NCBI RefSeq assembly: GCF_014217215.1
Contig: NZ_CP056080.1
Location: 186,001-250,000 of the forward strand
Source: Rothia nasimurium
GTDB lineage: Bacteria; Actinomycetota; Actinomycetes; Actinomycetales; Micrococcaceae
Direction of reading: 5' to 3'
DNA: 64,000 nt
Shown here: piece after piece, positions 1 to 64,000 of the stretch
Layout of the letters: each line of letters starts with the position of its first letter
Numbering within the stretch: position 1 is the first letter of the stretch
Translations under genes and position numbers: made by a program
The notes under the pieces: generated by a model
The model's database searches: none
Told to the model about the DNA's origin: nothing
What the model saw: only the letters and a program-made list of their open reading frames with translations

Positions 1-941
1 GTGAAGAAGCCACGCTCGTAGACGGCCCGGTTGGCCAGTTCGTGGAAGTTCACGTCGTTCATCAGGTACTTACCGGCGGCGAGTACGGTGGTGGTGGTTT
101 CGGTGCCGTCGGGGGCGTAGCGGTAGCCGAAGTTGTCGGCGGTGTATTCCTGGGTGCGGGAGAGCAGGTTGCCGAGGATCGGAATCTGCATGAAGAAGCT
201 GGTGAAAATCAGGCGGAAGTAGCTGACGTGACCGGCGGCGATATGCCCCACTTCGTGCCCGATGATGAAGCGTAGGGCTTCGGGGTTGCGGGCTGCGCCA
301 CCGATTTCGAAGAGGTCGGAGTAGATGGCGATGAAGCGGCGGTGCCCGTGGCCCGAGGCGAAGGCGTTGATTTGGCCGTTGCCGAGTACGACGTAGGCGT
401 CGGGTACGCGGCGCAGGCCGGCGGCGTGGGCGGCTTCAACAACCATCTGGTAGGCCTCGGGGAACTGGGTGGGGGTAATGCGCACCCCGCTGAGGCGCAG
501 CTGGCCGTACATGGCACCGCGGACGAAGAAGATGCCCAGGGGTAGGTAGATGGCGATGGCGATGAGTTGGCCGACCAGGTTGCTGATTTGGTAGTTGACG
601 AAGTCGTCCCCTAGCACGCTGCTGAAGAGTGAGTAGATGAGGTAGATACCGCCGCCCACGTAGAGCATGATGGTGAGCGCGTAGGCCATGACGACCAGGG
701 GCAGTTCTGCGGGGTGGCGCAGTGCATTGAGGAACTTGAAGGGCAGCAGGGATTGGAAGCCGAAGAGCTTGGGTGCGGGCAGGGGCGAGAGGGGCCGCTG
801 GCGCGTGTCTTCGGGTAGCCAGCCGTCGCTGAGGTCGTTGGGTAGGGGCTGGGTGAGGCTCGGTTCGTTGATGTGCGCGGACGCTTGTGGGCCGGGTTGT
901 TGCGGGTAGGGCGGGGTGGTGCCGGGGTTGTTCTCACTCAT
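1..941 (-). CDS. M48-family membrane zinc metallopeptidase (3' end outside window)
   Basis: The reading frame runs on the minus strand from ATG at 941 off the left edge of the window, so the C-terminus is missing (313 codons visible). A Pro/Gln-rich cytoplasmic N-terminus of about 75 residues is followed by two hydrophobic segments (about residues 80-105 and 125-145). A zinc-binding HEVGH motif starts at residue 229, as in M48 (HtpX/Ste24-like) peptidases. These enzymes degrade membrane or misfolded proteins at the membrane. The N-terminal extension is typical of actinobacterial members. The family is clear, but the substrate cannot be told from sequence. Confidence 0.85.
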   Translation of the reverse strand, partial: MSENNPGTTPPYPQQPGPQASAHINEPSLTQPLPNDLSDGWLPEDTRQRPLSPLPAPKLFGFQSLLPFKFLNALRHPAELPLVVMAYALTIMLYVGGGIYLIYSLFSSVLGDDFVNYQISNLVGQLIAIAIYLPLGIFFVRGAMYGQLRLSGVRITPTQFPEAYQMVVEAAHAAGLRRVPDAYVVLGNGQINAFASGHGHRRFIAIYSDLFEIGGAARNPEALRFIIGHEVGHIAAGHVSYFRLIFTSFFMQIPILGNLLSRTQEYTADNFGYRYAPDGTETTTTVLAAGKYLMNDVNFHELANRAVYERGFF

Positions 942-1001
942 GCGATTTCCTGCTGGTTAGGCGGTGTGTTCTGGTTCCACAGTAGCAAGAAAAGGGTCGG
1001 G

Positions 1002-1034
1002 CCCGGTGGGTCTTGCTGTCTAGCTAGCAACGAA
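1002..1034 (+). repeat. left copy of a 33-bp imperfect direct repeat
   Basis: The sequence CCCGGTGGGTCTTGCT, eight variable bases, then AGCAACGAA recurs at 12101-12133 in the same orientation, with 28 of 33 positions identical. The inner TTGCT and AGCAA form a small inverted repeat around the variable centre. The two copies bracket the accessory region. A weak GGGTC/GACCC hairpin follows at 1040-1060. Confidence 0.6.
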
Positions 1035-1085
1035 GTACAGGGTCTTCTTTGAGGTGACCCCTTAAAATCTGTGTATGACGTGTAA

Positions 1086-1091
1086 TACGAT
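1086..1091 (+). promoter_or_regulatory. -10 box of the toxin-antitoxin pair
   Basis: TACGAT lies six bases before the antitoxin ATG at 1098. This spacing predicts a leaderless mRNA that starts at or next to the start codon. No -35 box is obvious. Confidence 0.45.
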
Positions 1092-1097
1092 TGAAGC

Positions 1098-1343
1098 ATG
1101 ACAGTAGAAACAACGGCCCGGAAAGGGCTCACCTTTCGCCCCTCTCACGATGTGCGCCAACGCCTTGAAGCGCTCTCGCACAAAACTAATCGCCCTGTTT
1201 CCTTCTACATCAACACCTTGTTAGAAGAACACCTGGTTGAATTAGAACATGCCTTTACCTTGAAGGCCGATGCTGAATCAGTGCGTGCAGGTAAACAGAA
1301 AACACATAGTCTGGATGAAGCTCGCGCGGAGCTCGGTCTGTGA
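1098..1343 (+). CDS. RelB/Phd-like antitoxin of a type II toxin-antitoxin pair
   Basis: This 81-residue acidic protein begins with a short segment resembling a ribbon-helix-helix DNA-binding fold (residues 8-45, with RPSHDVRQRLEALS), followed by a charged tail that would wrap the toxin. Its stop codon overlaps the GTG start of the RelE-like gene (GTGA at 1340-1343), the usual coupled antitoxin-toxin order. Antitoxins of this type neutralise the toxin and repress their own operon. The family is inferred more from size, fold pattern and position than from a strong motif. Confidence 0.75.
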   Translation: MTVETTARKGLTFRPSHDVRQRLEALSHKTNRPVSFYINTLLEEHLVELEHAFTLKADAESVRAGKQKTHSLDEARAELGL

Positions 1344-1609
1344 GTAGCACCTGGAGGGTGGAGTTAACTCCTCGAGCTCTTAAACAACTGAAAAAGCTGG
1401 ATAAGCCAGTTGCCCAACGTATTTTAGAAGAACTGGAAAAACTAGAGGGTTTTGAGTACCCGCAGAGCCACTGTAAGGCCTTGACCGGCAACTATTCGGG
1501 GCTGTGGCGCTATCGAGCAGGTTCCTACCGAGTGATTTTGGATATTAATCAGGGTGCCTTGGTCCTTTTGGCCTTGGAAGTTGGGCACCGTTCTGCTGTT
1601 TATCGGTAA
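1340..1609 (+). CDS. RelE/ParE-family toxin, probable mRNA interferase
   Basis: The 89-residue product has the RelE/YoeB-like layout. The N-terminus is VELTPRALKQLKKLDK, a central segment GLWRYRAGSYRVILDI carries the conserved arginines, and the protein ends in HRSAVYR with a C-terminal Tyr-Arg. Family members cleave mRNA in the ribosome A site. The GTG start overlaps the antitoxin stop, so the two are translationally coupled. ParE-type gyrase inhibitors share the fold, so the biochemical target is not fixed. Confidence 0.85.
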   Translation: MSSTWRVELTPRALKQLKKLDKPVAQRILEELEKLEGFEYPQSHCKALTGNYSGLWRYRAGSYRVILDINQGALVLLALEVGHRSAVYR

Positions 1610-1634
1610 GCGCGTGATTGGAAGAGTAGAAAGT

Positions 1635-1672
1635 AAAGGGCTGCAACCCGGTGCATTGGGTTGCAGCCCTTT
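1635..1672 (+). terminator. terminator after the toxin-antitoxin operon
   Basis: AAAGGGCTGCAACCC (1635-1649) pairs perfectly with GGGTTGCAGCCCTTT (1658-1672) around an eight-base loop, 25 bases after the toxin stop. The A and T ends would let it work in both directions. Confidence 0.75.
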
Positions 1673-1766
1673 GCTATGCTCTAGAGCTTATAAGGCTTAG
1701 GCAACCGGGGCACTTCAGTTTGCCAATTACGCGAAACTCACCAACAACTAGCTCAATGCTTGTTCG

Positions 1767-1801
1767 AATAGGCCGCACTCATGTCGCGGGTGCGGTCTAT
1801 T
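1767..1801 (-). terminator. hairpin downstream of erm(X), possible terminator
   Basis: AATAGGCCGCAC (1767-1778) pairs with GTGCGGTCTATT (1790-1801) with one mismatch. It lies about 125 bases past the erm(X) stop. There is no long T run, so its terminator role is tentative. Confidence 0.4.
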
Positions 1802-1926
1802 GTCGAGAACATGAGCTTCCTTACCGAGTACAACGCTGCCCGCGAGTTGTCCGTGATTGATGCGTCTGCGGCCAGACTTCGCTTACCTTTTAGTACTACT
1901 GGTGCAATTCGGTTTTGGTGGGGGGA

Positions 1927-2781
1927 TTAACGCCGCCGGCTTCGGTTTTTCCGTTGAGGAGGTCGTTGACTACTTCCCGATGGTGAAATTGGTCGATGGT
2001 GCGGTGAAGAGGAACCAGTCACCTGGAAGAGATCGATCCAGTCGCTGGTGTGCAATCTGGGAGGTAGGGTCGCAGGGTCGATTCCTCGCGAGTGCAACCA
2101 TGATTGTGTTTCTGAACGTGATGAAAACAACCCTGCCCTTCGGAGAATTTCCCTTATCCCGCGTCCCCGGGCAGTGAAAACGGTGTGCACCATCGCCTGA
2201 AAGGCTTTGCGCTGCTCTATCGGAATCTTCGGGTCACCCACCCGGCGGATCACTAAGATCCCCCCGTCAACGTTTGGCTGTGGCCGGAAAGCAGACCTTG
2301 GTACCCGGGAACCCAGGTGAAATGTGAACCATGGGGACCACTGAGCCGTCATCATCGTGCTTGCGCCTACCCCAGCCCGGCGGCGAGCGACTTCCCACTG
2401 CATGAGGAGTACAGCGTCAGTCCATGCCGGCGCATGCAGCAACTTTCGAAGAATGGCAGTGGTGAGATGAAAGGGAATATTTCCCACAATGACGCAGGGA
2501 GTGGCGGGTAAACGGAAGTTAAGGAAATCATCATGGACCACTTCGACCGCCGCCGAGGAGGTTTCTTGTGTGAGTTTGGCAGCTAGTTTTGCGTCCACTT
2601 CAACTGCCGTTATTGCCCTCCCCAAGTAGGCCATCGGGTGAGTGAGGGCACCGCTTCCTGGTCCGATCTCAATGATGGGGCCGGAGGTTTGTTTTACAAG
2701 GTCGATGATGGAGTTGATGATCTTGTGGTCGGTGAGAAAATTTTGGCCATGTTCGTGACGGCCGTGTCCGTATGCAGACAT
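1927..2781 (-). CDS. erm(X): 23S rRNA adenine-N6 dimethyltransferase Erm(X)
   Basis: Erm(X) dimethylates A2058 of 23S rRNA and gives resistance to macrolides, lincosamides and streptogramin B. The 284-residue protein matches my memory of corynebacterial Erm(X) almost throughout. It starts MSAYGHGRHEHGQNFL, has the SAM-binding EIGPGSG at residues 38-44 and the catalytic NIPF at 101-104, and ends in a basic Arg/Lys/Ser tail. ATG 2781 is chosen over an upstream in-frame ATG because AAGGAG (complement of 2790-2795) sits eight bases before it. Expression should be inducible, since a leader peptide and attenuator precede it. The gene belongs to the accessory region, not the core genome. Confidence 0.97.
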   Translation of the reverse strand: MSAYGHGRHEHGQNFLTDHKIINSIIDLVKQTSGPIIEIGPGSGALTHPMAYLGRAITAVEVDAKLAAKLTQETSSAAVEVVHDDFLNFRLPATPCVIVGNIPFHLTTAILRKLLHAPAWTDAVLLMQWEVARRRAGVGASTMMTAQWSPWFTFHLGSRVPRSAFRPQPNVDGGILVIRRVGDPKIPIEQRKAFQAMVHTVFTARGRGIREILRRAGLFSSRSETQSWLHSRGIDPATLPPRLHTSDWIDLFQVTGSSSPHHRPISPSGSSQRPPQRKNRSRRR

Positions 2782-2890
2782 CAGGTGTGCTCCTTGGAGT
2801 TGAAAAGGAGCCGGGCATGACAAATGAACGCCCGGCTAAAGGACCGGAGTGGTTTTTAACCTACGGGGTAGGAAACCGCCTTAGCGGTTA
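2782..2890 (-). promoter_or_regulatory. erm(X) translational attenuator
   Basis: The leader mRNA holds competing stems. GCTCCTT/AAGGAGC (2805-2811 with 2789-2795) hides the erm(X) Shine-Dalgarno. AGCCGGGC/GCCCGGCT (2830-2837 with 2809-2816) competes for part of the same arm. The leader reading frame itself contains GCGGTT and AACCGC, and a further GCGGTT follows it, so the middle segment can pair on either side (ACCGCC/GGCGGT around 2874-2889). Stalling of a ribosome on the leader would re-order these stems and free the start site, as in known erm attenuators. Confidence 0.75.
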
Positions 2891-2928
2891 GAGCGCAACC
2901 GCAAGAAAGCGGTATCTGAAATCAACAT
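2881..2928 (-). CDS. Erm(X) leader peptide (15 aa)
   Basis: The short frame from ATG 2928 to TAA 2881 encodes MLISDTAFLRLRSNR, which closely matches the erm(X) leader peptide as I remember it. It contains Arg-Leu-Arg, the RLR motif at which macrolide-bound ribosomes stall. It lies 100 bases before erm(X). Its ATG follows a TATAAT box by only seven bases, so it is probably translated from a leaderless or nearly leaderless transcript. Confidence 0.88.
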   Translation of the reverse strand: MLISDTAFLRLRSNR

Positions 2929-2935
2929 GGGCCTA

Positions 2936-2941
2936 ATTATA
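2936..2941 (-). promoter_or_regulatory. -10 box of the erm(X) promoter
   Basis: A consensus TATAAT (minus strand) ends seven bases before the leader-peptide ATG. The -35 region is not clear. This places transcription start at about 2927-2931. Confidence 0.65.
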
Positions 2942-3142
2942 TCAATTTAATTTCGCGGGTGATACGCGGTGAAAAAGAAGACAACTGCGCCGCAACAGTG
3001 CAAGACATCTGCACCTGGACTGGAATTGTATTTGTCCTACCTTCGGCTCGTCGCGCCGCCACCGCTGGCGGATTTCGTCTCTGAGCAACGAGGGGGAGTT
3101 ACCCTACCTCCGAGCGTTTTTAAAGTACACCCCAACGGGGCA
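2942..3142. other. erm(X) upstream spacer, no gene seen
   Basis: Together with the region up to 3278, this is about 350 bases without a supported gene. A 79-codon frame from 2969 is open on the plus strand but is Pro/Cys-rich, has no ribosome binding site and resembles no family. The Tn402-like end starts at 3143. Confidence 0.4.
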
Positions 3143-3167
3143 TGTCATTTTCAGAAGACGTTTGCAC
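3143..3167 (+). repeat. Tn402/Tn5053-type terminal inverted repeat
   Basis: The segment begins TGTCATTTTCAGAAGACG and ends TGCAC at the 25th base. It differs from the 25-bp IRi/IRt end of class 1 integrons and Tn402, as I recall it, at two positions. The interior of the transposon lies to the right, where a tniA-like stub starts 136 bp away, the layout of the tni end of this family. The partner end was not found. Confidence 0.7.
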
Positions 3168-3278
3168 AGTCAGGATGGGATGGCCAGGCTTGTGAAATCG
3201 TCTATTGAACGCTGTCCGTTCACTACTCGCGTGCACTAAGCTGAAAATGTCAGAAGTCCTGTTCACAAGGAGACAGAG

Positions 3279-3410
3279 ATGGGCGAGGACCGAACTGAAA
3301 TCGCTGCTACGAGGCATCTCACGATGCCCGAGGCTGATTGGGAACAGGCCCGCCTACAGCAACGGGTAATCGCCAGGGTGGTGTTGCAAACTCCGGGAGA
3401 AGAGCCGTGA
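3279..3410 (+). pseudogene. 5' stub of a TniA-like (Tn402-family) transposase gene
   Basis: A 43-codon frame starts at ATG 3279 behind AAGGAG (3269-3274). Residues 16-27 (MPEADWEQARLQ) and the following VIA resemble the extreme N-terminus of TniA, which reads LPDEAWERARRRAEII in Tn402 from memory. After about 35 residues the resemblance ends and a stop follows, whereas TniA is over 550 residues long. The AT-rich lead-in before the ATG also resembles the tniA leader. I read this as the surviving tni end of a Tn402-like element joined to foreign DNA at about 3390-3410. Confidence 0.55.
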
Positions 3411-3429
3411 AGCCTCCTCGCGGTCATTT

Positions 3430-3476
3430 AACCCGTTCAACTGCCTCTGTCTAGTCTAGATGTAGTTGAACGGGTT
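3430..3476. terminator. 13-bp inverted repeat near the foreign block's left edge
   Basis: AACCCGTTCAACT (3430-3442) and AGTTGAACGGGTT (3464-3476) are perfectly complementary around a 21-base loop. The hairpin lies downstream of the tniA stub and of the minus-strand exporter operon. It may act as a terminator or mark an element end. Confidence 0.45.
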
Positions 3477-3629
3477 TGTGAACACCCACTCGGCGAAATG
3501 CTCGCGATCGGCTCCTCCGGACCACTGTTCACATCAACGACCGTTTGTTGAACGGCGGTGTGAGTCAGCCCCAGCCCTGCGACGCGACGAACCGTCTTGG
3601 GCGGCGGATGCGAGGCGCAGGCCTGCCCA

Positions 3630-4361
3630 TCACGCCGAGTCCCGTCGGACATGGGCACATAGCCCCGCGCCCGCCAGGCCGAGTGCCGGTACGAGAAGCG
3701 CGACGGCAGGAGGCCACACGGACATGCCTGCAGGGGCCTCCCCAAGTGCCTGGGCGAGGAGCATGTGGCTGGCGTTGAACGGCAGCCACGGCGTGATCGC
3801 CTCGAGCATCGGGACCATGGACGCGAGCTGTTCGATCAGGAGCATCCACGTGATCGGCGCGGCGACGGACACCGCGACGGAGCGCGTGAGGACGGCAAGC
3901 GCCGTCGCCATCGTCACCCACAGGAGAACGACGAGGAGATAGGCCGCGAGATAGGCCCACCCCCGCGGCGACATGGCCAGCCCGTCGGGATAGAACCTCG
4001 CCGCGACGAGTGCGAGGCCGATGCCGACGACGTACGCGAATGCGAGGAACGCCCACTGGACCGCTGCCTGTGCCACCAACGAGGCCCATCGACTCTTCTG
4101 CGTGAGGAAGGACAGCGCCGTCGACCCCGCATTGATCTCGGTCGCGGTGTGTGTGCCGGCGAACACGATGGCCAGCACATGGAAGATGCTCACGCACTTG
4201 CCCAGATCACCGGCGTCGATCGGCCCTCGATAGGCCGGGTCGTAGACGATGCCCATCAGGACGATGGGGCCGACGCAGCAGCCGATCAGCAGCGCAGCGA
4301 AGATGCCTGTGGAGCGCACGGTGAGCAGTCGGCGCACCTCAGCTGTCAATGCTCGTGTCAT
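3630..4361 (-). CDS. ABC-2 type permease of a BcrAB-like antibiotic exporter
   Basis: This 243-residue membrane protein has about six hydrophobic segments, the first at residues 17-40 after a short cytoplasmic start (MTRALTAEVRRLL). It is the size and type of the BcrB/ABC-2 permeases that pair with a separate ATPase to remove peptide antibiotics from the membrane. ATG 4361 overlaps the ATPase stop by ATGA, so the two are coupled. It is the last gene of a three-gene minus-strand operon (phosphatase, ATPase, permease). GC content and codon use are well above those of the core genes. The substrate is inferred from context. Confidence 0.75.
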   Translation of the reverse strand: MTRALTAEVRRLLTVRSTGIFAALLIGCCVGPIVLMGIVYDPAYRGPIDAGDLGKCVSIFHVLAIVFAGTHTATEINAGSTALSFLTQKSRWASLVAQAAVQWAFLAFAYVVGIGLALVAARFYPDGLAMSPRGWAYLAAYLLVVLLWVTMATALAVLTRSVAVSVAAPITWMLLIEQLASMVPMLEAITPWLPFNASHMLLAQALGEAPAGMSVWPPAVALLVPALGLAGAGLCAHVRRDSA

Positions 4362-5284
4362 CGCTCGGGCCTTTCTTTGCCATGTTCGGCTTCGGATGAT
4401 CGGTCGGTGAGGCGGAGGAATTCCTCTTCCAGCCGGATCGGCTTGTCCGTCAGGGCAGTGATGAGCACGTCGAGGTCTCGGCAGGTCCGCGAGAGCGTGA
4501 GCGCGTCGGGGACCGTCTCGTCGAATGTCACGCAGAGTCCCTCGGGCAGTGCGGTTACGGGGACCCGCAGTCCGCGCAGAGCCTGCTCGACGCGTTCGTC
4601 GTCGTCGGTGCGGAGGAGCGCTTGGCGGCTGCGCGCGTGCAGAAGATCGGCGACGTCCCACTGGCCGAGCAAGCGGCCGTTGTCGATGACGACGAGGCGG
4701 TCGGCGAGGGTCTCCATCTCGCCGAGCAGGTGGGAGGAGACAAGGACGGCGTGGCCGCTCGCGGCGGCATCGCGCAGGAAGGCGCGCATCCACTCCATCC
4801 CCTGCGGGTCGAGGCCATTCATCGGCTCGTCGAGGACGATGTTGCGCGGTCTGCCCAGCAGGGCGGCCGCGAGCCCCAGGCGCTGCTTCATCCCGAGCGA
4901 GTAGCCGCCGATCCTGCGATGAGCTGCCTGGGTCAACGCGACGGCCTCGAGTACCTCCCAGGCGCGGCGGTCGGGTAGGCCGGCAGAAGCAGCGATGGTC
5001 GTCAGGTGCGCCAGTCCGGTCCGGCCGGGGTGGAACCAGGAGGCGTCGAGGACGGCTCCGACGACCTCGGCCGGCCTCGTCTGGGCGGTCAGCGGGAGCC
5101 CGTCGATGAGCACGGTTCCGGTGGTGGGCTTGTGGAGCCCGAGGAGGCATCGCATGGTCGTGGACTTGCCGGCTCCGTTCGGGCCTAGGAACCCGGTGAT
5201 GGATCCGTCGGGGACCGTGAAGCTCAATCCTTCAACAACGGTCACCTGGCCGTAGCGCTTCGAGAGACGGTCGACCTCGATCAT
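4358..5284 (-). CDS. ABC transporter ATPase, BcrA-type
   Basis: The 308-residue ATPase shows Walker A GPNGAGKS (residues 34-41), a signature YSLGMKQRL, Walker B with NIVLDEP and an H-loop SSHLLGE. A C-terminal regulatory extension of about 90 residues is typical of drug- and peptide-export ATPases (BcrA/DrrA type). Start ATG 5284 overlaps the stop of the upstream phosphatase gene (ATGA at 5281-5284), and the stop overlaps the permease start. Position between a PAP2 phosphatase and a permease suggests export or removal of a lipid-II-cycle antibiotic such as bacitracin. Confidence 0.85.
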   Translation of the reverse strand: MIEVDRLSKRYGQVTVVEGLSFTVPDGSITGFLGPNGAGKSTTMRCLLGLHKPTTGTVLIDGLPLTAQTRPAEVVGAVLDASWFHPGRTGLAHLTTIAASAGLPDRRAWEVLEAVALTQAAHRRIGGYSLGMKQRLGLAAALLGRPRNIVLDEPMNGLDPQGMEWMRAFLRDAAASGHAVLVSSHLLGEMETLADRLVVIDNGRLLGQWDVADLLHARSRQALLRTDDDERVEQALRGLRVPVTALPEGLCVTFDETVPDALTLSRTCRDLDVLITALTDKPIRLEEEFLRLTDRSSEAEHGKERPER

Positions 5285-5991
5285 GCGCGCCCGCCCTGGG
5301 ACCGGCTGGCCGAATCCGGATGGCCGTCCCGTCCGCCAGTCAGACGCCGGTCCAGCACCGGCGACGCCGCGGCGACGACGGCCGCGACGACGAGGGCACC
5401 GAGCGCGAGACCGGAGAGCACGTCGTGGACGTAGTGGACTCCGGCGGCCACTCGAGAGGCGGCGATCGCCAGCGCGAGAGGCAACGCGAACCAGGCGAGG
5501 CGGGGGACGACGAGGATGCAGGCGGTGGCGAAGGCAGCGGCCAGGACGGCGTGATTCGACGGCCACGACCAGTCCCCGCTCCCGGGGCAGCTGAGCACAG
5601 TGGCAGTGTCGACGACGCTGCAGGGCCGCGGCTCCTCGACCAGCAGCTTGACGGCCTCGCTCAATCCGTAGGCCGTGATCACGCCGAGTCCAGCCAGCGC
5701 CAGGAGCCAGAACCGCCGGCGCTCGCGCAGCCAGCACCAGAGAGCGAGGATGCCGGCGGTCGCCACGAGGGCAAGCAGACCGAATTCGGCCACGGATCCC
5801 ACCGCCGAGGCCAGTGCCGAGCCCTCGGCGAGACCGGCGACAGCGGTGAAGAGGCGCTCACGCACCGGATACGTCGCGAGAGCGAGGGCAGCAAGAGCTG
5901 CGACGGCAATCAACAGCGCGGGCCATGGCACGGGGCGGGACGAGGATCTGCGCGACGTCGAAAGCGTGCGCGTCGAAGTTTCGTGAGTCAT
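5281..5991 (-). CDS. PAP2-family phosphatase, probable undecaprenyl-pyrophosphate phosphatase
   Basis: The 236-residue multi-spanning protein carries the PAP2 signature: K-x6-RP in KLLVEEPRP, PSNH (residues 144-147) and SR-x5-H-x3-D with H186 and D190. BcrC-type members recycle undecaprenyl pyrophosphate and so protect against bacitracin. ATG 5991 is preferred to ATG 6000 because a TATAGC -10 box on this strand ends at 6001, so transcription would start after 6000. It is the first gene of the operon and is divergent from a two-component system. It could instead act on another lipid phosphate. Confidence 0.8.
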   Translation of the reverse strand: MTHETSTRTLSTSRRSSSRPVPWPALLIAVAALAALALATYPVRERLFTAVAGLAEGSALASAVGSVAEFGLLALVATAGILALWCWLRERRRFWLLALAGLGVITAYGLSEAVKLLVEEPRPCSVVDTATVLSCPGSGDWSWPSNHAVLAAAFATACILVVPRLAWFALPLALAIAASRVAAGVHYVHDVLSGLALGALVVAAVVAAASPVLDRRLTGGRDGHPDSASRSQGGRA

Positions 5992-6000
5992 GAAATCCAT

Positions 6001-6006
6001 GCTATA
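6001..6006 (-). promoter_or_regulatory. -10 box for the phosphatase-ABC operon
   Basis: TATAGC on the minus strand lies nine bases before ATG 5991. The 143 bases between the two divergent genes (5992-6134) must hold both promoters and any site for the response regulator. I see no clear palindrome. Confidence 0.4.
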
Positions 6007-6121
6007 GACGCGGTTCGGCCTCAGAATCTGCCATGCGGGGCGACTCGTCTATGCCCACGGTCATACCGGCGAGGTGCTGCGCACGCCCGATCGAGGGAGG
6101 CGGCGAGCCCACGGTCCCCGG

Positions 6122-6127
6122 TAGAAT
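6122..6127 (+). promoter_or_regulatory. -10 box for the sensor kinase operon
   Basis: TAGAAT lies seven bases before ATG 6135, the arrangement of a leaderless actinobacterial transcript. This is why 6135 is taken as the kinase start. Confidence 0.55.
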
Positions 6128-6134
6128 GGAGCGC

Positions 6135-7526
6135 ATGACCCTAATTAATCGTCCGTCTGCGCGCCGGAGCGTCGACGCGCTAACGGCAATCGGTTTCGGG
6201 GTGCTGGCCTCCGCGCCGGAGCCGGGCCTCTTCATGGCCCTGCTCACCGGCATCGCCGCGATCGCAATCGGGCTCTGGTCCAGGGGTCCGCGCGCGGGCC
6301 TGGGAGGACTGGCAGTGCTGGTCGTCGTGAGCATGGCCCGGGCCACGTGGCTCGACGGGCACTGGCTCTACGTCGCGGAGGAGTTGCCCCCGGCGCTCAT
6401 GCGCGCTGGTGTGCCCTGGCTGATCGGTCTCGCCGTGCGCCAGTACATCGTCCTCGGGCGGAGGGCAGACCGCGAGCGAGAGCTGCGGCAGGTCCAGCGC
6501 CTGGCCGAGCTCAAGGAGCGCGCCACCGCCGACCGGCTCGCCCTCGCGCAGTCGCTGCACGACGACCTCGGCCACTCGTTGAGCCTCGTCGCGCTCAATC
6601 TCGGACGGCTCGAGATCGACCCGGCACTGCCCGAGAGCGCCCGCACCTCGCTCTTACACGCCCGCAACGACCTCGCCCACGCGGTCGAACGCCTGGGGGA
6701 CTCCGTCTCCGACCTCAGATCCGGCGCTCCCGTGCTGCCAATGGGCGCAGCATCTGTCGATGCACTGCTGGCCCGGGCCCGCGCAGCCGGTGCGCGCATC
6801 ACCGTGCAAGGACTGCCGGAACCCAGGCGGCTGCAGGACTTCGGAGGCGAGCAGGTCACGAGGGTCCTACAAGAAGCGATCACGAACGCAAGCAGGCACG
6901 CTCCCGGCACCCCGATCGACATCACCGCTGCCGACGTCGGTGCCGAGCTGCGTCTGAAGATTGAGAACGCCCTCGGCGAGACTCCTGCCGACGCGCACAC
7001 AGCGGGCACGGGCCTGAGCACTTTGGAAAGTGAGCTCCGCGCCCACGGCGGAGAACTCGCCGCGGAGAAGACGGACAGTGCGTTCGTCCTCTCTGCGGTC
7101 CTCCCGACTCGCCGTCAGGAGCAGAGCACGCACGATGATCGCGCTGTGGAGGCGACGAGAGACGTCGATGAGAGCTCGACCGGCAGAACGAAGCTCCGCC
7201 AGCGACTGATTCTCGCCTCGACCGCGGCGATCGTCGTCGTCGGGCTCGCAGCGGTCGAGGCGCTGACGGTGGTGCAGAACCACCGCGCGCTGCTGTCGGC
7301 AGGGGCCTTCTCAAGCATCAGCGTCGGAGACGCGCGGGCGGAGACCGAGCGGATCCTGCCCGGCCACGAGCTGCCGGCCAGGCGGGGCGAGAACCGACCG
7401 GACGACTGCCACGACTACGCCGTGACCGCGAACACCTTTGACGACGCTGCCGGGGACGTGTACCGGATCTGCTTCGCGCAGGACGAGGTCTCCAGCACCG
7501 AGTACATCGCAGGAGGACAACGATGA
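6135..7526 (+). CDS. sensor histidine kinase (HisKA_3 type) with a C-terminal membrane anchor and outer domain
   Basis: The 463-residue kinase starts with about four hydrophobic segments (residues 15-110). A HisKA_3 box follows (SLHDDLGHS, phospho-acceptor H142), then an HATPase with N-box EAITNASRH (N251) and a G-box around residues 290-300. Unusually, a linker leads to another membrane segment at about 358-380 and an outer domain of about 80 residues with two cysteines. Most kinases of this class end with the ATPase domain. It is coupled to a NarL-type regulator (ATGA overlap) and divergent from a phosphatase/ABC operon, so it probably senses cell-wall antibiotic stress. Confidence 0.85.
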   Translation: MTLINRPSARRSVDALTAIGFGVLASAPEPGLFMALLTGIAAIAIGLWSRGPRAGLGGLAVLVVVSMARATWLDGHWLYVAEELPPALMRAGVPWLIGLAVRQYIVLGRRADRERELRQVQRLAELKERATADRLALAQSLHDDLGHSLSLVALNLGRLEIDPALPESARTSLLHARNDLAHAVERLGDSVSDLRSGAPVLPMGAASVDALLARARAAGARITVQGLPEPRRLQDFGGEQVTRVLQEAITNASRHAPGTPIDITAADVGAELRLKIENALGETPADAHTAGTGLSTLESELRAHGGELAAEKTDSAFVLSAVLPTRRQEQSTHDDRAVEATRDVDESSTGRTKLRQRLILASTAAIVVVGLAAVEALTVVQNHRALLSAGAFSSISVGDARAETERILPGHELPARRGENRPDDCHDYAVTANTFDDAAGDVYRICFAQDEVSSTEYIAGGQR

Positions 7527-8188
7527 CAGCGACCGAGGCCCCGGTCAGAGTCCTGGTCGCCGACGACGACCCCCTCGTGAGGACCGGCATCGTCGGGATC
7601 CTCGACACCGATCCCGCCATCGAGGTCGTAGCCCAGGCCGCCGACGGAGCAGAGGCCCTGCGCAAGATCGACGCGCACCGTCTCGACGTCGCCCTCTTCG
7701 ACATCCAGATGCCCGGGATGAGCGGACTCGACGCGCTGCAACGGCTCCGCTCCGACGGGAGCGCGCTCCCCTGCCTGTTCGTCACCACGTTCGGGGAGGA
7801 CGACTACATCGCCGAGGCCATCCGGCTCGACGCAGACGGGTTTGTCCTCAAGTCCGGCGATCCGCGCCAGCTGATCGCCGGTGTGCACGCCGTCGCCGGT
7901 CGCGGAGCGTTCTTCTCGCCCTCGGTCGCCCGGCGTCTGCTCGACTCCGGCGTCTCGACGACGTACACCCAGTACGCGAGCGCCGTCGAACGCTTCGAAC
8001 GCCTCACGGCTCGCGAGCGAGAGATCCTGATCCGGCTCAGCCAAGGAGAGACGAACGCTGAGATCGCGAAAGCGCTGTACCTCGCTCCCGGCACCGTCAA
8101 GGTGCACGTTTCCGCGATCCTGCGGAAGACTGAAGCGCGCAACCGCGTAGAAGCAGCCCTCATCGCCCTTCGCGCCGGACGAGCCTAG
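7523..8188 (+). CDS. NarL/LuxR-family response regulator
   Basis: The 221-residue regulator has a receiver domain with acidic pocket ADDD (residues 13-16), phospho-acceptor D60 in LFDIQMPG and the conserved lysine in FVLKSG. A C-terminal LuxR-type helix-turn-helix follows (LTAREREILIRLSQGETN, then GTVKVHVS). Its ATG overlaps the kinase stop. It most likely activates the divergent phosphatase-ABC operon, which is an inference from gene order (LiaRS and BcrRS logic). Codon use matches the foreign block. Confidence 0.9.
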   Translation: MTATEAPVRVLVADDDPLVRTGIVGILDTDPAIEVVAQAADGAEALRKIDAHRLDVALFDIQMPGMSGLDALQRLRSDGSALPCLFVTTFGEDDYIAEAIRLDADGFVLKSGDPRQLIAGVHAVAGRGAFFSPSVARRLLDSGVSTTYTQYASAVERFERLTAREREILIRLSQGETNAEIAKALYLAPGTVKVHVSAILRKTEARNRVEAALIALRAGRA

Positions 8189-8398
8189 ATCTTCTCGGGA
8201 CGACGACGATCAGGCTTCGTCGTGCCGGAGCTTCGGAACGTCCGCGACGAGACCTTCGATGGTGTCTTCGGGGCGGAGACAAGCGCCGCGCAGAGGAGGT
8301 CGAAATCTGCCACGGCACCATTGTTCCCGAGTCGCGTCCGACCCTGCTCGCGCGGAGAAGGTCCCGGAGTAGATCTGGGGGCGTTCTTGTGGTCATTC
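8189..8398. other. gap between convergent genes
   Basis: There are 210 GC-rich bases between the response regulator and the lipoprotein gene. I see no strong hairpin and no recognisable coding sequence. A minus-strand frame through it is open but has Arg/Ser/Pro-rich composition typical of a shadow. Confidence 0.3.
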
Positions 8399-9016
8399 TC
8401 AGAAGACGAAGTCGGCGGCTGTCTCGCCGACCTCGGCGCACATCGAAGCGAAGTTGCTCGCCTCGATGTCGGTCCTGGACGTCGCAACGTCCGCGAAGTT
8501 CTTCAAAGTGTCCTCGGTGATCTCGACGCGTATCGATTCCGCCGCGACGTTCTCCAACGGCGACTTGCCGATCCACGTCGCCTCGAACGCTGCTCCATCG
8601 CCGCCGTCGACCCGCTCGAGGGTGGCGACGCCCTCGGACTTCGTCTGGCCGGCGCAGTTGACGATCCCGTAGGTGACCTCGCCCGCCTCCTCGTCGAGCA
8701 CCCAGCGCTCAAGCGCGGGCGAGAAGTTCTGGATCGCGCGGAGATACTGGACATGCCCGTCCTCGACGCCCAGGTCCGCGGTTGCGCCCGACTTCTCGCC
8801 CTGGCCGCCTTCCTCGGTGCTCTCGTCGCCGGTCTCCTCGGCCGGGGTCTCCGGCTCGGTAGGCTCGGTAGCCGGTTCCGAGGGGACTGGATCCTGCGCT
8901 TCGGCATGGAACGCGGCGCGGTCCTCGTCGTCGCCGGGGTAGCTGCACCCGCTGAGCGCGAGAGCAGCGGCGGCCAGCAGTGCTGCGCCGATGGTCGTGA
9001 TCGCCGCCTTCGTCAT
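8399..9016 (-). CDS. lipoprotein of unknown function
   Basis: The 205-residue product starts with a lipoprotein signal ending in a lipobox, LALSGC, at about residues 19-24. An acidic Pro/Glu/Thr-rich linker (about residues 35-75) leads to a globular domain of about 125 residues containing two cysteines (one in IVNCAGQ, one in SMCAEVG), which might form a disulfide. I do not recognise the domain. The ATG overlaps the stop of the upstream membrane-protein gene (ATGA at 9014-9018), so the two are one operon and probably act together at the cell surface. Confidence 0.7.
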   Translation of the reverse strand: MTKAAITTIGAALLAAAALALSGCSYPGDDEDRAAFHAEAQDPVPSEPATEPTEPETPAEETGDESTEEGGQGEKSGATADLGVEDGHVQYLRAIQNFSPALERWVLDEEAGEVTYGIVNCAGQTKSEGVATLERVDGGDGAAFEATWIGKSPLENVAAESIRVEITEDTLKNFADVATSRTDIEASNFASMCAEVGETAADFVF

Positions 9017-9555
9017 CAGACGTCACCCCTCTCGGCATCGGGCGTACCAGTGGTCGTCTTCACCTGGAGGCCCGACTTCGTCTTCATCTTCGAGACCAGG
9101 TTCGTGAACAGCTGCGGCGCGACGATGAAGGACGCGATGAGCGCCGAGGCGGCTCCGGCGATCCAGACGTTGCTGAAGATGCCGAGCGCCACCGAGAGTC
9201 CCCAGCGGAAGATCATGTAGCCGACGGTGAAGCCGAGCGCCAGCAGCGCCATCCGCCAGATGGGCGAGCGGCCCTGGAACTCGCGCCAGGCGGTCTTGAG
9301 CAGGCCGCGCGTCTCGCCGAAGTCCTTCCGGTTCTTCTCCGGGACGACGATCAGCCCCGCCTTGAGCATCATCGAGATGAGCTGCATGAAGAAGAAAAAC
9401 AGGCCGGTCGCAGCCAGGTCCAGGGCTCCGGCGTTGGAGATCGCCCAGGCGGCTATGCCGACAGCGCCGCAGGCGAGCAGGGTGCCCAGCACCGTCCAGG
9501 CGTGGTTCTCGGGGCCGCCGCGGTCGAGCTTGATGTTGATGTTCTGGTCGGACAT
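9016..9555 (-). CDS. four-helix membrane protein of unknown function
   Basis: The 179-residue product has a short polar start (MSDQNINIKLDRGG) and about four hydrophobic segments (residues about 20-38, 45-70, 105-125 and 130-150), then a basic tail. A GGTCC spacer and an upstream frame ending at 9561 precede ATG 9555. It is coupled to the lipoprotein gene downstream. No family is recognised. Because the operon sits on a mobile block, a role in element maintenance or surface defence is possible but not shown. Confidence 0.65.
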   Translation of the reverse strand: MSDQNINIKLDRGGPENHAWTVLGTLLACGAVGIAAWAISNAGALDLAATGLFFFFMQLISMMLKAGLIVVPEKNRKDFGETRGLLKTAWREFQGRSPIWRMALLALGFTVGYMIFRWGLSVALGIFSNVWIAGAASALIASFIVAPQLFTNLVSKMKTKSGLQVKTTTGTPDAERGDV

Positions 9556-9560
9556 GGTCC

Positions 9561-9671
9561 TCACTCCTTCGTCTCGTCCAGCTTCGCGGGGCCGGAGATG
9601 ATCTTGATGGCGTCGTTCGGCACGGGAGCGACGCTCTGCTGTGCCTCACCCGCCGTAGAGGAGGCCGACAA
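9561..9671 (-). CDS. possible 36-aa small protein (TTG start)
   Basis: A frame from TTG 9671 to TGA 9561 encodes MSASSTAGEAQQSV followed by a segment containing NDAIKIISGPAKLDE. Its stop lies five bases before the membrane-protein ATG, and it overlaps the end of the fragment at 9646-9741. The composition looks protein-like, but the start is weak. It may be a coupled small operon gene or a frame remnant. Confidence 0.3.
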   Translation of the reverse strand: MSASSTAGEAQQSVAPVPNDAIKIISGPAKLDETKE

Positions 9672-9741
9672 GCTGCTTCGCCATGTCCGCGGCGTCCGCC
9701 GCGATGAAAATCTCGTCATCGGTATCCAGAATCAACGCCAC
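9646..9741 (-). pseudogene. C-terminal fragment of an unknown gene, cut at the umuC junction
   Basis: This minus-strand frame of 31 codons reads [12 protein letters not shown], then AADAADMAKQ and LVGLLYGG before TGA. The frame stays open across the junction with umuC sequence at about 9750, so the visible part is probably the tail of a longer gene that lost its 5' end on integration. A GTG with AGGAG nine bases upstream would allow it to stand alone as a small peptide, but that AGGAG may belong to umuC sequence. The function is unknown. Confidence 0.4.
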
Positions 9742-9749
9742 GGTCTCTG

Positions 9750-9930
9750 AACTCCTGCTATGTATCTTGCGAGCGCATTCTTGATCCGTCCTTGCAAGGT
9801 AAGCCAGTTGTGGTGTTGTCGAATAATGATGGTTGCATTGTTGCTTTGTCGGCTGAGGCTAAGGCTTTGGGGTATGCGATGGGTGATCCGTGGTTTCAGA
9901 TTCGGGTGCGGGCTCGGGAGCAGGGTGATA
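9750..9930 (+). pseudogene. umuC fragment (Y-family DNA polymerase), cut at both ends
   Basis: One frame translates to [12 protein letters not shown], then [12 protein letters not shown] and [18 protein letters not shown], followed by RAREQGD. These are the hallmark N-terminal residues of UmuC translesion polymerases (positions about 10-65 of a roughly 420-residue protein). The left end joins the GC-rich foreign block at about 9750-9758. The right end is the IS3-family element at 9931. No start codon or later umuC sequence is found in the window, so the gene is destroyed. Base composition matches the host, not the foreign block. Confidence 0.85.
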
Positions 9931-9997
9931 TGTACTGGGTTTAGTTCCGCTCCCGTAAATTTAGAAACAAACAAAAAGAGCAAAGGAACCTTCACCC

Positions 9998-10315
9998 ATG
10001 CCCACCAAATACCCCGCCGAACTCAAAACACGAGCCCTACGCCTACTGACCGACCACCTGGAAAACAACCCCAACACAGGCATCTACACCGCCTGCCGAA
10101 ACATTGGAGAACGCCTCGGCATCGGCCCCGAAACCCTACGAAAATGGCACAAACAAGCCGCCATCGACCAAGGAGAAACCCCCGGGCCCACCAGCGATAT
10201 GGCAGCAGAAAACCGAAGACTTCGCAAAGAAATTGCTGAACTACGCAGAGCCAACGAAATCCTGAAAGCCGCTTCGGCTTTTTTCGCAGCCGAGCTCGAC
10301 CGTCCGGCCCGATGA
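9998..10315 (+). CDS. IS3-family OrfA (helix-turn-helix transposase subunit)
   Basis: This 105-residue protein has an HTH_Tnp_1-type N-terminal domain (TACRNIGERLGIGPETLRKWHKQ) and a leucine-zipper-like segment (ENRRLRKEIAELRRANEIL), ending near AASAFFAAELDR. The zipper lets OrfA and the fused OrfAB multimerise on the terminal repeats. The frame ends at TGA 10313-10315, overlapping OrfB. A slippery site at 10277-10285 allows fusion to OrfB. Confidence 0.9.
   Translation: MPTKYPAELKTRALRLLTDHLENNPNTGIYTACRNIGERLGIGPETLRKWHKQAAIDQGETPGPTSDMAAENRRLRKEIAELRRANEILKAASAFFAAELDRPAR
10277..10285 (+). promoter_or_regulatory. -1 frameshift site joining OrfA to OrfB
   Basis: GCTTTTTTC at 10277-10285 gives Ala-Phe-Phe in the OrfA frame. 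A -1 slip continues as ILKAASAFF followed by RSRARPSGPMMIRF, the usual OrfAB junction. An AAAGCC/GGCTTT hairpin (10265-10280) ends in the T run, so it resembles a terminator set at the slip site. Confidence 0.6.
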
Positions 10316-11211
10316 TGATCCGTTTCATTGATACCCATAAGGATCTCTTCGGGGTCGAGCCGATTTGCCGGACTCTCGCTGAGCATCTAGACGGTGGATT
10401 CATCACCTCACGTGGCTACCGAGCAGCAAAAGCCCGCGTGCCAGCAGCTAGAACACTCAGTGACCAGTTGCTGATCCCCGAGCTTCTGAGAATCCACCAG
10501 GAAAACTACGGAGTCTACGGGGTGCGCAAGATGTGGCAAGCCATGAGACGAGCAGGCTGGGCTATCGGCCGGGATCAGACCTACCGGCTCATGCGTGCTG
10601 CTGGTATCCAGGGGGTACACCGGGGTCGTAAACCGGTGACTACCAGGGCTACCAAGGCTCCTGATAACCGCCCTGACCTCGTCAACCGCCAGTTCACCTC
10701 TGATGCCCCACATCGCCTGTGGGTAGCAGATTTCACCTATGTTCGTACCACCAGCGGCTTCTGCTATACCGCTTTCATCACTGATGTCTTCAGCCGGAAG
10801 ATTGTCGGTTGGGGTGTTTCCTCAACCATGCATACACTCGGGATGCCTTTGACGGCTTTGAAGCAGGCTCTTTTCGATGCTCGTAAGTGTGGGTCTGTTT
10901 TGACTGAGATTGTGCATCATTCTGACCGTGGGGCCCAGTACGTGGCTGAGGATTACACGCGTGAGCTTCGGGGCCTGGGTGTGCAACTGTCAGTTGGGTC
11001 AAGGGGCGATTCGTACGATAATGCTTTGGCTGAGTCGGTTAACGGTGCGTATAAGGCAGAGCTTGTGCGTGGCCGGTTCTTTGAGTCTGTTGCTCAGTTG
11101 GAGGTTGAGACGGCGGGTTGGGTGTGTTGGTGGAATGAGCAGCGGTTGCATTCGTCCCTTGGTTATCGGACTCCGCAGGAGGTGGTGGATGGTGTTGTGA
11201 GTCTCGTATGA
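10312..11211 (+). CDS. IS3-family OrfB, DDE integrase domain
   Basis: The 299-residue catalytic subunit has an HTH_21 region (HQENYGVYGVRKMWQAMRR, about residues 61-79) and an rve integrase core. The DDE acids lie in WVADFTYV, HHSDRGAQY and NALAESVNG. It ends in the HSSLGYRTPQE motif common to the IS3 family. The frame lies -1 relative to OrfA, and in vivo it is probably made as an OrfAB fusion. The coding sequence is intact and should be functional. Confidence 0.92.
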   Translation: MMIRFIDTHKDLFGVEPICRTLAEHLDGGFITSRGYRAAKARVPAARTLSDQLLIPELLRIHQENYGVYGVRKMWQAMRRAGWAIGRDQTYRLMRAAGIQGVHRGRKPVTTRATKAPDNRPDLVNRQFTSDAPHRLWVADFTYVRTTSGFCYTAFITDVFSRKIVGWGVSSTMHTLGMPLTALKQALFDARKCGSVLTEIVHHSDRGAQYVAEDYTRELRGLGVQLSVGSRGDSYDNALAESVNGAYKAELVRGRFFESVAQLEVETAGWVCWWNEQRLHSSLGYRTPQEVVDGVVSLV

Positions 11212-11234
11212 TGGTAGGAACTAAAGCCAGTACA

Positions 11235-11911
11235 TATCAGTGCTAACCCTCACCCAAGCCCTCAAAATCACCCTGCTCTACCACCGCCACAACCTCACCG
11301 AAGAACTCCTCGCAGAACTTTTTGCTGTCTCTCAATCGACAGTCTCACGAGCTATCAACACCATCGAAAAGGCCCTGGAGAAGATTCTCACTCCGCTGAT
11401 TCAGCCTTTGAAAGAAAGCCTCAAAGTACCAGGATCTTTGGTCATCGATGGGCCCCTGATACCCACGTGGAATTGGCGTTCACTTGGTAAAACAAATTTC
11501 TCTGGAAAGCACAAACGAGCCGGATTCAACCACCAAGTCATCTGCACCCTCGATGGCAGACTCCTAGCCATCACTGACCCGTTGCCTGGGGCTAGGCATG
11601 ATGCATATGCCTTCAAGGTTCACGGGCTAGATCAGCTGCTGGATTCCTCGACTCTGGCTGATAAGGGCTATGTGGGTCTGGGGTTGGCTACCCCGGCCAG
11701 GCGTAAGCCGGGCCAACGGCTGAGCCGGGAGCAGAAGCTGAATAATCGGGTGCTGAATCGGCTACGGTCGGTGGTGGAGCGGGTTATCGCTCACATCAAG
11801 ACTTGGCGGATTCTTCATACGGGGTTTAGGCGGCCGTTGGGGTTGTATGGGCGGGTGTTTGCGGTGGTGCGGGGGTTGGTGTTTTTGGCTGGGGGTGGGA
11901 CTTTTGAATAA
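11235..11911 (+). pseudogene. IS5-family (DDE_Tnp_4) transposase, N-terminus lost
   Basis: The frame carries a helix-turn-helix (NLTEELLAELFAVSQSTVSRAI), then the DDE core with acids in VIDGPLIPTW, PGARHDA or ADKGYVG, and VVERVIAHIKTW, as in ISL2/IS427-type IS5 transposases. About 35-40 N-terminal residues and the left inverted repeat are missing because the IS3 element abuts at 11234. A GTG at 11240 is only an internal codon. The frame stays open to TAA 11911, so the loss looks recent. The element is immobile in cis. Confidence 0.85.
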
Positions 11912-11919
11912 GCCTCTAG
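11903..11919. repeat. right end of the IS5-family element
   Basis: TTTGAATAAGCCTCTAG overlaps the transposase stop. In this IS group the terminal repeat is expected to read inward as GAGGCTTATTCAAAAG, with TAG as a three-base target duplication. The same 17 bases recur at 53822-53838. Confidence 0.55.
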
Positions 11920-12100
11920 GTGTGGAGAAGATGCTCATGGGATGCTCCTTGAGTGCTTGGTCAGCCACCTTTGGCTGAGACTTGGGGATCAAGAGTGGAG
12001 TTCTTGTGCTTCTGACATTAATGCCAAGGTGAGGATTTGGTCAAGAAGTTATCTGAAAAAAGTTGATAGATTTTTCAAGGATTTCCTTGGGGGCTCCTAG

Positions 12101-12133
12101 CCCGGTGGGTCTTGCTACCTGACCAGCAACGAA
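12101..12133 (+). repeat. right copy of the 33-bp imperfect direct repeat
   Basis: It matches 1002-1034 at 28 of 33 positions, with 16 identical bases at the left and 9 at the right around a variable centre. In both copies a GC-rich hairpin follows at once. Confidence 0.6.
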
Positions 12134-12135
12134 AA

Positions 12136-12188
12136 GCGGGGCTTCCTTCGAAACACAGTCAAGAACCGTAGTTCGAAAGAAACCCCGC
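12136..12188 (-). terminator. terminator of ackA
   Basis: GCGGGGCTTCCTTCGAA (12136-12152) pairs with TTCGAAAGAAACCCCGC (12172-12188) with two mismatches, 26 bases past the ackA stop. Confidence 0.7.
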
Positions 12189-12213
12189 CCTATCAGCGGT
12201 GAGGCCCTAAAAC

Positions 12214-13353
12214 TTAGGCAACCAGGGCCTCGGTAGCTTCAGCGATAGCCTTTTCCTCGTTGGTGGGAACGACCAGCACGGGGATAGCTGAGTCCTCGGT
12301 GGAGATGATGCGGGGCTCGTCGCCGCGTACCTTGTTGGCTTCGGCGTCCAGCTTGATGCCCAGGGCGCCCAGGCGCTCAACAGTCAGCTGGCGGAACTGG
12401 TGGGAGTTCTCACCAATACCTGCGGTGAAGACCAGGGCCTTAGCGCCACCAACAGCTACATGGTAGGCGCCAATGTACTTAGCCAGGCGGTAGGAGGTCA
12501 TGTCCAGGGCTAGCTTGGCGCGCTCGTCCCCAGCTTCCATAGCCTCAACCACAGCACGCATGTCGTTGTTGCCAGCGATAGCGAGCAGGCCGGACTCCTT
12601 GTTCAGCAGGGAGTCCATCTTGGCGGGGGTCATTTCGGGGTCGCGCATCATGATGGAGGTCAGCACGGAGGGGTCGATGTCGCCGGAGCGGGTACCCATG
12701 ACCAGGCCAGCCAGGGGGGTGTAGCCCATGGAGGTATCGAGGCACTTGCCGCCCTGGACGGCGGTGATGGAGGCGCCATTACCCAGGTGGGCGATCACGC
12801 CGTTAAAGTCGGAGCGGTCCAGGCCCAGGAAGTCAGCGGCAATGCCGGTGACGTAGTCGTGGCTAGTGCCGTGGAAGCCGTAGCGGCGCACGCCGTACTT
12901 CTCAACCAGTTCTTCGGGCACAGCGTAGCGGTAGACGTGCTCGGGCATGGTGCCGTGGAAGGCGGTGTCGAATACGGCAACCATGGGGACGCCGGGGTAG
13001 GTTTCCTGGGCAGCTTTCAGGCCGAGGACGTGGGCGGGGTTATGCAGGGGGGCTAGGGGGGAGAGCTCGTCAATCTTGGCGATGACGTCGTCGGTGACCA
13101 GAACGGGCTCTGAGAAGATATCGCCGCCCTGAACGATGCGGTGGCCGATAGCGTCGATGGTCTTGCCGTGCAGGGGTTCTTCCAGAGCCTTAGCCATGAT
13201 GTCGAGGGCTTCGGTGTGGGTGGGAATCTCGGCGGAGCCGATGTTCTCGACCAGGCCCTTAGCGATGACCTGGTTCTCTTCGCCGGTAGCGGTGGTGTCA
13301 CGTACCTGGTACTTCACAGATGAGGAGCCGCAGTTAATAACGAGTACGAGCAT
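12214..13353 (-). CDS. ackA: acetate kinase
   Basis: AckA interconverts acetyl phosphate plus ADP and acetate plus ATP, the ATP-forming step of acetate overflow. The 379-residue protein has the signature VLVINCGSSSVKY at its start, RIVQGG, the GFHGTSHDYV catalytic segment, and GTRSGDIDP. Length is close to the usual 390-400. ATG 13353 is chosen because homology begins there, and a weak purine-rich site (AAGGAAAA on the minus strand) precedes it. It lies 168 bases downstream of pta, and the two are probably co-transcribed. Confidence 0.97.
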   Translation of the reverse strand: MLVLVINCGSSSVKYQVRDTTATGEENQVIAKGLVENIGSAEIPTHTEALDIMAKALEEPLHGKTIDAIGHRIVQGGDIFSEPVLVTDDVIAKIDELSPLAPLHNPAHVLGLKAAQETYPGVPMVAVFDTAFHGTMPEHVYRYAVPEELVEKYGVRRYGFHGTSHDYVTGIAADFLGLDRSDFNGVIAHLGNGASITAVQGGKCLDTSMGYTPLAGLVMGTRSGDIDPSVLTSIMMRDPEMTPAKMDSLLNKESGLLAIAGNNDMRAVVEAMEAGDERAKLALDMTSYRLAKYIGAYHVAVGGAKALVFTAGIGENSHQFRQLTVERLGALGIKLDAEANKVRGDEPRIISTEDSAIPVLVVPTNEEKAIAEATEALVA

Positions 13354-13521
13354 GAAAGTGTTTTCCTTTAGTTGCTTAGTGAGTGAGGTGGGGCACGGAC
13401 GCCCGCGCCTAGGGCGCAGGGGAGTCCGCTGTGCCCCTAGGTTTCGCGGCGGAGGGGATGTACCCGGTTCCGCCAACCCAACCCCGCGCGTCCGGCTGAC
13501 CGTCCGCGCGTCCGCGTCCTA

Positions 13522-15633
13522 TTACAGGGTCTGGGCCTGGATCGCGGTGATAGCTACGGTGTTGATGATGTCATCGACGGTAGCGCCGCGGGAGAGGTCG
13601 TTGACGGGCTTGCGGAGGCCCTGCAGGACGGGGCCGACGGCTACAGCGCCGGAGGTCTGCTGCACAGCCTTGTAGGTGTTGTTGCCGGTGTTCAGGTCGG
13701 GGAAGATGAACACGGTTGCCTGGCCTGCGACCTCTGAGCCGGGGAGCTTGGAGGAGGCGATGGACATGTTGGAGGCGGCGTCGAACTGGATGGGGCCTTC
13801 GAAGGCGAAGTCGGGGTTGGATTCGCGCAGTTTTTCGGTGGCTTCGATGACGATGTCGACGTCGGCGCCGGAGCCGGAGGTGCCGGTGGAGTAGGAGAGC
13901 ATGGCGACCTTGGGGTCAACGCCGAACTGGCGGGCGGTCTCTGCTGAGGCCTTGGCGATGTCGGCGAGCTGCTCGGAGTTGGGGTTGGGGTTCACTGCGC
14001 AGTCGCCGAAGACGAGCACGCGGTCTTCCATGAGCATGAGGAAGACGGATGAGACGACTTTGACGCCTTCGCGGGTTTTGATGAATTCAAGGGAGGGGCG
14101 GATGGTGTTGGCGGTGGTGTTTACGGCGCCGGAGACCATGCCGTCGACGATGCCCTTGTGTACGAGCATGGTGCCGAAGTAGGAGGGGTCCATCATGCGG
14201 TTCTGGGCGCCTTCGAGGGTCATGCCCTTGTGGGCGCGCAGTTCGGCGTAGGTGGCGGCGAAGTCGTCGGTGTATTCGTTGTTGTCGAGGTCGATGATGG
14301 TGACGCCGCGCTTGCCGTCTTCTGCGATGGGCAGATCGATGGATTCGCGCTGGCAGATTTCTGCGATTTTTTCGGGGTTGCCGATGAGGGTGAGGTCGCA
14401 GAAGTCGCGGCGGACGATGATGGATGCGGCGCGCAGGATGCGGGGGTCGTAGCCTTCGGGTAGGACGATGGAGCGGCGGTCGCTGCGGGCCTTTTCGATG
14501 AGGTTGTGCAGGAAGCGCAGGGGGGTCATGGTTACGGGGCGTTCGAGTTCGAGGCGCTCGAAGAGTTCCTTTTCGTCGACGTTGCGGAACCATTCGCCGA
14601 GGGCGGTTGCGATTTTGCGGGGCTGGCCGAGGGCGAGCTGGCCGCGCACCATGGAGACGGCGCGGCCGGCTTTGAAGGTGTCGAGCTGGGTGGAGAAGAC
14701 GGGGAAGGGTGCCTTTTCGACGAGCTGGCCGATGGCGGTGTCGCCCTTGAGTTCTGCTGCGAGGCCGCCGGTGAGGAGTAGGCCTGAGGGGGCGGGGAAG
14801 GTGGGGGAGAGGGCGGACGCGAGGGTTGCGACCATGATGTCGGTTCGGTCGCCGGGGACGATGACGAAGTCGCCGTCGGTGAACTGGGAGAGGAAGTTGG
14901 AGACGGTCATGGCCGCGATTTTGATGTCGTGGATGTCGCGGTCGAGGAAGTCCTGGCTCATGCCCTCGTGGTCTAGGCCGAGGTTGTAGACGACTTCGGC
15001 GACGGTGGGGAGTGAGATTTCGGGGAGTTCGGGTAGGACGTAGACGGGGCGGTTTGAGGGGCCGCGCTTGACGTTCTTGAGGATTTCTTCGCGCAGTTCG
15101 GGGCGGGCGCGGTTGACTATGACGGCGAGGACGTCGACCTTGGCGCCGTGGAGTTCGGTGCGGGCTACGTCGACGGCGTTGATGACGTCTGAGACGGTGG
15201 ATTCTTGGGCGCCGACGACGGCGATGACGGGGGTGCCGAGGTCTTTGGCGAACTGGGCGTTGAGGTCGAATTCGACGGTGGCTGCGTTGTGGGAGAGCAT
15301 GTCGGTGCCGTCGACGATGATGGCGTCGCAGTGCTTGGCCATCTCGGAGTAGACGGAGACGGCGATGGACGACATCTCTTCGTGGTCGCCGGAGGCGAGC
15401 AGTTCGCGGCAGCGTTCGAGGGAGACGCCGCCGCGGGCCTGGTCGTCGCTGAGGTTGTATTTGGTGCGGAGCAGACGGATTAGCGGATCCTGGGCTTCGA
15501 TTTCGCCGCTGAAGACGGGGCGGAAGAAGCCGACGCGGTCGGTTTCTTTGAGCAGGGAGTCAAGCAGGCCGATGGCGATGAGGGACTTGCCGGAGCCCTG
15601 GTTCATCGCGGAAATGTACATGCCGTTGGTCAT
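13522..15633 (-). CDS. pta: phosphate acetyltransferase, long form
   Basis: Pta converts acetyl-CoA and phosphate to acetyl phosphate, supplying AckA. The 703-residue long form has a BioD-like P-loop N-terminal domain (NQGSGKSLIAIGLLDSL, residues 11-27), a DRTGG-type middle domain, and a C-terminal PTA_PTB catalytic domain (from about residue 370, RSIVLPEGYDPR; SYSTGTSGSG near 600). It is first in the minus-strand pta-ackA pair. Both genes are intact. Confidence 0.97.
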   Translation of the reverse strand: MTNGMYISAMNQGSGKSLIAIGLLDSLLKETDRVGFFRPVFSGEIEAQDPLIRLLRTKYNLSDDQARGGVSLERCRELLASGDHEEMSSIAVSVYSEMAKHCDAIIVDGTDMLSHNAATVEFDLNAQFAKDLGTPVIAVVGAQESTVSDVINAVDVARTELHGAKVDVLAVIVNRARPELREEILKNVKRGPSNRPVYVLPELPEISLPTVAEVVYNLGLDHEGMSQDFLDRDIHDIKIAAMTVSNFLSQFTDGDFVIVPGDRTDIMVATLASALSPTFPAPSGLLLTGGLAAELKGDTAIGQLVEKAPFPVFSTQLDTFKAGRAVSMVRGQLALGQPRKIATALGEWFRNVDEKELFERLELERPVTMTPLRFLHNLIEKARSDRRSIVLPEGYDPRILRAASIIVRRDFCDLTLIGNPEKIAEICQRESIDLPIAEDGKRGVTIIDLDNNEYTDDFAATYAELRAHKGMTLEGAQNRMMDPSYFGTMLVHKGIVDGMVSGAVNTTANTIRPSLEFIKTREGVKVVSSVFLMLMEDRVLVFGDCAVNPNPNSEQLADIAKASAETARQFGVDPKVAMLSYSTGTSGSGADVDIVIEATEKLRESNPDFAFEGPIQFDAASNMSIASSKLPGSEVAGQATVFIFPDLNTGNNTYKAVQQTSGAVAVGPVLQGLRKPVNDLSRGATVDDIINTVAITAIQAQTL

Positions 15634-15855
15634 CTGGGTCTACATCCTTGTGGCTGTGTTTTGTGGGTTACGGTGGCTGTGGGGCTACCGTATGTTTACT
15701 TCTGAGTTTATTCCTTTGGGTGGGCTTTAGGGGCGGCGCGGCGTGTGTTTGTGTGGTATCTCATGGGGTGCGGACGCTTGCTGACAGTGTGTGCCCGCGG
15801 TGCGCGCGGGTGGGTGGTTAGGCTGGGAGAAGCAGTATTTTTTGAGGAGAGTCTT

Positions 15856-16527
15856 ATGTCTGTGAAGCTAACCCGTCGTGCCCTGGTGAGCCTTCTTCCG
15901 GTTGTAGGTCTGGTGGCCTGTGGTGGTTCTAGCGATACCGCCGGTAGCGCTTCTGCCGCCGCAAGCGGGGAAGCTGCAGCGGGCGTCCGCACCGATGCCG
16001 GTTACCAGCTCAACGCGGTGACCGACGGCGCCCCCACGGTGACCCTCTACACCGATCTGCAGTGCCCCTACTGCGCTAAGGCTGACCCCAAGTACCGTGA
16101 GGCCGCTGCCGAGTTAGAGGGCACCATGAACGTGACGGTGCGCCACTTCCCGCTGTCGATGCACGCCAACGCAGTGCCCGCTGCCCAGGCCGTGCAGGCT
16201 GCTGAGGCCCAGGGTGCCTATGTGGCGATGTCTGATCACCTCTACACCCACCAGGCTGACTGGAAGGAAATCACCGATACCGCCCAGTTCGCCACCCTCA
16301 TGGGTGACTACGCCGAGGCGCTGGGCCTGGACCGTGCCCGCTTCGAGTCTGACCTGACAAGCGAAGAGGCTCTTGCCCTGATTGAGCAGGAGTATCAGGA
16401 CGGCGTCGCCGCAGGTGTGAAGGGCACCCCCAGCTTCGTTGTGGAGGGCACCAAACTTGAGAACGTTGACTCCGCAACCAGCACCGCCGACATGGTGGCG
16501 GCCTTCAAGCAGGCGGCCGGTCTTTAG
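15856..16527 (+). CDS. DsbA-like thioredoxin-fold lipoprotein
   Basis: The 223-residue protein has a signal with an RR pair (LTRRALVSLLPVV) and a lipobox ending at Cys in GLVACGG, then a low-complexity Ala/Ser linker. A DsbA-type fold follows with the active site CPYC in DLQCPYCAKADP and cis-proline region VKGTPSFVVEG. Such proteins oxidise or isomerise disulfides in exported proteins outside the membrane. Start ATG 15856 has GAGGAG (15844-15849) upstream. A TAGGCT -10 box is present near 15819. It stands alone, divergent from pta. Confidence 0.9.
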   Translation: MSVKLTRRALVSLLPVVGLVACGGSSDTAGSASAAASGEAAAGVRTDAGYQLNAVTDGAPTVTLYTDLQCPYCAKADPKYREAAAELEGTMNVTVRHFPLSMHANAVPAAQAVQAAEAQGAYVAMSDHLYTHQADWKEITDTAQFATLMGDYAEALGLDRARFESDLTSEEALALIEQEYQDGVAAGVKGTPSFVVEGTKLENVDSATSTADMVAAFKQAAGL

Positions 16528-16604
16528 CGAGCCGTGTAGGTAATCGAAACCTTCAGTGGGCGGACGCCTGGTCACCGTCAGCTGCACCCTCTAGAGTTGA
16601 AGGT

Positions 16605-17420
16605 ATGAAGATAGCTCTCGCCCAGATGCTCAGTACCAAAGACGTTGCCCGCAACATCGAGACGATTCGGGAATACACGGCGCTCGCGGCGGAGCGCGGT
16701 GCCCGCCTGGTGGTCTTCCCTGAGGCGGCCATGCTCAGCTTTGGCGGGCGGCTGTATGACGATGCGGCCCAGCACGAGCTGACCTTCCGCACCGCCCTCG
16801 CTAACATCGCGCGCGAGAACTACGTGACCGTGGTGGCGGGCGGCTTCGCCCCGGTGCAGCTAGCTGACGAATGGAACCTGCGGGTCTACAACAACCTCTA
16901 CTGCTTTGACCAGAACGGGGCAGAGACTGTCTACACCAAGATGCACCTCTACGACGCTTTTGGGTTTCAAGAGTCTGAGGGGGTCAAGGCCGGTGAGCAG
17001 CTGGTGACCGTCACCGTGGACGGCACCAAAATTGGTCTGGCTACCTGCTACGACGTGCGCTTCCCCAAGCTCTTTGCCGACTACTCCCGCGCCGGGGCGA
17101 AGGCGACGGTGGTGGCGGCGTCCTGGGCTGGGGGAGAGGGCAAGGTGGGCCAGTGGCAGATTCTGACCAGCGCTCGCGCCCTGGATTCCAACATGTTTGT
17201 GCTGGCTGTTGACCAGGCTTCCCCCACGAGCGCTGACCCGCGGGCAGATATCACCCAGCCAACCGGTGTGGGCTATTCCCGGGCGGTTTCTCCCTTCGGC
17301 GTGACCCTGGCTGAGGCGGGTGAAGCCCCCGAAATTCTGGTGGTTGACCTTGACCTCTCTGAGGTAGACCGCGCCCGCTCCGCCCTGCCCGTGCTACGCA
17401 ACGCCAAGCTGGACTACTAG
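16605..17420 (+). CDS. carbon-nitrogen hydrolase (nitrilase superfamily)
   Basis: The 271-residue enzyme has the Glu-Lys-Cys triad of the superfamily: Glu in FPEAAMLSF, Lys in TKMHLYDAF and Cys in ATCYDVRFPKLF. The pattern is that of Nit2/omega-amidase-like and deaminated-glutathione-amidase-like members, so the substrate is probably a small amide such as a transamination or thiol by-product. TAGAGT lies seven bases before ATG 16605, suggesting a leaderless message. It is followed by an acylphosphatase 16 bases on and a CDF exporter, probably one operon. Confidence 0.88.
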   Translation: MKIALAQMLSTKDVARNIETIREYTALAAERGARLVVFPEAAMLSFGGRLYDDAAQHELTFRTALANIARENYVTVVAGGFAPVQLADEWNLRVYNNLYCFDQNGAETVYTKMHLYDAFGFQESEGVKAGEQLVTVTVDGTKIGLATCYDVRFPKLFADYSRAGAKATVVAASWAGGEGKVGQWQILTSARALDSNMFVLAVDQASPTSADPRADITQPTGVGYSRAVSPFGVTLAEAGEAPEILVVDLDLSEVDRARSALPVLRNAKLDY

Positions 17421-17436
17421 AGAAAGAGCACCTGAC

Positions 17437-17754
17437 ATGGGTTTCTTTGATATCTTCACCGATAAAGCCCCCGCCGAACCGGCCGAGGCCCAGCTGATGG
17501 CCACTGCCTACGGGCACGTGCAGGGTGTGGGTTTCCGCTGGTGGGTAGCTGGTATCGCTAAGCCCCTGGGGCTGGTGGGCTACGCCAAAAATATGGACGA
17601 TGGGTCGGTTGAGATTGTTGCCCAGGGCAGTGCGGACGCCTGTGAGCAGCTCCTTGCCGAACTGACCGGCGGCGATACCGCTGGTAGGGTTAATCATGTT
17701 GACTCTGACATCACCCAGCCGGTTGGCTCCTATAAGGGGTTCGGCATCTACTAG
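17437..17754 (+). CDS. acyP: acylphosphatase
   Basis: AcyP hydrolyses acyl phosphates such as acetyl phosphate and 1,3-bisphosphoglycerate. The 105-residue product has the family core GHVQGVGFRWWV (catalytic Arg) and the conserved asparagine in VGYAKNMDDGSVEIVAQG. A 20-residue N-terminal extension (MGFFDIFTDKAPAEPAEAQ) precedes the domain, whose usual length is about 90. The gene sits between the nitrilase and the CDF exporter with gaps of 16 and 11 bases. Confidence 0.93.
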   Translation: MGFFDIFTDKAPAEPAEAQLMATAYGHVQGVGFRWWVAGIAKPLGLVGYAKNMDDGSVEIVAQGSADACEQLLAELTGGDTAGRVNHVDSDITQPVGSYKGFGIY

Positions 17755-17765
17755 AAGGGCACACC

Positions 17766-18698
17766 ATGGGCCACTCGCACGGCCACTCCCACAGCCATGC
17801 CCACGGCGGCGGGGCTAACGAGCGCCGCCTCATCATCGTGGTGGTTATTGCCTGGTCACTGGTTGCCTTCCAGCTGGTTGGAGCCTGGCTGACTGGTTCC
17901 CTGGCCCTGCTCTTTGACACGGTCCACGTCTTCACCGATGCCCTGGGGGTCAGCGTTGCCCTGGCCGCCGCGCGCCTGGCCCGCCTGCCGGCGTCCTCGC
18001 GCCACACCTGGGGGTTCCGCCGGGTTGAGGTGCTCTCAGCCATGTTCCAGGCCGCCGTGCTGCTCGGGGTAGGGCTCTTTGTGCTCTACGAGGCGGTGCA
18101 GCGCCTGCTGGAACCCGCCCCCATACCGGGTCGCGAAGTGCTGATTTTCGGCGTCATTGGCCTGGTGGGCAACATTGTGATGATTGCGGTACTGGTGGGC
18201 GGCGACCGCACCAACTTCAACATGCGGGCCGCCTTCTTGGAAGTGCTCAACGACGCCCTGGGGTCGGTGGCGGTCATTATCTCGGCCCTCATTATCTGGC
18301 GTACCGGCTTCTACCAGGCCGACGCCCTGGTGGCTGTGCTCATCGGTCTGCTGATTATCCCGCGCACCGTCAAGCTCTTCCGCGAAACCGCCTCGGTGCT
18401 GCTGGAATCAACCCCGCGTGGGCTTGACCTCGACGAGGTACGCCGCCACCTCGAAGGCCAGCCCCACGTGGTTGCCGTGCACGATTTGCACGCCACCCAG
18501 ATTTCCTCCGACCTGCCCGTGCTCACCGCCCACATCGTGCTGGATGATGAGTGCTTCACCACCGGTCACTCGGTTGAGATTCTCAAGAACCTGCAAAGCT
18601 GTGTGGCCGAGCATTTTGAGGTCTCTATTAAGCACTCCACCTTCCAGATGGAGCCTCGTTCCCTGGCCGCCGATGAAGACCTGCGCCACCTGCACTAG
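17766..18698 (+). CDS. cation diffusion facilitator (Zn/Co efflux, CzcD/ZitB type)
   Basis: The 310-residue exporter starts with a histidine-rich metal-binding tract (GHSHGHSHSHAHGG). Six membrane segments follow, with the metal site in LLFDTVHVFTDALG (TM2) and LEVLNDALGS (TM5), and a cytoplasmic C-terminal domain ends in a HLH. The TM2 motif reads HVFTD where HMLTD or HMLSD is more common. It exports Zn2+ or related divalent cations in exchange for protons. The gene follows acyP at 11 bases. No metal-sensor gene is adjacent. Confidence 0.93.
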   Translation: MGHSHGHSHSHAHGGGANERRLIIVVVIAWSLVAFQLVGAWLTGSLALLFDTVHVFTDALGVSVALAAARLARLPASSRHTWGFRRVEVLSAMFQAAVLLGVGLFVLYEAVQRLLEPAPIPGREVLIFGVIGLVGNIVMIAVLVGGDRTNFNMRAAFLEVLNDALGSVAVIISALIIWRTGFYQADALVAVLIGLLIIPRTVKLFRETASVLLESTPRGLDLDEVRRHLEGQPHVVAVHDLHATQISSDLPVLTAHIVLDDECFTTGHSVEILKNLQSCVAEHFEVSIKHSTFQMEPRSLAADEDLRHLH

Positions 18699-18706
18699 GT
18701 AACAGG

Positions 18707-18721
18707 CACTAGGCTAGAGAG
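18707..18721 (+). promoter_or_regulatory. promoter of the first spermidine-synthase-like gene
   Basis: CACTAGGCTAGAGAG contains TAGGCT (18710-18715) seven bases before ATG 18723. The identical 15 bases precede the paralogue at 29735. A leaderless start is predicted. Confidence 0.6.
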
Positions 18722-18722
18722 C

Positions 18723-19532
18723 ATGTCACGCACTATTCAGCTGTCTTTCTCTGGCCTGAGCGCCTCTGTTGCCCCCGACGGCTTCTCTGAGACCGGCCGT
18801 ATTCTTGAAATCGGTGGGGCCGAGCAGTCCCACGTGGATCTAGCCCACCCCGACTTCATCTTCTATGAGTACCTGCGCCGCATCGGCAACCTGGTTGACC
18901 TTCAGGGGGTGCCGGGTGAACCGATAACCGCCGCCCACCTGGGGGCTGGGGCGCTAACCCTGGTGCGCTACATTCAGGCCACCCGCCCCGGTTCTGCCCA
19001 GCTGGCCGTCGATATTGAGCGGGAGCTACCCGGTTTCGTGATAGAGCAGCTGCCCCTGCCCGCGGGGACCAACTGCCAGATTCTGATTGAGGACGCTGCC
19101 GCTGCCGCTCCCAGCCTGAAAGCGGAGCTGGGCGCCGCCGGTGGTCTTGACCTGGTCGTCCTCGATATTTTCTCGGGCTGGGAGGCCCCGCCCCACCTGA
19201 CCACCGCTGAGTTTTACACCGACCTGCGCGATTCCCTGGCTCCGGCAAGCGGCGATAGCGCGGGCGGGCTCTTGGCTGTGAACGTGGGGGACGACGCCGG
19301 GCTGAGCTTCTTCGTTGCCCAGGCCCGCACCCTACTCGATGTCTTTGAGCATGTCTGGTGCCTGGCCGACACCACCATGCTGAGCGGACGCCACGCGGGC
19401 AACCTCATTCTGGTGGGCTCGCACGTGGCGCTCACCCAGGACGCCGCCACCCGCCTGGTCGGCGCCGGGCCGCACCCGGCGTCCGCCCTGGGCACTGACG
19501 AGCTGGTGGAGCTCCTGGGGAAACTGGGCTAG
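18723..19532 (+). CDS. spermidine-synthase-like (Rossmann methyltransferase fold) protein
   Basis: The 269-residue protein has the spermidine/spermine synthase layout: an N-terminal beta region with EIGGAEQSHVDL, then DFIFYEYLRRIGNLVD, a nucleotide-binding core (AHLGAGALTLVRYI, acidic AVDIERE), and VVLDIFSGWEAP in place of the catalytic DxxDP region. Actinobacterial homologues are annotated as fused or orphan spermidine synthases without proven activity. A paralogue lies at 29735. No speD or other polyamine gene is nearby, so I do not assign speE. Confidence 0.75.
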   Translation: MSRTIQLSFSGLSASVAPDGFSETGRILEIGGAEQSHVDLAHPDFIFYEYLRRIGNLVDLQGVPGEPITAAHLGAGALTLVRYIQATRPGSAQLAVDIERELPGFVIEQLPLPAGTNCQILIEDAAAAAPSLKAELGAAGGLDLVVLDIFSGWEAPPHLTTAEFYTDLRDSLAPASGDSAGGLLAVNVGDDAGLSFFVAQARTLLDVFEHVWCLADTTMLSGRHAGNLILVGSHVALTQDAATRLVGAGPHPASALGTDELVELLGKLG

Positions 19533-20461
19533 GGCGCGTCTACCTGAGCGATAGTGCTGGTGACGGGAGCGGGCTCGCCCGCTGCCCGCTGAGGGCGTGA
19601 TGTGACGGTGATGCCCATGGAGGCTACCGTCAGCAGTAGAATTGCCGTCCAGCGCAGGGCCCCGGTGTCTTGGGAGAGCAACAGCCAGCCGCCGATAGCC
19701 GCGATGCCGGGTTCCAGGCTGAGCAGAATAGAGAAGACATTGTTGGGCAGGCGGCGCAGGGCCGCCAGCTCGAAGGTGTAGGGCACAACGGACGCCAACA
19801 GACCCGTACCCACCGCCAGGGCAAGGACGCCGGGGTCGGCAAAGGCCTGAGCGGCACCGACCCCGCCAAAGGGCAGTGTGATGAGTGTGGCGATGACCAG
19901 GGCGGCGCCCAGGCCGCCAGCCCCGTCGATGAGCCTGCCCACGCGGGAGCTCGCCAGAATATAGCAGGCCCAGAAAAAGCCTGCGACTAGTGCAAAGGCC
20001 AAGCCCAGGGTGGAGATATGCTCGGCCCCGAAGGCTTTTTCAACTCCGATGAGGGCCATGCCGATGGTGGCTAGCCCGATCCAGAGACCGTCAATGAGGC
20101 GGCGGGAGAGCACCGCTGCGAGCACGAGCGGACCGATGAATTCTACAGATACCGCCAGCCCCAGCGGCAGCAACTCGATGGCGTGGTAGAAGGCCCCGTT
20201 CATGAAGGCAAAAGACGCCCCGAGTAGGGCGACGGCAATCCACTGGGGCAGGTTCCAGGCCCAGAAACGGGGCCGGGTAAGAGCACAGATGACCAGGGCA
20301 GCTACCCCTAGCCGCAGGTTGGTGACGCCCCAGGCGCCCAGCTGGGGAAAGAGCTGCACCGCAAAAGCCGCGCCAATCTGTAGAGAGATACAGGAGCCGA
20401 TCACGAGAAGCACGCCGGTGGTCTTATCGGAGCCGGTGAAACGGGAACGAACTGCCTGCAC
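19529..20461 (-). CDS. EamA/DMT-family transporter, RhtA-like
   Basis: The 310-residue membrane protein has ten hydrophobic segments in two EamA repeats, including GAWGVTNLRLGVAALV and GLLASVVPYTFELAALRRL, close to RhtA threonine/homoserine exporters. GTG 20461 is chosen because AAGAAGG lies about seven bases upstream and homology begins just after it. A longer in-frame start at 20536 would add a Cys/Tyr-rich segment unlike the family. It overlaps the end of the neighbouring convergent gene by four bases. The substrate is inferred. Confidence 0.85.
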   Translation of the reverse strand: MQAVRSRFTGSDKTTGVLLVIGSCISLQIGAAFAVQLFPQLGAWGVTNLRLGVAALVICALTRPRFWAWNLPQWIAVALLGASFAFMNGAFYHAIELLPLGLAVSVEFIGPLVLAAVLSRRLIDGLWIGLATIGMALIGVEKAFGAEHISTLGLAFALVAGFFWACYILASSRVGRLIDGAGGLGAALVIATLITLPFGGVGAAQAFADPGVLALAVGTGLLASVVPYTFELAALRRLPNNVFSILLSLEPGIAAIGGWLLLSQDTGALRWTAILLLTVASMGITVTSRPQRAAGEPAPVTSTIAQVDAP

Positions 20462-20661
20462 AGGTGCCTTCTTTCGCGAGGGGTACTGCAAACAGTGTAG
20501 GTGGCTACCTGCTGTAGCGGTGTCGCTGACCGCCAAATGTTACGGTGTCGCTCACACACGTGGCGGCCGGTGCCACAATTGTCACCTAGAGGTGCTGCGT
20601 AACCTGTCATGCCCAGGGCATACACGATAGCAAGTACGCTGTGTTTAGGGTTGTTTGCCGG

Positions 20662-20667
20662 TAAACT
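20662..20667 (+). promoter_or_regulatory. -10 box of the 20675 gene
   Basis: TAAACT lies seven bases before ATG 20675, giving a predicted leaderless mRNA. The start is set by this box. Confidence 0.5.
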
Positions 20668-20674
20668 AAAAGCT

Positions 20675-21472
20675 ATGTTCAACTTCAACGCATCTAGCGC
20701 TTTTGACGCTAACGGTCAGCCCAAGCCCGCGGTTACCCGCACCGTAGATACTGTGCTGAAGGTTCAGCGCCCCCTGATTGTTTCCATGCTCAAGAAGATG
20801 CGTGAGAAGCACCCCCACGAGACCCCCGACCAGATTGCCAAGCGCCTCGAAAAGGCTTACCTGCGCGATGTGACGCTCGGTGGCGGTGCCGTGGGCGCAA
20901 CCGCTTTTGTGCCCGGTCTGGGTACTGCGGCGTCCGTCGGCCTGTCTGCCCTGGCGGTGGGCGGCTACCTGGAACGCACCGCTATCTACGCGCAGGCTAT
21001 GGCTGAACTGAACGGCGTGCACGTTGATGATCCCGAAAAGTCCCGCCTCATGGTCATGGCTATCATGCTGGGTGAGGACGGCTCTGTGCTCATGAACTCG
21101 ATTCTGGCCCACACCGGTAAGACCGGCGGTGTCTCCCGTAAGTGGGGCATGATGATGGGCTCCAAGGACTCCGGCAAAATCTTCAGCATCGAGCGCACCA
21201 TTCGCAACATGTTTATTAAGCGTTTCTTGACCCGCCAGTCCGGAGCCCTGCTGGGTCGCGCCCTGCCCTTCGGCGTGGGTGCTGTGGTGGGTGGCGGTGC
21301 CAACCTGGCCCTGGGCAAGAACGTGGTCAAGTCGGTCGAGCAGACCTTCGGTGCCCTGCCCGCTGTTTTCCCCGATGCCCTGAACCTTGACCGCGCCCCC
21401 AAGTTTGAGGGCGGTCAGGACGCCGGCACCTCCGAGGGTGCGCAGGGCGAGACCGCGCAGCTTGAGAAGTAA
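20675..21472 (+). CDS. conserved unknown protein with Gly/Ala-rich hydrophobic segments
   Basis: The 265-residue product has a basic coiled N-terminal stretch (VSMLKKMREKHPHETPDQIAKRLEKAYLRDVTL) followed by a Gly/Ala-rich hydrophobic segment (GGGAVGATAFVPGLGTAASVGL, first 20 residues of it at about 66-86). Another such segment lies near residue 200-220 (GRALPFGVGAVVGGGANLAL), and the tail is acidic. The glycine-rich segments may insert in the membrane. The N-terminal signature recurs in the protein at 22530-23600, so the two are paralogues. It is followed after 11 bases by a YpfJ-type peptidase, probably in the same operon. I do not recognise a named family with confidence. Confidence 0.7.
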   Translation: MFNFNASSAFDANGQPKPAVTRTVDTVLKVQRPLIVSMLKKMREKHPHETPDQIAKRLEKAYLRDVTLGGGAVGATAFVPGLGTAASVGLSALAVGGYLERTAIYAQAMAELNGVHVDDPEKSRLMVMAIMLGEDGSVLMNSILAHTGKTGGVSRKWGMMMGSKDSGKIFSIERTIRNMFIKRFLTRQSGALLGRALPFGVGAVVGGGANLALGKNVVKSVEQTFGALPAVFPDALNLDRAPKFEGGQDAGTSEGAQGETAQLEK

Positions 21473-21483
21473 AGAGAACCGTC

Positions 21484-22416
21484 ATGGGTTTTAACGACAA
21501 CCTGAATAATAACTACTCCCAGCGTGGCTCTTCTGGGGGTAACGGCCGCTCCGGCGGTGGCGGCACGAACCCGCTCATGATGATGCTGATGAGCAGTGTG
21601 GCCCGTAAGTTCGGTCTTCCCGGCGTGCTGATTGTTGGCGCTATCTTCCTTTTTGCATCAGGCGGCCTGGGTGGTCTGACTGGGGGTTCTAGCTCCATGT
21701 ACGGCACCGAGGCCCAGCAGGACCAGGTGACTGGCGCCGGGAATTTTGACCACTGCCAGACCTATGAGGACGCCAACCGCTACGACGACTGCCGTATTCT
21801 GGCAACCGGCGTGAGCCTCGATATGGTGTGGGAAGAGAAGCTCCCGGCTGAGGCCGGCGTCTCGTACACGGCACCCGACCTGGTGCTGGGTGAGGGGCAG
21901 CTGTCTACCGGTTGCGGTACCGCCAACATTTCGCAGACCGGTCCCTTCTACTGCCCGGCTGACCAGACGGTGTACATGTCGGTTCCCTTCTTTGACCAGC
22001 TCAAGGCCATGGGTGGTTCCAACGGTGATTTCGCGGTCATGTACGTGACCGCCCACGAGTTCGCCCACCACATTCAGCAGACCATGGGCACCCTGAAGTA
22101 CTCCAACTACCAGGACTCGGGCGCTGACTCTGGCGCCGTGCAGGTTGAGGTACAGGCCGACTGCTATGCCGGTGTCTGGGCTTCCCAGGCTGACAAGGGA
22201 GAAAATGCCCTGCTCGACCCTCTGACCGAGAGCCAGATTCAGCAGGCGATCGATACTGCCCGCGCCATCGGTGACGATGCGATTCAGCGTTCTTCGGGTC
22301 AAGAGGTTAACCCCGACCTGTGGACCCACGGCTCGTCAGAACAGCGCGTCAGCTGGTTTACGAAGGGCTACACCGAGGGCACCATGGCGGCCTGTGCCCA
22401 GCCCTTCAACTCCTAG
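21484..22416 (+). CDS. neutral zinc metallopeptidase, YpfJ family
   Basis: The 310-residue protein has a Gly/Ser/Asn-rich start, one membrane segment (about residues 38-60), then an outer catalytic domain with zinc-binding HEFAHHIQQ (H191, E192, H195) and the third-ligand region VQVEVQADCYAGVWA. Four cysteines in the first half of the domain may form disulfides. YpfJ-family peptidases are common in bacteria, but their substrates are unknown. It follows the unknown gene at 20675 by 11 bases. Confidence 0.9.
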   Translation: MGFNDNLNNNYSQRGSSGGNGRSGGGGTNPLMMMLMSSVARKFGLPGVLIVGAIFLFASGGLGGLTGGSSSMYGTEAQQDQVTGAGNFDHCQTYEDANRYDDCRILATGVSLDMVWEEKLPAEAGVSYTAPDLVLGEGQLSTGCGTANISQTGPFYCPADQTVYMSVPFFDQLKAMGGSNGDFAVMYVTAHEFAHHIQQTMGTLKYSNYQDSGADSGAVQVEVQADCYAGVWASQADKGENALLDPLTESQIQQAIDTARAIGDDAIQRSSGQEVNPDLWTHGSSEQRVSWFTKGYTEGTMAACAQPFNS

Positions 22417-22463
22417 CTAGTAGCAGGTGGGGTGCTCGCGGGCACATGCCTGTCTCTACAGTA

Positions 22464-22524
22464 GGGACCAGATTCCTCCCAAAGTACCTAACGTCCACAC
22501 GGTATACAGGAGGAATCTGGTCCC
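22464..22524. terminator. bidirectional terminator between convergent genes
   Basis: GGGACCAGATTCCTCC (22464-22479) pairs perfectly with GGAGGAATCTGGTCCC (22509-22524) around a 29-base loop, and a T-rich tract follows. It separates the peptidase gene from the convergent gene ending at 22530. Confidence 0.75.
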
Positions 22525-22529
22525 TTCTT

Positions 22530-23600
22530 TTAACCCTTGAAACGAGAACGGGCGCGGACGAACGCGCGGGCAGCTAGACGGGCACCCTTGGCGGTTGCCC
22601 CGTCGGCTGCCGCCAGTTCCGCTTCGGTGCTGGGCCGTACCTGAGTTTCGGTCACCACCGGGGCCGGGTCTTCAATGGTGGACGCCGTCACCGGCTCGGG
22701 TGCCTCAATCTGGGAGGGCTCGACCGGCTCGGGCTCTTCCAGGGCAGAAGGCGCTACCGGCTCAGGTGCTTCAATGGCACTGACCTCTTCGGCGGAAAGT
22801 TCTAGCAGGTCAGCGTCATCATCGACGGGTGCCGAACCCCCGCTACCCTGCCCCGACCCGTCGACCGGGCTGCCAGCATCCTGCCCGCTGTTCAAGACCG
22901 TGAGGGTACTGGCAGGTAGCTGGTCGGGTGCTGCCCCCAGGTTCTGGTCTACCTGGGCAATCAGCTGCTGGGCAAAATCCCGGCGCATCTTCTGACTGGC
23001 GAAAACAGCACCTCCTGCCTTGACTAGCTGTTCGCCTGCCTTGACCAGCAGCAGGGTCTGAGGGTTGCGCAGGCCGATGGCGGCTACGGCTCCCAGAATG
23101 TTCATCTGCTGGGTGGTGCCACCACCGCGGGGAGCCTCCTGCATCTGGGTGAGAATATCGTTGACCTCGGCCCCCAAGATAGCGGTTGCGGCCTCGTCGC
23201 TGCCTTCAGCCTGTAGGCCGTGTAGCAGGGCCATGCCGTGCAGGTAGGTTTTCACGGCCTGGGCACTGCCCACGTGGGCGGTGGTGTTAATGCCCTTGTT
23301 GGCGGCTCGGCTGTAGGTGGCCATGCCCTGCTGCACCGCGCCCAGGTGGGCAGCTGCTTGGGTAAGCCCGGCGACGCGGCGGTTGCGGGTGACGCTGCCG
23401 AGGACGTTGGGGGTCAGCTCCTGTGCCCCTGCCTGGGCTGACCCGACCAGGGTGAAGTCGCGTACGAAGATTCCGCCTAGGCGCTCTGCTAGGTCGGCGG
23501 GGGTGGCTTCGGGGTAGCGGGTGCGGAGCTTGCGCAGGCGGCGTACGGCTAGCGGGGTTTGCTCGGGCGAGCTGTCTGCGGGGCGGGAGTTCTCGGTCAT
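22530..23600 (-). CDS. conserved unknown protein, paralogue of the 20675 product, with acidic Pro repeats
   Basis: The 356-residue protein shares the start signature of the 20675 product: VRRLRKLRTRYPEATPADLAERL, then IFVRDFTLVGSAQAGAQE. A long helical middle (about residues 70-220) follows. The C-terminal third repeats a unit of about 14 residues built on the pattern EAPEPV/EEPEPV/EDPAPV, a likely unfolded acidic tail, before a basic end. TAAGAT lies seven bases before ATG 23600 (leaderless). I know no function. The two paralogues bracketing a membrane peptidase suggest a shared envelope role. Confidence 0.65.
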   Translation of the reverse strand: MTENSRPADSSPEQTPLAVRRLRKLRTRYPEATPADLAERLGGIFVRDFTLVGSAQAGAQELTPNVLGSVTRNRRVAGLTQAAAHLGAVQQGMATYSRAANKGINTTAHVGSAQAVKTYLHGMALLHGLQAEGSDEAATAILGAEVNDILTQMQEAPRGGGTTQQMNILGAVAAIGLRNPQTLLLVKAGEQLVKAGGAVFASQKMRRDFAQQLIAQVDQNLGAAPDQLPASTLTVLNSGQDAGSPVDGSGQGSGGSAPVDDDADLLELSAEEVSAIEAPEPVAPSALEEPEPVEPSQIEAPEPVTASTIEDPAPVVTETQVRPSTEAELAAADGATAKGARLAARAFVRARSRFKG

Positions 23601-23607
23601 ACCTTCT

Positions 23608-23613
23608 ATCTTA
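23608..23613 (-). promoter_or_regulatory. -10 box of the 22530-23600 gene
   Basis: TAAGAT on the minus strand is followed by seven bases and ATG 23600. A leaderless message is predicted. Confidence 0.5.
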
Positions 23614-23638
23614 AAAGTGAAAACCTCTCGGGGGAGTA

Positions 23639-23668
23639 GAAAACCCCGCCAGGTATGACGGGGTTTTC
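23639..23668 (-). terminator. terminator after purB
   Basis: GAAAACCCCG (23639-23648) pairs with CGGGGTTTTC (23659-23668), 25 bases past the purB stop and upstream of the next gene's promoter. Confidence 0.75.
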
Positions 23669-23693
23669 TTATGTGACCTGCGCGAGTCAGTCT

Positions 23694-25127
23694 TTAGCGG
23701 GTGGCGTGCTCTAGCAGAGAGGGAGCCAGGCCGATGTAGGTTGCCGGGGTGAGCTCGGATAGCCGGGCTTCGGCGTCCTTGCTGAGGCCGAGATCGGCGA
23801 CGAACTCCTTGAGGCGGGCTGCATCAACGCGGTGGCCGCGGGTCAACTCCTTGAGGCGCTCGTAGGGGTCCTCCATGCCGGGGACGCCGGCGATTGCCTC
23901 GGCGCGCATGACCATCTGGATAGCCTCGGCCAGAACTTCCCAGTTCTCATCGAGGTCTTGGGCGATGACGTCGGTGGCGATATCCAGGCGCTCCAGCCCC
24001 TTGACCACGTTAGAGATAGCCAGCACGGAGTGGCCGATGGCTACACCGATGTTGCGCTGGGAGGATGAGTCGGTCAGGTCGCGCTGCCAGCGGGACTGCA
24101 CCAGGGTTGAGCCCAGGGTGTTCAGCAGGGCGTTGGAGATTTCGAGGTTGGCCTCGGCGTTCTCAAAGCGGATGGGGTTGACCTTGTGGGGCATGGTGGA
24201 TGAACCGGTTGCGCCCGCAACGGGAATCTGGCGGAAGAAGCGGATGGAGATGTAGCTCCATACGTCGGTGCAGAGGTTGTGCAGCACCTGGTTAAAGTGG
24301 GCGATGGAGGAGTAGAGCTCAGCCTGCCAGTCGTGGTTTTCGATCTGGGTGGTCAGGGGGTTCCAGTCCAGGCCCAGGCCGGTGACGAATTCTTCTGAAA
24401 TCTTCTGCCAGTCGGCGGTGGGAACAGAGACGACGTGGGCGGAGTAGGTGCCGGTTGCGCCGTTGATTTTGCCCAGGAATTCGGCGTTTTCAACGTGCTT
24501 GATTTGGCGGTTGAGGCGGTAGGCGAAAACAGCGAGTTCCTTGCCCAGGGTTGAGGGGGTGGCGGGCTGGCCGTGGGTGCGAGAAAGCATGGGCACGTCG
24601 CGGGCTTCTTCGGCCAGCTTCATGATCTGCTCAACCAGGCCGCGGGCGGCGGGCAGCCAGACGTTGGTGACGGCGTCCTTGATACCCAGGGCGTAGGAGA
24701 GATTGTTGATATCTTCACTGGTACAGCCGAAGTGGACCAGGGGCTTGAGGTGGCCCAGGCCCAGGGGTTCGAGGCGGCGGGCGATGAAGTATTCTACGGC
24801 CTTCACATCGTGCACGGTGACGGCTTCGATTTCTGCCAGCTCGGCGGCAGATTCTTCGGTGAAGTCGGTGACGATGGCGCGCAGGCCGGCGCGCTGCTCG
24901 TCGGTGAGGGGCTCAAGACCGGGCAGTACCCGATGGTCGCAGAGGTAGATGAACCATTCAACCTCAACGTGGATGCGGTCGCGGTTGAGAGCGGCTTCTG
25001 AGAGGTAATCAACCAGGGGTTCGGTGGCGGCCTTGTAGCGTCCGTCGAGGGCGCCGAGGGCAAGACCCGCGCCGGTGAGGGAGTGACGGCCAGAGGGCAG
25101 GGTGGTGCAGTTTTCGCGATGAGACAT
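23694..25127 (-). CDS. purB: adenylosuccinate lyase
   Basis: PurB catalyses two fumarate-releasing steps of purine synthesis: SAICAR to AICAR, and adenylosuccinate to AMP. The 477-residue protein has the superfamily signature GSSTMPHKVNP with its flexible catalytic serine, the TSEDINNLSYAL segment and SRTHGQPATPSTLGKE with the general-acid histidine. It resembles the E. coli-type (long) PurB. About 20 residues precede the usual start; ATG 25127 lies close behind a TAGAGA element, so it is kept. It is monocistronic, away from other pur genes. Confidence 0.97.
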   Translation of the reverse strand: MSHRENCTTLPSGRHSLTGAGLALGALDGRYKAATEPLVDYLSEAALNRDRIHVEVEWFIYLCDHRVLPGLEPLTDEQRAGLRAIVTDFTEESAAELAEIEAVTVHDVKAVEYFIARRLEPLGLGHLKPLVHFGCTSEDINNLSYALGIKDAVTNVWLPAARGLVEQIMKLAEEARDVPMLSRTHGQPATPSTLGKELAVFAYRLNRQIKHVENAEFLGKINGATGTYSAHVVSVPTADWQKISEEFVTGLGLDWNPLTTQIENHDWQAELYSSIAHFNQVLHNLCTDVWSYISIRFFRQIPVAGATGSSTMPHKVNPIRFENAEANLEISNALLNTLGSTLVQSRWQRDLTDSSSQRNIGVAIGHSVLAISNVVKGLERLDIATDVIAQDLDENWEVLAEAIQMVMRAEAIAGVPGMEDPYERLKELTRGHRVDAARLKEFVADLGLSKDAEARLSELTPATYIGLAPSLLEHATR

Positions 25128-25297
25128 ATCTCTAGTTTCTCACGGCTAGGTGGGGTGGCGCACGTTTTTGCGGGGGTGTGAGATGGGCTTTTACGGGTAG
25201 GTGGTGACTGCCGTCAAGGGGTGTGAACTCGGTGCGTCATCTTGCGTCACGGCTGCACCAATTGTGGGGCGATGTGCGCGGACTGCCGAGGCGGGGG

Positions 25298-25306
25298 TTA
25301 TCCACA
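25298..25306 (+). promoter_or_regulatory. single consensus DnaA box
   Basis: TTATCCACA, the perfect 9-mer DnaA box, sits in the 266-base gap between purB and the WXG-like gene. No second box or AT-rich unwinding region is nearby, so it is not an origin. It may titrate DnaA, make the operon respond to it, or be chance. Confidence 0.35.
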
Positions 25307-25393
25307 GGCGGGCGGACGCTGGTGCCCTGCCGGGTGCTGCTTTTAGGGTGTGGGCTAAGGAATCGCCCGTGAAAGAAGTGAGGAGGAAAAGCG

Positions 25394-25939
25394 ATGCCTT
25401 CGGTGTATGAGCTTGTTGCGGCAGCGGGCAGGGTTGGCCTGGGGAGTCAGGGAGCTGCGAGTGCGTCCGCGGGTGCACTGGGTTTGGCTCAGCGGGTGCG
25501 GGAGTGGTCTGCTGCGTTGGCGCAGCAGGTTTTGGGGCAGGCGGACGCCGTCGGGCAGGCCTCTGGGCAGGCTTTAGCTGCGGGGCAGGTGCAGTGGAAT
25601 TCTGTGGCTGGCCGGGCCTTTCAGGGGGCTTTGGAGGCAGAAGGGGGTGCGGCTAGGGCTCTGCGGGGGGAGTTGGAGGCCGGTGCCCAGGAGGTGCGGT
25701 TGGCCGGTGAGGCTGTTGCTGCTGAGCTTGAGCTGGTGGCTTCTGCTATCGGTGCTGCCGGGGCTGCTTTTGATGCCGCCTTAGCGGGTATGGCGGTGCT
25801 GGAGGATATTGACTTCGATGACTTTATTGTGCATGCCGAGCGGGCTAACCTGCCTGCCCTGCACGGGGCTCTTACTTCGGCTATGGGTAACCCTCTGCTT
25901 GCCCGTGTGAGCGCTACTTTGGCAGAAGAGGGGTGGTAG
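25394..25939 (+). CDS. WXG100-like helical protein, probable type VII secretion substrate
   Basis: The 181-residue Ala/Gly-rich protein is predicted to be almost all helix. The segment QVQWNSVAGRAFQGAL places W68 and the following Ser/Ala/Phe pattern like the Trp-X-Gly turn of ESAT-6/WXG100 proteins, with long helices on either side. A strong GAGGAGG site precedes ATG 25394. The gene overlaps or abuts a large hydrolase gene. No secretion ATPase (EccC/EssC) lies in the window, so export is an inference from fold and motif. Confidence 0.6.
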   Translation: MPSVYELVAAAGRVGLGSQGAASASAGALGLAQRVREWSAALAQQVLGQADAVGQASGQALAAGQVQWNSVAGRAFQGALEAEGGAARALRGELEAGAQEVRLAGEAVAAELELVASAIGAAGAAFDAALAGMAVLEDIDFDDFIVHAERANLPALHGALTSAMGNPLLARVSATLAEEGW

Positions 25940-25941
25940 GT

Positions 25942-27828
25942 GTGGTCGCAGCATACCTCTCCGGTGCCCCGGGGGCAGGGCCTTCGAGCAGCCGTATCTC
26001 GGTGGAATTCTCTGAGCTAGAGCCCCTAGCCCACCAGCTTGCTGCCGTGGCTGGGCGGTACGAAGAAGCGAGCCGGGAACTGGGTGGTCTCACTGCGCGT
26101 GTAGCTCTTTTGGCCTCCCTCGATCTGACGGGGGCAGGTAGCCGCGCCCTGGCGTCCTTGGGTACCAGCACCCTAACGCTCACCACCCTGGTGGCGGGTA
26201 TGCGGGGCCTAGCCCGGGGCGTGCAGGGCGCCGCCGAGAACTACCGGCAGGCAGAGGACTTCGCCAATCGGGTTATTACCCAGACGAACCAGGCTCAGAC
26301 CCTGGGCATGGCGGTGCTGCGTGGCACGCAGTCGGCCTTCGGTTACCGGGTTGACCAGTTCATGCTGGTTGTTAAGCGGGGAGCAGCGCAGGCGGTGACC
26401 TACGCTAAGGACGCCTTCTTGCTGGCTCGCACTACTCCCGATGGGCGTAAGATCATGCAGGATACGACTAAGGGGCTTAACAAGCTGGTGCAGGTAACGG
26501 GTGCGAACGGGCGCCTACGGGCTACCCGCGACATGACGGACGTCATCAGCCCCAGCCTGCGCGTCGATAACCTAGACCCCGGTAAGAGCATCCCTCGCTC
26601 ACACCCCACGCACTACGGCCAGGAGCTACCCCTGAGCGCCCGCGGAATTGCCGAGCACTTCCAGCGTATGGAAGGCATAGAGAGCCGGGGCGATGAGCTC
26701 TTTGAAGCCGCCCACTACCAGGGCGCCTGGGACCACGTCATGGTTCAAACCCTCTACAACCCAGAAACCGGTGAAACCCAGTACCTGGTCACCATTCCCG
26801 GTACGGACGGCGACAGCGAGCGTGAGGATTTCTTGCAACCCTGGCGCGGGGGCACAAACACCTGGGCTGGCACCGCCGGGAGTGCCGCCTCGGGGTATGG
26901 CTCTGACCTAACCCCTAACCAATACACAGCCCTGATGACCCAGGTAGAGCGAGCACTGGAACAGGCAGGAGCGGCTGAGGGCAGCGGCGTGATTCTGGCC
27001 GGGTTCAGCCAGGGCGGGCTAGCTGCCGGTGCGCTCGCGGCCAATACGTCCTTCGGCTCCCGCTATCGGGTCAAGGGGCTCATCACCCAGGGCAGTCCGG
27101 TGGACGAGATCAAGGTACCTGCCTCGGTGACCCACGTTGATACCCGGTATAAGGGTGACCCCGTCCCCTACCTTCAGGGCGACCGCCCCGACTACGCGCC
27201 CGATGCGTCTACCGTGATGCAGCACAGACCTGCAGACGCATCGGTTCACGGGGCTGCGGACTACGTGAAGATCGCGGGTGCTAACCCCGGTACGGAGCGG
27301 GTCATACCCGAGCTGCAGGGTTTGATGGGCGGCTACAGCGTGGTAAAAACGACGATTACCGCCGGCACGACCCAGAAGCCCGATATCACCCGCACCGAAC
27401 AGGAACAGATGGCTATAGCGGGAGTTGGTAACGCTGTGCACGCGGGGGCTCAGAAAATAGGGTTGGGCAACCGCCTAATCAATAGTTCCAGCATTAACCC
27501 CTCTGACCTCTACCAGGATGCCGACTCAGCCCTGCGCACCTTAGATACCGAGGTGATACAGAGGGGGGATCGCTGGCTCGATACCCAGCTGCGCAAGGTA
27601 GAAATTGGCGGTGTGCAGCTCTATAACCCCATCATCACCCTGCCAGCGGTGGGGGAGCAGCCGCCTGCACCCATGCCCGATAGCAGTATCCGGGTGTATG
27701 AACCCACCGCCCAGCAGCAGGTGCGCAACCTGACCAACCTAGCTGGGGTGGGTGACCTCATCAGCGACGAAGCAATCGATGAGGGGGTGAGAGTCTTTTT
27801 GCCCGCCAGCTCGACCCCGCCCGAGTGA
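25942..27828 (+). CDS. large alpha/beta hydrolase with WXG-like N-terminal helical domain
   Basis: The 628-residue protein has an N-terminal helical region (about residues 15-130) containing NYRQAED, which fits the YxxxD/E export motif of type VII substrates (Y101, E105). The hydrolase domain has nucleophile elbow GFSQGG (S356), a likely acid in YKGDPVP (D406) and a likely histidine in ASVHGAADY (H436), as in lipase/cutinase-like enzymes. GTG 25942 fits the GAGGGG site eight bases upstream. GTG 25933 is also possible and would overlap the WXG-like gene. The substrate, perhaps a lipid or ester, is unknown. Confidence 0.7.
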   Translation: MVAAYLSGAPGAGPSSSRISVEFSELEPLAHQLAAVAGRYEEASRELGGLTARVALLASLDLTGAGSRALASLGTSTLTLTTLVAGMRGLARGVQGAAENYRQAEDFANRVITQTNQAQTLGMAVLRGTQSAFGYRVDQFMLVVKRGAAQAVTYAKDAFLLARTTPDGRKIMQDTTKGLNKLVQVTGANGRLRATRDMTDVISPSLRVDNLDPGKSIPRSHPTHYGQELPLSARGIAEHFQRMEGIESRGDELFEAAHYQGAWDHVMVQTLYNPETGETQYLVTIPGTDGDSEREDFLQPWRGGTNTWAGTAGSAASGYGSDLTPNQYTALMTQVERALEQAGAAEGSGVILAGFSQGGLAAGALAANTSFGSRYRVKGLITQGSPVDEIKVPASVTHVDTRYKGDPVPYLQGDRPDYAPDASTVMQHRPADASVHGAADYVKIAGANPGTERVIPELQGLMGGYSVVKTTITAGTTQKPDITRTEQEQMAIAGVGNAVHAGAQKIGLGNRLINSSSINPSDLYQDADSALRTLDTEVIQRGDRWLDTQLRKVEIGGVQLYNPIITLPAVGEQPPAPMPDSSIRVYEPTAQQQVRNLTNLAGVGDLISDEAIDEGVRVFLPASSTPPE

Positions 27829-27875
27829 GGTACCGGGGCGGAGCCAGGCTACGAGACGGACGAAGCGGCGGGCCC

Positions 27876-28964
27876 TTAGGCTGCCGGGTAGAGGGGGTTA
27901 TGGCCGGACGTTACCCGCTCGGCTTCCCGTACCGGGGCAGGGGCAGTGGCGCCGGCATCCGCATCGAAGGGGGAGCCGCCCAGGGCCTCACGCCCGTGCG
28001 GGGTGAGCCAGCCAGCCAGGTCAGGGCCGGCGGGCACGATGCCGGTGGGGTTGATGTCCTCGTGAACAATAAAATAGTGTTCTTTAATCTGCTGGAAGTC
28101 CACGGTATCGCCAAACCCGGGGGTCTGGAAGAGGTCGCGGGCGTAGCCCCAGAGATTGGGCATGGAGGCCAGGGTCTGGCGGTTGCACTTGAAGTGGCTG
28201 TAGTAGACAGCGTCAAAGCGTACCAGGGTGGTAAAGAGGCGCACATCTGCTTCGGTGATGTGGTCCCCCATGAGGTAGCGGCGGGTGGCCAGGCGCTCTT
28301 CAACCCAGTCTAGGGCCGCCCAGAGGCGGTTGTAGGCTGCCTCGTAGGACTCCTGGGAGCCGGCAAAACCGCAGCGGTAGACCCCGTTGTTGATTTCGGT
28401 GTAGATACGCTTCATCACCGCCCGCATTTCCTCTTCGAGCTCAGCGGGCCAGAGGTCAGGGGCTCCCTCGCGGTGGTAGGCCTTCCACTCTTTCGAGAAG
28501 TCCTCGGTAATCTGCGGGAAGTTATTGGTGATAACGCCACCTGATTCAATATCGACGATGGCGGGCACGGTAATGCCGCGGGGGTAGTCGGGGAAGCGGG
28601 CAAAGTAGGCCTGCTGCAGGCGCTCAATGCCCAGTACCGGGTCTTTGCCGTCTTCATCGAGGTCAAAGGTCCAGGAGCGGGCATCGTGGGTGGGGCCGGG
28701 TAGGCCAACGGAGAGAGCATCTTCGAGACCTAGCAGACGGCGGACAATCAGGGTGCGGTTAGCCCAGGGGCAGGCACGGGCGGCTACCAGGCGGTAGGCG
28801 CCGGGCTTGACCGGCCAGAGCTGGTGGTCGGGGTCAAGCTGGGCAGTAGCGGCGGGGTCTGCAACAATACGGTCTTCGATGTAGGTGGTGTCGCGGTTGT
28901 ATTCTTCCCCGGCGTGCACGTAGGAGCCGCGGGTGGAGTGTTCTGTCTGTTCGGTGGTGCTCAT
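27876..28964 (-). CDS. Xi-class glutathione-S-transferase-fold reductase (ECM4/YqjG type)
   Basis: The 362-residue protein has the ECM4 layout: a thioredoxin-like domain with catalytic ACPWANRT (about residues 63-70), the conserved WTFD region, NNFPQI, and an all-helical C-terminal domain (AYNRLWAALDWVEERL, LMGDHITEADVRLFTTLVRFD). In proteobacteria these are glutathionyl-hydroquinone reductases. Actinobacteria use mycothiol, so the thiol here is probably mycothiol or another low-molecular-weight thiol. A palindrome overlaps the promoter (28981-29008). It is monocistronic. Confidence 0.9.
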   Translation of the reverse strand: MSTTEQTEHSTRGSYVHAGEEYNRDTTYIEDRIVADPAATAQLDPDHQLWPVKPGAYRLVAARACPWANRTLIVRRLLGLEDALSVGLPGPTHDARSWTFDLDEDGKDPVLGIERLQQAYFARFPDYPRGITVPAIVDIESGGVITNNFPQITEDFSKEWKAYHREGAPDLWPAELEEEMRAVMKRIYTEINNGVYRCGFAGSQESYEAAYNRLWAALDWVEERLATRRYLMGDHITEADVRLFTTLVRFDAVYYSHFKCNRQTLASMPNLWGYARDLFQTPGFGDTVDFQQIKEHYFIVHEDINPTGIVPAGPDLAGWLTPHGREALGGSPFDADAGATAPAPVREAERVTSGHNPLYPAA

Positions 28965-28980
28965 GCTTCCACCCTCTCAC

Positions 28981-29008
28981 ACAATACTTTCAAAGTAAAG
29001 TATTTTGT
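28981..29008. promoter_or_regulatory. operator-like palindrome before the ECM4-type gene
   Basis: AATACTTT (28983-28990) and AAAGTATT (28997-29004) flank CAAAGT, with near-symmetrical CACA and TTGTG ends. It lies 17 bases before ATG 28964, where a repressor would block transcription. MarR-type regulators of redox genes bind sites of this shape. Confidence 0.45.
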
Positions 29009-29034
29009 GGGGGTGGAGAAAGGCTTGAACCCCT

Positions 29035-29649
29035 CTATTGCGAAGGCAGCGTCAGCCCACGGTACATACGGGCTGTTCGCGCGGGAGCCCAGGCACCACC
29101 GCAGTCAATGGGGAGCCCCTCGTCCTCAAAGCCCCGGCGGCCATAAAACTCCCGAGCCCGCTCATTGCCCACGATGTACCACAGGTAGGCAGGCTCATCA
29201 GGGTAGAGAACAGCGTCAAAAAGAGCCGCCCCTAAGCCCGTGCCGTGTGTCGAGGCAAGAGTATAAAGGTGGGTAAGCTCTCGCGTCCCCTCATTAACCG
29301 GGGGCAGGCCAATCTCTAGCTCCCAGGCCAGGGGGCCGGGGCGGGACAGTGCAAAACCGACCGGGGCGTCCCAATCAATCGCGCCTCCCACCGCGCAGCT
29401 CAGACCACCGGCGGGCGTCCATGCCGGATTCTCGTAGGCAAAAAAGGTGCGGGCACCGGGTGCTGCGATATTCTCAGCAAACTCTTCCAGCCAGCCATCC
29501 CGGTTAGCCGCCTGCCGGGCCCCAAAACCGGGGTCTACCAGCCCGTTATAGGTCTCCGCCAGGCACCGTAACTGCAGGTCAACATACTTCTCGGTATCCT
29601 CAGCACCCACCGGCGCCACCACATACCTGCCATCAGCTACAAAACCCAT
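29035..29649 (-). CDS. GNAT-family N-acetyltransferase
   Basis: The 204-residue protein ends with a GNAT fold: ELTHLYTLASTHGTGLGAALFDAVL carries the acetyl-CoA pyrophosphate-binding loop (Gly-Thr-Gly-Leu-Gly in place of Q/RxxGxG/A), followed by LWYIVGNERAREFYGRRGFEDEG, the typical beta5-alpha4 end. ATG 29649 is preferred to 29667 since homology starts at MGFVADGRY. The substrate is unknown. It is transcribed away from the neighbouring spermidine-synthase-like gene. Confidence 0.85.
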   Translation of the reverse strand: MGFVADGRYVVAPVGAEDTEKYVDLQLRCLAETYNGLVDPGFGARQAANRDGWLEEFAENIAAPGARTFFAYENPAWTPAGGLSCAVGGAIDWDAPVGFALSRPGPLAWELEIGLPPVNEGTRELTHLYTLASTHGTGLGAALFDAVLYPDEPAYLWYIVGNERAREFYGRRGFEDEGLPIDCGGAWAPARTARMYRGLTLPSQ

Positions 29650-29719
29650 GCGTGCCCGTCCTTTCACATCACTGTCACTGCCCTCTCACTCTAGCAAGCC
29701 CCGCAGAGCCCGCCCCACC

Positions 29720-29734
29720 CACTAGGCTAGAGAG
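29720..29734 (+). promoter_or_regulatory. promoter of the second spermidine-synthase-like gene
   Basis: CACTAGGCTAGAGAG is identical to 18707-18721. TAGGCT (29723-29728) lies six bases before GTG 29735, giving a predicted leaderless mRNA. Confidence 0.6.
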
Positions 29735-30604
29735 GTGGCAAAACGCAGACGAACCCCCAAAAAACAGGTAGAAACCCCCGAAGCCCTCGTTGAAGGCACC
29801 TACCCCATCGACACCGGCATCGCCGAACTCATCGAAGATGACTACACCCCTGGCGGCTGGGTGCTCGAAATCAACGGCATGGAATCCTCCCATATCGTGC
29901 TGGGCCAGCCCCGTGAACTCGACTTCGAATACATGCGCTGGCTAGCGGCCGTTATCGAGCCCTTCGTTGACGCCCACCTCGACCCGGCCAAGCTCCGTAT
30001 CACCCACCTGGGCGGAGGGGCCTGCTCCATGGCCCGCTACCTGGCCGACGTCTACCCGGCCTCCCACAACACCGTCGTCGAACTCGACGGCAAACTTGCC
30101 GCCTACGTGCGCGAATGGTTCGACCTGCCCAAGGCCCCCACCATCAAAATCAGGGTGGGTGAAGCCCGTGCCGTCACCGAAGGGTTCGCCTCTGCCTCGC
30201 GCGACGTCATCATCCGCGACGTCTTCGCCGGCTACATCACCCCGGAGTCGCTCACCACCCTCGAATTCACCCAGCTGGCCGAGCGCTCTCTGGCCCTAAA
30301 TGGGCTCTACATCATCAACTGCGGCGACGACCGCTCCCTGGCCGGTGCCCGGGCTGAAGCGGCCGCTATCGCCCAGGTCTTTGAACACACCTGCATTGTG
30401 GCCGACCCGGCCATGCTCAAGGGGCGGCGCAAGGGCAACGTCATTATTGCTGGCTCCCATGCGCCCTTGCCGGTAGCCGGTGACCTGGCCACCGCCGCCA
30501 TCACCAAGCGTCTACTGGGCGGCGGGGTACCTGCCCAGTACAAGGATGACGCCTGGGTGCGCGACTTCGCCCGCTCGGCTACCCCGCGCCGCGACGCCCA
30601 ATAA
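29735..30604 (+). CDS. spermidine-synthase-like protein, paralogue of the 18723 product
   Basis: The 289-residue protein begins with a basic tail (AKRRRTPKKQ), then the spermidine-synthase-like fold: VLEINGMESSHIVLGQPRELDFEYMRW, THLGGGACSMARYLADVYP, VVELDGKLAAYVREWF and VIIRDVFAG. Many positions align with the 269-residue paralogue, including the closing VADPAMLKGRRKGNVIIAGSH versus ADTTMLSGRHAGNLILVGSH. The GTG start follows the same promoter as the paralogue. Activity as an aminopropyltransferase is unproven, since the catalytic acidic pair is not conserved as in SpeE. Confidence 0.75.
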   Translation: MAKRRRTPKKQVETPEALVEGTYPIDTGIAELIEDDYTPGGWVLEINGMESSHIVLGQPRELDFEYMRWLAAVIEPFVDAHLDPAKLRITHLGGGACSMARYLADVYPASHNTVVELDGKLAAYVREWFDLPKAPTIKIRVGEARAVTEGFASASRDVIIRDVFAGYITPESLTTLEFTQLAERSLALNGLYIINCGDDRSLAGARAEAAAIAQVFEHTCIVADPAMLKGRRKGNVIIAGSHAPLPVAGDLATAAITKRLLGGGVPAQYKDDAWVRDFARSATPRRDAQ

Positions 30605-30609
30605 GGTAA

Positions 30610-30674
30610 TCGCCCTATCCCTTCTCTCTTCACCCCGAGATAATCTCTAGGGTCGTGAGAAAAGGAATAGGGCG
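30610..30674. terminator. bidirectional terminator between convergent genes
   Basis: TCGCCCTATCCCTTCTCTC (30609-30627) pairs imperfectly with GAGAAAAGGAATAGGGCGA (30657-30675). It separates the spermidine-synthase-like gene from ychJ. Confidence 0.6.
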
Positions 30675-30690
30675 AAGTGTCTGCCGGGCG

Positions 30691-31113
30691 TTAGCTGACC
30701 TCACCGTCAACGTAAAGCCACACCCCGCCGTCCTTGGTGAAGCGGGAGACCTCGGTCTGTACCCCTCGTACCCGCTCGCCCTCGGGCGTCCCCGGCCCTG
30801 ACCGGTAGTAGGCGGCGAACTCTACGCCGCCGGTGCTGTCAAAGGGGCCGCCTGCTGTACTGAGAATGTCGAGTCGGTACCAGCGCAGGCTGTCGTCGAG
30901 GTGCAAGGACGCCGGCCGCGTGCTCGGGTGCCAGGTGGCCAGTAGGTAGTCGGGCAGGCCCACCGCAAAGGCGGTGAAGCGGGAGCGCATCAGCGCCTCG
31001 GGAGTTGGTGCAGTTAGTTCGCCGGTCTGGGCAAATTGCGAGTGGTAGCGGCCGCAACAGGCGCCGTACACATCGCCGGTGCCGCAGGGGCAGCGGGTAT
31101 CAGGTTCAAGCAT
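30691..31113 (-). CDS. YchJ-family SEC-C protein
   Basis: The 140-residue protein starts with the Cys-rich zinc-binding SEC-C motif (CPCGTGDVYGACCGRYH, residues 8-24), followed by an NTF2-like domain (EALMRSRFTAFAVGLPDYLLATWHP; FAAYYRSG), the exact layout of YchJ/UPF0225. Its cellular role is unknown. Zinc binding and a protein-quality role are suggested for the SEC-C motif in other proteins. It is slightly shorter than E. coli YchJ (152 residues). Confidence 0.9.
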   Translation of the reverse strand: MLEPDTRCPCGTGDVYGACCGRYHSQFAQTGELTAPTPEALMRSRFTAFAVGLPDYLLATWHPSTRPASLHLDDSLRWYRLDILSTAGGPFDSTGGVEFAAYYRSGPGTPEGERVRGVQTEVSRFTKDGGVWLYVDGEVS

Positions 31114-31166
31114 GCCTCTATTAAAACAGGTAGGCAGGTGGGCAACCCGTCCTCTTTAAAAGCAAA

Positions 31167-31229
31167 TACCCCAGTTTTGGCGCAGCTACCTCGGGTAAAA
31201 ACCGGGGTAACTGCACCAAAACTGGGGTA
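31167..31229 (-). terminator. terminator after the purine permease gene
   Basis: TACCCCAGTTTTGGCGCAG (31167-31185) pairs with CTGCACCAAAACTGGGGTA (31211-31229), one mismatch in 19, lying 17 bases past the permease stop. Confidence 0.7.
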
Positions 31230-31246
31230 CTGAGGAAAGGGGAGGG

Positions 31247-32725
31247 TTAGGCGTGCAGCCAGCCCTCAATCACGCCCATACCGAAGAAGACCAGGAAGGC
31301 GGCTGAGACGATATACATAATCGGGTGTACTTCCTTGCCGCGGCCCTGTACCAGGCGGATGAAGGTGAAGGCGACGAAGCCGGCACCGATACCGTCCGCG
31401 ATGGAGTAGGTGAAGGGCATCATGATGATGGTGAGGAAGGCGGGAATGCCCAGGCCCCAGTCGGTCCAGTCGATGTGAACGGCCTGGCGGACCATCAGGA
31501 AGCCAACGACCACCAGGGCGGGGGCTACAGCCTCGAAGGGCACGATGGATACCAGTGGGGAGATGAAGACAGCCAGCAGGAAGAGGGCACCGGTGACGAT
31601 GTTGGCGAAGCCGGTGCGGGCACCTTCACCGATGCCGGTGGCAGATTCCACGAAAATCTGGTGGGCTGAGGACGATGAGCCACCACCGAGCACGGAACCG
31701 GCGGCGTCAATCAGCAGAACGCGGTCGATGTTCTCGATCTTGCCGTCCTCATCGATGGTGCCAGCTTCAGAGGCCAGGCCCACAGAGGTGCCCATGACGT
31801 CGAAGAAGACAGCCAGCAGGATAGCAAACATGAGCATGGTTGCGCCCAGGGTGCCCAGGGAGGAGCCGGAGAAGGCGCCGACCATATCAACGGAACCCAG
31901 CAGGGAGAGGTCGGGGTGGCCAATCCACTGGGTGGGGATGCCGGGGATCATGAGGGACCAGCCGGTGGCTGAGTCCATGGAGGAGCCGGAGGGCCAGACC
32001 TTTTCCAGCACGATTGCCAGGATGGTTGAGGCAACCACACCGATCAGAATCGCGCCGCGCACGTTGCGGATGAAAAGGGCGATGGTGAGGAAGAGACCGA
32101 AGAGGAAGACGAAGATGGGCCAGCCCTGCAGGTGGCCGCCGGCACCGAAGGAGACGGGCACGGTGGTGCCTGCGGCATCGGGCATACGGCGGACGATACC
32201 CGCGTTGACCAGGCCAATCAGGGAGATGAAGAGGCCGATGCCCACGACGATGGCGGTCTTGAGCGATTCGGGGACGGCGTCGAAGACGGCGCGGCGGAAG
32301 CCGGTGAGCACCAGAATAGCCATGACGATACCGGCCCAGACAACCAGGCCCATAATCTGGGGCCAGGTCAGGTTGGGGGTGGTTGCGATGGTGGAGGCCA
32401 GCAGGGCGTTGACGCCCAGGCCCGCCGCCATGGCGAAGGGTTGCTTGGCCCAGAGGCCCATGATGATGGTCAGGACGCCCGCCACGAGCGCGGTTGCTGC
32501 TGCGACGCGCTCGACGCCGAGGGTGTTGCCTGCGCCGTCGGGGCCGAGGCCCAGGATGAGGGGGTTGAGCACCACGATGTAGGCCATGGCGAAGAAGGTT
32601 GCTAGACCGCCGCGGACTTCGGTGGAGAGGGTGGAGCCGCGTTCGGTAATTTTGAAGTAGCGGTCGATGGCGCTGGTGGGCGCTGAGGGTGCGGGTTTGT
32701 GAGCCGCGGTGTTCTCAGAAGACAT
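31247..32725 (-). CDS. NCS2/AzgA-type purine (hypoxanthine/guanine) permease
   Basis: The 492-residue protein has 12-14 hydrophobic segments. The early signature STEVRGGLATFFAMAYIVVLNP and the substrate-site region AGTIDEDGKIENIDRVLLIDAAGS fit the AzgA/PbuG branch, which imports hypoxanthine, guanine or adenine with protons. A GC hairpin (32779-32803) lies in its 5' leader. I see no purine-riboswitch core. The gene probably serves purine salvage alongside purB, though they are not linked. Confidence 0.93.
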   Translation of the reverse strand: MSSENTAAHKPAPSAPTSAIDRYFKITERGSTLSTEVRGGLATFFAMAYIVVLNPLILGLGPDGAGNTLGVERVAAATALVAGVLTIIMGLWAKQPFAMAAGLGVNALLASTIATTPNLTWPQIMGLVVWAGIVMAILVLTGFRRAVFDAVPESLKTAIVVGIGLFISLIGLVNAGIVRRMPDAAGTTVPVSFGAGGHLQGWPIFVFLFGLFLTIALFIRNVRGAILIGVVASTILAIVLEKVWPSGSSMDSATGWSLMIPGIPTQWIGHPDLSLLGSVDMVGAFSGSSLGTLGATMLMFAILLAVFFDVMGTSVGLASEAGTIDEDGKIENIDRVLLIDAAGSVLGGGSSSSAHQIFVESATGIGEGARTGFANIVTGALFLLAVFISPLVSIVPFEAVAPALVVVGFLMVRQAVHIDWTDWGLGIPAFLTIIMMPFTYSIADGIGAGFVAFTFIRLVQGRGKEVHPIMYIVSAAFLVFFGMGVIEGWLHA

Positions 32726-32778
32726 TCGTGAAAATCCGTAGATACTCGTGTGGGTTTGTGTGGCCCAGAAATGAAAGT

Positions 32779-32803
32779 GCGCCGTCTTTGGTGCGGACGG
32801 CGC
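32779..32803 (-). promoter_or_regulatory. hairpin in the purine permease leader
   Basis: GCGCCGTC (32779-32786) pairs with GACGGCGC (32796-32803), 54 bases upstream of the start. It may be part of the untranslated leader or an operator. It lacks the conserved loops of a purine riboswitch. Confidence 0.35.
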
Positions 32804-32904
32804 TAATGTACCTGTCTAGTGTACGCCCGTGTGCCGGTTTCTGGCGAGAGTGGCGGGTGTGACGCTGTGCAAGGGGGAGTGCTTGGATGCAGGTGTGCCT
32901 AAGG

Positions 32905-32929
32905 TAAGATTTTAGGCAAACCTAACTTA
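32905..32929 (+). promoter_or_regulatory. iron-box (DtxR/IdeR-type) promoter of the DUF2218 gene
   Basis: TTAGGCAAACCTAACTTA (32912-32929) is a close match to the 19-bp DtxR/IdeR palindrome consensus TTAGGTTAGCCTAACCTAA. It directly follows a TAAGAT -10 box (32905-32910), so iron-loaded repressor would block initiation. Confidence 0.7.
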
Positions 32930-32944
32930 TAAGAAAGGCTAACC

Positions 32945-33292
32945 GTGGATTCTGCCTCCTACCCCTCCATCGACACCCTGACCGCCCGCTCGCGCGCCGT
33001 CGTCCTGACTGACCGCCCCGCCCGCTATGCCAAGCAGCTCGCTAGCCACTTCGGGCATAAGATTCTGGTTGAAGAGATTGAGGGTGGCCACCGCCTGACC
33101 TTCAACCGTGACGGCAATTTCGGTGGCTACAGCGATGTGCTGGTGCAGAAAGTTGACGGCGTTGAACGCCTTGTCCTGCTGGCCTACGCGGAGACCCCCG
33201 AGAAGCGCGAGCGCCTTGAAGGCGTGCTGGGTCGCCACCTGGAACGCTTTGGTGAGAAGGACGGTCTTGCCGTCACTTTCGTAGCCCTCTAG
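32945..33292 (+). CDS. DUF2218-family protein, predicted iron-repressed
   Basis: The 115-residue protein fits DUF2218. RPARYAKQLASHFGHK begins the domain, HRLTFNRDGNFGGYSDVL is in the middle and HLERFGEKDGLAV at the end. In actinobacteria such genes often lie near siderophore-interacting proteins, but here it stands alone. The GTG start has AAGAAAGG (32931-32938) upstream. An IdeR-type box over the promoter predicts expression under iron limitation. The biochemical role is unknown. Confidence 0.85.
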   Translation: MDSASYPSIDTLTARSRAVVLTDRPARYAKQLASHFGHKILVEEIEGGHRLTFNRDGNFGGYSDVLVQKVDGVERLVLLAYAETPEKRERLEGVLGRHLERFGEKDGLAVTFVAL

Positions 33293-33357
33293 GCTCTTGC
33301 GGTGTGCGGGTGTATGTTTGAAACTGAAATTTTTTCCCACTGCACCGTTGGAGCGTT

Positions 33358-33666
33358 ATGAGCCAGAGAGACCCTCGCGACCTTGAGGTTGCCCGCGATT
33401 TTCTTGCCGGGTTGGCCACCCACCTGAATCTTGACCCCGCCCTGATGGAGCAGGCCATGCCCCACCTTTTGGGCATGACCAAGCATGTGGCGCACGGGGT
33501 GGTGCGCCCGGCAGCGCCTTTGGCTGCCTTCCTGGTGGGTTACGCGGCCGCGCAGGCAGAGAGCCAGGCGGACGCCGGTCAGGCGGGGGAGCGCGTCCGC
33601 TCGGCTTTGGCGCAGGTGGAAACCCTCATCGACGAGTATAAAGAGCGGGCTGATGGGCAGGCTTAA
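33358..33666 (+). CDS. DUF6457-like small helical protein of the formate dehydrogenase locus
   Basis: The 102-residue acidic helical protein (LAGLATHLNLDPALMEQAMPHLLGMTKHVAHGVVRPAAPL, shown in part) resembles the small DUF6457 proteins encoded next to molybdopterin-cofactor genes in actinobacteria. That assignment is from memory and moderate. Its end overlaps fdhD by 14 bases, so the two are coupled. It could help Mo-cofactor insertion. No enzyme motif is seen. Confidence 0.65.
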   Translation: MSQRDPRDLEVARDFLAGLATHLNLDPALMEQAMPHLLGMTKHVAHGVVRPAAPLAAFLVGYAAAQAESQADAGQAGERVRSALAQVETLIDEYKERADGQA

Positions 33667-34534
33667 CCGCACCGCCCCGGCTACCCGGTATGTGCTCAAA
33701 GACGACGGCACCTTTTCGGTAGACCGCCGGGCTGATGCCCTCACCGCAGAAGAGCCCCTCGAAATCAGGCTGGATGGCCAGACCGTCACCACCACCATGC
33801 GCACTCCGGGGCACGATATTGAGCTGGCCCACGGGTTCCTGCACGCCGAGGGGCTGATTAAAAGCGCCGCTGAGATTAGCACCGCCCGCTATTGCGCGGG
33901 GGCGACCGGGCCGGACGGCGCCAACACCTACAACGTGCTTGACCTGACCCGCGCAGTCCCTGAAGCTACGCACCCCAGACCGCCGGGCGGCGTCCTGCCC
34001 ATCTTTGAGAAGGCTGCACCCCTGCGCCTGACCGTGACCAACTCGGCCTGCGGGGTGTGTGGGTCGGCCTCGATTGACTCCATTATGGGCAAGGCCAGCC
34101 GCCCCATACCGCCCACCGCGCTCACCCCCGAGCAGGTGCTGGAACTGCCATCCCGCCTGCGCGACCACCAGGTAATTTTCAAGAAAACCGGTGGCATTCA
34201 CGCTGCCGCCGTCTTTGAGCCGGGCGGTGAGCTGCTGGTTGCCCGTGAAGATATCGGCCGCCACAATGCCGTGGACAAGGTGGTGGGCCACCTGCTCATG
34301 AACGACGGGCTGGAGCCCCCAGCTCTCGGCCTACCGGGGCGGACGCTGGTGGTCAGCTCGCGGGCGTCCTTTGAGCTGGTACAAAAAGCGGTGCTGGCCG
34401 GTTTCTCAGCGCTCGTGGCGGTTTCTGCCCCGTCCTCGCTCGCTGTGGACCTTGCCAAAGAATCGGGCCTCACCCTGGTAGCTTTTGCGCGAGAACGCCG
34501 TTTTAACCTTTATTCAGGCCTGTTGGCTGAGTAA
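33653..34534 (+). CDS. fdhD: formate dehydrogenase accessory sulfurtransferase FdhD
   Basis: FdhD passes sulfur from a cysteine desulfurase to the molybdenum cofactor of formate dehydrogenases. The 293-residue protein shows the GHDIELAHGFLHAEGLI segment, the CGVCG sulfur-transfer cysteines (TNSACGVCGSAS) and the REDIGRHNAVDKVVGHLL signature. ATG 33653 overlaps the upstream gene. It is followed 30 bases on by the YdeP-like oxidoreductase it presumably matures. Confidence 0.96.
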   Translation: MGRLNRTAPATRYVLKDDGTFSVDRRADALTAEEPLEIRLDGQTVTTTMRTPGHDIELAHGFLHAEGLIKSAAEISTARYCAGATGPDGANTYNVLDLTRAVPEATHPRPPGGVLPIFEKAAPLRLTVTNSACGVCGSASIDSIMGKASRPIPPTALTPEQVLELPSRLRDHQVIFKKTGGIHAAAVFEPGGELLVAREDIGRHNAVDKVVGHLLMNDGLEPPALGLPGRTLVVSSRASFELVQKAVLAGFSALVAVSAPSSLAVDLAKESGLTLVAFARERRFNLYSGLLAE

Positions 34535-34564
34535 GCTGGCACACATCGCGCTACACTGGGGTGT

Positions 34565-36862
34565 ATGAGCACGGTAAGCAAGCACGAAGACGTCCCTGTT
34601 GTCAGCCGCGTGAGCGAAGAAGCCACGGCCTTTGATAATCCCAAGATTGGCCACCGCACCAAGGTTGCGGCGGGCCCCGGTGGTGTGCTGCACGCTATGG
34701 CCCACGCGATCCCGGCCCGCGGTCTGCTCCCCCTGATTAATATGAACCAGCACGGCGGTGTCGACTGCCCCGGCTGCGCCTGGCCTGAACCCCACCAGAA
34801 AGACATGAACGTGGTGGAGTTCTGCGAAAACGGTGCCAAGGCGATTGCCGAGGAGACCACCCCCGAACGCGCGGGCATCGATTTCTGGGCGCAGTATTCG
34901 GTGACTGAGCTGCGCGACAAGACCGATTTCTGGCTGGGCAAGCAGGGCCGCATCACCCAGCCCCTGCTCTACGATCGCTCCAGCGGAGACGACCACTACC
35001 GCCCCGTCACCTGGGAGCGTGCCTTTGAACTGATTGCCGAGCAGCTCAAGAAAACCGACCCCACAAAGGCCGTTTTCTACACCTCGGGCCGCGCCTCCAA
35101 CGAGGCCGCCTACGCCTTCCAGCTGCTGGCCCGCCGCCTGGGCTCCAACAACCTGCCCGACTGTGGCAACCTCTGCCACGAGTCCACCGGCGTCGCCCTC
35201 AAAGAGGTCGCCGGCCTGGGCAAGGGCTCAATCACCATGAGCGACCTCGAAACCACCGACTTGCTCATCTCGGTGGGGCAGAACCCCGGCACCAACCACC
35301 CGCGCTCGCTGACCAGCTTCAAGAAGATGAAGGAAAACGGCGGCAAGATGGTGGTGCTCAACCCCATGCCTGAAACCGGCCTGATGGCCTTCCGCGAACC
35401 CCAGTCGCCGGTGGGCATGATTGTGCCCGAGAAGCTGGCGGACGAGTACTTGCAGGTACGGCTGGACGGCGACCGCGCCTTCTTCCAGCAACTCAACAAA
35501 GAGCTGATTCGGCGCGACGCCATTGACCACGTTTTCATTGAGAAATTTACGGACGGCTTCGAGCAGCTGCGCGAGCACCTTTTGGGCTTGGATGACGCTG
35601 AGTTGGAACGTGGCTCTGGTATCTCGGCTGCTCAGGTGGCGCGGGTTGCCGACCTGGTAGAGGCCTCTGAAAACGCGATTGTCTCGTGGACCCTGGGCGT
35701 CACCCAGCACCGCGAATCGGTGGGTACCCTGCGGGAGATGATGAACTTCCTCTTCCTCACCGGCAACATGGGCAAGCCCGGGGCCGGTTCGGCCCCCTTC
35801 CGCGGCCACTCGAATGTGCAGGGCAACCGCACCGTGGGTATCTGGGAGAAGATGCCCGAGCCCTTCCTCGTTGCTCTTGAAGACTACTTCGGCTTCCCCG
35901 TCCCCCGCGAGCACGGCCTAGACACCGTGGACGCCCTGCGCCAGATGCGCGATGGGAAGAACCAGTTCTTCATGTCCCTGGGCGGTAATCTGGTGCGCGT
36001 TGCCTCAGATACCACCGCCTGCGAGAAGGCCATGAGCAGCCAAGAGATGACCGTCCACCTTTCGACCAAGCCCAACGGGTCGCACGCCTTCCCCGGCGAG
36101 AAGGCCCTGATTCTGCCCGTCCTGGCTCGTACCGACCGCGATGTGCAGGCGTCCGGCCCGCAGAAGATTACCGTGGAGAACTCCTTCGGTATCGTCTCTG
36201 CTTCTATCGGCAAGCGCACCGCTAACGACGACCTCGACCTCAAGTCAGAGGTAGAGATTATCTGCTCGGTGGGCCGTGAAACCTTTGGTGATGATTTCTG
36301 GCAGCCCATGATCGACGACTACGGCGTGATTCGTGAGGCTATTGAGGGCACTATTCCCGGGTTTGAGCGCTACAACGAGCGGATTGAGAAGCCCGGTGGT
36401 TTCTACCTGCCGAATGGCCCGCGTGAGCGCGTCTTCAACACCGAAACCGGCAAGGCCCGGCTGACGGTCAATGAGACTAACGTGCTGGAGGTTCCCGAGG
36501 GGCACCTGCTGCTGTCGACGGTGCGTTCGCATGACCAGTTCAATTCCACGATTTACGGGCTGGACGACCGCTACCGCGGCGTGCGCGGTGGCCGTCGCGT
36601 GGTCTTTATGCACCGGGACGACATTGCCGCCCTGGGTCTTGAGGACGGCTCGCTGGTGGATATTGTGTCGGTCTGGGAGGACGGCGAGCGTCGGGCTCCT
36701 AATTTCCGCGTGGTTGAGTACGACCACGCTCGCGGCTGCTGCACCGTCTATCTGCCCGAGGGTAATGTGCTGGTTCCGCTGGATTCGGCGGCGAAGCGCT
36801 CGAACACTCCGGTGTATAAGTCGGTGCTGGTACGCCTGGAATCACTGGGGCGTAAGGCTTAA
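34565..36862 (+). CDS. FdhF/YdeP-family molybdopterin oxidoreductase
   Basis: The 765-residue enzyme has a short Cys motif (DCPGCAWP, about residues 60-67) but not the four-cysteine Fe-S motif of classical formate dehydrogenases. The molybdopterin-binding domain has CGNLCHESTGVALKEVAG with the putative Mo-ligating Cys region, and the dinucleotide-binding C-terminal domain ends with HARGCCTVYLPEGNVLVPL. This is the YdeP branch, linked to acid resistance in E. coli and of uncertain substrate. fdhD immediately upstream supports a formate-dehydrogenase-type enzyme. It acts in the cytoplasm, as no Tat signal is seen. Confidence 0.9.
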   Translation: MSTVSKHEDVPVVSRVSEEATAFDNPKIGHRTKVAAGPGGVLHAMAHAIPARGLLPLINMNQHGGVDCPGCAWPEPHQKDMNVVEFCENGAKAIAEETTPERAGIDFWAQYSVTELRDKTDFWLGKQGRITQPLLYDRSSGDDHYRPVTWERAFELIAEQLKKTDPTKAVFYTSGRASNEAAYAFQLLARRLGSNNLPDCGNLCHESTGVALKEVAGLGKGSITMSDLETTDLLISVGQNPGTNHPRSLTSFKKMKENGGKMVVLNPMPETGLMAFREPQSPVGMIVPEKLADEYLQVRLDGDRAFFQQLNKELIRRDAIDHVFIEKFTDGFEQLREHLLGLDDAELERGSGISAAQVARVADLVEASENAIVSWTLGVTQHRESVGTLREMMNFLFLTGNMGKPGAGSAPFRGHSNVQGNRTVGIWEKMPEPFLVALEDYFGFPVPREHGLDTVDALRQMRDGKNQFFMSLGGNLVRVASDTTACEKAMSSQEMTVHLSTKPNGSHAFPGEKALILPVLARTDRDVQASGPQKITVENSFGIVSASIGKRTANDDLDLKSEVEIICSVGRETFGDDFWQPMIDDYGVIREAIEGTIPGFERYNERIEKPGGFYLPNGPRERVFNTETGKARLTVNETNVLEVPEGHLLLSTVRSHDQFNSTIYGLDDRYRGVRGGRRVVFMHRDDIAALGLEDGSLVDIVSVWEDGERRAPNFRVVEYDHARGCCTVYLPEGNVLVPLDSAAKRSNTPVYKSVLVRLESLGRKA

Positions 36863-36904
36863 CCGGCGGTAGCGGACGGACGGCCGGGCCCCAGCCCGCC
36901 CAAG

Positions 36905-36961
36905 GTAATCAAAAGCTTCATCAGCGCGTTCTAAGAAAATGCTGATGAAGCTTTTGATTAC
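36905..36961 (+). terminator. terminator of the fdhD operon (21-bp perfect stem)
   Basis: A 21-base arm starting GTAATCAAAAGCTTC (36905-36925) has an exact reverse complement at 36941-36961, around a 15-base loop, 43 bases after the oxidoreductase stop. Confidence 0.75.
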
Positions 36962-37040
36962 ATCAGAGATTTTCTCTTGAAAATCACGGGTGTGTCTGGT
37001 GGAATAATTACAATTCTTGGCATTCAAAGGAGATTGCACC

Positions 37041-37493
37041 ATGCCACGTCGAGCCCTTCCCCTTGCCCTACTCATTCCGCTACTGGCGGCCTGCTCCAGC
37101 GGCGCGTCCACTACAGCTGAGGCACCAAGCTCCACCCCGAGCGTCCGCACCACCACTGTGCCGCCACCTGCCACCACAGCAACCGCCAGCCCCGAAGAAC
37201 TAGCAACCCAGGGCCCCACCATCTCTAACGAAGATCTTCAGCGGGGCATCGACACCGGCAATGTCTACGTGCTCTACTCCGGCGTCATGTGCTTCGGAGG
37301 CACGCTAGCCGACCCCGCCGAGTTCGCTACGCAAGAACTAGCCAGCGACTACATGAGCGAGGAAGAATACCAGCAGCACTACAGCCAGATCCCGGCAGAA
37401 GTCCTTGCCCAGAGTGAGAAAAACAAAACCAGTATCTTCACCGCTCCCCAAGAATGCCTAGACGCAGGCTGGTCCCAGGCTGGAGCCATCTAA
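37041..37493 (+). CDS. small secreted lipoprotein of unknown function
   Basis: The 150-residue product has a lipoprotein signal (RRALPLALLIPLLAACSS, lipobox LAAC with Cys at residue 15) and a Thr/Ser/Pro-rich linker to about residue 55. A domain of about 95 residues with two cysteines follows (VMCFGG, QECLDAG). AGGAG lies ten bases before ATG 37041, which is preferred to an upstream in-frame ATG at 37017. No family is recognised. It stands alone between two terminators. Confidence 0.75.
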   Translation: MPRRALPLALLIPLLAACSSGASTTAEAPSSTPSVRTTTVPPPATTATASPEELATQGPTISNEDLQRGIDTGNVYVLYSGVMCFGGTLADPAEFATQELASDYMSEEEYQQHYSQIPAEVLAQSEKNKTSIFTAPQECLDAGWSQAGAI

Positions 37494-37673
37494 AAACAGC
37501 TGCACCCCCGCCCCCATCTGTTACATCTATTACGGCCCGCCCCTAACCGCGGTAGCCCCAAGACTTACTCTGTAACCGGGGCGACGGCGTCCGCCCCAAA
37601 CTCGGTAGACTAGAGCAGAACCAAAGTCCCAACCCGCCGTGCCCACCTACGCCCGGCGCCGAAAGGAAAACCC

Positions 37674-39080
37674 GTGTCAACCGAAGCCCCCCGCGCCCTG
37701 CGCGTCGCCGTCATCGGTGCAGGCCCCGCAGGTATCTACGCCGCAGACATCCTCACCAAAAGCGAAGAAGTCCGCACCGGAGCCGTGCCCGTAGCCATCG
37801 ACATCTTCGACCGCTACCCCGCCCCCTTCGGCCTGATCCGCTACGGCGTAGCCCCCGACCACCCCCGCATCAAGGGCATCATCAACGCCCTGCACAAGGT
37901 ACTCGACCGCGGCGACATCCGCTTCTTCGGCAACGTCAACTACGGCACCGACGTCACCCTGGCCGACCTGCGCAAGCACTACGACGCCATCATCTTCGCA
38001 ACCGGCGCCATCAAGGACGCAGACCTCGACATCCCCGGCGTTGAGCTCACCGGCTCCTACGGCGCGTCCGACTTCGTCTCCTGGTACGACGGCCACCCCG
38101 ACGTGCCCCGCACCTGGCCTCTGGAAGCCAAAGAAATCGCCGTGCTCGGCAACGGCAACGTAGCCCTCGACGTCGCCCGCGTGCTCTCCAAGCACGCCGA
38201 CGACCTGCTCTTCACCGAAATCCCCGACAACGTCTACGAAGGTCTCAAGGCCTCACCCGTCACCGACGTGCACGTCTTCGGCCGCCGCGGCCCCGCCCAG
38301 ATCAAGTTCACCCCTCTCGAACTGCGCGAACTAGCCCACTCCCGCGACGTAGACATCGTGCTCTACGAAGAAGACTTCCAGTTCGACGACGCCTCCCGCG
38401 AAGCCATGGAAACCAACGCCCAGACCAAGGTTATGATGAAGACCCTCAACGGCTGGCTTGAAGAGCAGAAGGAAAACCCCGGCACCGCCTCCCGCCGCCT
38501 GCACCTGCACTTCCTGCAGTCACCCGCCGAAATCCTCGGTGAGCACGGCAAGGTCACCGGTATCAAGATGGAACGCACCAAGCTCAACGGCAACGGCGGT
38601 GTCACCGGTACCGGTGAATTCATCGACTACCCCGTGCAGGCTGTCTACCGTGCTATCGGCTACTTTGGCTCTGAACTGCCCGAGGTCGGCTACGACAGCG
38701 AACGCGGCGTCATCACCAACGTTGAGGGTCGCGTCATCGACGACAGCGATGTGCCCGTCCCCGGCCTCTACGCTACCGGCTGGATTAAGCGCGGCCCCGT
38801 CGGCCTGATTGGTTCCACCAAGTCAGACGCCCTCGAAACCGTCACCCACCTGCTGGAAGACCGCGACAACCTCTACACCGCCGAGGCCGCCGACCCCGCA
38901 GCGATTGAGGCTTTCCTCGATGAGGCGGGCGTCCGCTACACCACCTGGGAAGGCTGGCACCGCCTGGACGACCACGAAAAGGCCCTGGGCGCAGAAGCCA
39001 AGGACGCCGCCGGCGAGCCCCGCGCCCGCATCAAGGTGGTTGACCGCGACGAGATGACCGCGATTTCACGCGGCGAGTAG
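37674..39080 (+). CDS. ferredoxin/adrenodoxin-type NADP+ reductase (FprA family)
   Basis: The 468-residue flavoprotein has the FAD-binding start VAVIGAGPAGIYAADIL, the PFGLIRYGVAPDHPRIK signature of adrenodoxin-reductase/FprA enzymes and the NADP-binding VLGNGNVALDVARVL. The C-terminal GWIKRGPVGLIGSTKSDALETV segment is also conserved. It passes electrons between NADPH and ferredoxins. The GTG start follows a GAAAGGAAAA purine run. A TAGACT -10 box lies near 37606. The product should be cytoplasmic. Confidence 0.95.
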   Translation: MSTEAPRALRVAVIGAGPAGIYAADILTKSEEVRTGAVPVAIDIFDRYPAPFGLIRYGVAPDHPRIKGIINALHKVLDRGDIRFFGNVNYGTDVTLADLRKHYDAIIFATGAIKDADLDIPGVELTGSYGASDFVSWYDGHPDVPRTWPLEAKEIAVLGNGNVALDVARVLSKHADDLLFTEIPDNVYEGLKASPVTDVHVFGRRGPAQIKFTPLELRELAHSRDVDIVLYEEDFQFDDASREAMETNAQTKVMMKTLNGWLEEQKENPGTASRRLHLHFLQSPAEILGEHGKVTGIKMERTKLNGNGGVTGTGEFIDYPVQAVYRAIGYFGSELPEVGYDSERGVITNVEGRVIDDSDVPVPGLYATGWIKRGPVGLIGSTKSDALETVTHLLEDRDNLYTAEAADPAAIEAFLDEAGVRYTTWEGWHRLDDHEKALGAEAKDAAGEPRARIKVVDRDEMTAISRGE

Positions 39081-39111
39081 TAGCTCACTGCGCCGGCTCC
39101 ATCTCCAGCAG

Positions 39112-39178
39112 AAGGGGACCTTAAAACTTAAAAGGGACCGCATAATATGCGGTCCCTTTTAAGTTTTAAGGTCCCCTT
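39112..39178. repeat. copy 1 of the GGGACCGCATA palindrome family (33-bp perfect arms)
   Basis: A 33-base arm beginning AAGGGGACCTTAAAACTT and ending in GGGACCGCATA is followed by one central A and its exact reverse complement. It lies 32 bases after the fprA-type gene and probably ends its transcript. Related copies lie at 52946, 55175 and 63584. Confidence 0.8.
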
Positions 39179-39358
39179 GGGCAAAGCGGGCGGACGCACG
39201 GGGCTGGTGAGCACCTACAGACGGACGCACGCGCGGGCGCGCGGAAGCCGCCAGGTGAGAATCACTGCCGCGCCACCGTCCTTTCAGCTAATACTCAGAC
39301 ACGAATTATTTAAACACCCAAAACAGCCCCTTCAGGGGTCGCTGGGAACACGCAGTCC

Positions 39359-39364
39359 TAAGAT
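39359..39364 (+). promoter_or_regulatory. -10 box of ktrB
   Basis: TAAGAT lies six bases before the GTG at 39371, which predicts a leaderless transcript and supports this start. Confidence 0.5.
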
Positions 39365-39370
39365 AAATCT

Positions 39371-40708
39371 GTGCCACTCTCACCTCGAGTTAACCCCCAG
39401 CGGAGCGTCTTTCTGGGGTTCATTACCGTCATCCTGGCGGGTACCCTCCTTCTGCTGCTCCCTATCTCTCACCTGACCCCCTCCACGCACCGCGTCATCG
39501 ACAACCTCTTTACTGCTGTCTCGGCCACCTGCGTCACCGGCCTTTCCACCGTGGACACCCCCACTTACTGGTCAACCACTGGGCTGGTCATCATTATGGT
39601 GCTTATCCAGGTAGGCGGTCTGGGCGTCATGACCCTCTCCACCGCTATCGGGGCGTCCCTGCAACGCCGCCACATGTCCTTCAACACCAAACTCAAGGCA
39701 GCCGCCGAGGTGCGCGGCAACGGCCTGTTCAATATGCGCAAGGCCGTCTTCAACATCATCAAGCTCTCCCTCTTCTTTGAGGCCTGCGGAGCCCTGCTCA
39801 TGACCGCCCGTTTCTACCTGGCCTACGATATGAGCTTCACCAAAGCCCTCTGGTACGGGGTGTTCCACTCGGTCTCAGCCTTCAACAACGCCGGGTTCGC
39901 CCTCTACTCCAACAACCTCATGGGTTTCTCCAGCGACCCCTTTATCCTGCTGCCCATCAGCTTCCTCATCATCTTTGGTGGCCTGGGTTTTCCCGTGCTC
40001 ATGCAGCTTCGCAAGTACGGGCGCAACGCCCACTACTGGAACATGGGCACCAAGCTCGTCCTCTACGGCACGGCTATACTGCTTACCCTTGGGACTATCG
40101 GGGTAACGGCCCTCGAATGGAATAACCCGGGAACCCTCGGGCCCATGAGTACAGCCGATAAAATCCTGAACGGGTTCGCCCAGTCCGTCTCTACCCGCAC
40201 AGCCGGCTTCAACAACATCGATATGTCCCAGGTGCACCCGTCCACCCTCATGTTCATGGACCTCTGGATGTTTATCGGTGGCGGCCCCGCTGGTACCGCA
40301 GGCGGCATTAAAATCACGACCTTCGGCGTCCTTCTCTTCCTCATGCTGACGGAGATCCGAGGTGAAGGCGCCGTGAACATCTTTGGTAAGCGCCTGCCGC
40401 GGTCTGTGCATCGTGAGGCTATCACCGTTGTTTTGCTGAGCTGCGCTCTGATTGGTGCGAGCGTCTTTACCCTGCAGCTGCTGACCGACTTCACGAGTGA
40501 CCAGCTGATGTTTGAGGTGGTCTCGGCCTTCGCTACGGTAGGGCTCAGTACGGGTATCACCCCGCAGATGCCGGACGCCGGCAAAATTATTCTCATTATT
40601 CTGATGGTTCTGGGGCGCGTTGGCCCCGTTACCGCTGCGGCCGCCTTCGCGCTCAAGCGCCGGCCGGTGCACTACGAATTCCCCAAAGAAAGGCCGATCA
40701 TTGGTTAA
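39371..40708 (+). CDS. ktrB: potassium transporter membrane subunit (KtrB/TrkH family)
   Basis: The 445-residue protein has the fourfold membrane-pore-membrane layout. Selectivity-filter segments include VSATCVTGLSTVDT, SVSAFNNAGFALYS, SVSTRTAGFNNIDM and SAFATVGLSTGIT, each with the filter glycine. It takes up K+ with the cytoplasmic KtrA ring encoded next. The GTG start has no ribosome binding site but follows TAAGAT by six bases. Its stop overlaps the ktrA start. Confidence 0.95.
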   Translation: MPLSPRVNPQRSVFLGFITVILAGTLLLLLPISHLTPSTHRVIDNLFTAVSATCVTGLSTVDTPTYWSTTGLVIIMVLIQVGGLGVMTLSTAIGASLQRRHMSFNTKLKAAAEVRGNGLFNMRKAVFNIIKLSLFFEACGALLMTARFYLAYDMSFTKALWYGVFHSVSAFNNAGFALYSNNLMGFSSDPFILLPISFLIIFGGLGFPVLMQLRKYGRNAHYWNMGTKLVLYGTAILLTLGTIGVTALEWNNPGTLGPMSTADKILNGFAQSVSTRTAGFNNIDMSQVHPSTLMFMDLWMFIGGGPAGTAGGIKITTFGVLLFLMLTEIRGEGAVNIFGKRLPRSVHREAITVVLLSCALIGASVFTLQLLTDFTSDQLMFEVVSAFATVGLSTGITPQMPDAGKIILIILMVLGRVGPVTAAAAFALKRRPVHYEFPKERPIIG

Positions 40709-41402
40709 TAAAAAGAGGCTCTCCTTCTTTAGCCCCGAGGACGCCCGCACGCAGAAGTCCGTGGCGGTCATTGGCCTGGGGCGGTTTGGCCAGTCTATGG
40801 CGTTAGAGCTCATGGAGGACGGCGCCGAGGTGTTGGGTATCGACAGCGACGCTTCGGTGGTGCAGCAGATGAATAACCGTCTCAGCCACGTGGTGCGGGC
40901 GGACGCCACCGACCCCGAGGTGCTGGAACAGCTCGATGTTCTGGACTTTGACCGTATTGTTGTGGCAATCGGTAACCATCTGGAGTCGAGTATCTTGGTG
41001 ACCTCTTACCTGCTGCGGCAGGGGGCGACCAACATCTGGGCGAAGGCTGTATCTGACCAGCACGGGGTAATTTTGCAGCAGCTGGGCGTTGATAAGGTTG
41101 TCTTCCCTGAGCGTGACATGGGCAAACGTGTCGCTCACCTTCTGCAGGGCGGTCTGAAGGAGTACATCCAGATTGACCGGAACTGTGTGACCGTGATGTC
41201 TGCTGCTCCGCAGAGCTTTGTGGGCCAGGACGTCAACACCCGGGCCCTGCTTCAGAAAGAGGGGATTGCGATTACTGCCGTGCGCGACGCTCGGGGTACC
41301 TGGCACCATCTGCCCGAGAACTTCCCGGTGGAGGAGGGCGATACTATCTTGTTTTCGGGCACCCCGCAGGCCGTGGAGCAGTTCTCGCGTAACTTCCTTT
41401 AG
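40701..41402 (+). CDS. ktrA: KtrA/TrkA-type potassium-uptake regulatory subunit (RCK)
   Basis: The 233-residue protein has an RCK_N nucleotide-binding domain (VAVIGLGRFGQSMALELME; acidic GIDSD at strand beta2) and an RCK_C domain (about residues 150-230). It gates KtrB in response to ATP/ADP or cyclic di-AMP. TTG 40701 is chosen because AAAGAAAGG (40685-40693) lies upstream and no ATG/GTG fits. It overlaps ktrB by eight bases. Confidence 0.93.
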   Translation: MVNKKRLSFFSPEDARTQKSVAVIGLGRFGQSMALELMEDGAEVLGIDSDASVVQQMNNRLSHVVRADATDPEVLEQLDVLDFDRIVVAIGNHLESSILVTSYLLRQGATNIWAKAVSDQHGVILQQLGVDKVVFPERDMGKRVAHLLQGGLKEYIQIDRNCVTVMSAAPQSFVGQDVNTRALLQKEGIAITAVRDARGTWHHLPENFPVEEGDTILFSGTPQAVEQFSRNFL

Positions 41403-41430
41403 GCCCGCGCGAAGAAGGTACCATCGTAGT

Positions 41431-41463
41431 CAGAAAAACCCACCTCGTTGGTGGGTTTTTCTG
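41431..41463. terminator. terminator between ktrA and the convergent oxidase gene
   Basis: CAGAAAAACCCACC (41431-41444) pairs perfectly with GGTGGGTTTTTCTG (41450-41463) around a five-base loop. T and A runs make it work both ways. Confidence 0.85.
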
Positions 41464-41490
41464 ATTTAGGTGGCACCTACCCGAGGGGTG

Positions 41491-42828
41491 TTACCGCATG
41501 AGCACCCAGTCCAGGTAGGGGTTGAGGAAGAGGCCCGACGGGTCTAGCTCTTCGCGCAACTCCACGAAGTCGTTGAAATGGGGGTAGAGCTGGGCGAGGG
41601 CGTCCGCGTCCTGGGTGTGGAACTGGCTCCAGTGGGGGCGTCCGCCATGGTCCTTGAAAACCCCCTCAAGCATACCGAACAGCTCAGCATGGGGCTGGCG
41701 CCAGTAGGCGCGCGCCGAGACATAGAAGGTCTCCCGCCCGTAGGCCTGCGAAAGCCAGATGTCGTCGGCGGCAGCGGTGCGCACGACCAGGGGGTAGGCC
41801 ATCTGGCTGCGGTAGGACGCCAGGTGAGCGCGAACATCGCGCATAACGTCGGCAAACTGCGACATATCGAATGCGTATTCCATATTGTTTTGTCGCACGG
41901 TGCGGTGAATAGTGAAAACGCGGGCCGAATAGTCGGCGTAGCGGCGGTTGCCCTTAGCCCAGTTGGCTACCCTATTCAGCGTCGGCTGCGCTGCGGGCAC
42001 CTTAGCCCCGGCATAACTGAGCGCCGAGAACACCCCGTTGTTGAGCAGCTGGTCGCCGCCGTAGCGCCGGGCCTGGCTCAGGGCAGCGCTGGCGGGCATG
42101 TAGCCGTCGGTGAGCAGGGCCAGGCGGGTGAGTCTGCGGGTGCGCACCTCGCCGGAGCCCGGGAACCAGCTAAATTCGTAGTGGTCCGCCCCGCGGGAGC
42201 GGTCTTCAAAAGAGTGCACGATGCTCTGGTAGGTATGCCCGCGCTCAGCCGCGTGCAGGCGGAACTGGGGTACCACGTTAAAGGTCAGCTCCACGATGAT
42301 GCCCAGGGCGCCCAGGCCGCAGAGGGCCGCTGAGAAAATTTCCGGGTTCTGCTGGGGCGAGCAGGTGAGCAGGGTGCCGGTGGCGTCCACCAGTTTGAGC
42401 TCGGCGACCTGGGTGGCAAAGATACCGTAGCTTAGGCCGGTGCCGTGAAAGCCGGTAGAAATTGCCCCGGACAGGGTCTGCTCGTCGAGTCGCCCCAGGT
42501 TGGTGAAGGCCAGGTTGTAATGGCCCAGTAGGCGGTTGGCCTCGCGCACGGTGGTGCCCGCCAGGAAGGTGGCGGTGAGGTTATCGGGGTCCACCCGCAC
42601 CAGGCCGGTCAGGTGCTCTAGGGTCAGCATGGTGCCGACCGGCTGCCCAATGGCAGACGCGCTGCGCCCACGCCCCACTACCTTGACCCGGGTATCTGCC
42701 GCGGCGGCGTCCTGAATCTGCCGTTGCAGCTCGGGTACTGACCGGGGCGTAAGGACGCCGGTGGGCTGCACGGTGTGCTGGCGCGCCCAGGTGCTCCACG
42801 AGGGGCTTGTCTGCGGGGTGTCGGCCAT
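41491..42828 (-). CDS. FAD-linked sugar-lactone/alditol oxidase with an altered flavin-attachment motif
   Basis: The 445-residue protein has a VAO-type FAD-binding domain (TPRSVPELQRQIQDAA; SGAISTGFHGTGLSYGIF) and a C-terminal ALO domain (HWSQFHTQDADALAQLYP; DPSGLFLNPYLDWVL). It fits D-arabinono-1,4-lactone, L-gulono-lactone or xylitol oxidases. The usual GSGHS motif, whose His holds FAD covalently, reads GRGRS here (R55), so FAD is probably bound without that link. The product is likely a hydrogen-peroxide-forming oxidase. The substrate is not clear. Confidence 0.87.
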   Translation of the reverse strand: MADTPQTSPSWSTWARQHTVQPTGVLTPRSVPELQRQIQDAAAADTRVKVVGRGRSASAIGQPVGTMLTLEHLTGLVRVDPDNLTATFLAGTTVREANRLLGHYNLAFTNLGRLDEQTLSGAISTGFHGTGLSYGIFATQVAELKLVDATGTLLTCSPQQNPEIFSAALCGLGALGIIVELTFNVVPQFRLHAAERGHTYQSIVHSFEDRSRGADHYEFSWFPGSGEVRTRRLTRLALLTDGYMPASAALSQARRYGGDQLLNNGVFSALSYAGAKVPAAQPTLNRVANWAKGNRRYADYSARVFTIHRTVRQNNMEYAFDMSQFADVMRDVRAHLASYRSQMAYPLVVRTAAADDIWLSQAYGRETFYVSARAYWRQPHAELFGMLEGVFKDHGGRPHWSQFHTQDADALAQLYPHFNDFVELREELDPSGLFLNPYLDWVLMR

Positions 42829-43020
42829 GATCTACCTCGATTCTTGCTCGTTCATGCATATTTTCGCACGAAGAGGTGGGTGCTGGCTGTGAGTCTGGGC
42901 GGCCGGTCACAGCTTGGTAACAGTTGGCTCACAATTCGATCAACCTGCCTGTTTTCGCTTGCCCGGGCCAGGGTCGCTGTGATGGGGTGGAAGTACTGGA
43001 GAAAGGAAGGTATAACCACC

Positions 43021-43680
43021 ATGAACAAGTCTTCACTCCGTATTTTTGCCCGTTGCGGTTCGGCTGCGCTCGTCCTCGGAGCGCTGACGCTCACGGGGCT
43101 TGCTCCCGCCCAGGCCAGCGAGGCCGGTACCGCGGAGCAGCCGCCGCTGGTCACCAGCTCAAGCACCGGCACCCTGCCCTGGGCTCCCGAAGATTACGCC
43201 TGGTTGGGCGCTCCCACCGATGAGGGTTTTGATGCTCCCGGTACTCCTAGCACCCCCGGTTTTATGGGACAGAACTTTACCCGCGGGGCTGTGTTCTATA
43301 ACGAGGTAACGGGCACTCACGCTGTGCACGGTGCTATCTATGACCTATGGCGTTTTGGCGCAGTGACGGTGGGTGACGGCTCTGCCCTGTACAACCTGAT
43401 TCCTGTGACCGACGAGCAGCCGGTGGGCAGCGGCGTGCGCCAGAGCTTCGCCCAGCCGGGTCTGGCTAGCGGTAACGTCTTCTGGTCTGAGGCTACTGGC
43501 GCCCATTTTGTTGAGTCCGGAACCCTGGCAGGGGACTACTTTAATGCTCAGGGCGCTGTAGATGCTTTTGGTTTCCCGGTGTCTGAGGTGCAGCAGGTGG
43601 GGGATGCCTCGGTGCTGTACACCGAACAGGGTGTACTGACGGTGACCGCCTCCGGCGCTACGTTTAGCCCCCTGAGTTAG
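43021..43680 (+). CDS. secreted LGFP-repeat protein
   Basis: The 219-residue protein has a classic signal peptide (RIFARCGSAALVLGALTLTG, cleavage likely after AQA at residue 32). LGFP-type repeats follow, each with a Trp/Leu-Gly-x-Pro opening and a phi-x-NxxTGxHxVhG-like core: WLGAPTDEG, VFYNEVTGTHAVHGAI, VFWSEATGAHFVESGT and FGFPVSEVQQV. LGFP repeats of corynebacterial PS1-type proteins are thought to bind the cell wall. No catalytic domain is present. AAAGGAAGG lies upstream of ATG 43021. Confidence 0.88.
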   Translation: MNKSSLRIFARCGSAALVLGALTLTGLAPAQASEAGTAEQPPLVTSSSTGTLPWAPEDYAWLGAPTDEGFDAPGTPSTPGFMGQNFTRGAVFYNEVTGTHAVHGAIYDLWRFGAVTVGDGSALYNLIPVTDEQPVGSGVRQSFAQPGLASGNVFWSEATGAHFVESGTLAGDYFNAQGAVDAFGFPVSEVQQVGDASVLYTEQGVLTVTASGATFSPLS

Positions 43681-43691
43681 GCGTTTCCCAG

Positions 43692-43758
43692 CGAGTGTGC
43701 GCCGTATCGCCGAGCGTGCGCATGGCTACTGCACGCTCGGCGATATAACGCACGCTCG
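43692..43758. repeat. large inverted repeat after the LGFP gene
   Basis: Arms around TATCGCCGAGCGTGC (43705-43719) and GCACGCTCGGCGATA (43731-43745) are perfectly complementary, and outer CGAGTGTGCG/CGCACGCTCG pairs extend the stem. It is probably a terminator or a REP-like element. Confidence 0.6.
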
Positions 43759-43765
43759 TTGGCGC

Positions 43766-43823
43766 AAGGACGCCGCACCCCACTCCCCTGCCCAGCGGCA
43801 GGGGAGTGGGGTGCGGCGTCCTT
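43766..43823. repeat. 27-bp perfect hairpin
   Basis: An arm beginning AAGGACGCCGCACCCCAC (43766-43792) is followed by CAGC and its exact reverse complement (43797-43823). With the repeat before it, it fills the gap between the LGFP and universal stress protein genes. Confidence 0.75.
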
Positions 43824-43963
43824 ACCTTATGAATAAGTGCGGTAATGAAGCGAAATAAGTCACGCCGCTCACGAGGGGAGGACTAAACTAGAAGTAGGCC
43901 CCGGCAGCAGCGCCGGCAACCCGGCTGGCAGAGCGGGGTCATCATGAATCTAAGGAGATGACC

Positions 43964-44974
43964 ATGACCGAACACGCTCTCACCTTCGGTGAAAAAGCAG
44001 TAGCTGCCCGCAACGATATCGCAGAAGTAGCCAACGCATCCGGTGAAATCATCGTCGGTATTGACGGCTCCGAGCAGAGCTACGGTGCCCTGCGCTGGGC
44101 CGTGCACGAGGCTGAAATCCGCAAGGTGCCCGTCCGTATGGTCACTGCCTACTCCCTGCCCGTCTTCACCGGCACCGGTTTCGATGCTGGCTACTCCATG
44201 GTCGATGAACAGGCCCTCACCGACGGCGTAGCCCAGATCCTTGACGAGGCCTACTCTCGCGTTGGCGAAACCAGTGTTGAACTTCGCGCAACCGTAGAAA
44301 CCGGCGACGCCACCGCCGTGCTCCTCGAACTCTCCAAGAAGGCCGAGCTGATGGTGGTTGGCTCCCGCTCCCACGGCGGCTTCCTGGGCCGACTGCTGGG
44401 CACCGTTTCCACCTCCCTGCCCGCCCACTCACACTGCCCCACCGTTGCAGTGCCCCACTCCTACGCTGAGAAGATTGAAGCCGACCCCGGTATTTTGGGC
44501 AGCGGCAAGTCGGTGGTTGTCGGTTCGGACGGCTCCGATGAAGCCCGCCTTGCCATGATGCAGGCGGCGGACGAAGCAAGCCGCCGCGGCGTCAAACTCA
44601 CCCTGGTCAACGCGCTCGCCCCCTACACCGGTGCCCTGAACTGGGTGCCCACCGCTGTTGACTTCGAGGCCCTCTACCGCGAAATCGCCGACCTGCAGCG
44701 TAAGGCTGCCGAATGGATTCGCGGCTACTTCCCCCAGCTGGAAATCGAGTTCAAGCTCATCGACGGCTCCCCCGTGCAGGTTCTGCTAGAAGCAGGTAAG
44801 GCTGCCGACATGATTGTGGTCGGTACCCGCGGCCGCGGTGGTATTGCCGGCATGATTCTGGGCTCCACCTCGCAGGGCATCCTGCACAATACCCAGGTGC
44901 CCGTGATGATTGTTCCCCAGATCGAAGACCCCCGCATCGATCAGGCCCCCGATGCCGGCGTTACCTGGGGCTAG
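43964..44974 (+). CDS. tandem-domain universal stress protein
   Basis: The 336-residue protein has two UspA domains. The first starts IIVGIDGSEQSYGALRWAVHEA and ends VVGSRSHGGFLGRLLGTVS. The second starts VVVGSDGSDEARLAMMQAA and ends VVGTRGRGGIAGMILGSTSQGI. Both keep the Gly-2x-Gly-9x-Gly-(Ser/Thr) ATP-binding pattern. ATG 43964 is chosen over 43958 because AAGGAG (43952-43957) touches the latter. Such proteins bind ATP and aid survival under stress or hypoxia in mycobacteria. Confidence 0.93.
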   Translation: MTEHALTFGEKAVAARNDIAEVANASGEIIVGIDGSEQSYGALRWAVHEAEIRKVPVRMVTAYSLPVFTGTGFDAGYSMVDEQALTDGVAQILDEAYSRVGETSVELRATVETGDATAVLLELSKKAELMVVGSRSHGGFLGRLLGTVSTSLPAHSHCPTVAVPHSYAEKIEADPGILGSGKSVVVGSDGSDEARLAMMQAADEASRRGVKLTLVNALAPYTGALNWVPTAVDFEALYREIADLQRKAAEWIRGYFPQLEIEFKLIDGSPVQVLLEAGKAADMIVVGTRGRGGIAGMILGSTSQGILHNTQVPVMIVPQIEDPRIDQAPDAGVTWG

Positions 44975-45351
44975 CCAAAACGTAAAAGCACTCTAGTCAG
45001 CTTCTCTCGCAAGGAGTAGGCTGGTTGTAAGACAAGGCAGGATAGCTCCCGCCGAAGCTCCTTTTCAGGCTGAAAAGGGCTCCGACGGCGCTATCCTGCC
45101 GTCTTTTTTAAAAAAGTTCAAAAAATTTTTGGTACGGACGCTTGCTGCGGCAATATCGGTTCTGGCTAGGTTGTTTATGTGTATCGCCGGTTACTTTTGC
45201 GTGAATTTTGTGGTGCAGGGCACCCAGCTTTTGACCCAAAATGCCCCGAATGGGTGGTTTTCGATTTGCGCGCCTGTTTGAACTCGCGTAATGTATTACT
45301 TGTTCGAGCGACGGGCTGAGGAAACAAAGCCGGTCACGATACAGCGAACTA
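44975..45351. other. gap before the tRNA cluster
   Basis: This 377-base stretch holds a strong terminator (45036-45107). A likely tRNA promoter is TTGCGC (-35, near 45268) then 17 bases and TAATGT (-10), about 60 bases before tRNA-Glu. No coding sequence is seen. Confidence 0.5.
45036..45107 (+). terminator. compound terminator hairpin after the stress protein gene
   Basis: GGCAGGATAGC (45036-45046) pairs with GCTATCCTGCC (45090-45100), with an inner CCTTTTCA/TGAAAAGG stem and a TTTTTT tail. It is placed 62 bases past the stop. Confidence 0.8.
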
Positions 45352-45424
45352 GCCCCTATCGTCTAGCGGCCTAGGACGCCGCCCTTTCACGGCGGTAACA
45401 CGGGTTCAAATCCCGTTGGGGGTA
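45352..45424 (+). tRNA. tRNA-Glu (UUC)
   Basis: The 73-base cloverleaf has the anticodon stem CCGCC/GGCGG around the loop CTTTCAC, anticodon TTC. The T arm is CGGGTTCAAATCCCG. The acceptor pairs GCCCCTA with TGGGGGT. The CCA end is not encoded. Confidence 0.95.
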
Positions 45425-45475
45425 CTGTGAAACCTTTGGTTTCACGGCCATGTAAGAACTTCGGTTCTTGCGTAT

Positions 45476-45549
45476 GGCCCCGTAGCGCAGTTGGTTAGCG
45501 CGCCGGCCTGTCACGCCGGAGGTCGCGGGTTCAAGTCCCGTCGGGGTCG
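45476..45549 (+). tRNA. tRNA-Asp (GUC)
   Basis: The 74-base cloverleaf has anticodon stem CCGGC/GCCGG around CTGTCAC, anticodon GTC, and a T arm with GGGTTCAAGTCCC. The acceptor GGCCCCG pairs with CGGGGTC. It lies 51 bases after tRNA-Glu. Confidence 0.95.
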
Positions 45550-45612
45550 CTCCGACCGCGTAAGTTCTCACTTGTGGGAAGACGCGGTTGTGGCATATCT
45601 AAGGGTATGCCT

Positions 45613-45685
45613 GGCTCTGTAGCTCAGTTGGTAGAGCGTGCGACTGAAAATCGTAAGGTCACCGGATCGACGCCGGTCGGAGCCA
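45613..45685 (+). tRNA. tRNA-Phe (GAA)
   Basis: The 73-base cloverleaf has anticodon stem TGCGA/TCGTA around CTGAAAA, anticodon GAA, a D arm GCTCAGTTGGTAGAGC and acceptor GGCTCTG/CGGAGCC. It is the last of three tRNAs. Confidence 0.95.
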
Positions 45686-45738
45686 CGAAATCCACTCTCT
45701 AGGCTTCTACATGAGAGTGGGTTTTTTGTTTTAAAACA

Positions 45739-45780
45739 AAAACAGCCCCAGCCTGTGGGTTCACAGGCCGGGGCTGTTTT
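45739..45780. terminator. terminator between the tRNA cluster and xth
   Basis: AAAACAGCCCC (45739-45749) pairs with GGGGCTGTTTT (45770-45780), with an inner GCCTGTG/CACAGGC stem around GGTT. It works for both convergent transcripts and touches the xth stop codon. Confidence 0.85.
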
Positions 45781-46583
45781 TAGTTAATCTCAACAATCAC
45801 CGGGGCGTGGTCTGAGGCACCCTTGCCCTTGCGCTCTTCACGGTCAATTTCGGCGCCCACAACCCGCTGGGCCAGTGCGGGGGAGTAGAGCTGAAAATCA
45901 ATGCGCATCCCCTCGTTCTTGGGGAAGCGTAGCTTGGTGTAGTCCCAGTAGGTGTAGGGCACGGTGGTATGCTCACGAGCCACATCAACCAGCCCCAGAG
46001 GCTCTTCAAGAAAAGCCCTAAAGGCCGCCCGCTCAGGCTCGGTCACGTGAGTCATCTGGTTTTCCCTAAAGAAGTCGATATCCCATACATCCTCATCGAG
46101 CGGGGCAATATTAAAGTCCCCCACCAGGGCGAACTGTGCCGCGGGGTCCTGCGCTAGCCAGCTGGCGGCGTCCTTGCGCAGCTCCTCAAGCCAGGCCAGC
46201 TTATAGGGCATATGTGGGTCATCGATACCGCGACCGTTGGGCACGTAGAGGCTCCAGACCCGAACCCCACCGCAGGTAGCCCCAATCGCACGGGCCTCAA
46301 CGACGGCGTCCTCACCCGGCTTGCCAAAAGCCGGCTGGTTGGTGAAGGTGCGCTGAATGTCCTCAAGCCCCACCCGGGAGGCCAGCGCCACCCCGTTCCA
46401 CTGTGACAGCCCAAAATGGGCCACCTCATAGCCCGAGTACTCAAAAATCTCGTAGGGGAAGGTCTCGTCGGTGGCCTTGGTTTCTTGGATGGCTAGGACG
46501 TCTACGTCGCTGCGTTCTAGCCAGTCTTCCACGCGGTCGGCGCGGGCACGGATAGAGTTCACGTTCCAGGTAGCAATTTTCAT
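45780..46583 (-). CDS. xth: exodeoxyribonuclease III (AP endonuclease)
   Basis: Xth cuts DNA at abasic sites and removes blocked 3' ends during base excision repair. The 267-residue protein has KIATWNVNSIRARA at the start, the metal-binding QETKATDE, LYVPNGRGI, the catalytic VGDFNIAPLDEDVWD, and the C-terminal KGASDHAPVIVEI with its Asp-His pair. Its length is the usual one. ATG 46583 is the first codon of homology. Confidence 0.95.
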   Translation of the reverse strand: MKIATWNVNSIRARADRVEDWLERSDVDVLAIQETKATDETFPYEIFEYSGYEVAHFGLSQWNGVALASRVGLEDIQRTFTNQPAFGKPGEDAVVEARAIGATCGGVRVWSLYVPNGRGIDDPHMPYKLAWLEELRKDAASWLAQDPAAQFALVGDFNIAPLDEDVWDIDFFRENQMTHVTEPERAAFRAFLEEPLGLVDVAREHTTVPYTYWDYTKLRFPKNEGMRIDFQLYSPALAQRVVGAEIDREERKGKGASDHAPVIVEIN

Positions 46584-46620
46584 GTCACTAGCCTAGCAAC
46601 CCACCTGCCCCCTTAAAAGT

Positions 46621-46653
46621 GCAGATGCCTGTCACTTTAAGCAGGGCATCTGC
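46621..46653. promoter_or_regulatory. inverted repeat between xth and the osmoprotectant operon
   Basis: GCAGATGCC (46621-46629) and GGCATCTGC (46645-46653) are perfect complements in a divergent gene gap. It could be an operator for either gene or a small hairpin. Confidence 0.4.
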
Positions 46654-46761
46654 ATTTATGACAGGGTACTTGCTGTTTAAGAACTGCCTGGAATAGGCTG
46701 GAATTCGTGGGCGTTAGGTTGCGGAAGCAAAACCCGCCCCACCTCAAACGAAAGAGCATGT

Positions 46762-47892
46762 ATGGCAGCAGCCCCCGCTATTGAATTCCGGTCTGTCACC
46801 AAGAAATACGGTGACACGGTGGTGGTAGACAACCTTAACCTCAGTATTCCTCGGGGGAGCATCACGGTTTTTGTGGGCCCCTCGGGCTGCGGTAAAACGA
46901 CCTCCCTGCGCATGATTAACCGCATGGTAGAACATACCGGCGGGGAGATTCTGGTGCGGGGAGAAGCCAACACCTCCCACCCCGCTCACGAGCTGCGCCG
47001 CTCTATGGGCTATGTGCTGCAGCAGGCGGGGCTCATGCCCCATCAGAGCGTGCTCGACAACATCACCACCGTGCCCCGCCTCAAAGGGGTGTCTAAGAAG
47101 CAGGCCCGTGCCGAAGCCCTAGAACTTCTCGATACCGTGGGCCTAGACCGCGCATCTGCCAGTAAGTACCCGGCCCAGCTATCGGGTGGTCAAGCCCAGC
47201 GAGTGGGCGTGGCTAGAGCCCTGGCGGGGCAGTCAGATATTTTGCTCATGGACGAGCCCTTTAGCGCCATCGACCCCGTGGTGCGGGCTGACCTGCAACA
47301 GAGTCTTCTTGACCTGCAGCAGAAGCTCCAGCGCACCATCGTCTTCGTCACCCACGATATCGACGAAGCTGTGCTCCTGGGGGACTACATCGCCGTCTTT
47401 GCCCCCGGCGGCACCATCGCCCAGTTCGGCACCCCCGAAGAGATTTTGCGGGCCCCGGCCTGTGATTATGTTGCTTCTTTTGTGGGGCGCGACCGGGGCA
47501 TGCGCCGCCTGACCTTTGCCGGGGCGGGGAACGTGCCCGTCCGCCCCCTGCAAGCCGCTGAATCTGAGGGCTGGCAGCTGAGACTAGCGGACGGACGCCC
47601 CGACGGCTGGCTCACCGACGGCAGGCACCTGCCCGGTGGCTCCCTCTTCGTGCAGGGTGGAACCCTGCGTGATGCCCTGGATTCGGTGCTGTCGTCCCCC
47701 TCCGGCTGGGGTGTGGCGGTTGACGAGCAGGGGCTGGCCCTGGGCCTGCTGGAGGCCGACAACGTGCTCGAAGCAACCCGGCAGGAGCGATACCTGCGCT
47801 ACGGCCTGGAAGCCCCCTGGGTCCGTGCTCATGGGGCTGATAGGGGCCGAGAGTCCACCGACGAGACCCCCGGCAGCGGGGCGTCCGCATGA
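46762..47892 (+). CDS. opuCA: osmoprotectant (glycine betaine/choline) ABC transporter ATPase
   Basis: The 376-residue ATPase has Walker A GPSGCGKT (residues 34-41), Q-loop YVLQQAGLMPHQ, signature LSGGQAQRV and Walker B ILLMDEPFSAIDP. A C-terminal extension (about residues 245-360) fits one degenerate CBS-like regulatory unit, as in OpuCA/OpuBA/ProV. It energises import of betaine, choline or similar solutes. Its end overlaps the first permease gene by four bases. The operon order is ATPase, permease, permease, binding protein. Confidence 0.9.
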   Translation: MAAAPAIEFRSVTKKYGDTVVVDNLNLSIPRGSITVFVGPSGCGKTTSLRMINRMVEHTGGEILVRGEANTSHPAHELRRSMGYVLQQAGLMPHQSVLDNITTVPRLKGVSKKQARAEALELLDTVGLDRASASKYPAQLSGGQAQRVGVARALAGQSDILLMDEPFSAIDPVVRADLQQSLLDLQQKLQRTIVFVTHDIDEAVLLGDYIAVFAPGGTIAQFGTPEEILRAPACDYVASFVGRDRGMRRLTFAGAGNVPVRPLQAAESEGWQLRLADGRPDGWLTDGRHLPGGSLFVQGGTLRDALDSVLSSPSGWGVAVDEQGLALGLLEADNVLEATRQERYLRYGLEAPWVRAHGADRGRESTDETPGSGASA

Positions 47893-48563
47893 GCTGGTTT
47901 CTAGCGAACCTACCCTACATCGGGCAGCTCACCACGCTGCACCTGGCGCAGTCGGTCATCCCGGTAGTGGTGGGCTTTGCCCTTGCCCTGCCCCTGGCCC
48001 GGCTGGCCCTGGGGAGGCGGGCGGACGGACGCTCCACCGAAGCCTACACAACTGCCGGCCGGGTGCGTAAAGGGGCGATCGTCAACGGCGCTGCCCTGCT
48101 CTACACCGTGCCCTCACTAGCGCTGTTTGTGCTCATGCCCCTGGTGCTGGGCACCTCCATTACTTCCCCGCTCAACGTCTACGTGGCGCTGACTATCTAC
48201 GTGGTAGCCATGATGGTGCGCAGCGCCGTGGACGCCTTCGAATCGGTCTCACCCATCACCCTCGAAGCCGCCACAGCCGTGGGCTACACCCCGCTGCGCC
48301 GCTTCTGGCAGGTTGAGCTACCTCTGTCGCTACCCGTCATGATCGCCGGTTTACGCGTTGCCCTGGTCTCGAATATTTCTATGGTGTCGGTGGGCGCTGT
48401 TATTGGCATCCAGTCCCTCGGCACCCTCTTCACCGACGGCCTGCGCCGGGACCTACCTGCTGAAATCATCACCGGAATCCTGCTCACCCTCGTCCTTGCC
48501 CTCGTGCTCGACCGCCTGCTGGCCCTGGTCGGCGCCGCGCTCACCCGTTGGAGGAACCCATGA
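47889..48563 (+). CDS. opuCB: osmoprotectant ABC transporter permease 1
   Basis: The 224-residue protein has about six membrane segments and the binding-protein-dependent permease loop EAATAVGYTPLRRFWQVELPLSLPVMIAGLRVA (shown by its first and last parts at about residues 122-155). It pairs with the second permease. ATG overlaps the ATPase stop, and its own stop overlaps the next ATG (ATGA at 48560-48563). Confidence 0.9.
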   Translation: MSWFLANLPYIGQLTTLHLAQSVIPVVVGFALALPLARLALGRRADGRSTEAYTTAGRVRKGAIVNGAALLYTVPSLALFVLMPLVLGTSITSPLNVYVALTIYVVAMMVRSAVDAFESVSPITLEAATAVGYTPLRRFWQVELPLSLPVMIAGLRVALVSNISMVSVGAVIGIQSLGTLFTDGLRRDLPAEIITGILLTLVLALVLDRLLALVGAALTRWRNP

Positions 48564-49216
48564 TTTTTCAGGACGTCTGGGCCTGGTTCACCGCCCCCGG
48601 CGCCTGGGCGGGCACCGGCGGTATCTGGCAACGTCTTGGCGAGCACCTGGCCTACTCCGGCCTGGTGCTGCTGGTCGCGGCGGCTATCGCCTTGCCTCTC
48701 GGGGCCTGGGTGGGGCATACCGGCAAGGGGCAGAACCTGGTTGTAGCTCTCACCGGTGCCCTGCGAGCCCTGCCCACCCTGGGCCTGCTCACCCTCTTTG
48801 CTCTCTGGCTGGGTCTGGGTCTAACCGCCCCGGCGCTTGCCCTCGTCATACTGGCGATCGCCCCGCTCCTGGCGGGCACCTACGCCGGTATCGCGGCTGT
48901 GGACCCCGTTATTAAGGACGCTGCCCGCGCCCAGGGTATGACCGGCTGGCAGGTGCTCACCCGGGTAGAAATTCCCGTGGCCCTGCCCCTCATCTTCGGT
49001 GGCATTCGTAATGCGGTGCTGCAAATCATCGCAACCGTCACCGTGGTTGCCTACATCAACCTGGGCGGGCTAGGACGCTACCTCATCGACGGGCTGGCAG
49101 TGCGTGACTACACCCGCATGGTCGCAGCCGTCCTGCTCGTTGCCGCCCTCGCCCTAATCGTCGATGCTCTACTCGCCCTTGTGCAAAGAGCCCTCACCCA
49201 CCCCGGACTAAGGTAA
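48560..49216 (+). CDS. opuCD: osmoprotectant ABC transporter permease 2
   Basis: The 218-residue permease has the conserved loop KDAARAQGMTGWQVLTRVEIP and QIIATVTVVAYINLGGLG near the C-terminus, typical of OpuCD/YehW-like subunits. ATG 48560 with GGAGG (48550-48554) upstream is preferred to a TTG 12 bases earlier. It overlaps the previous gene by four bases and lies six bases before the binding-protein gene. Confidence 0.9.
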   Translation: MIFQDVWAWFTAPGAWAGTGGIWQRLGEHLAYSGLVLLVAAAIALPLGAWVGHTGKGQNLVVALTGALRALPTLGLLTLFALWLGLGLTAPALALVILAIAPLLAGTYAGIAAVDPVIKDAARAQGMTGWQVLTRVEIPVALPLIFGGIRNAVLQIIATVTVVAYINLGGLGRYLIDGLAVRDYTRMVAAVLLVAALALIVDALLALVQRALTHPGLR

Positions 49217-49222
49217 ACACCC

Positions 49223-50149
49223 ATGACATCACCCCGCCTCACCCGACGCTCCCTCTTCACCGGGGCAGGACTCGCCGCCGGGGCTCTAGGCCTTTCCGCC
49301 TGCGGCCTTGACGGCTCCACCGCCTTTGGCAGCGGGAGCACCACCGGTACCATTACCGTAGGCTCAGCCGACTTCACCGAAGCACAAATTATCGCCGAAA
49401 TCTACGCCGCAGCCCTGCGCGCCCGCGGCCTAGACGCCACCACCAGCCCCGCCATCGGCGCCCGCGAAGCCTACCTCGGGGCCCTCCGCGAGGGCACCGT
49501 CTCGGTAGTACCCGACTACTCCGGCAACCTCCTGCTCTACTTCGACGCAGAGACCACAGCCATCACCTCCCAAGAAATCGTGCAGGCTCTCCCCGCAGCC
49601 CTGCCCGAGGAACTGGGCGTTCTGGCGGCCTCGCAGGCAGAGAACAAGGACTCCCTGGTCGTCACCGCCGCTACCGCCGAAGAACACGCTCTGACCAGCC
49701 TGGACGACCTCACCACCCTCAGCGGCCAGCTCAGCCTCGGGGCACCCCCGGAATTCGCGGAACGAGCCTACGGCCTGCCCGGCCTAGAGCGCCTCTACAG
49801 CTTCACCCCGGCGTCCTTCGAACCCATCAACGACGGCGGCGGCCCGCTCACCGTCTCAGCCCTGGCCGACGGCACCGTCGACATCGTGGACCTCTTCTCC
49901 ACCGACCCCGCCATCACCGCCAACAACTTCGTGGTGCTTGAGGACCCCAAAAACATGATCCTGGCCCAGCAGGTACTACCCGTCATCAACACCCGCCAGG
50001 TCTCGGTCGCAGCCGCCCGCGTCCTCGATGAGGTATCAGCCCTGCTCACCACCGAGACCCTAATCGAACTGAATACGCGCGTCTCCGGCACCGAAAAAGC
50101 AGCCCCTGCCACCGCCGCAGGGGAGTGGGTGAGCGAGAACTTCGCATAA
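49223..50149 (+). CDS. opuCC: osmoprotectant ABC transporter substrate-binding lipoprotein
   Basis: The 308-residue protein has a twin-arginine-containing lipoprotein signal (LTRRSLFTGAGLAAGALG, lipobox LSAC, Cys about residue 28). An OpuAC-type domain follows: ITVGSADFTEAQIIAEIYAAAL, then VSVVPDYSGNLLLYF with aromatic residues of the betaine pocket, and a second lobe with DIVDLFSTDP. It captures the solute outside the cell for the two permeases. It is the last gene of the operon. Confidence 0.92.
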   Translation: MTSPRLTRRSLFTGAGLAAGALGLSACGLDGSTAFGSGSTTGTITVGSADFTEAQIIAEIYAAALRARGLDATTSPAIGAREAYLGALREGTVSVVPDYSGNLLLYFDAETTAITSQEIVQALPAALPEELGVLAASQAENKDSLVVTAATAEEHALTSLDDLTTLSGQLSLGAPPEFAERAYGLPGLERLYSFTPASFEPINDGGGPLTVSALADGTVDIVDLFSTDPAITANNFVVLEDPKNMILAQQVLPVINTRQVSVAAARVLDEVSALLTTETLIELNTRVSGTEKAAPATAAGEWVSENFA

Positions 50150-50176
50150 ACCGTGACTCACCACCGTGCTGCAAAA

Positions 50177-50284
50177 GGGCAGGGGCATAGGCTACCGCCA
50201 GCGACCCTCTCGCTCCTCGCCTGGCGGCTCGTCACGATTTACGCCAGCCCCGAGCCAGCTGGCTCGTAGCCTATGCCCCTGCCC
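50177..50284. terminator. long-arm hairpin between convergent opuC and gap
   Basis: GGGCAGGGGCATAGGCTAC (50177-50195) pairs perfectly with GTAGCCTATGCCCCTGCCC (50266-50284). Inside are CGCCAG/CTGGCG and a GAGCCAGCTGGCTC palindrome (50252-50265). It probably stops transcription from both sides. Confidence 0.7.
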
Positions 50285-50313
50285 CTCCGAACGTGCGGCG
50301 GGCGTCCGCGCTC

Positions 50314-51759
50314 TTAGATTGCTGCGGGGAAGCTCTGCAGCTTACCGCCGATCATGGTCTCAAGCACGCGAATTACCTGGCAGGAGTAGCCGAACTCGTT
50401 GTCGTACCAGACGTAGAGAATGGCGTTATCGTCACCGGAGGTGATGGTGGCCAGGCCGTCCACTACACCGGCGGCGCGGGAGCCCACGAAGTCGGTTGAC
50501 ACGACCTCGTGTGAGTCGGTGTAGTCAATCTGGCGGCGCAGGTTGGAGCGCAGGGAGCGTTCGCGCAGCAGGTTGTTGAGTTCTTCCTTAGAGCCAACGG
50601 GCTTGTCGAGCTGCAGGCTCAGGATAGCCATGGAGACGTCGGGGGTGGGGACGCGAATAGCGTTGCCGGTCAGCTTGCCCTCCAGCTGGGGCAGGGCCTT
50701 CGACACTGCCTTGGCCGCGCCGGTTTCGGTAATCACCATGTTCAGGGCAGCGGAGCGACCGCGGCGGTCACCCTTGTGGAAGTTGTCGATCAGGTTCTGG
50801 TCGTTGGTGAAGGAGTGCACGGTCTCAACGTGGCCGCGCTTGACGCCGAAGACCTCGTCCATAACGGCCAGCACGGGGGTGATGGCGTTGGTGGTGCAGG
50901 ACGCTGCCGACAGTACGGTGTCGTTATCGTCTATGATGTCGTCGTTGACGCCGCAGACGATGTTCTTCACGCCCTTACCGGGAGCGGTGAGCAGGACGCG
51001 CGCAGCCCCCTTGGCCTGCAGGTGGCGGGAGAGACCGTCCTTGTCGCGCCAGCGGCCGGTGTTATCGACCACGATAGCGTTCTCAATGCCGTGGGCGGTG
51101 TAGTCGACCTCGGCCGGGTCAGAGGCGTAAATGAACTTGATGGGGGTGCCGTTGGCGATGATGGTGGAGTTCTCTTCGTCCACGCGGATGGTGCCCTTGA
51201 AAGCACCGTGGACAGAGTCGCGGCGCAGCAGAGAGGCACGCTTGTAGAGGTCGTTGTCGGTGTTCTTACGAACAACAACCGCGCGGAGCTTGGGTCCGGG
51301 GCCGGTGGAACGCTCCAGCAGAATACGGGCCAGCAGGCGGCCGATGCGGCCAAAACCGTAGAGTACGACGTCCTGCGAGGCAGCTTCAATCTGGTCCTTC
51401 TTACCGACGACGGGAGCCAGTTCTTCCTTCAGCCAGGCCTCAAGATCACCGGCACCAGAAGCCTCAAACTTGCGCTGCAGGCTAGCCAGACCCAGCGAGC
51501 AGGCACCCAGGTCAAGGGTGCTCACAATTTCAAGGATCTTCAGGGAATCAGCCGGGTTCAGCTCAACATCATCAATCTGACGGGCAAAACGGTGAGCCTT
51601 CAAAATCTGGATAACAGACTTGTTGATCAGGCTGTGGCCGTGAATAGAGACAACCACATTGTTCTCTCGATTCAGCTTGCCGATCAGGGGGATCATAGCT
51701 TCGGCTTCAGCCTCAGAGGCAAGCCACTGCTCGTGAGCGTTGTCGGCAGAAATAGTCAT
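50314..51759 (-). CDS. gap: glyceraldehyde-3-phosphate dehydrogenase, long actinobacterial form
   Basis: The 481-residue enzyme has an N-terminal helical extension of about 125 residues before the NAD-binding start VVLYGFGRIGRLLARILL. The catalytic cysteine follows in SAASCTTNAITPVL (C288), with HSFTNDQNLIDN and WYDNEFGYSCQV after it. Usual GAPDHs have about 335 residues. The long form matches corynebacterial GapB, which prefers the gluconeogenic direction and can use NADP. The usual glycolytic gap is expected elsewhere. ATG 51759 begins the conserved extension. Confidence 0.93.
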   Translation of the reverse strand: MTISADNAHEQWLASEAEAEAMIPLIGKLNRENNVVVSIHGHSLINKSVIQILKAHRFARQIDDVELNPADSLKILEIVSTLDLGACSLGLASLQRKFEASGAGDLEAWLKEELAPVVGKKDQIEAASQDVVLYGFGRIGRLLARILLERSTGPGPKLRAVVVRKNTDNDLYKRASLLRRDSVHGAFKGTIRVDEENSTIIANGTPIKFIYASDPAEVDYTAHGIENAIVVDNTGRWRDKDGLSRHLQAKGAARVLLTAPGKGVKNIVCGVNDDIIDDNDTVLSAASCTTNAITPVLAVMDEVFGVKRGHVETVHSFTNDQNLIDNFHKGDRRGRSAALNMVITETGAAKAVSKALPQLEGKLTGNAIRVPTPDVSMAILSLQLDKPVGSKEELNNLLRERSLRSNLRRQIDYTDSHEVVSTDFVGSRAAGVVDGLATITSGDDNAILYVWYDNEFGYSCQVIRVLETMIGGKLQSFPAAI

Positions 51760-51968
51760 GGTGTGACCTCTTCCTCGATGAGTAGCGTCATTGAACTCAT
51801 CGGTTAGCAGCGCGGCGGTGCGCTGGTAGCTGGTGACTGGCGGCCCACACCCCGATTCATGCACGGGCACGACGAGCTGGTGGGCACTACAGACCTAAGT
51901 TTATAGTTTGTTGTCTCACATGTGGAGTTTGTGACGCGAAACTTATCTGAGGTCAGGGCCACAACCGG

Positions 51969-51974
51969 TAAAAT
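51969..51974 (+). promoter_or_regulatory. -10 box of the sugar kinase gene
   Basis: TAAAAT lies six bases before ATG 51981, again a leaderless arrangement. The 221-base gap also carries the divergent gap promoter (a TATAAA box on the minus strand near 51900). Confidence 0.5.
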
Positions 51975-51980
51975 GAGGAC

Positions 51981-52925
51981 ATGCTCACTGTCATTGGCGA
52001 AGCCCTCGTAGACGTCGTTCAGCGCCCCGGGCTCGAATCTCATGCACATCCCGGCGGTTCCCCCATGAACGTTGCCGTCGGCGTCTCCCGTCTGGGCCAT
52101 GAGGCCCAGTTCATTGGCCGCTACGGCAAGGACGCCTACGGCGACCTGATCGACGCGCACCTGAGGGCCTCGGGTGTCCTGCTCCCTGTCGGTGCTGACG
52201 CCAAAAAGACCTCCGTTGCCCAGGCAACCCTTGGCGATACCGGCGCCGCGGAGTACGAGTTCGATATTGACTGGTCACTCGACGCTGCCCAGGCAGCTCT
52301 CGACGAGGTGGGCAAGAACGCCACCGCCGTGCACGTGGGTTCTATCGGCGCCATGCTAGAGCCCGGCGCGTCCGCTGTGCTCAACACCGTCAAGCAGGCA
52401 GCCCCCCACGCCCTGATTTCTTACGACCCCAACTGCCGCCCCTCCATCGTGCCCGACGCCGCAGAAGCGCGCGCCTGGGCTGAGAGCATCGTGCGCCACT
52501 CGGACGTGGTGAAGGCCTCTGACGAGGACCTTCTGTGGCTCTACCCCAACCGCACCCTGGAAGAATCGGCGCGAGCCTGGCTGGAGCTGGGTGCCTCCCT
52601 GGTGGTTGTGACCCGCGGCGAGATGGGCCCCTGGGCTATCACCCGCAAGACCTCGCCCGACGGCATCGCCCTGCCCGCCTACCGGGTAGAGGTCGCCGAT
52701 ACCGTGGGTGCAGGCGACTCCCTCATGGCAGCCCTCATTGCGGCTCTGCTTGATCGCGACATCAAGGGTGCGGGTGCCCGCGCCGCTATTGAGCTGCTGA
52801 GCAAGGACGACCTCAAGGAAATCCTGGCTTTCGCAGCGGTTGCTGCGGGCATCACCGTCTCCCGCGAGGGCGCTAACCCGCCCAGCCGCAACGAACTGAA
52901 CGCTGTGCTCTACCCGCAGGGCTAG
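51981..52925 (+). CDS. PfkB-family carbohydrate kinase, probable fructokinase
   Basis: The 314-residue kinase has the PfkB signatures: HPGGSPMNVAVGVSRLG near the start and DTVGAGDSLMAALIAALL near the end, with the catalytic Asp in GAGDS. It starts with LTVIGEALVDVVQRPG, typical of fructokinase/ribokinase-like members. The phosphorylated sugar is probably fructose, but 2-keto-3-deoxygluconate and ribose kinases share these motifs. No transporter or glycosidase is adjacent. Confidence 0.88.
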   Translation: MLTVIGEALVDVVQRPGLESHAHPGGSPMNVAVGVSRLGHEAQFIGRYGKDAYGDLIDAHLRASGVLLPVGADAKKTSVAQATLGDTGAAEYEFDIDWSLDAAQAALDEVGKNATAVHVGSIGAMLEPGASAVLNTVKQAAPHALISYDPNCRPSIVPDAAEARAWAESIVRHSDVVKASDEDLLWLYPNRTLEESARAWLELGASLVVVTRGEMGPWAITRKTSPDGIALPAYRVEVADTVGAGDSLMAALIAALLDRDIKGAGARAAIELLSKDDLKEILAFAAVAAGITVSREGANPPSRNELNAVLYPQG

Positions 52926-52945
52926 TTCCGCCGCTCCCCTCCCCG

Positions 52946-53010
52946 AGGGGACCGCAAAACTAAAGAAGGACCGCATATTTTGCGGTCCTTCTTTAGTTTT
53001 CAGGTCCCTT
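52946..53010. repeat. copy 2 of the GGGACCGCATA palindrome family
   Basis: Arms GGGACCGCAAAACTAAAG and AAGGACCGCATA pair with TTTGCGGTCCTT and CTTTAGTTTTCAGGTCCC with a few mismatches. It lies 21 bases after the sugar kinase gene and likely terminates it. Confidence 0.75.
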
Positions 53011-53081
53011 TTCGTGAGGGGTGATAGTCAGTAGACTGGTTAGTGCATAGCCAAAGCTCATCAATGACGAGGAGGTCCCTC

Positions 53082-53606
53082 ATGCTCAACCGCGAACCCT
53101 ACGCAGACCTGCCTGACCTACCCACTTTCACGCTCGCGTCCGCCGATATCACCGAGGGAGAGACCCTGCCCCGCGCCCAGGTATCCGGGATTATGGGCGC
53201 AGGTGGCGAGGACGTCTCGCCCCAGCTCTCCTGGAGCGGCTTCCCCGCAGAAACCAAGTCCTTTGTGGTGACCTGCTTTGACCCGGACGCCCCCACCCCC
53301 TCAGGCTTCTGGCACTGGGTAGCCTCTAACATTCCCGCCTCGGTCACCGAACTGGCCACCGGCGCCGCCGAAAACCTGCCCGAAGGAGCCCTGGGGCACC
53401 TCAACGACGGTGGCACCCGCAGTTTCGTTGGCGCAGCCCCGCCCGCCGGCCACGGCCCCCACCGCTACATCTTCTGCGTCACCGCCGTTGACGTGGAAAA
53501 ACTCGACATCGACGAAAACGCCAGCCCCGCCGTGGTCAACTTCAACCTCTTCTTCCACGGCATCGCCCGAGCCTTCTTAACGGCGACCTACGAAGAAGAG
53601 AACTAG
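53082..53606 (+). CDS. YbhB/YbcL-family PEBP-like protein
   Basis: The 174-residue protein has the phosphatidylethanolamine-binding-protein fold: [38 protein letters not shown] (shown in part), and [19 protein letters not shown], with the conserved DPDAP and GPHRY pocket motifs. The bacterial role is unknown. ATG 53082 is chosen because GAGGAGG (53070-53076) lies six bases upstream. The stop codon TAG is part of the CTAG that begins the inverted-repeat element at 53603. Confidence 0.92.
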
Positions 53607-53838
53607 AATCTTCTTTCGCCAGGATCAGCAGGCTCGCGCTTGATGGAGCCCAGCAGATTCCGAGCGCGCGAGGAAATAAATCTGCGGGCGGAATAGGCGC
53701 ATGCCTGACCCTCACGCCCCGCCTTGCGGCGGATTTCGTTCGCTCTTATGTGCTCGCGCGCTCGCACCCGCTCACTTCATCCGAGCCAGCAGCTTCGCTG
53801 CGAGCCTGCTTCACCTGCCCCTTTGAATAAGCCTCTAG
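53603..53838. repeat. MITE-like inverted-repeat element ending in an IS5-type terminus
   Basis: This 236-base non-coding segment runs from CTAG to CTAG. Its right end TTTGAATAAGCCTCTAG equals the right end of the IS5-family remnant at 11903-11919. The left end CTAGAATCTTCTTT matches its complement loosely. Nested perfect repeats lie inside: AGCAGGCTCGC (53627) with GCGAGCCTGCT (53800), and CGAGCGCGCGAG (53661) with CTCGCGCGCTCG (53753). It looks like a small non-autonomous element. Confidence 0.5.
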
Positions 53839-53841
53839 AAT
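53836..53841 (+). promoter_or_regulatory. -10 box of the HAD gene, formed at the element's edge
   Basis: TAGAAT lies seven bases before ATG 53849. Its first three bases are the TAG at the end of the MITE-like element, so insertion may have shaped the promoter. Confidence 0.5.
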
Positions 53842-53848
53842 GTAAAGC

Positions 53849-54682
53849 ATGATTAAACTGATTGCCAGCGACCTGGACGGCACCCTCATCGGGAGTGATT
53901 TCAGGTTCCGCCCCCGCACCCTGCAGGCCCTGCACGCGGCGGCGGATGCTGGCGTCCGTATCGTCTTTGTGACTGGCCGCCCCTTGCGCTGGTTGGCTCC
54001 CGTGCTGGAGCAGCTGGGCGAGGAGTGGAACGGCGAGAACTCTTTTGCCTTCTGCTCTAACGGTGCGGTGACGTTCGATATTGCCCGTTCGCAGGTGGTT
54101 GCCACCCGTACTATCAGCGGGGCTGAAACTTTGGCCCTGCACGCCGAGCTGGAGCAGGCTTTCCCGGGAGCTCTCTATATCGCGGAGACCCTGGAGCATG
54201 TCTACGTGCAGGGAACCTATGACCCGCACGTGCAGGAAGACACCAGCAAGGTGGTTGAGGGGCGGCTGGAAGAGATTTTGGCGCCCGACGCTGAGGTTGT
54301 GAAATACCTGCTGTTCCGAGATGGTGCGGTACCTGCTGACCTGCTGGCCCGCGTGCAAGAGATTGTGGGGGAGCGGGTATCTGTAACGCGCTCTGCCCCC
54401 TACCAGCCCCTGGTGGAAATTGCGCAGCGGGGGCTGAATAAGGGCCGGGTTCTGGCTGACTTCGCGGCTTCGCTGGGCATTGGCCCTGATGAGGTGGCTG
54501 CTTTTGGTGATATGCCTAATGACTTTGAGATGCTGGACTGGGCAGGTCACGGCTACGTGATGGCCTCGGGCCTGCCGGAGCTCAAAGACCGGGTGGGGCG
54601 TATCTGCCCGGGGTTTGAAGAGGACGGCGTTGCCCAGATTATCGAGCGCATGCTGACTGAGCGCGAGGGTCGCCAGGCCTAA
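53849..54682 (+). CDS. Cof-type HAD-superfamily phosphatase
   Basis: The 277-residue protein has the HAD motifs: motif I LIASDLDGTLIG with the nucleophile Asp, motif II VFVTGRPLRWL, the lysine in GLNKGRVLADFAASLG and motif IV VAAFGDMPNDFEML, with a C2-type (Cof/YbiV) cap domain between. Such enzymes dephosphorylate sugar phosphates, FMN or pyridoxal phosphate. The substrate cannot be fixed. The mRNA is probably leaderless. Confidence 0.92.
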   Translation: MIKLIASDLDGTLIGSDFRFRPRTLQALHAAADAGVRIVFVTGRPLRWLAPVLEQLGEEWNGENSFAFCSNGAVTFDIARSQVVATRTISGAETLALHAELEQAFPGALYIAETLEHVYVQGTYDPHVQEDTSKVVEGRLEEILAPDAEVVKYLLFRDGAVPADLLARVQEIVGERVSVTRSAPYQPLVEIAQRGLNKGRVLADFAASLGIGPDEVAAFGDMPNDFEMLDWAGHGYVMASGLPELKDRVGRICPGFEEDGVAQIIERMLTEREGRQA

Positions 54683-54710
54683 GTTACTGGCCGGTAATAT
54701 ACTGGTTCTT

Positions 54711-55168
54711 ATACCTTCACACGCATCTGCACCTTCTTCACCTGACCGCACCCAGATTTACGCCCACAGGGGGGGCTCGCTGTAGGGCAGGCTGAAAACA
54801 CCGAGGGAGCTCTCCGCCGTGCCCTCGATGCTGGGGCCCACTGGCTCGAAACCGACGTGAACACCACCGCTGACGGCCAGGTACTGGTTTTTCATGATCC
54901 CGCCCTCAACCGTTTAGTGGGCCGCCCCGGCCGGGTGGCTGAGATGACCTGGGACCAGCTGCGCGACCTGAACCTGGTGGATGGCGGTCAAATTTCCCGC
55001 CTGCGCATTGTTGACCGCAAGCTGGTAGCTGCTGCCCGCCGGGCCGGGGTGGAGGTGCACGTGTGGACGATCGACGATGAACGCACTATGCGGGAACTTA
55101 TCGCCCTGGGGGTCAACGGAATCGTCACTAACCGCACCGACCTGCTTGCGGGCGTCCTCGCTTCCTAA
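54711..55168 (+). pseudogene. decayed glycerophosphodiester phosphodiesterase gene
   Basis: The remains of a GDPD gene are clear, with QIYAHRGG, then AENTEGALRRALDAGAHWLETDVN, VFHDPALNRLVG, and a C-terminal VHVWTIDDERTMRELIALGVNGIVTNRTDLL (shown in part). Three lesions are seen. The expected start at 54711, seven bases after TATACT, is ATA. The frame shifts within or just after G7 (54769-54775). About 120-130 central residues are missing, so ISRL at about 54998 runs straight into RIVDRKL. The product cannot be made in full. Confidence 0.8.
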
Positions 55169-55174
55169 ACAGTA

Positions 55175-55245
55175 ACAAGGGGACCGCAAAATCAAAAAGG
55201 GACCGCATAATATGCGGTCCCTTTTTGGAAATCTGGTCCCCTTGT
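55175..55245. repeat. copy 3 of the GGGACCGCATA palindrome family
   Basis: Outer ACAAGGGGACC/GGTCCCCTTGT and inner AAAAAGGGACCGCATA/TATGCGGTCCCTTTTT arms form a long stem between the GDPD remnant and the convergent uraA. Confidence 0.8.
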
Positions 55246-55269
55246 AAGCGCTCCGGGGCAGGGGAGAGG

Positions 55270-56616
55270 CTAGTGGACGTCGCCCTTAGCCTCGGTCGGG
55301 GTCAGCGGCTCCGGGTGGGCCTTCGACGCCTTATTGAGTGCCGCCATCAGGTGGTAGACCACCAGGGTCGCGGCGGTACCCAGGGCAATACCGGCGAACT
55401 GTAGGTCGCCAATATCCCAGGTGTAGTCAGCAATACCCACAATCAGGGCCACGGACGCGGCGGTCAGGTTAACCTGGTTTGAGAAGTCCACGCGGTTCTC
55501 AACCCAGATACGCACACCCAGCATGCCAATCATGCCATACAGCACGGTGGCAGCGCCGCCCAGCACACCGGCAGGCACAGACGCCACGGCCGCACCGAAA
55601 ACCGGGAAAATCGAGAGCAGGACGGCGAAAATCGCAGCGACCCAGTAAGCGGCGGTGGAGTAGACCTTGGTTGCCGCCATAACACCGATGTTTTCGGCGT
55701 AGGTGGTGGTACCCGAACCGCCGCCGGTACCGGCTAGGGTGGTGGCCAGGCCGTCCGCCATGAGGGCGCGGCCGGAGTACTTGTCGAGATTATCCCCGGT
55801 CATAAGGGCAACGGACTTCACGTGACCGATGTTCTCGGCAACCAGCACCAGAATAACGGGAATGAAGAGGCCTGCCAGGTTCCAGTGGAATTCGGGGTGC
55901 TGGAAGTGGGGCAGGCCAATCAGGCCCTGCTCGGCCCAGGTCTTTTCGATGGCGGTGAAGTCAACCTCGCCACGCAGCGCGGCGGTGATGTAGCCAATGA
56001 TGACGCCCAGCAGGATCGACAGGCGGCCAATCATGCCCTTGAAGAGCACCGAAATCAGGATGATGGAGCTCAGCGTTACCAGGGCGGTCACGGGTGCTTC
56101 CATAAAATTATTCTTGGCGGACGGTGCCAGGTTGAAGCCAATCAGCGCCACGATGGAGCCGGTGACGACCGGGGGCATGAGCTTGGTCAGCCAGCCGGTT
56201 CCGGCGACCTGAACAATCAGGCCAACAATGAACAGGGAGACACCTGCCATGACGATACCGCCCAGGGCACCGCCGGGGCCGTACTGGTTGGTGGCCGCTG
56301 CCAGGGGTGCGATGAAGGCGAAGGACGACCCCAGGTAGGAGGGCACGCGTCCTGCGGTGATCAGTAGGAAGAGCATGGTGCCGATACCCGAGAAGAAAAG
56401 GGTGGTGGCCGGAGGGAAGCCGGTCAGCAGGGGCACCAGGAAGGTCGCGCCGAACATGGCAACGACGTGCTGCGCGCCGATGCCGATGGTGCGGCCCCAG
56501 GTGAGGCGTTCGAGGGGGCGGACGACCCCGCCCGGGGTGATGTTCTTGCCGTCGCCGTGCAGGGACCAGGCGAGGCCGAGCTGGGAGCCCTTTTCGGGCT
56601 GGGAACCGTTAGACAT
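55270..56616 (-). CDS. uraA: uracil/xanthine permease (NCS2, UraA type)
   Basis: The 448-residue transporter has about 14 membrane segments. The N-terminal QHVVAMFGATFLVPLLTGFPP is conserved in UraA, and the segment VLVAENIGHVKSVALMTG holds the substrate-site Glu. GLATTLAGTGGGSGTTTYAENIGV follows, with the second Glu. It imports uracil with protons. It is monocistronic and convergent with the GDPD remnant. The divergent neighbour is the mrp operon. Confidence 0.94.
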   Translation of the reverse strand: MSNGSQPEKGSQLGLAWSLHGDGKNITPGGVVRPLERLTWGRTIGIGAQHVVAMFGATFLVPLLTGFPPATTLFFSGIGTMLFLLITAGRVPSYLGSSFAFIAPLAAATNQYGPGGALGGIVMAGVSLFIVGLIVQVAGTGWLTKLMPPVVTGSIVALIGFNLAPSAKNNFMEAPVTALVTLSSIILISVLFKGMIGRLSILLGVIIGYITAALRGEVDFTAIEKTWAEQGLIGLPHFQHPEFHWNLAGLFIPVILVLVAENIGHVKSVALMTGDNLDKYSGRALMADGLATTLAGTGGGSGTTTYAENIGVMAATKVYSTAAYWVAAIFAVLLSIFPVFGAAVASVPAGVLGGAATVLYGMIGMLGVRIWVENRVDFSNQVNLTAASVALIVGIADYTWDIGDLQFAGIALGTAATLVVYHLMAALNKASKAHPEPLTPTEAKGDVH

Positions 56617-56703
56617 GAGATGCTTTCGCAGTGTGTGGGTAAATCGTCCTTATTTTACGCCGTGGAAGGGGCGCGCGGACGGCTGTGGTTCCAGCGGATA
56701 GGT

Positions 56704-56811
56704 GTGATATTGGCTGAGATTCTGCGTAGCGTAGACCAACTCAAAAATATGTATCAGGGTTTGCACCGTGTGGACCTCACAGAAATAAATGAAATATTAC
56801 AGGTTCTATGA
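56704..56811 (+). CDS. possible 35-aa small protein
   Basis: A GTG-started frame encodes an amphipathic helix with ILAEILRSVDQLKNMY and LTEINEILQVL. It uses AT-rich codons that are rare in the neighbouring genes and has no clear ribosome binding site. The heptad-like pattern is protein-like, but chance is possible. Confidence 0.25.
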   Translation: MILAEILRSVDQLKNMYQGLHRVDLTEINEILQVL

Positions 56812-56830
56812 GACCGGGGTCATCGACAGG

Positions 56831-56836
56831 TAAACT
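56831..56836 (+). promoter_or_regulatory. -10 box of the mrp operon
   Basis: TAAACT is preceded by CAGG, as at the 20662 box. It puts the transcript start at about 56842 and leaves a leader of about 85 bases before mrpA, containing mini-frames. Confidence 0.4.
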
Positions 56837-56925
56837 AAGCATGCCTACTCTTTAAAGGAGAGAGTCTTGCCGTCCTTGCCCCGCGGGTGACGGCTCCTAC
56901 CGCCGCATCTACTAAGGGCTGATAC

Positions 56926-59900
56926 GTGACCATAGTTCTAGCGCTTTTCCTTCTTATATCCCTAGTGACCCCCTGGCTTTACCGCCGCCTGGGCACCTCA
57001 ACCTTCTACCTGCTGGCCGCGATCCCAGCTGCCGTGCTCGCCCTGGTTCTGACCAAGACCGGCCAGATTCTCGGTGGCACCCCCTGGAGCGAGAGCTACC
57101 AGTGGATTCCCGAGCTGGACATGGCGCTCACCTTCCGCATGGACACCCTCTCCTGGGTTATGAGCCTGCTGGTCCTGGGCGTAGGCTCCCTGGTGCTCTT
57201 CTACTGCGCCAGCTACTTCAAGCACTCCACCGGCGACACCGGCCAGTTCGCAGCCTACCTCTTCGGCTTTGCCGGTGCCATGTTTGGTCTGATTACCGCA
57301 GATGACTTCATCCTCATGTTCATCTTCTGGGAAATCACCACCATTCTCTCCTATCTGCTCATCGGCTACTCCCGCCACCGCCTCTCAGCCCGCCGTTCTG
57401 CCCTGCAGGCCCTCACGGTCACCACCGCAGGTGGCCTGGCCATGCTGGTCGGTATCGTCATGCTGGGCTACAGCCTGGGCACCTACTCTCTGGCTGAACT
57501 CGTGGAGCGGGGCCCGAGCGTCCTTGCCGCCGCCCAGGAGGGGCACGGCCCCCTGACCATGGGCATGCTCTCTGCCGCCCTCGTGCTGATTCTCTGCGGT
57601 GCCCTCTCCAAATCAGCGATGTTCCCCCTGCACTTCTGGCTACCCGGCGCTATGGCCGCCCCCACTCCGGTCTCTGCCTACCTGCACGCGGCGGCGATGG
57701 TCAAGGCCGGTATCTACATTCTGCTGCGCCTGGCTCCCGGCTACGGGGAGGTTGAGATCTGGCAGAATATCCTGATTATCTTCGGCGCCTTCACTATGGT
57801 GTTCGGCGGCTGGGCCGCCCTCAAGCAGACCGACCTCAAGCTGATTCTGGCCTACGGTACCGTCTCGCAGCTGGGCTTCCTGGCCCTGGTGATTTCGGGG
57901 GGAACTCCGGACGCCATCTACGCGGCTATGGCGCTCATGGTGGCTCACTCCCTGTTCAAGGCAACCCTCTTCCTCTCGGTCGGTATTATCGACCACCAGT
58001 CCGGCACCCGCGACATCCACAAGCTCTCGGGCATCTACCGCCGTGCCCCTAAGCTGGCTATTGTCGCCACTATCTCAGCGGCCTCAATGGCGGGTATTCC
58101 GCCCCTGGCAGGTTTCGTGGCCAAGGAAGCGGTGCTCGAAACCTACCTTTCCCACACCACCGGCTGGCAGGGGGCAACCACCCTGATCGCCATCGTCCTG
58201 GGCTCTATTCTCACTTTCGCCTACTCAGCCCGCTTTGTCTGGGGTACCTTTGCCGTCAAGCCCTACGCCTACATGCACAAGGAAGGCGTCAAGTACTGCC
58301 GCGTAGAAAAGGGCACCGCCGACTTCGAAGAGGTCGACAACGGCGATATCGATATCAACACCCGGGCCCTTGCCCGCAACCGCCGCGGCCAGAAGCTCAG
58401 CCCCGATACGGCCTTCCACCCGGTCTCCTTTACCTTCCTCTTTGCCCCGGCGGTACTGACCGTCCTGACCCTTATCTACGGTCTCTACCCAGAGCCGGTA
58501 CACCTCTTCGTCAAACCCTTCCTGAAGGCATTCCCCGAAACTGCCGCCGAACTTGAGCTCCACCTGGCCCTGTGGCACGGCATCACCCCCGCCCTGCTGA
58601 CCTCCCTGGTCATCATGGCCATCGGCGCCCTGCTCTTTATCTTCCGCAAGCAGATTGAAGAGCTGCAGGGTATTCTGCCCTCGGCCCCCAGTGCCTCTAT
58701 CGTCTACCGCGACGTGATTGATGCCCTGGACCGCCTGGCCGTGTGGGTCACCGGTATGACCCAGCGAGGCTCCCTGGGCTTCTACCTGGGCGTCATTCTG
58801 ATTACCGCTGTGGTGGTGCCCTTCGCAGCCCTCTTCGTCAACGAAACCCCGCCACTGGCTAACGTGCGTGTCTCGGAGTCCCCGGCCCAGTGGGCTATCG
58901 CCGTGGTCATGATCGTGGCGGCCCTGGTTGTGGTCTTCGTGCGCAAGCGCTTCTTAGCCATCATGATGGTCTCGGTAACCGGCTACGGCATGGCCATTCT
59001 CTTCGCCCTGCGCAGCGCCCCCGACCTGGCGACCACCCAGCTGCTGGTTGAAACCATCGTTCTGGTGGCCTTTGTACTCGCTATGCGTGTGCTACCCCGC
59101 CAGATTCCCCGCATCCGCTCCAAGGACGGTAAGGACGGCGCCCACAAGACCCTGCGTGTCATCATCGCCCTGGGCTTCTCTGCCCTCATGATGGCCCTGG
59201 CCATGTTCACCTTCTCATCCCGCTCCCTCGACCCCATCTCGCTTGAGATGCCCCGCCTGGCCTACGAAATTGGCCACGGCTACAACGTGGTCAACGTGAC
59301 CCTGGTCGATATGCGTGTCTGGGACACCTTCGGCGAAATCTCGGTGCTGGCCCTGGCAGCTACCGGCGTTGCCTCCCTGCTCTTCATCGAAGGACGCGCC
59401 GACTCGGCGTCCGCGCGCAGGCTCGACACCCAGGCCATGAAGAAAATCGAGAGCTCCTTCGCCAAACGTACCCAGATTACTGTGGCCCAGCGCGTGGCAG
59501 GCCAGTTCTCCTCGGTAGAGCGCGACCCCTTCATCGTGGCAGGCCGTACCCTGCCCCCCGAGTCCCGCTCGATTCTGCTGGAGGTTATGACCCGCCTGCT
59601 CTTCCACACCCTCATCATCGTCTCCTTCTACATGCTGATTGCCGGCCACAACCTGCCCGGCGGCGGCTTTGCAGGTGGCCTGATGGTGGGTCTGGCCTTC
59701 GCCGTGCGCTACCTGGCCGGTGGCGGCGCGGAACTGCGGGCGGCGTCCCCCTTCTCCGCCGGCACCTTCCTGGGCGCTGGCCTGGGTATCGCCACCCTGT
59801 ACGCCCTGGCCCCGGCCCTATGGGGCGACCCCATCTTCTCCAGCTACGTGCTGGACTTCTGGCTGCCGGTCTTTGGCGACGTCCACTTCGTTACCGCAAC

Positions 59901-60045
59901 TATCTTCGATATCGGCGTCTACCTGCTGGTTATCGGCCTGGTGCTCGACATCCTGCGCAGCCTGGGTGAGCGCATCGACCTCAAGCTGGTTGCTGAGCGC
60001 CGTAAGAAAGAAAAGCAGGCCCGCGACAAGGCACGAAAGGCATAA
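56926..60045 (+). CDS. mrpA: Mrp Na+/H+ antiporter fused subunit A-B
   Basis: Mrp exports Na+ in exchange for H+ and supports pH and salt tolerance. The 1,039-residue protein has about 20 membrane segments. A complex-I-like domain comes first (FWEITTILSYLLIGYS with the key Glu; HAAAMVKAGIYILLRLAP with the Lys), then the MrpA tail (about residues 620-800). A C-terminal MnhB domain (about residues 880-1025, LIAGHNLPGGGFAGGLMVG) follows. No separate mrpB exists, so A and B are fused, as in many actinobacteria. GTG 56926 is used; AGGG lies weakly upstream. Confidence 0.94.
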   Translation: MTIVLALFLLISLVTPWLYRRLGTSTFYLLAAIPAAVLALVLTKTGQILGGTPWSESYQWIPELDMALTFRMDTLSWVMSLLVLGVGSLVLFYCASYFKHSTGDTGQFAAYLFGFAGAMFGLITADDFILMFIFWEITTILSYLLIGYSRHRLSARRSALQALTVTTAGGLAMLVGIVMLGYSLGTYSLAELVERGPSVLAAAQEGHGPLTMGMLSAALVLILCGALSKSAMFPLHFWLPGAMAAPTPVSAYLHAAAMVKAGIYILLRLAPGYGEVEIWQNILIIFGAFTMVFGGWAALKQTDLKLILAYGTVSQLGFLALVISGGTPDAIYAAMALMVAHSLFKATLFLSVGIIDHQSGTRDIHKLSGIYRRAPKLAIVATISAASMAGIPPLAGFVAKEAVLETYLSHTTGWQGATTLIAIVLGSILTFAYSARFVWGTFAVKPYAYMHKEGVKYCRVEKGTADFEEVDNGDIDINTRALARNRRGQKLSPDTAFHPVSFTFLFAPAVLTVLTLIYGLYPEPVHLFVKPFLKAFPETAAELELHLALWHGITPALLTSLVIMAIGALLFIFRKQIEELQGILPSAPSASIVYRDVIDALDRLAVWVTGMTQRGSLGFYLGVILITAVVVPFAALFVNETPPLANVRVSESPAQWAIAVVMIVAALVVVFVRKRFLAIMMVSVTGYGMAILFALRSAPDLATTQLLVETIVLVAFVLAMRVLPRQIPRIRSKDGKDGAHKTLRVIIALGFSALMMALAMFTFSSRSLDPISLEMPRLAYEIGHGYNVVNVTLVDMRVWDTFGEISVLALAATGVASLLFIEGRADSASARRLDTQAMKKIESSFAKRTQITVAQRVAGQFSSVERDPFIVAGRTLPPESRSILLEVMTRLLFHTLIIVSFYMLIAGHNLPGGGFAGGLMVGLAFAVRYLAGGGAELRAASPFSAGTFLGAGLGIATLYALAPALWGDPIFSSYVLDFWLPVFGDVHFVTATIFDIGVYLLVIGLVLDILRSLGERIDLKLVAERRKKEKQARDKARKA

Positions 60046-60048
60046 ACC

Positions 60049-60561
60049 ATGATTATCGACCTCAGTCTGATCCTGGTCATGGGCGTGCTCTACGCCGTGG
60101 GGGTCTACCTCATTCTTGACCGCTCCATGACCCGCGTGCTCCTGGGCCTCATGCTCATGACCAACGCGACTAACATCCTGATTCTGCACGCGGGCGGCCC
60201 GGCAGGTATGGCCCCCTTCTACAGCAAAGACATTGCCGCTGAAGACTACTCCGACCCGCTCCCGCAGGCCCTGATTCTGACCGCTATCGTGATCTCCTGC
60301 GCGGTGACCGCCCTGATTCTGGGTATTATCTACCGTTCCTGGCTGCTCTCTAAGGCCGATGAAATCACCGACGATGCCGAAGATATTCGCGTGGCCGAGC
60401 AGGACGCCTTCGATAAGGAAGAAGACGCCGCCGCCGAGTTCGATGCTTCTGAATTCGACGCCGATGAAGCAACCCGCGAAAAAGAGTTCAACGAAGCAGA
60501 AGAGAAGAAGAAAATTAGTCAGACAACCGCTCAGCCGACCGTGTCAAAGAAGGGGGACTAG
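60049..60561 (+). CDS. mrpC: Mrp antiporter subunit C
   Basis: The 170-residue protein has three NuoK-like membrane segments (LILVMGVLYAVGVYLIL; VLLGLMLMTNATNILIL; LPQALILTAIVISCAVTALIL). An acidic tail of about 65 residues is longer than usual for MrpC (about 113 residues). It starts three bases after mrpA and lies three bases before mrpD. The acidic tail is a feature of actinobacterial forms. Confidence 0.93.
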   Translation: MIIDLSLILVMGVLYAVGVYLILDRSMTRVLLGLMLMTNATNILILHAGGPAGMAPFYSKDIAAEDYSDPLPQALILTAIVISCAVTALILGIIYRSWLLSKADEITDDAEDIRVAEQDAFDKEEDAAAEFDASEFDADEATREKEFNEAEEKKKISQTTAQPTVSKKGD

Positions 60562-60564
60562 CCC

Positions 60565-62187
60565 GTGGATATCGCTATCGCCCAGCTCGCCCCTCTCTGT
60601 ATCATCATTCTCTTCCTGGCCGCCGCTATCACCTTCGTCTCGAAGAAAGACAGCGTGCAGCGCGTCATTGCCTTCGCCGCGGTAGCTATCACACTGGTGT
60701 TTGAGGCTCTACTGCTGGCCGCAGTGTGGGACGCGACGCCCCAGACCGTGCACCTGGCAGGCTGGGAGGCCCCCTTCGGCATCACCATGGTGGTTGACCA
60801 GCTTTCAGCCCTCATGCTGGTGGTCTCCTCGACTATCTCGCTGGCGGTGCTGGTTTTTGCTACCGGCCAGAACCTGCAGGATGAGGACGACGAGGTGCCC
60901 ATCTCGGTTTTCTACCCCACCTACCTGCTGCTCCTGGCGGGTGTGTCGAACGCCTTCTTGGCGGGCGACCTCTTCAACCTCTACGTGGGCTTCGAGATTT
61001 TGCTCATGGCCTCCTACGTGCTGATTACCATGAACGCCAACACCCCGCGTATTCGTGCGGGCGTGACCTACGTGGTGGTTTCGGTTGTCTCGTCCATGCT
61101 CTTCCTTACCGCCATCGGCTTTGTTTACGCCTCGGTGGGCACTATCAACATGACAGACCTGTCGCTGAAGCTGGGCACCCTGCCCGAGGGCACCCAGATG
61201 CAGCTGCACCTTATGCTGCTGATTGCTTTCGGTATCAAGGCTGCGGTCTTCCCGCTCTCCCTCTGGCTACCTGACTCCTACCCCACAGCTCCGGCACCCG
61301 TGACCGCCGTGTTCGCGGGCCTGCTCACCAAGGTGGGCGTGTACGCGATTATCCGTACCGAAACCCTGCTTTTCCCCGAAGGACGCCTGGATACACTTCT
61401 GGGGGTCGTGGCAGGTCTGACCCTGCTTGTGGGCATCTTAGGTGCCCTAGCCCAGGGCGATATCAAGCGTCTGCTCTCCTTCATCCTGATTAGCCACATC
61501 GGCTACATGATTTGGGGTATCTCGCTGGGTAACGAGCTGGGTCTTACTACCGTGGTCTTCTACATTGCCCACCACATCGTGATTCAGACCGGCCTCTTCA
61601 TGGTGGTTGGTCTCGTAGAACGCCGGGCCGGTTCGACCAACGTGCGCCGTTTGGGTGGCCTGATGAAGACTACCCCCGTCCTGGCCCTGCTCTACTTCAT
61701 TCCCGCCATCAACCTCGGCGGTATCCCGCCCTTCTCCGGCTTTATCGGTAAGGTCGGCTTTATTGAGGCGTCCGTAGAGAACGGTAGCGCCCTGGCCTAC
61801 ATCAACGCGGGCGTGGGCGTCCTGGTCTCCCTGCTGACCCTGCTGGCCCTGGCCCGTGTCTGGAACAAGGCCTTCTGGCGCCCCGCCAAGGAAGCCGAAG
61901 AGCCCACCCCCGAACTGGTCATGGCCGAGCACTCCGATGACCCCGCCCATTACGAGACCAAGCCGATTCCGGCGTCCATGATGGCGTCCACCGTCTCCCT
62001 GGTCGTGGTGGGTGTGCTGATTACCCTCTTCTCAGGCCCCCTCTTCCAGCTGGCAGATAATGCCTCAGACAACCTCTTCAACCCCGACGTCTACATCAGC
62101 TCGGTCTTTGGCCCCGACGCCCCCAGCCGGGCCGAGTACCTCGAACAGCAAATCGTCGATAACAACTCCCAGGAGGTGAACCAGTGA
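60565..62187 (+). CDS. mrpD: Mrp antiporter subunit D
   Basis: The 540-residue complex-I-like (NuoN/NuoM) subunit has LFNLYVGFEILLMASYVL with the essential Glu and FGIKAAVFPLSLWLPDSYP with the Lys. The broken-helix region FAGLLTKVGVYAIIRTE is also present. It provides a proton path in the complex. GTG 60565 follows the mrpC stop by three bases. The stop overlaps mrpE (GTGA at 62184-62187). Confidence 0.95.
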   Translation: MDIAIAQLAPLCIIILFLAAAITFVSKKDSVQRVIAFAAVAITLVFEALLLAAVWDATPQTVHLAGWEAPFGITMVVDQLSALMLVVSSTISLAVLVFATGQNLQDEDDEVPISVFYPTYLLLLAGVSNAFLAGDLFNLYVGFEILLMASYVLITMNANTPRIRAGVTYVVVSVVSSMLFLTAIGFVYASVGTINMTDLSLKLGTLPEGTQMQLHLMLLIAFGIKAAVFPLSLWLPDSYPTAPAPVTAVFAGLLTKVGVYAIIRTETLLFPEGRLDTLLGVVAGLTLLVGILGALAQGDIKRLLSFILISHIGYMIWGISLGNELGLTTVVFYIAHHIVIQTGLFMVVGLVERRAGSTNVRRLGGLMKTTPVLALLYFIPAINLGGIPPFSGFIGKVGFIEASVENGSALAYINAGVGVLVSLLTLLALARVWNKAFWRPAKEAEEPTPELVMAEHSDDPAHYETKPIPASMMASTVSLVVVGVLITLFSGPLFQLADNASDNLFNPDVYISSVFGPDAPSRAEYLEQQIVDNNSQEVNQ

Positions 62188-62768
62188 AAAAGCCCAACCT
62201 CTCAAGCGAGAGCCTGATTCACGCTATCCCGCCCTTCCTCTGGCTGGTCTTTGTCTGGTGCGCCCTCTGGCAGGACTTCTCCCTGCGTTTCATCGCCTTC
62301 GGCGCGGTGCTGGCGGCCCTGACCATGTCGGTCTTCCGGCTGCCGACCCTCTACCTGTCGAATCGTTTCAACATCTTCTACGCGGCGCGTTTTGTGGTGG
62401 AATTCTTCTGGAATATCGCCAAGGCATCAATCGAGGTGACGTGGCTGGCCATGACCTTCCGCCCGCCCCTGCGCAACTCGGTGGTTGCCGTGCAGCTGCG
62501 TACCCGCTCCGACCTGCTGCTGACCGCCGTTTCGCATACCATGTCGCTGATTCCCGGCTCCGTGGTGGTTGAAGTGGACCGCTCCCTGTCGGTGCTCTAC
62601 TTCCACGTGCTCAACACCTCCACTCCCGAAGAAATCGAGCGCTTCACCCGCCAGGTGGCCTACTTCGAAGACCTCATCATCAAGGCCGCCGGTAGCCGCG
62701 AAGAGTACGAAGCCCTCAAACAGGACGAAGAAGCCGACCGTACAGCCAGCCGAAAGGAGCATGCATGA
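62184..62768 (+). CDS. mrpE: Mrp antiporter subunit E
   Basis: The 194-residue protein has MNHE features: two or three N-terminal membrane segments, then NIAKASIEVTWLAMTFRPP and the soluble part HTMSLIPGSVVVEVDRSLSVLYFHVLN (shown in part). A charged tail ends the protein. Start GTG overlaps the mrpD stop by four bases, and its end overlaps mrpF by four. Confidence 0.92.
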   Translation: MKKPNLSSESLIHAIPPFLWLVFVWCALWQDFSLRFIAFGAVLAALTMSVFRLPTLYLSNRFNIFYAARFVVEFFWNIAKASIEVTWLAMTFRPPLRNSVVAVQLRTRSDLLLTAVSHTMSLIPGSVVVEVDRSLSVLYFHVLNTSTPEEIERFTRQVAYFEDLIIKAAGSREEYEALKQDEEADRTASRKEHA

Positions 62769-63184
62769 CCTGGGCTATCTGGGCCACCGGCCTGATTCTC
62801 ACCCTAGCCACCTGGGGCACCGTCTACCGCATCTGGAAGGGCCCCGCCCTGCTGGACCGCGTGCTCGCCAGCGACGTGCTGCTCTCAATTCTCACGGCCG
62901 CGCTCTGCGTGCTCATGATCTATACCGACAGCCAGTTCTTCCTGATTCTGCTGGTGGCCCTGGCCATGATCGGCTTCGTGGGGTCGGTGACCGTGGCCCG
63001 CTTCGCCGATAACTCCAAGGCGGACGAGAGCACCCCGGTTTCCCGTCTGAATGAAGGACGCCCCCGCCGCCGCTCCCGCAAGAAGGGCAGCAAGTACGCC
63101 CCCGGGGAGCTGGCAGAGGACACCGATAAGCAGGGGCACGATGGTGCCCACCCCGTGCGAGCGAGCAAGGACCTGGGGGAGTAG
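62765..63184 (+). CDS. mrpF: Mrp antiporter subunit F
   Basis: The 139-residue protein has three membrane segments (ILTLATWGTVYRIWKGP; LLSILTAALCVLMIYT; FFLILLVALAMIGFVGSVTVARF) with the conserved Arg/Asp of MnhF (GPALLDRVLASD). A basic-acidic tail of about 50 residues is extra compared with the usual 90-residue subunit. It lies three bases before mrpG. Confidence 0.92.
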   Translation: MTWAIWATGLILTLATWGTVYRIWKGPALLDRVLASDVLLSILTAALCVLMIYTDSQFFLILLVALAMIGFVGSVTVARFADNSKADESTPVSRLNEGRPRRRSRKKGSKYAPGELAEDTDKQGHDGAHPVRASKDLGE

Positions 63185-63187
63185 ACC

Positions 63188-63544
63188 GTGAATCTTGATA
63201 CCGTTTTCGACGCTCTGACCATCATCTGCATGATTCTGGGTGCCTTCATGTCGCTGGGTGCCGCTATTGGCCTGGTGCGCTTCCCCGACCTGCTCACCCG
63301 CCTGCACTCGGGCACTAAACCCCAGGTTTTCGGCATGATTCTCATGCTGCTGGCTGTGGCCTTCCACTTCCGTTCCCTGGCGCTCCTACCCGTACTGCTG
63401 GTTATCCTGCTCCTGCAGATGCTTACCATCCCCATCTCGGGGCACATGATGGGTCGCTCTGGCTACCGCAACAAGCACTTCCGCAAGGACGACCTGCGCC
63501 ACGACGACCTGCGCGCCCTGGTCGATGAGGTGGAGGGGAACTAG
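63188..63544 (+). CDS. mrpG: Mrp antiporter subunit G
   Basis: The 118-residue protein has three membrane segments and the MnhG signature GAAIGLVRFPDLLTRLHSGTKPQVFG, which follows the family pattern (R-x-P-D-x3-R-x-H). It is the last gene of the mrpA-B,C,D,E,F,G operon. A long palindrome follows as terminator. Confidence 0.94.
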   Translation: MNLDTVFDALTIICMILGAFMSLGAAIGLVRFPDLLTRLHSGTKPQVFGMILMLLAVAFHFRSLALLPVLLVILLLQMLTIPISGHMMGRSGYRNKHFRKDDLRHDDLRALVDEVEGN

Positions 63545-63583
63545 CGAACCTAACCTGCGGGCGTCCGTCCGCCACTACCCCGC

Positions 63584-63650
63584 AAGGGGACCGGAAAACC
63601 AAAAAAGGACCGCGAAATATGCGGTCCTTTTTTGGTTCTGCGGTCCCCTT
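63584..63650. repeat. copy 4 of the GGGACCGCATA palindrome family
   Basis: AAGGGGACCGGAAAACC and AAAAAAGGACCGC pair with GCGGTCCTTTTTTGG and CGGTCCCCTT, with mismatches near the centre. It lies between convergent mrpG and the OPT gene and would end both transcripts. Confidence 0.8.
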
Positions 63651-63675
63651 TCAAGAAGTGGGGAAGGGCAGAAGG

Positions 63676-64000
63676 TTAGGAGGTTACGGTGTTCTTCTTT
63701 GCCTTGCGGTAGAGGGCCCAAATAACCAGGATGAAGACGACCGGAGCCATGTAATAGCCGCCGCCCTCAACCCACTGGTCACCGAAGATACCCAGGACAT
63801 CGGGGTTGCCCACCGCTGCGATAATACCGGCATTGATAACGCCCCACAGCGACTCGCCCACGATCATGCCAGTTGCTACCAGCACGCCCATACGCTCGGC
63901 ACCCTCAGCGTTGCGCTGCTTGGCGGCCCAGCGGTTGTAGAGGAAGCCCAGCAGGGCGCCGACGGGAATGATGAGGGTCAGGGCGATAGGTAGGTACATG
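63676..64000 (-). CDS. OPT-family oligopeptide transporter, C-terminal part
   Basis: The minus-strand frame enters from the right edge and ends at 63676, so about 108 C-terminal codons are visible. The sequence LPIALTLIIPVGALLGFLYN, RMGVLVATGMIVGESLWGVINAGI and a last membrane helix (MAPVVFILVIWALY) fit the end of OPT-family transporters, which import oligopeptides or metal-chelate complexes with protons. The ATG at 63999 is probably internal, as OPT proteins exceed 600 residues. Confidence 0.75.
   Translation of the reverse strand, partial: MYLPIALTLIIPVGALLGFLYNRWAAKQRNAEGAERMGVLVATGMIVGESLWGVINAGIIAAVGNPDVLGIFGDQWVEGGGYYMAPVVFILVIWALYRKAKKNTVTS

Follow-up and report, generated by a model that had tools for sequence, protein, structure and literature searches.

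A mobile five-gene PAP2-ABC module of Actinobacteria with a conserved operator, probably a cell-envelope defence system

Results

The five-gene block at positions 3630-8188 of the window (the whole 64,000-nucleotide stretch of Rothia nasimurium DNA that we analysed) is probably a self-contained, mobile cell-envelope defence system of Actinobacteria, which would sense the lipid-II cycle and respond through PAP2-ABC effectors. It has the appearance of a resistance system that has gone unlisted, and our literature search found nothing on this five-gene module. The gene set, its coupling, its mobility and its conserved operator and promoter geometry are legible in the sequence itself.

All five ORFs of the block are intact and open (Table 1; ORF listing). 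The PAP2, ATPase and permease genes form one operon in which neighbours share 4 bp (4358-4361 and 5281-5284), and the kinase and regulator genes, which also share 4 bp (7523-7526), diverge from it on the opposite strand. The GC content of the surrounding block (3436-9748) is 67.9%, vs 62.3% for 12200-64000. An earlier note on this DNA had described a coupled PAP2-ATPase-permease operon, divergent from a kinase-regulator pair in the same GC-rich block, as a foreign module whose kinase differs from the Firmicutes ones; the layout is as described, foreign origin and mobility are supported, and the kinase indeed differs in its C-terminal helix and tail. The genes for a putative lipoprotein and a membrane protein at 8399-9564 are probably passengers of the module. 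Further along, an IS5-like element (11240-11911) shares 80% identity with one on a Rothia amarae plasmid.

Table 1 Features of the block and its neighbourhood (window coordinates).
Feature	Position	Strand	Remarks
erm(X)	1927-2781	-	neighbour; segment common to window and pLEW279a
ABC permease	3630-4361	-	243 aa; several predicted membrane helices
ABC ATPase	4358-5284	-	308 aa; ABC_tran E 1.7e-26
PAP2 phosphatase	5281-5991	-	PF01569 E 3.1e-21
-10-like TAGCAT, PAP2-ATPase-permease operon	5999..6004	-	exactly 45 nt from operator; ATG 7 nt beyond
Operator (predicted regulator site)	6050..6065	.	imperfect 7-2-7 palindrome TATGCCC-AC-GGTCATA
-10-like TAGAAT, kinase gene	6122..6127	+	7 nt before ATG 6135; leaderless mRNA predicted
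Sensor histidine kinase	6135-7526	+	HisKA_3 E 4e-8; N-terminal helices, C-terminal helix, tail with two Cys
Kinase: membrane helix near the C terminus, then putative sensory tail	7188..7523	+	helix by hydropathy
Response regulator, NarL/LuxR-type	7523-8188	+	Response_reg E 4e-28 and GerE
Putative lipoprotein	8399..9016	-	accompanies module in most copies; not in L056 or L120
Membrane protein	9016..9564	-	accompanies module in most copies; not in L056 or L120

The PAP2 protein carries the catalytic motifs KLLVEEPRP, PSNH and SRVAAGVHYVHD, and two of its cysteines are common to 12/12 aligned sequences; against the curated undecaprenyl-diphosphatase model SepP it scores 54.4 bits, below the cut-off of 250. 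No Pfam or NCBIfam model recognises the permease at E<=1e-3, and with Pfam this holds up to E<=0.05; it is so labelled because of its hydropathy and the coupling to the ATPase gene, and it is 67% identical to the permease of the diverged relative L120 and 55% to that of L057. PDB relatives of the regulator include NarL, DevR and, among the top ones, VraR.

For the kinase, the longest ORF starts at 6033 and the public pLEW279a annotation uses the equivalent of 6126; we set the start at 6135 because of the -10-like hexamer upstream. Its C-terminal membrane helix (residues 358-376, by hydropathy alone) is followed by an 86-residue tail whose two cysteines are invariant among 33 aligned relatives; this alignment (A1, 33 rows) omits L082, which has the tail in a long read-on frame, and L084 and L085, which are without the tail domain. 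The topology recalls that of Streptomyces AbsA1. The tail had no relative in the PDB (best E 5.6), and searches of Pfam with the 33 members gave isolated weak matches alone, such as RcsF (0.073) and BamE (0.12), which we judged to be chance.

Distribution and selection

The block occurs in nine other records with kinases 90-100% identical, among them the plasmids pLEW279a (from poultry litter) and pUMB2355A_1, and contigs named Corynebacterium, Propionibacteriaceae, Microbacterium, Nesterenkonia, Brachybacterium and Brevibacterium. Links to poultry consist of the litter, a digester with the keyword 'chicken manure' and two contig names. That the module travels beside erm(X), as the earlier note had it, holds for two of the ten near-identical copies (the window and pLEW279a) but not for L007, L050 and L055 (the last duplicated by L123), where the flank is visible without erm(X); in five further copies (L051-L054 and L056) this flank is lost at contig ends. 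Of the two block-bearing plasmids, one also has erm(X) together with tet(33) and the other has aph(3')-Ia, and neither plasmid record names the module among its predicted resistance genes. One paper names pLEW279a, in passages that treat its integron and tetracycline regions.

Within the host genus, 34 other genomes gave partial, generic kinase matches only. Of 396 sampled genomes of the same order, at least seven (counting our own) gave kinase matches with E<=1e-30, a lower bound because just four first-look candidates were scored per genome. The earlier note had set against its reading the case of homologues that are a fixed part of core genomes and have a different known function; the genomes searched revealed no such pattern.

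Between the window and L054, dN/dS was about 0.18-0.38 in four comparable genes, which points at the sequence level to purifying selection on all four. Values above 1 arose in some comparisons of copies 98-100% identical (regulator vs L055, PAP2 vs L050), where very few changes are counted; L053 was left out of this analysis.

Operator and promoter geometry

The 7-2-7 palindrome between the divergent promoters is also found in four relatives whose kinases are 37-61% identical to ours. Scored at 14 positions against TATGACC-NN-GGTCATA, the operator word was the locus-wide best match in L057 (13/14), L120 (12/14) and L122 (13/14) and tied for best in L058 (11/14), lying 79-85 nt before the kinase start in these four. 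On the effector side, 7/7 aligned promoters (five independent lineages) have a TAxxxT hexamer at a distance of exactly 45 nt from the operator, each with an ATG 7-8 nt past it; the hexamer and the 45-nt rule were spotted post hoc from the alignment, with no prior prediction.

Six genomes were scanned, and in the four with an exact operator site this site occurs at the module only; one-mismatch words turn up at four other sites of the host genome, close to the control level (three). The window holds three palindromes with at most two mismatches vs 0.58 expected, a count reached by 3 of 100 shuffles, and the palindrome alone is weak evidence. Words scoring 11-12 also appear elsewhere (L074 at +14, L087 at +198, control L094 at -312), the remaining distant relatives and controls had no site at any consistent position, and L121, of the same clade, had no site above 10/14 and no close regulator. 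Because the palindrome recurs and the spacing to the -10-like box is fixed at 45 nt, the regulator very probably activates the PAP2-ABC operon from this site. These results suggest that the kinase-regulator pair, through the conserved operator, controls the PAP2-ABC operon.

Diverged relatives

L120, a 6.0-Mb contig, holds a complete five-gene module in identical gene order, with proteins 61-77% identical. The effectors behind the operator are the ABC genes only in L057, PAP2 only in L058 and L122, and both in the window and L120; this interchange fits one shared stress, most simply in the lipid-II/undecaprenyl-pyrophosphate cycle.

We compared 35 relatives (L057-L091), hand-picked from the match list with preference for matches reaching the query end, with 20 control kinases (L092-L111) chosen since their matches end before the tail. 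PAP2 genes lie near the kinase in 10/35 relatives vs 1/20 controls (one-sided Fisher p 0.034). For BcrA-type ATPases the enrichment was not significant (10/35 vs 3/20, p 0.21), and we dropped them as a mark of the family. The tail is present in 33/35 relatives, a count that is partly a selection effect because of how the relatives were picked. The control set is itself impure: a C-terminal helix is present in L092, L093 and L095, tail profile matches occur beside the L092 kinase, and L099, whose contig ends inside the kinase, branches with L067/L075 in the FastTree tree (computed without L007 and L125) and was kept in the main count and removed from a second one. Some relatives, such as L081 and L087, are represented by short stretches.

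Discussion

For regulator binding, signal, substrates and resistance we infer the following course. The kinase, probably via its C-terminal extracytoplasmic tail, would detect interference with the lipid-II/undecaprenyl cycle, either as the antibiotic itself or as a stalled intermediate, and would phosphorylate the NarL-type regulator, which may then bind the palindrome and, through a weak promoter with its -10-like box at a distance of 45 nt, turn on the operon of PAP2, ATPase and permease. PAP2 would convert undecaprenyl pyrophosphate back to undecaprenyl phosphate, and the ABC pair would, in the manner of bcrABC, rid the membrane of the peptide antibiotic. The fixed geometry should make a reporter screen for induction by cell-wall drugs easy. 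Only tentatively do we go further, to the possibility, which we would not bet on, that the tail is an undescribed, disulphide-held extracytoplasmic sensor of a lipid-II-cycle signal and marks out a class of actinobacterial defence modules with one operator and interchangeable effectors (PAP2, ABC or both). One member of this class would by now be mobile and, as a resistance determinant absent from the catalogues, be spreading among Actinobacteria, including poultry-associated ones.

The module might instead serve envelope-lipid homeostasis, with PAP2 acting on phosphatidate, phosphatidylglycerophosphate or a decaprenyl-linked phosphate, the ABC pair moving a lipid, and no antibiotic resistance involved. 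PAP2 does match LpxE and PgpB besides undecaprenyl-phosphatase models, and the best PDB matches of the ATPase are ABCA-type lipid transporters; we nevertheless find this unlikely, since the module has recently spread horizontally, on plasmids where erm(X), tet(33) or aph(3')-Ia is found as well, and this suggests conditional selection, not housekeeping.

Less likely still is immunity to a bacteriocin or lantibiotic that the cell or an ancestor produces, in which the kinase senses and the ABC pair exports the cell's own product. No biosynthetic cluster is annotated beside the block on pLEW279a or pUMB2355A_1, and none was obvious by eye in the gene lists around L057, L058, L060, L120 and L122, whereas the NCBIfam model closest to the ATPase is the lantibiotic-protection model galliderm_ABC (174.1 bits, below its cut-off of 309.75) and AbsA1, which has a similar topology, is connected with an antibiotic cluster in the passages available (PMC9739842). 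We give very little credence to the module being a passenger without current effect on plasmids that owe their selection to erm(X) and further genes: the broken frames on pUMB2355A_1 (kinase in both copies, ATPase in one) would fit, but purifying selection vs L054, the erm(X)-free flanks of L007, L050 and L055, and the operator retained in L054 and L055 argue against it.

Among known systems, bcrABC with BacRS of Bacillus licheniformis combines an ABC ATPase, a permease and a PAP2-type phosphatase under two-component regulation. The defence module we propose likewise has a single ATPase and a single permease beside a PAP2 protein with intact catalytic motifs and a two-component pair, but neither PAP2 nor the ATPase passes the cut-offs of the curated bcrABC-type models (undecaprenyl-diphosphatase and lantibiotic-protection ATPase), and by description it is set apart by its NarL-type regulator, kinase tail, PAP2-ATPase-permease order and actinobacterial setting. 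The mobile bcrABDR of enterococci and clostridia follows the same logic of an ABC transporter with an undecaprenyl-pyrophosphate phosphatase, but uses a UppP-type enzyme and a one-component regulator in place of PAP2 and a two-component pair. LanFEG lantibiotic immunity systems have one ATPase and two permeases, whereas the window operon has a single permease gene and one was found in L120. LiaFSR/VraSR share the combination of HisKA_3 kinase and NarL/LuxR regulator; they have a LiaF-like gene in the locus and a kinase without a C-terminal outer domain, whereas our kinase bears the helix and tail, and Pfam searches with the seven proteins of the block gave no LiaF domain. BceRS-BceAB has a large FtsX-type permease and an OmpR-type regulator, unlike the 243-aa permease without Pfam match and the NarL-type (GerE/LuxR) regulator here. 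As far as the passages available describe it, BceRS-BceAB resembles the module in coupling an antimicrobial-peptide-sensing pair to an ABC transporter (PMC9020739).

In the part of the source available, AbsA1 of Streptomyces coelicolor has N-terminal helices and one C-terminal helix with the C-terminal part outside, an arrangement to which our kinase is likened by topology (from hydropathy alone), not by sequence; AbsA1/AbsA2, however, governs antibiotic production, and those passages mention no PAP2-ABC operon (PMC9739842). For AbrA1/A2 (SCO1744/45), the passages available describe a transporter without a settled role and mention no PAP2. If our reading is correct, the module would be an actinobacterial counterpart of the bcr and lia systems, set apart by its type of kinase and equipped with a precise operator.

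Gene content and effector proteins

All five genes claimed by the earlier note are present with open frames (ORF listing, domain searches), and its coupled effector operon, divergent from a kinase-regulator pair, was borne out: PAP2, ATPase and permease follow in that order, coupled by 4-bp overlaps, as are kinase and regulator. The window PAP2 has all three catalytic motifs and two cysteines invariant in 12/12 aligned sequences. The third effector gene is predicted to encode an ABC permease from its hydropathy and its position behind the ABC ATPase; it matched nothing in Pfam or NCBIfam, and searching as a profile brought up no PDB relative either. Against contig copy L054, from which the regulator is absent, dN/dS for the other four genes was 0.18 (permease), 0.27 (ATPase), 0.21 (PAP2) and 0.38 (kinase); copies 98–100% identical hold too few changes for dN/dS, some ratios exceeding 1 (regulator vs L055, PAP2 vs L050).

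Features of the module and its copies
Feature	Coordinates	Strand	Remark
Effector operon; kinase and regulator	window 3630-8188	-; +	
GC-rich block	window 3436-9748		67.9% GC vs 62.3% in 12200-64000
Operator	window 6050-6065		TATGCCC-AC-GGTCATA, PAP2-kinase intergenic region
ParE-type toxin gene, small upstream partner	window 1098-1609		left of erm(X)
Region present again on pLEW279a	window 1718-9748		arsenic gene set inserted within
Sequence of ~130 bp	window 3125-3256		single here, matches both sides of the arsenic insertion
47-bp imperfect palindrome	window 3430-3476		left edge of region common to several copies (boundary 3436)
End of similarity to contig copy L056	window 8183		directly past regulator
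IS3-type transposase gene	window 9998-11211		between block and acetate-kinase-like gene
IS5-type transposase gene	window 11240-11911		likewise; 80% identity to a Rothia amarae plasmid gene
pUMB2355A_1 module copies	L007 6763-8152, L126 11723-16280		opposite orientation
MobC mobilisation and AbiV-type genes	L055 197-856, 12579-13427		flank the module
Short leaderless frame	L057 ~9503-9580		~25 codons
Host chromosome C1 (L002, L003)	~2425071-2425489		71-73% DNA identity with part of the window's ATPase; likely a resident ABC ATPase gene

A putative operator at a fixed distance

The operator palindrome is by itself weak (3 window matches at ≤2 mismatches, equalled by 3/100 shuffles); the strength of the case, judged on sequence, is its conservation. 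Scored against the 14-position consensus TATGACC-NN-GGTCATA, relatives L057 and L122 reached 13, L120 12 and L058 11, each site lying 79–85 nt before the kinase start; runner-up scores on the same strand were ≤10 in L057, L120 and L122, and L058 has one other site at 11. Counter-evidence comes from words scoring 11–12 elsewhere in other loci (L074 +14, L087 +198, L091 +7630, control kinase locus L094 −312). Of six genomes scanned, four match the degenerate pattern exactly, in each case at the module only; G853 and G198 gave none because their module sites deviate further. One-mismatch words occur at 4 other places in the host genome vs 3 for a reversed control pattern. The operator-bearing kinases form one clade with L121 (tree support 0.998), whose 18 kb contain no word above 10/14 and which lacks a close regulator.

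On the effector side, a hexamer lies exactly 45 nt from the operator in seven loci (TAGCAT window, TAGAGT L054, TAGCGT L055, TATCGT L120, TAGCGT L122, TAGGGT L057, TAGCGT L058), of which window, L054 and L055 are a single lineage, and an ATG follows 7–8 nt later. This 45-nt rule was spotted post hoc, after alignment. Among 75 positions scanned, the word TA-xx-G-[TC] occurs only at the 45-nt spot in L057, L058, L120 and L122, whereas the window has such a word at 43 and TAGCAT at 45. This spacing is suggestive of a dedicated activator site, placed ~65 bp upstream of an effector transcript that would be leaderless.

The effectors behind the operator vary: L120 has PAP2 and the ABC pair, as in the window; L058 and L122 have PAP2 without this pair; L057 has ATPase and permease with no PAP2 detected, and there the ATG after the hexamer opens a short frame ahead of the ATPase, overlapping its start, where PAP2 would stand. 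PAP2 was found within ~8 kb in 10/35 kinase relatives vs 1/20 controls (one-sided p 0.034; 0.008 once truncated control L099 is dropped), counts that are not independent since the PAP2-bearing relatives, except L058, fall into about three clades. A BcrA-type ATPase near the kinase was not significantly enriched (10/35 vs 3/20, p 0.21).

The kinase tail

Past its ATPase domain the kinase has an extra membrane helix (358–376) and then an 86-residue tail. Relatives were hand-picked from a search of 394 class genomes, with four first-look candidates scored in most; the tail is present in 33/35, a picking that favoured full-length matches, and a C-terminal helix in 3/20 control kinases. Two tail cysteines occur in the 32 relatives examined, three in L074; G47, P58, C74 and C95 are invariant across 33 aligned tails, the window's included. 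A tail profile matched at least 20 of 197 class genomes at E≤1e-3 (at least 18 at E≤1e-10), lower bounds with up to 22 first-look candidates scored per genome; among these matching genomes, none but the host genome belonged to the host's order. PDB and Pfam searches found no known family for the tail.

Copies and mobility

The GC-rich block described earlier was confirmed. Five of 72,556 plasmid records match window 2900-10000, two of which, pLEW279a and pUMB2355A_1, hold most of it; a genome contig scan added seven loci (kinase identity 90–100%) named Propionibacteriaceae, Corynebacterium (2), Microbacterium, Nesterenkonia, Brachybacterium and Brevibacterium. Among the ten copies, window included, all five genes are whole in six (window, L006 on pLEW279a, L050, L051, L052, L055), L007 on pUMB2355A_1 has all five with interrupted frames, and L053, L054 and L056 are cut by contig ends. 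Because similarity to L056 ends directly past the regulator, the two genes downstream are probably passengers. The proposed travel beside erm(X) held in part: erm(X) accompanies 2/10 copies and is absent from the corresponding flank of L007, L050 and L055, the other five not showing that flank. In the 34 other genomes of the host genus searched, the best kinase match was partial (E 1.2e-13, 28% identity).

Lying between MobC and AbiV-type genes, the L055 module is probably within a mobile element too. The ~130-bp repeats suggest that the arsenic gene set was gained or lost by recombination between them. On pUMB2355A_1, mobF and aph(3')-Ia are each present twice as well. Both module copies have an interrupted kinase frame, and one also an interrupted ATPase frame; the double module could be a true duplication or an assembly artefact.

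The plasmid records give poultry litter for pLEW279a and human urine for pUMB2355A_1, and the names of two module-carrying contigs indicate poultry origin. The source of Brachybacterium sp. EE-P12 (L055) was an anaerobic digester, and PMC6288415 lists 'chicken manure' as a keyword.

Comparison with known systems

Literature searches in open-licence PMC text brought up PMC7581861, PMC3098853, PMC6794481, PMC10924467 and PMC9020739 and no description of the module. The predicted topology of the kinase, from hydropathy, resembles the one reported for AbsA1 in PMC9739842. The module's proteins fall short of the curated cut-offs of the nearest undecaprenyl-phosphatase and lantibiotic-protection models, and by the features tested the module belongs to none of Bce, Lia and LanFEG. 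The best-known point at which PAP2 and ABC proteins meet is the lipid-II/undecaprenyl-pyrophosphate cycle, as in bcrABC. Bacitracin, which has use in poultry, is the simplest candidate drug, with nisin-like peptides or lipopeptides fitting as well. We infer regulator binding, signal, substrate and resistance, and by analogy the module may act like bcrABC fitted with a two-component switch.
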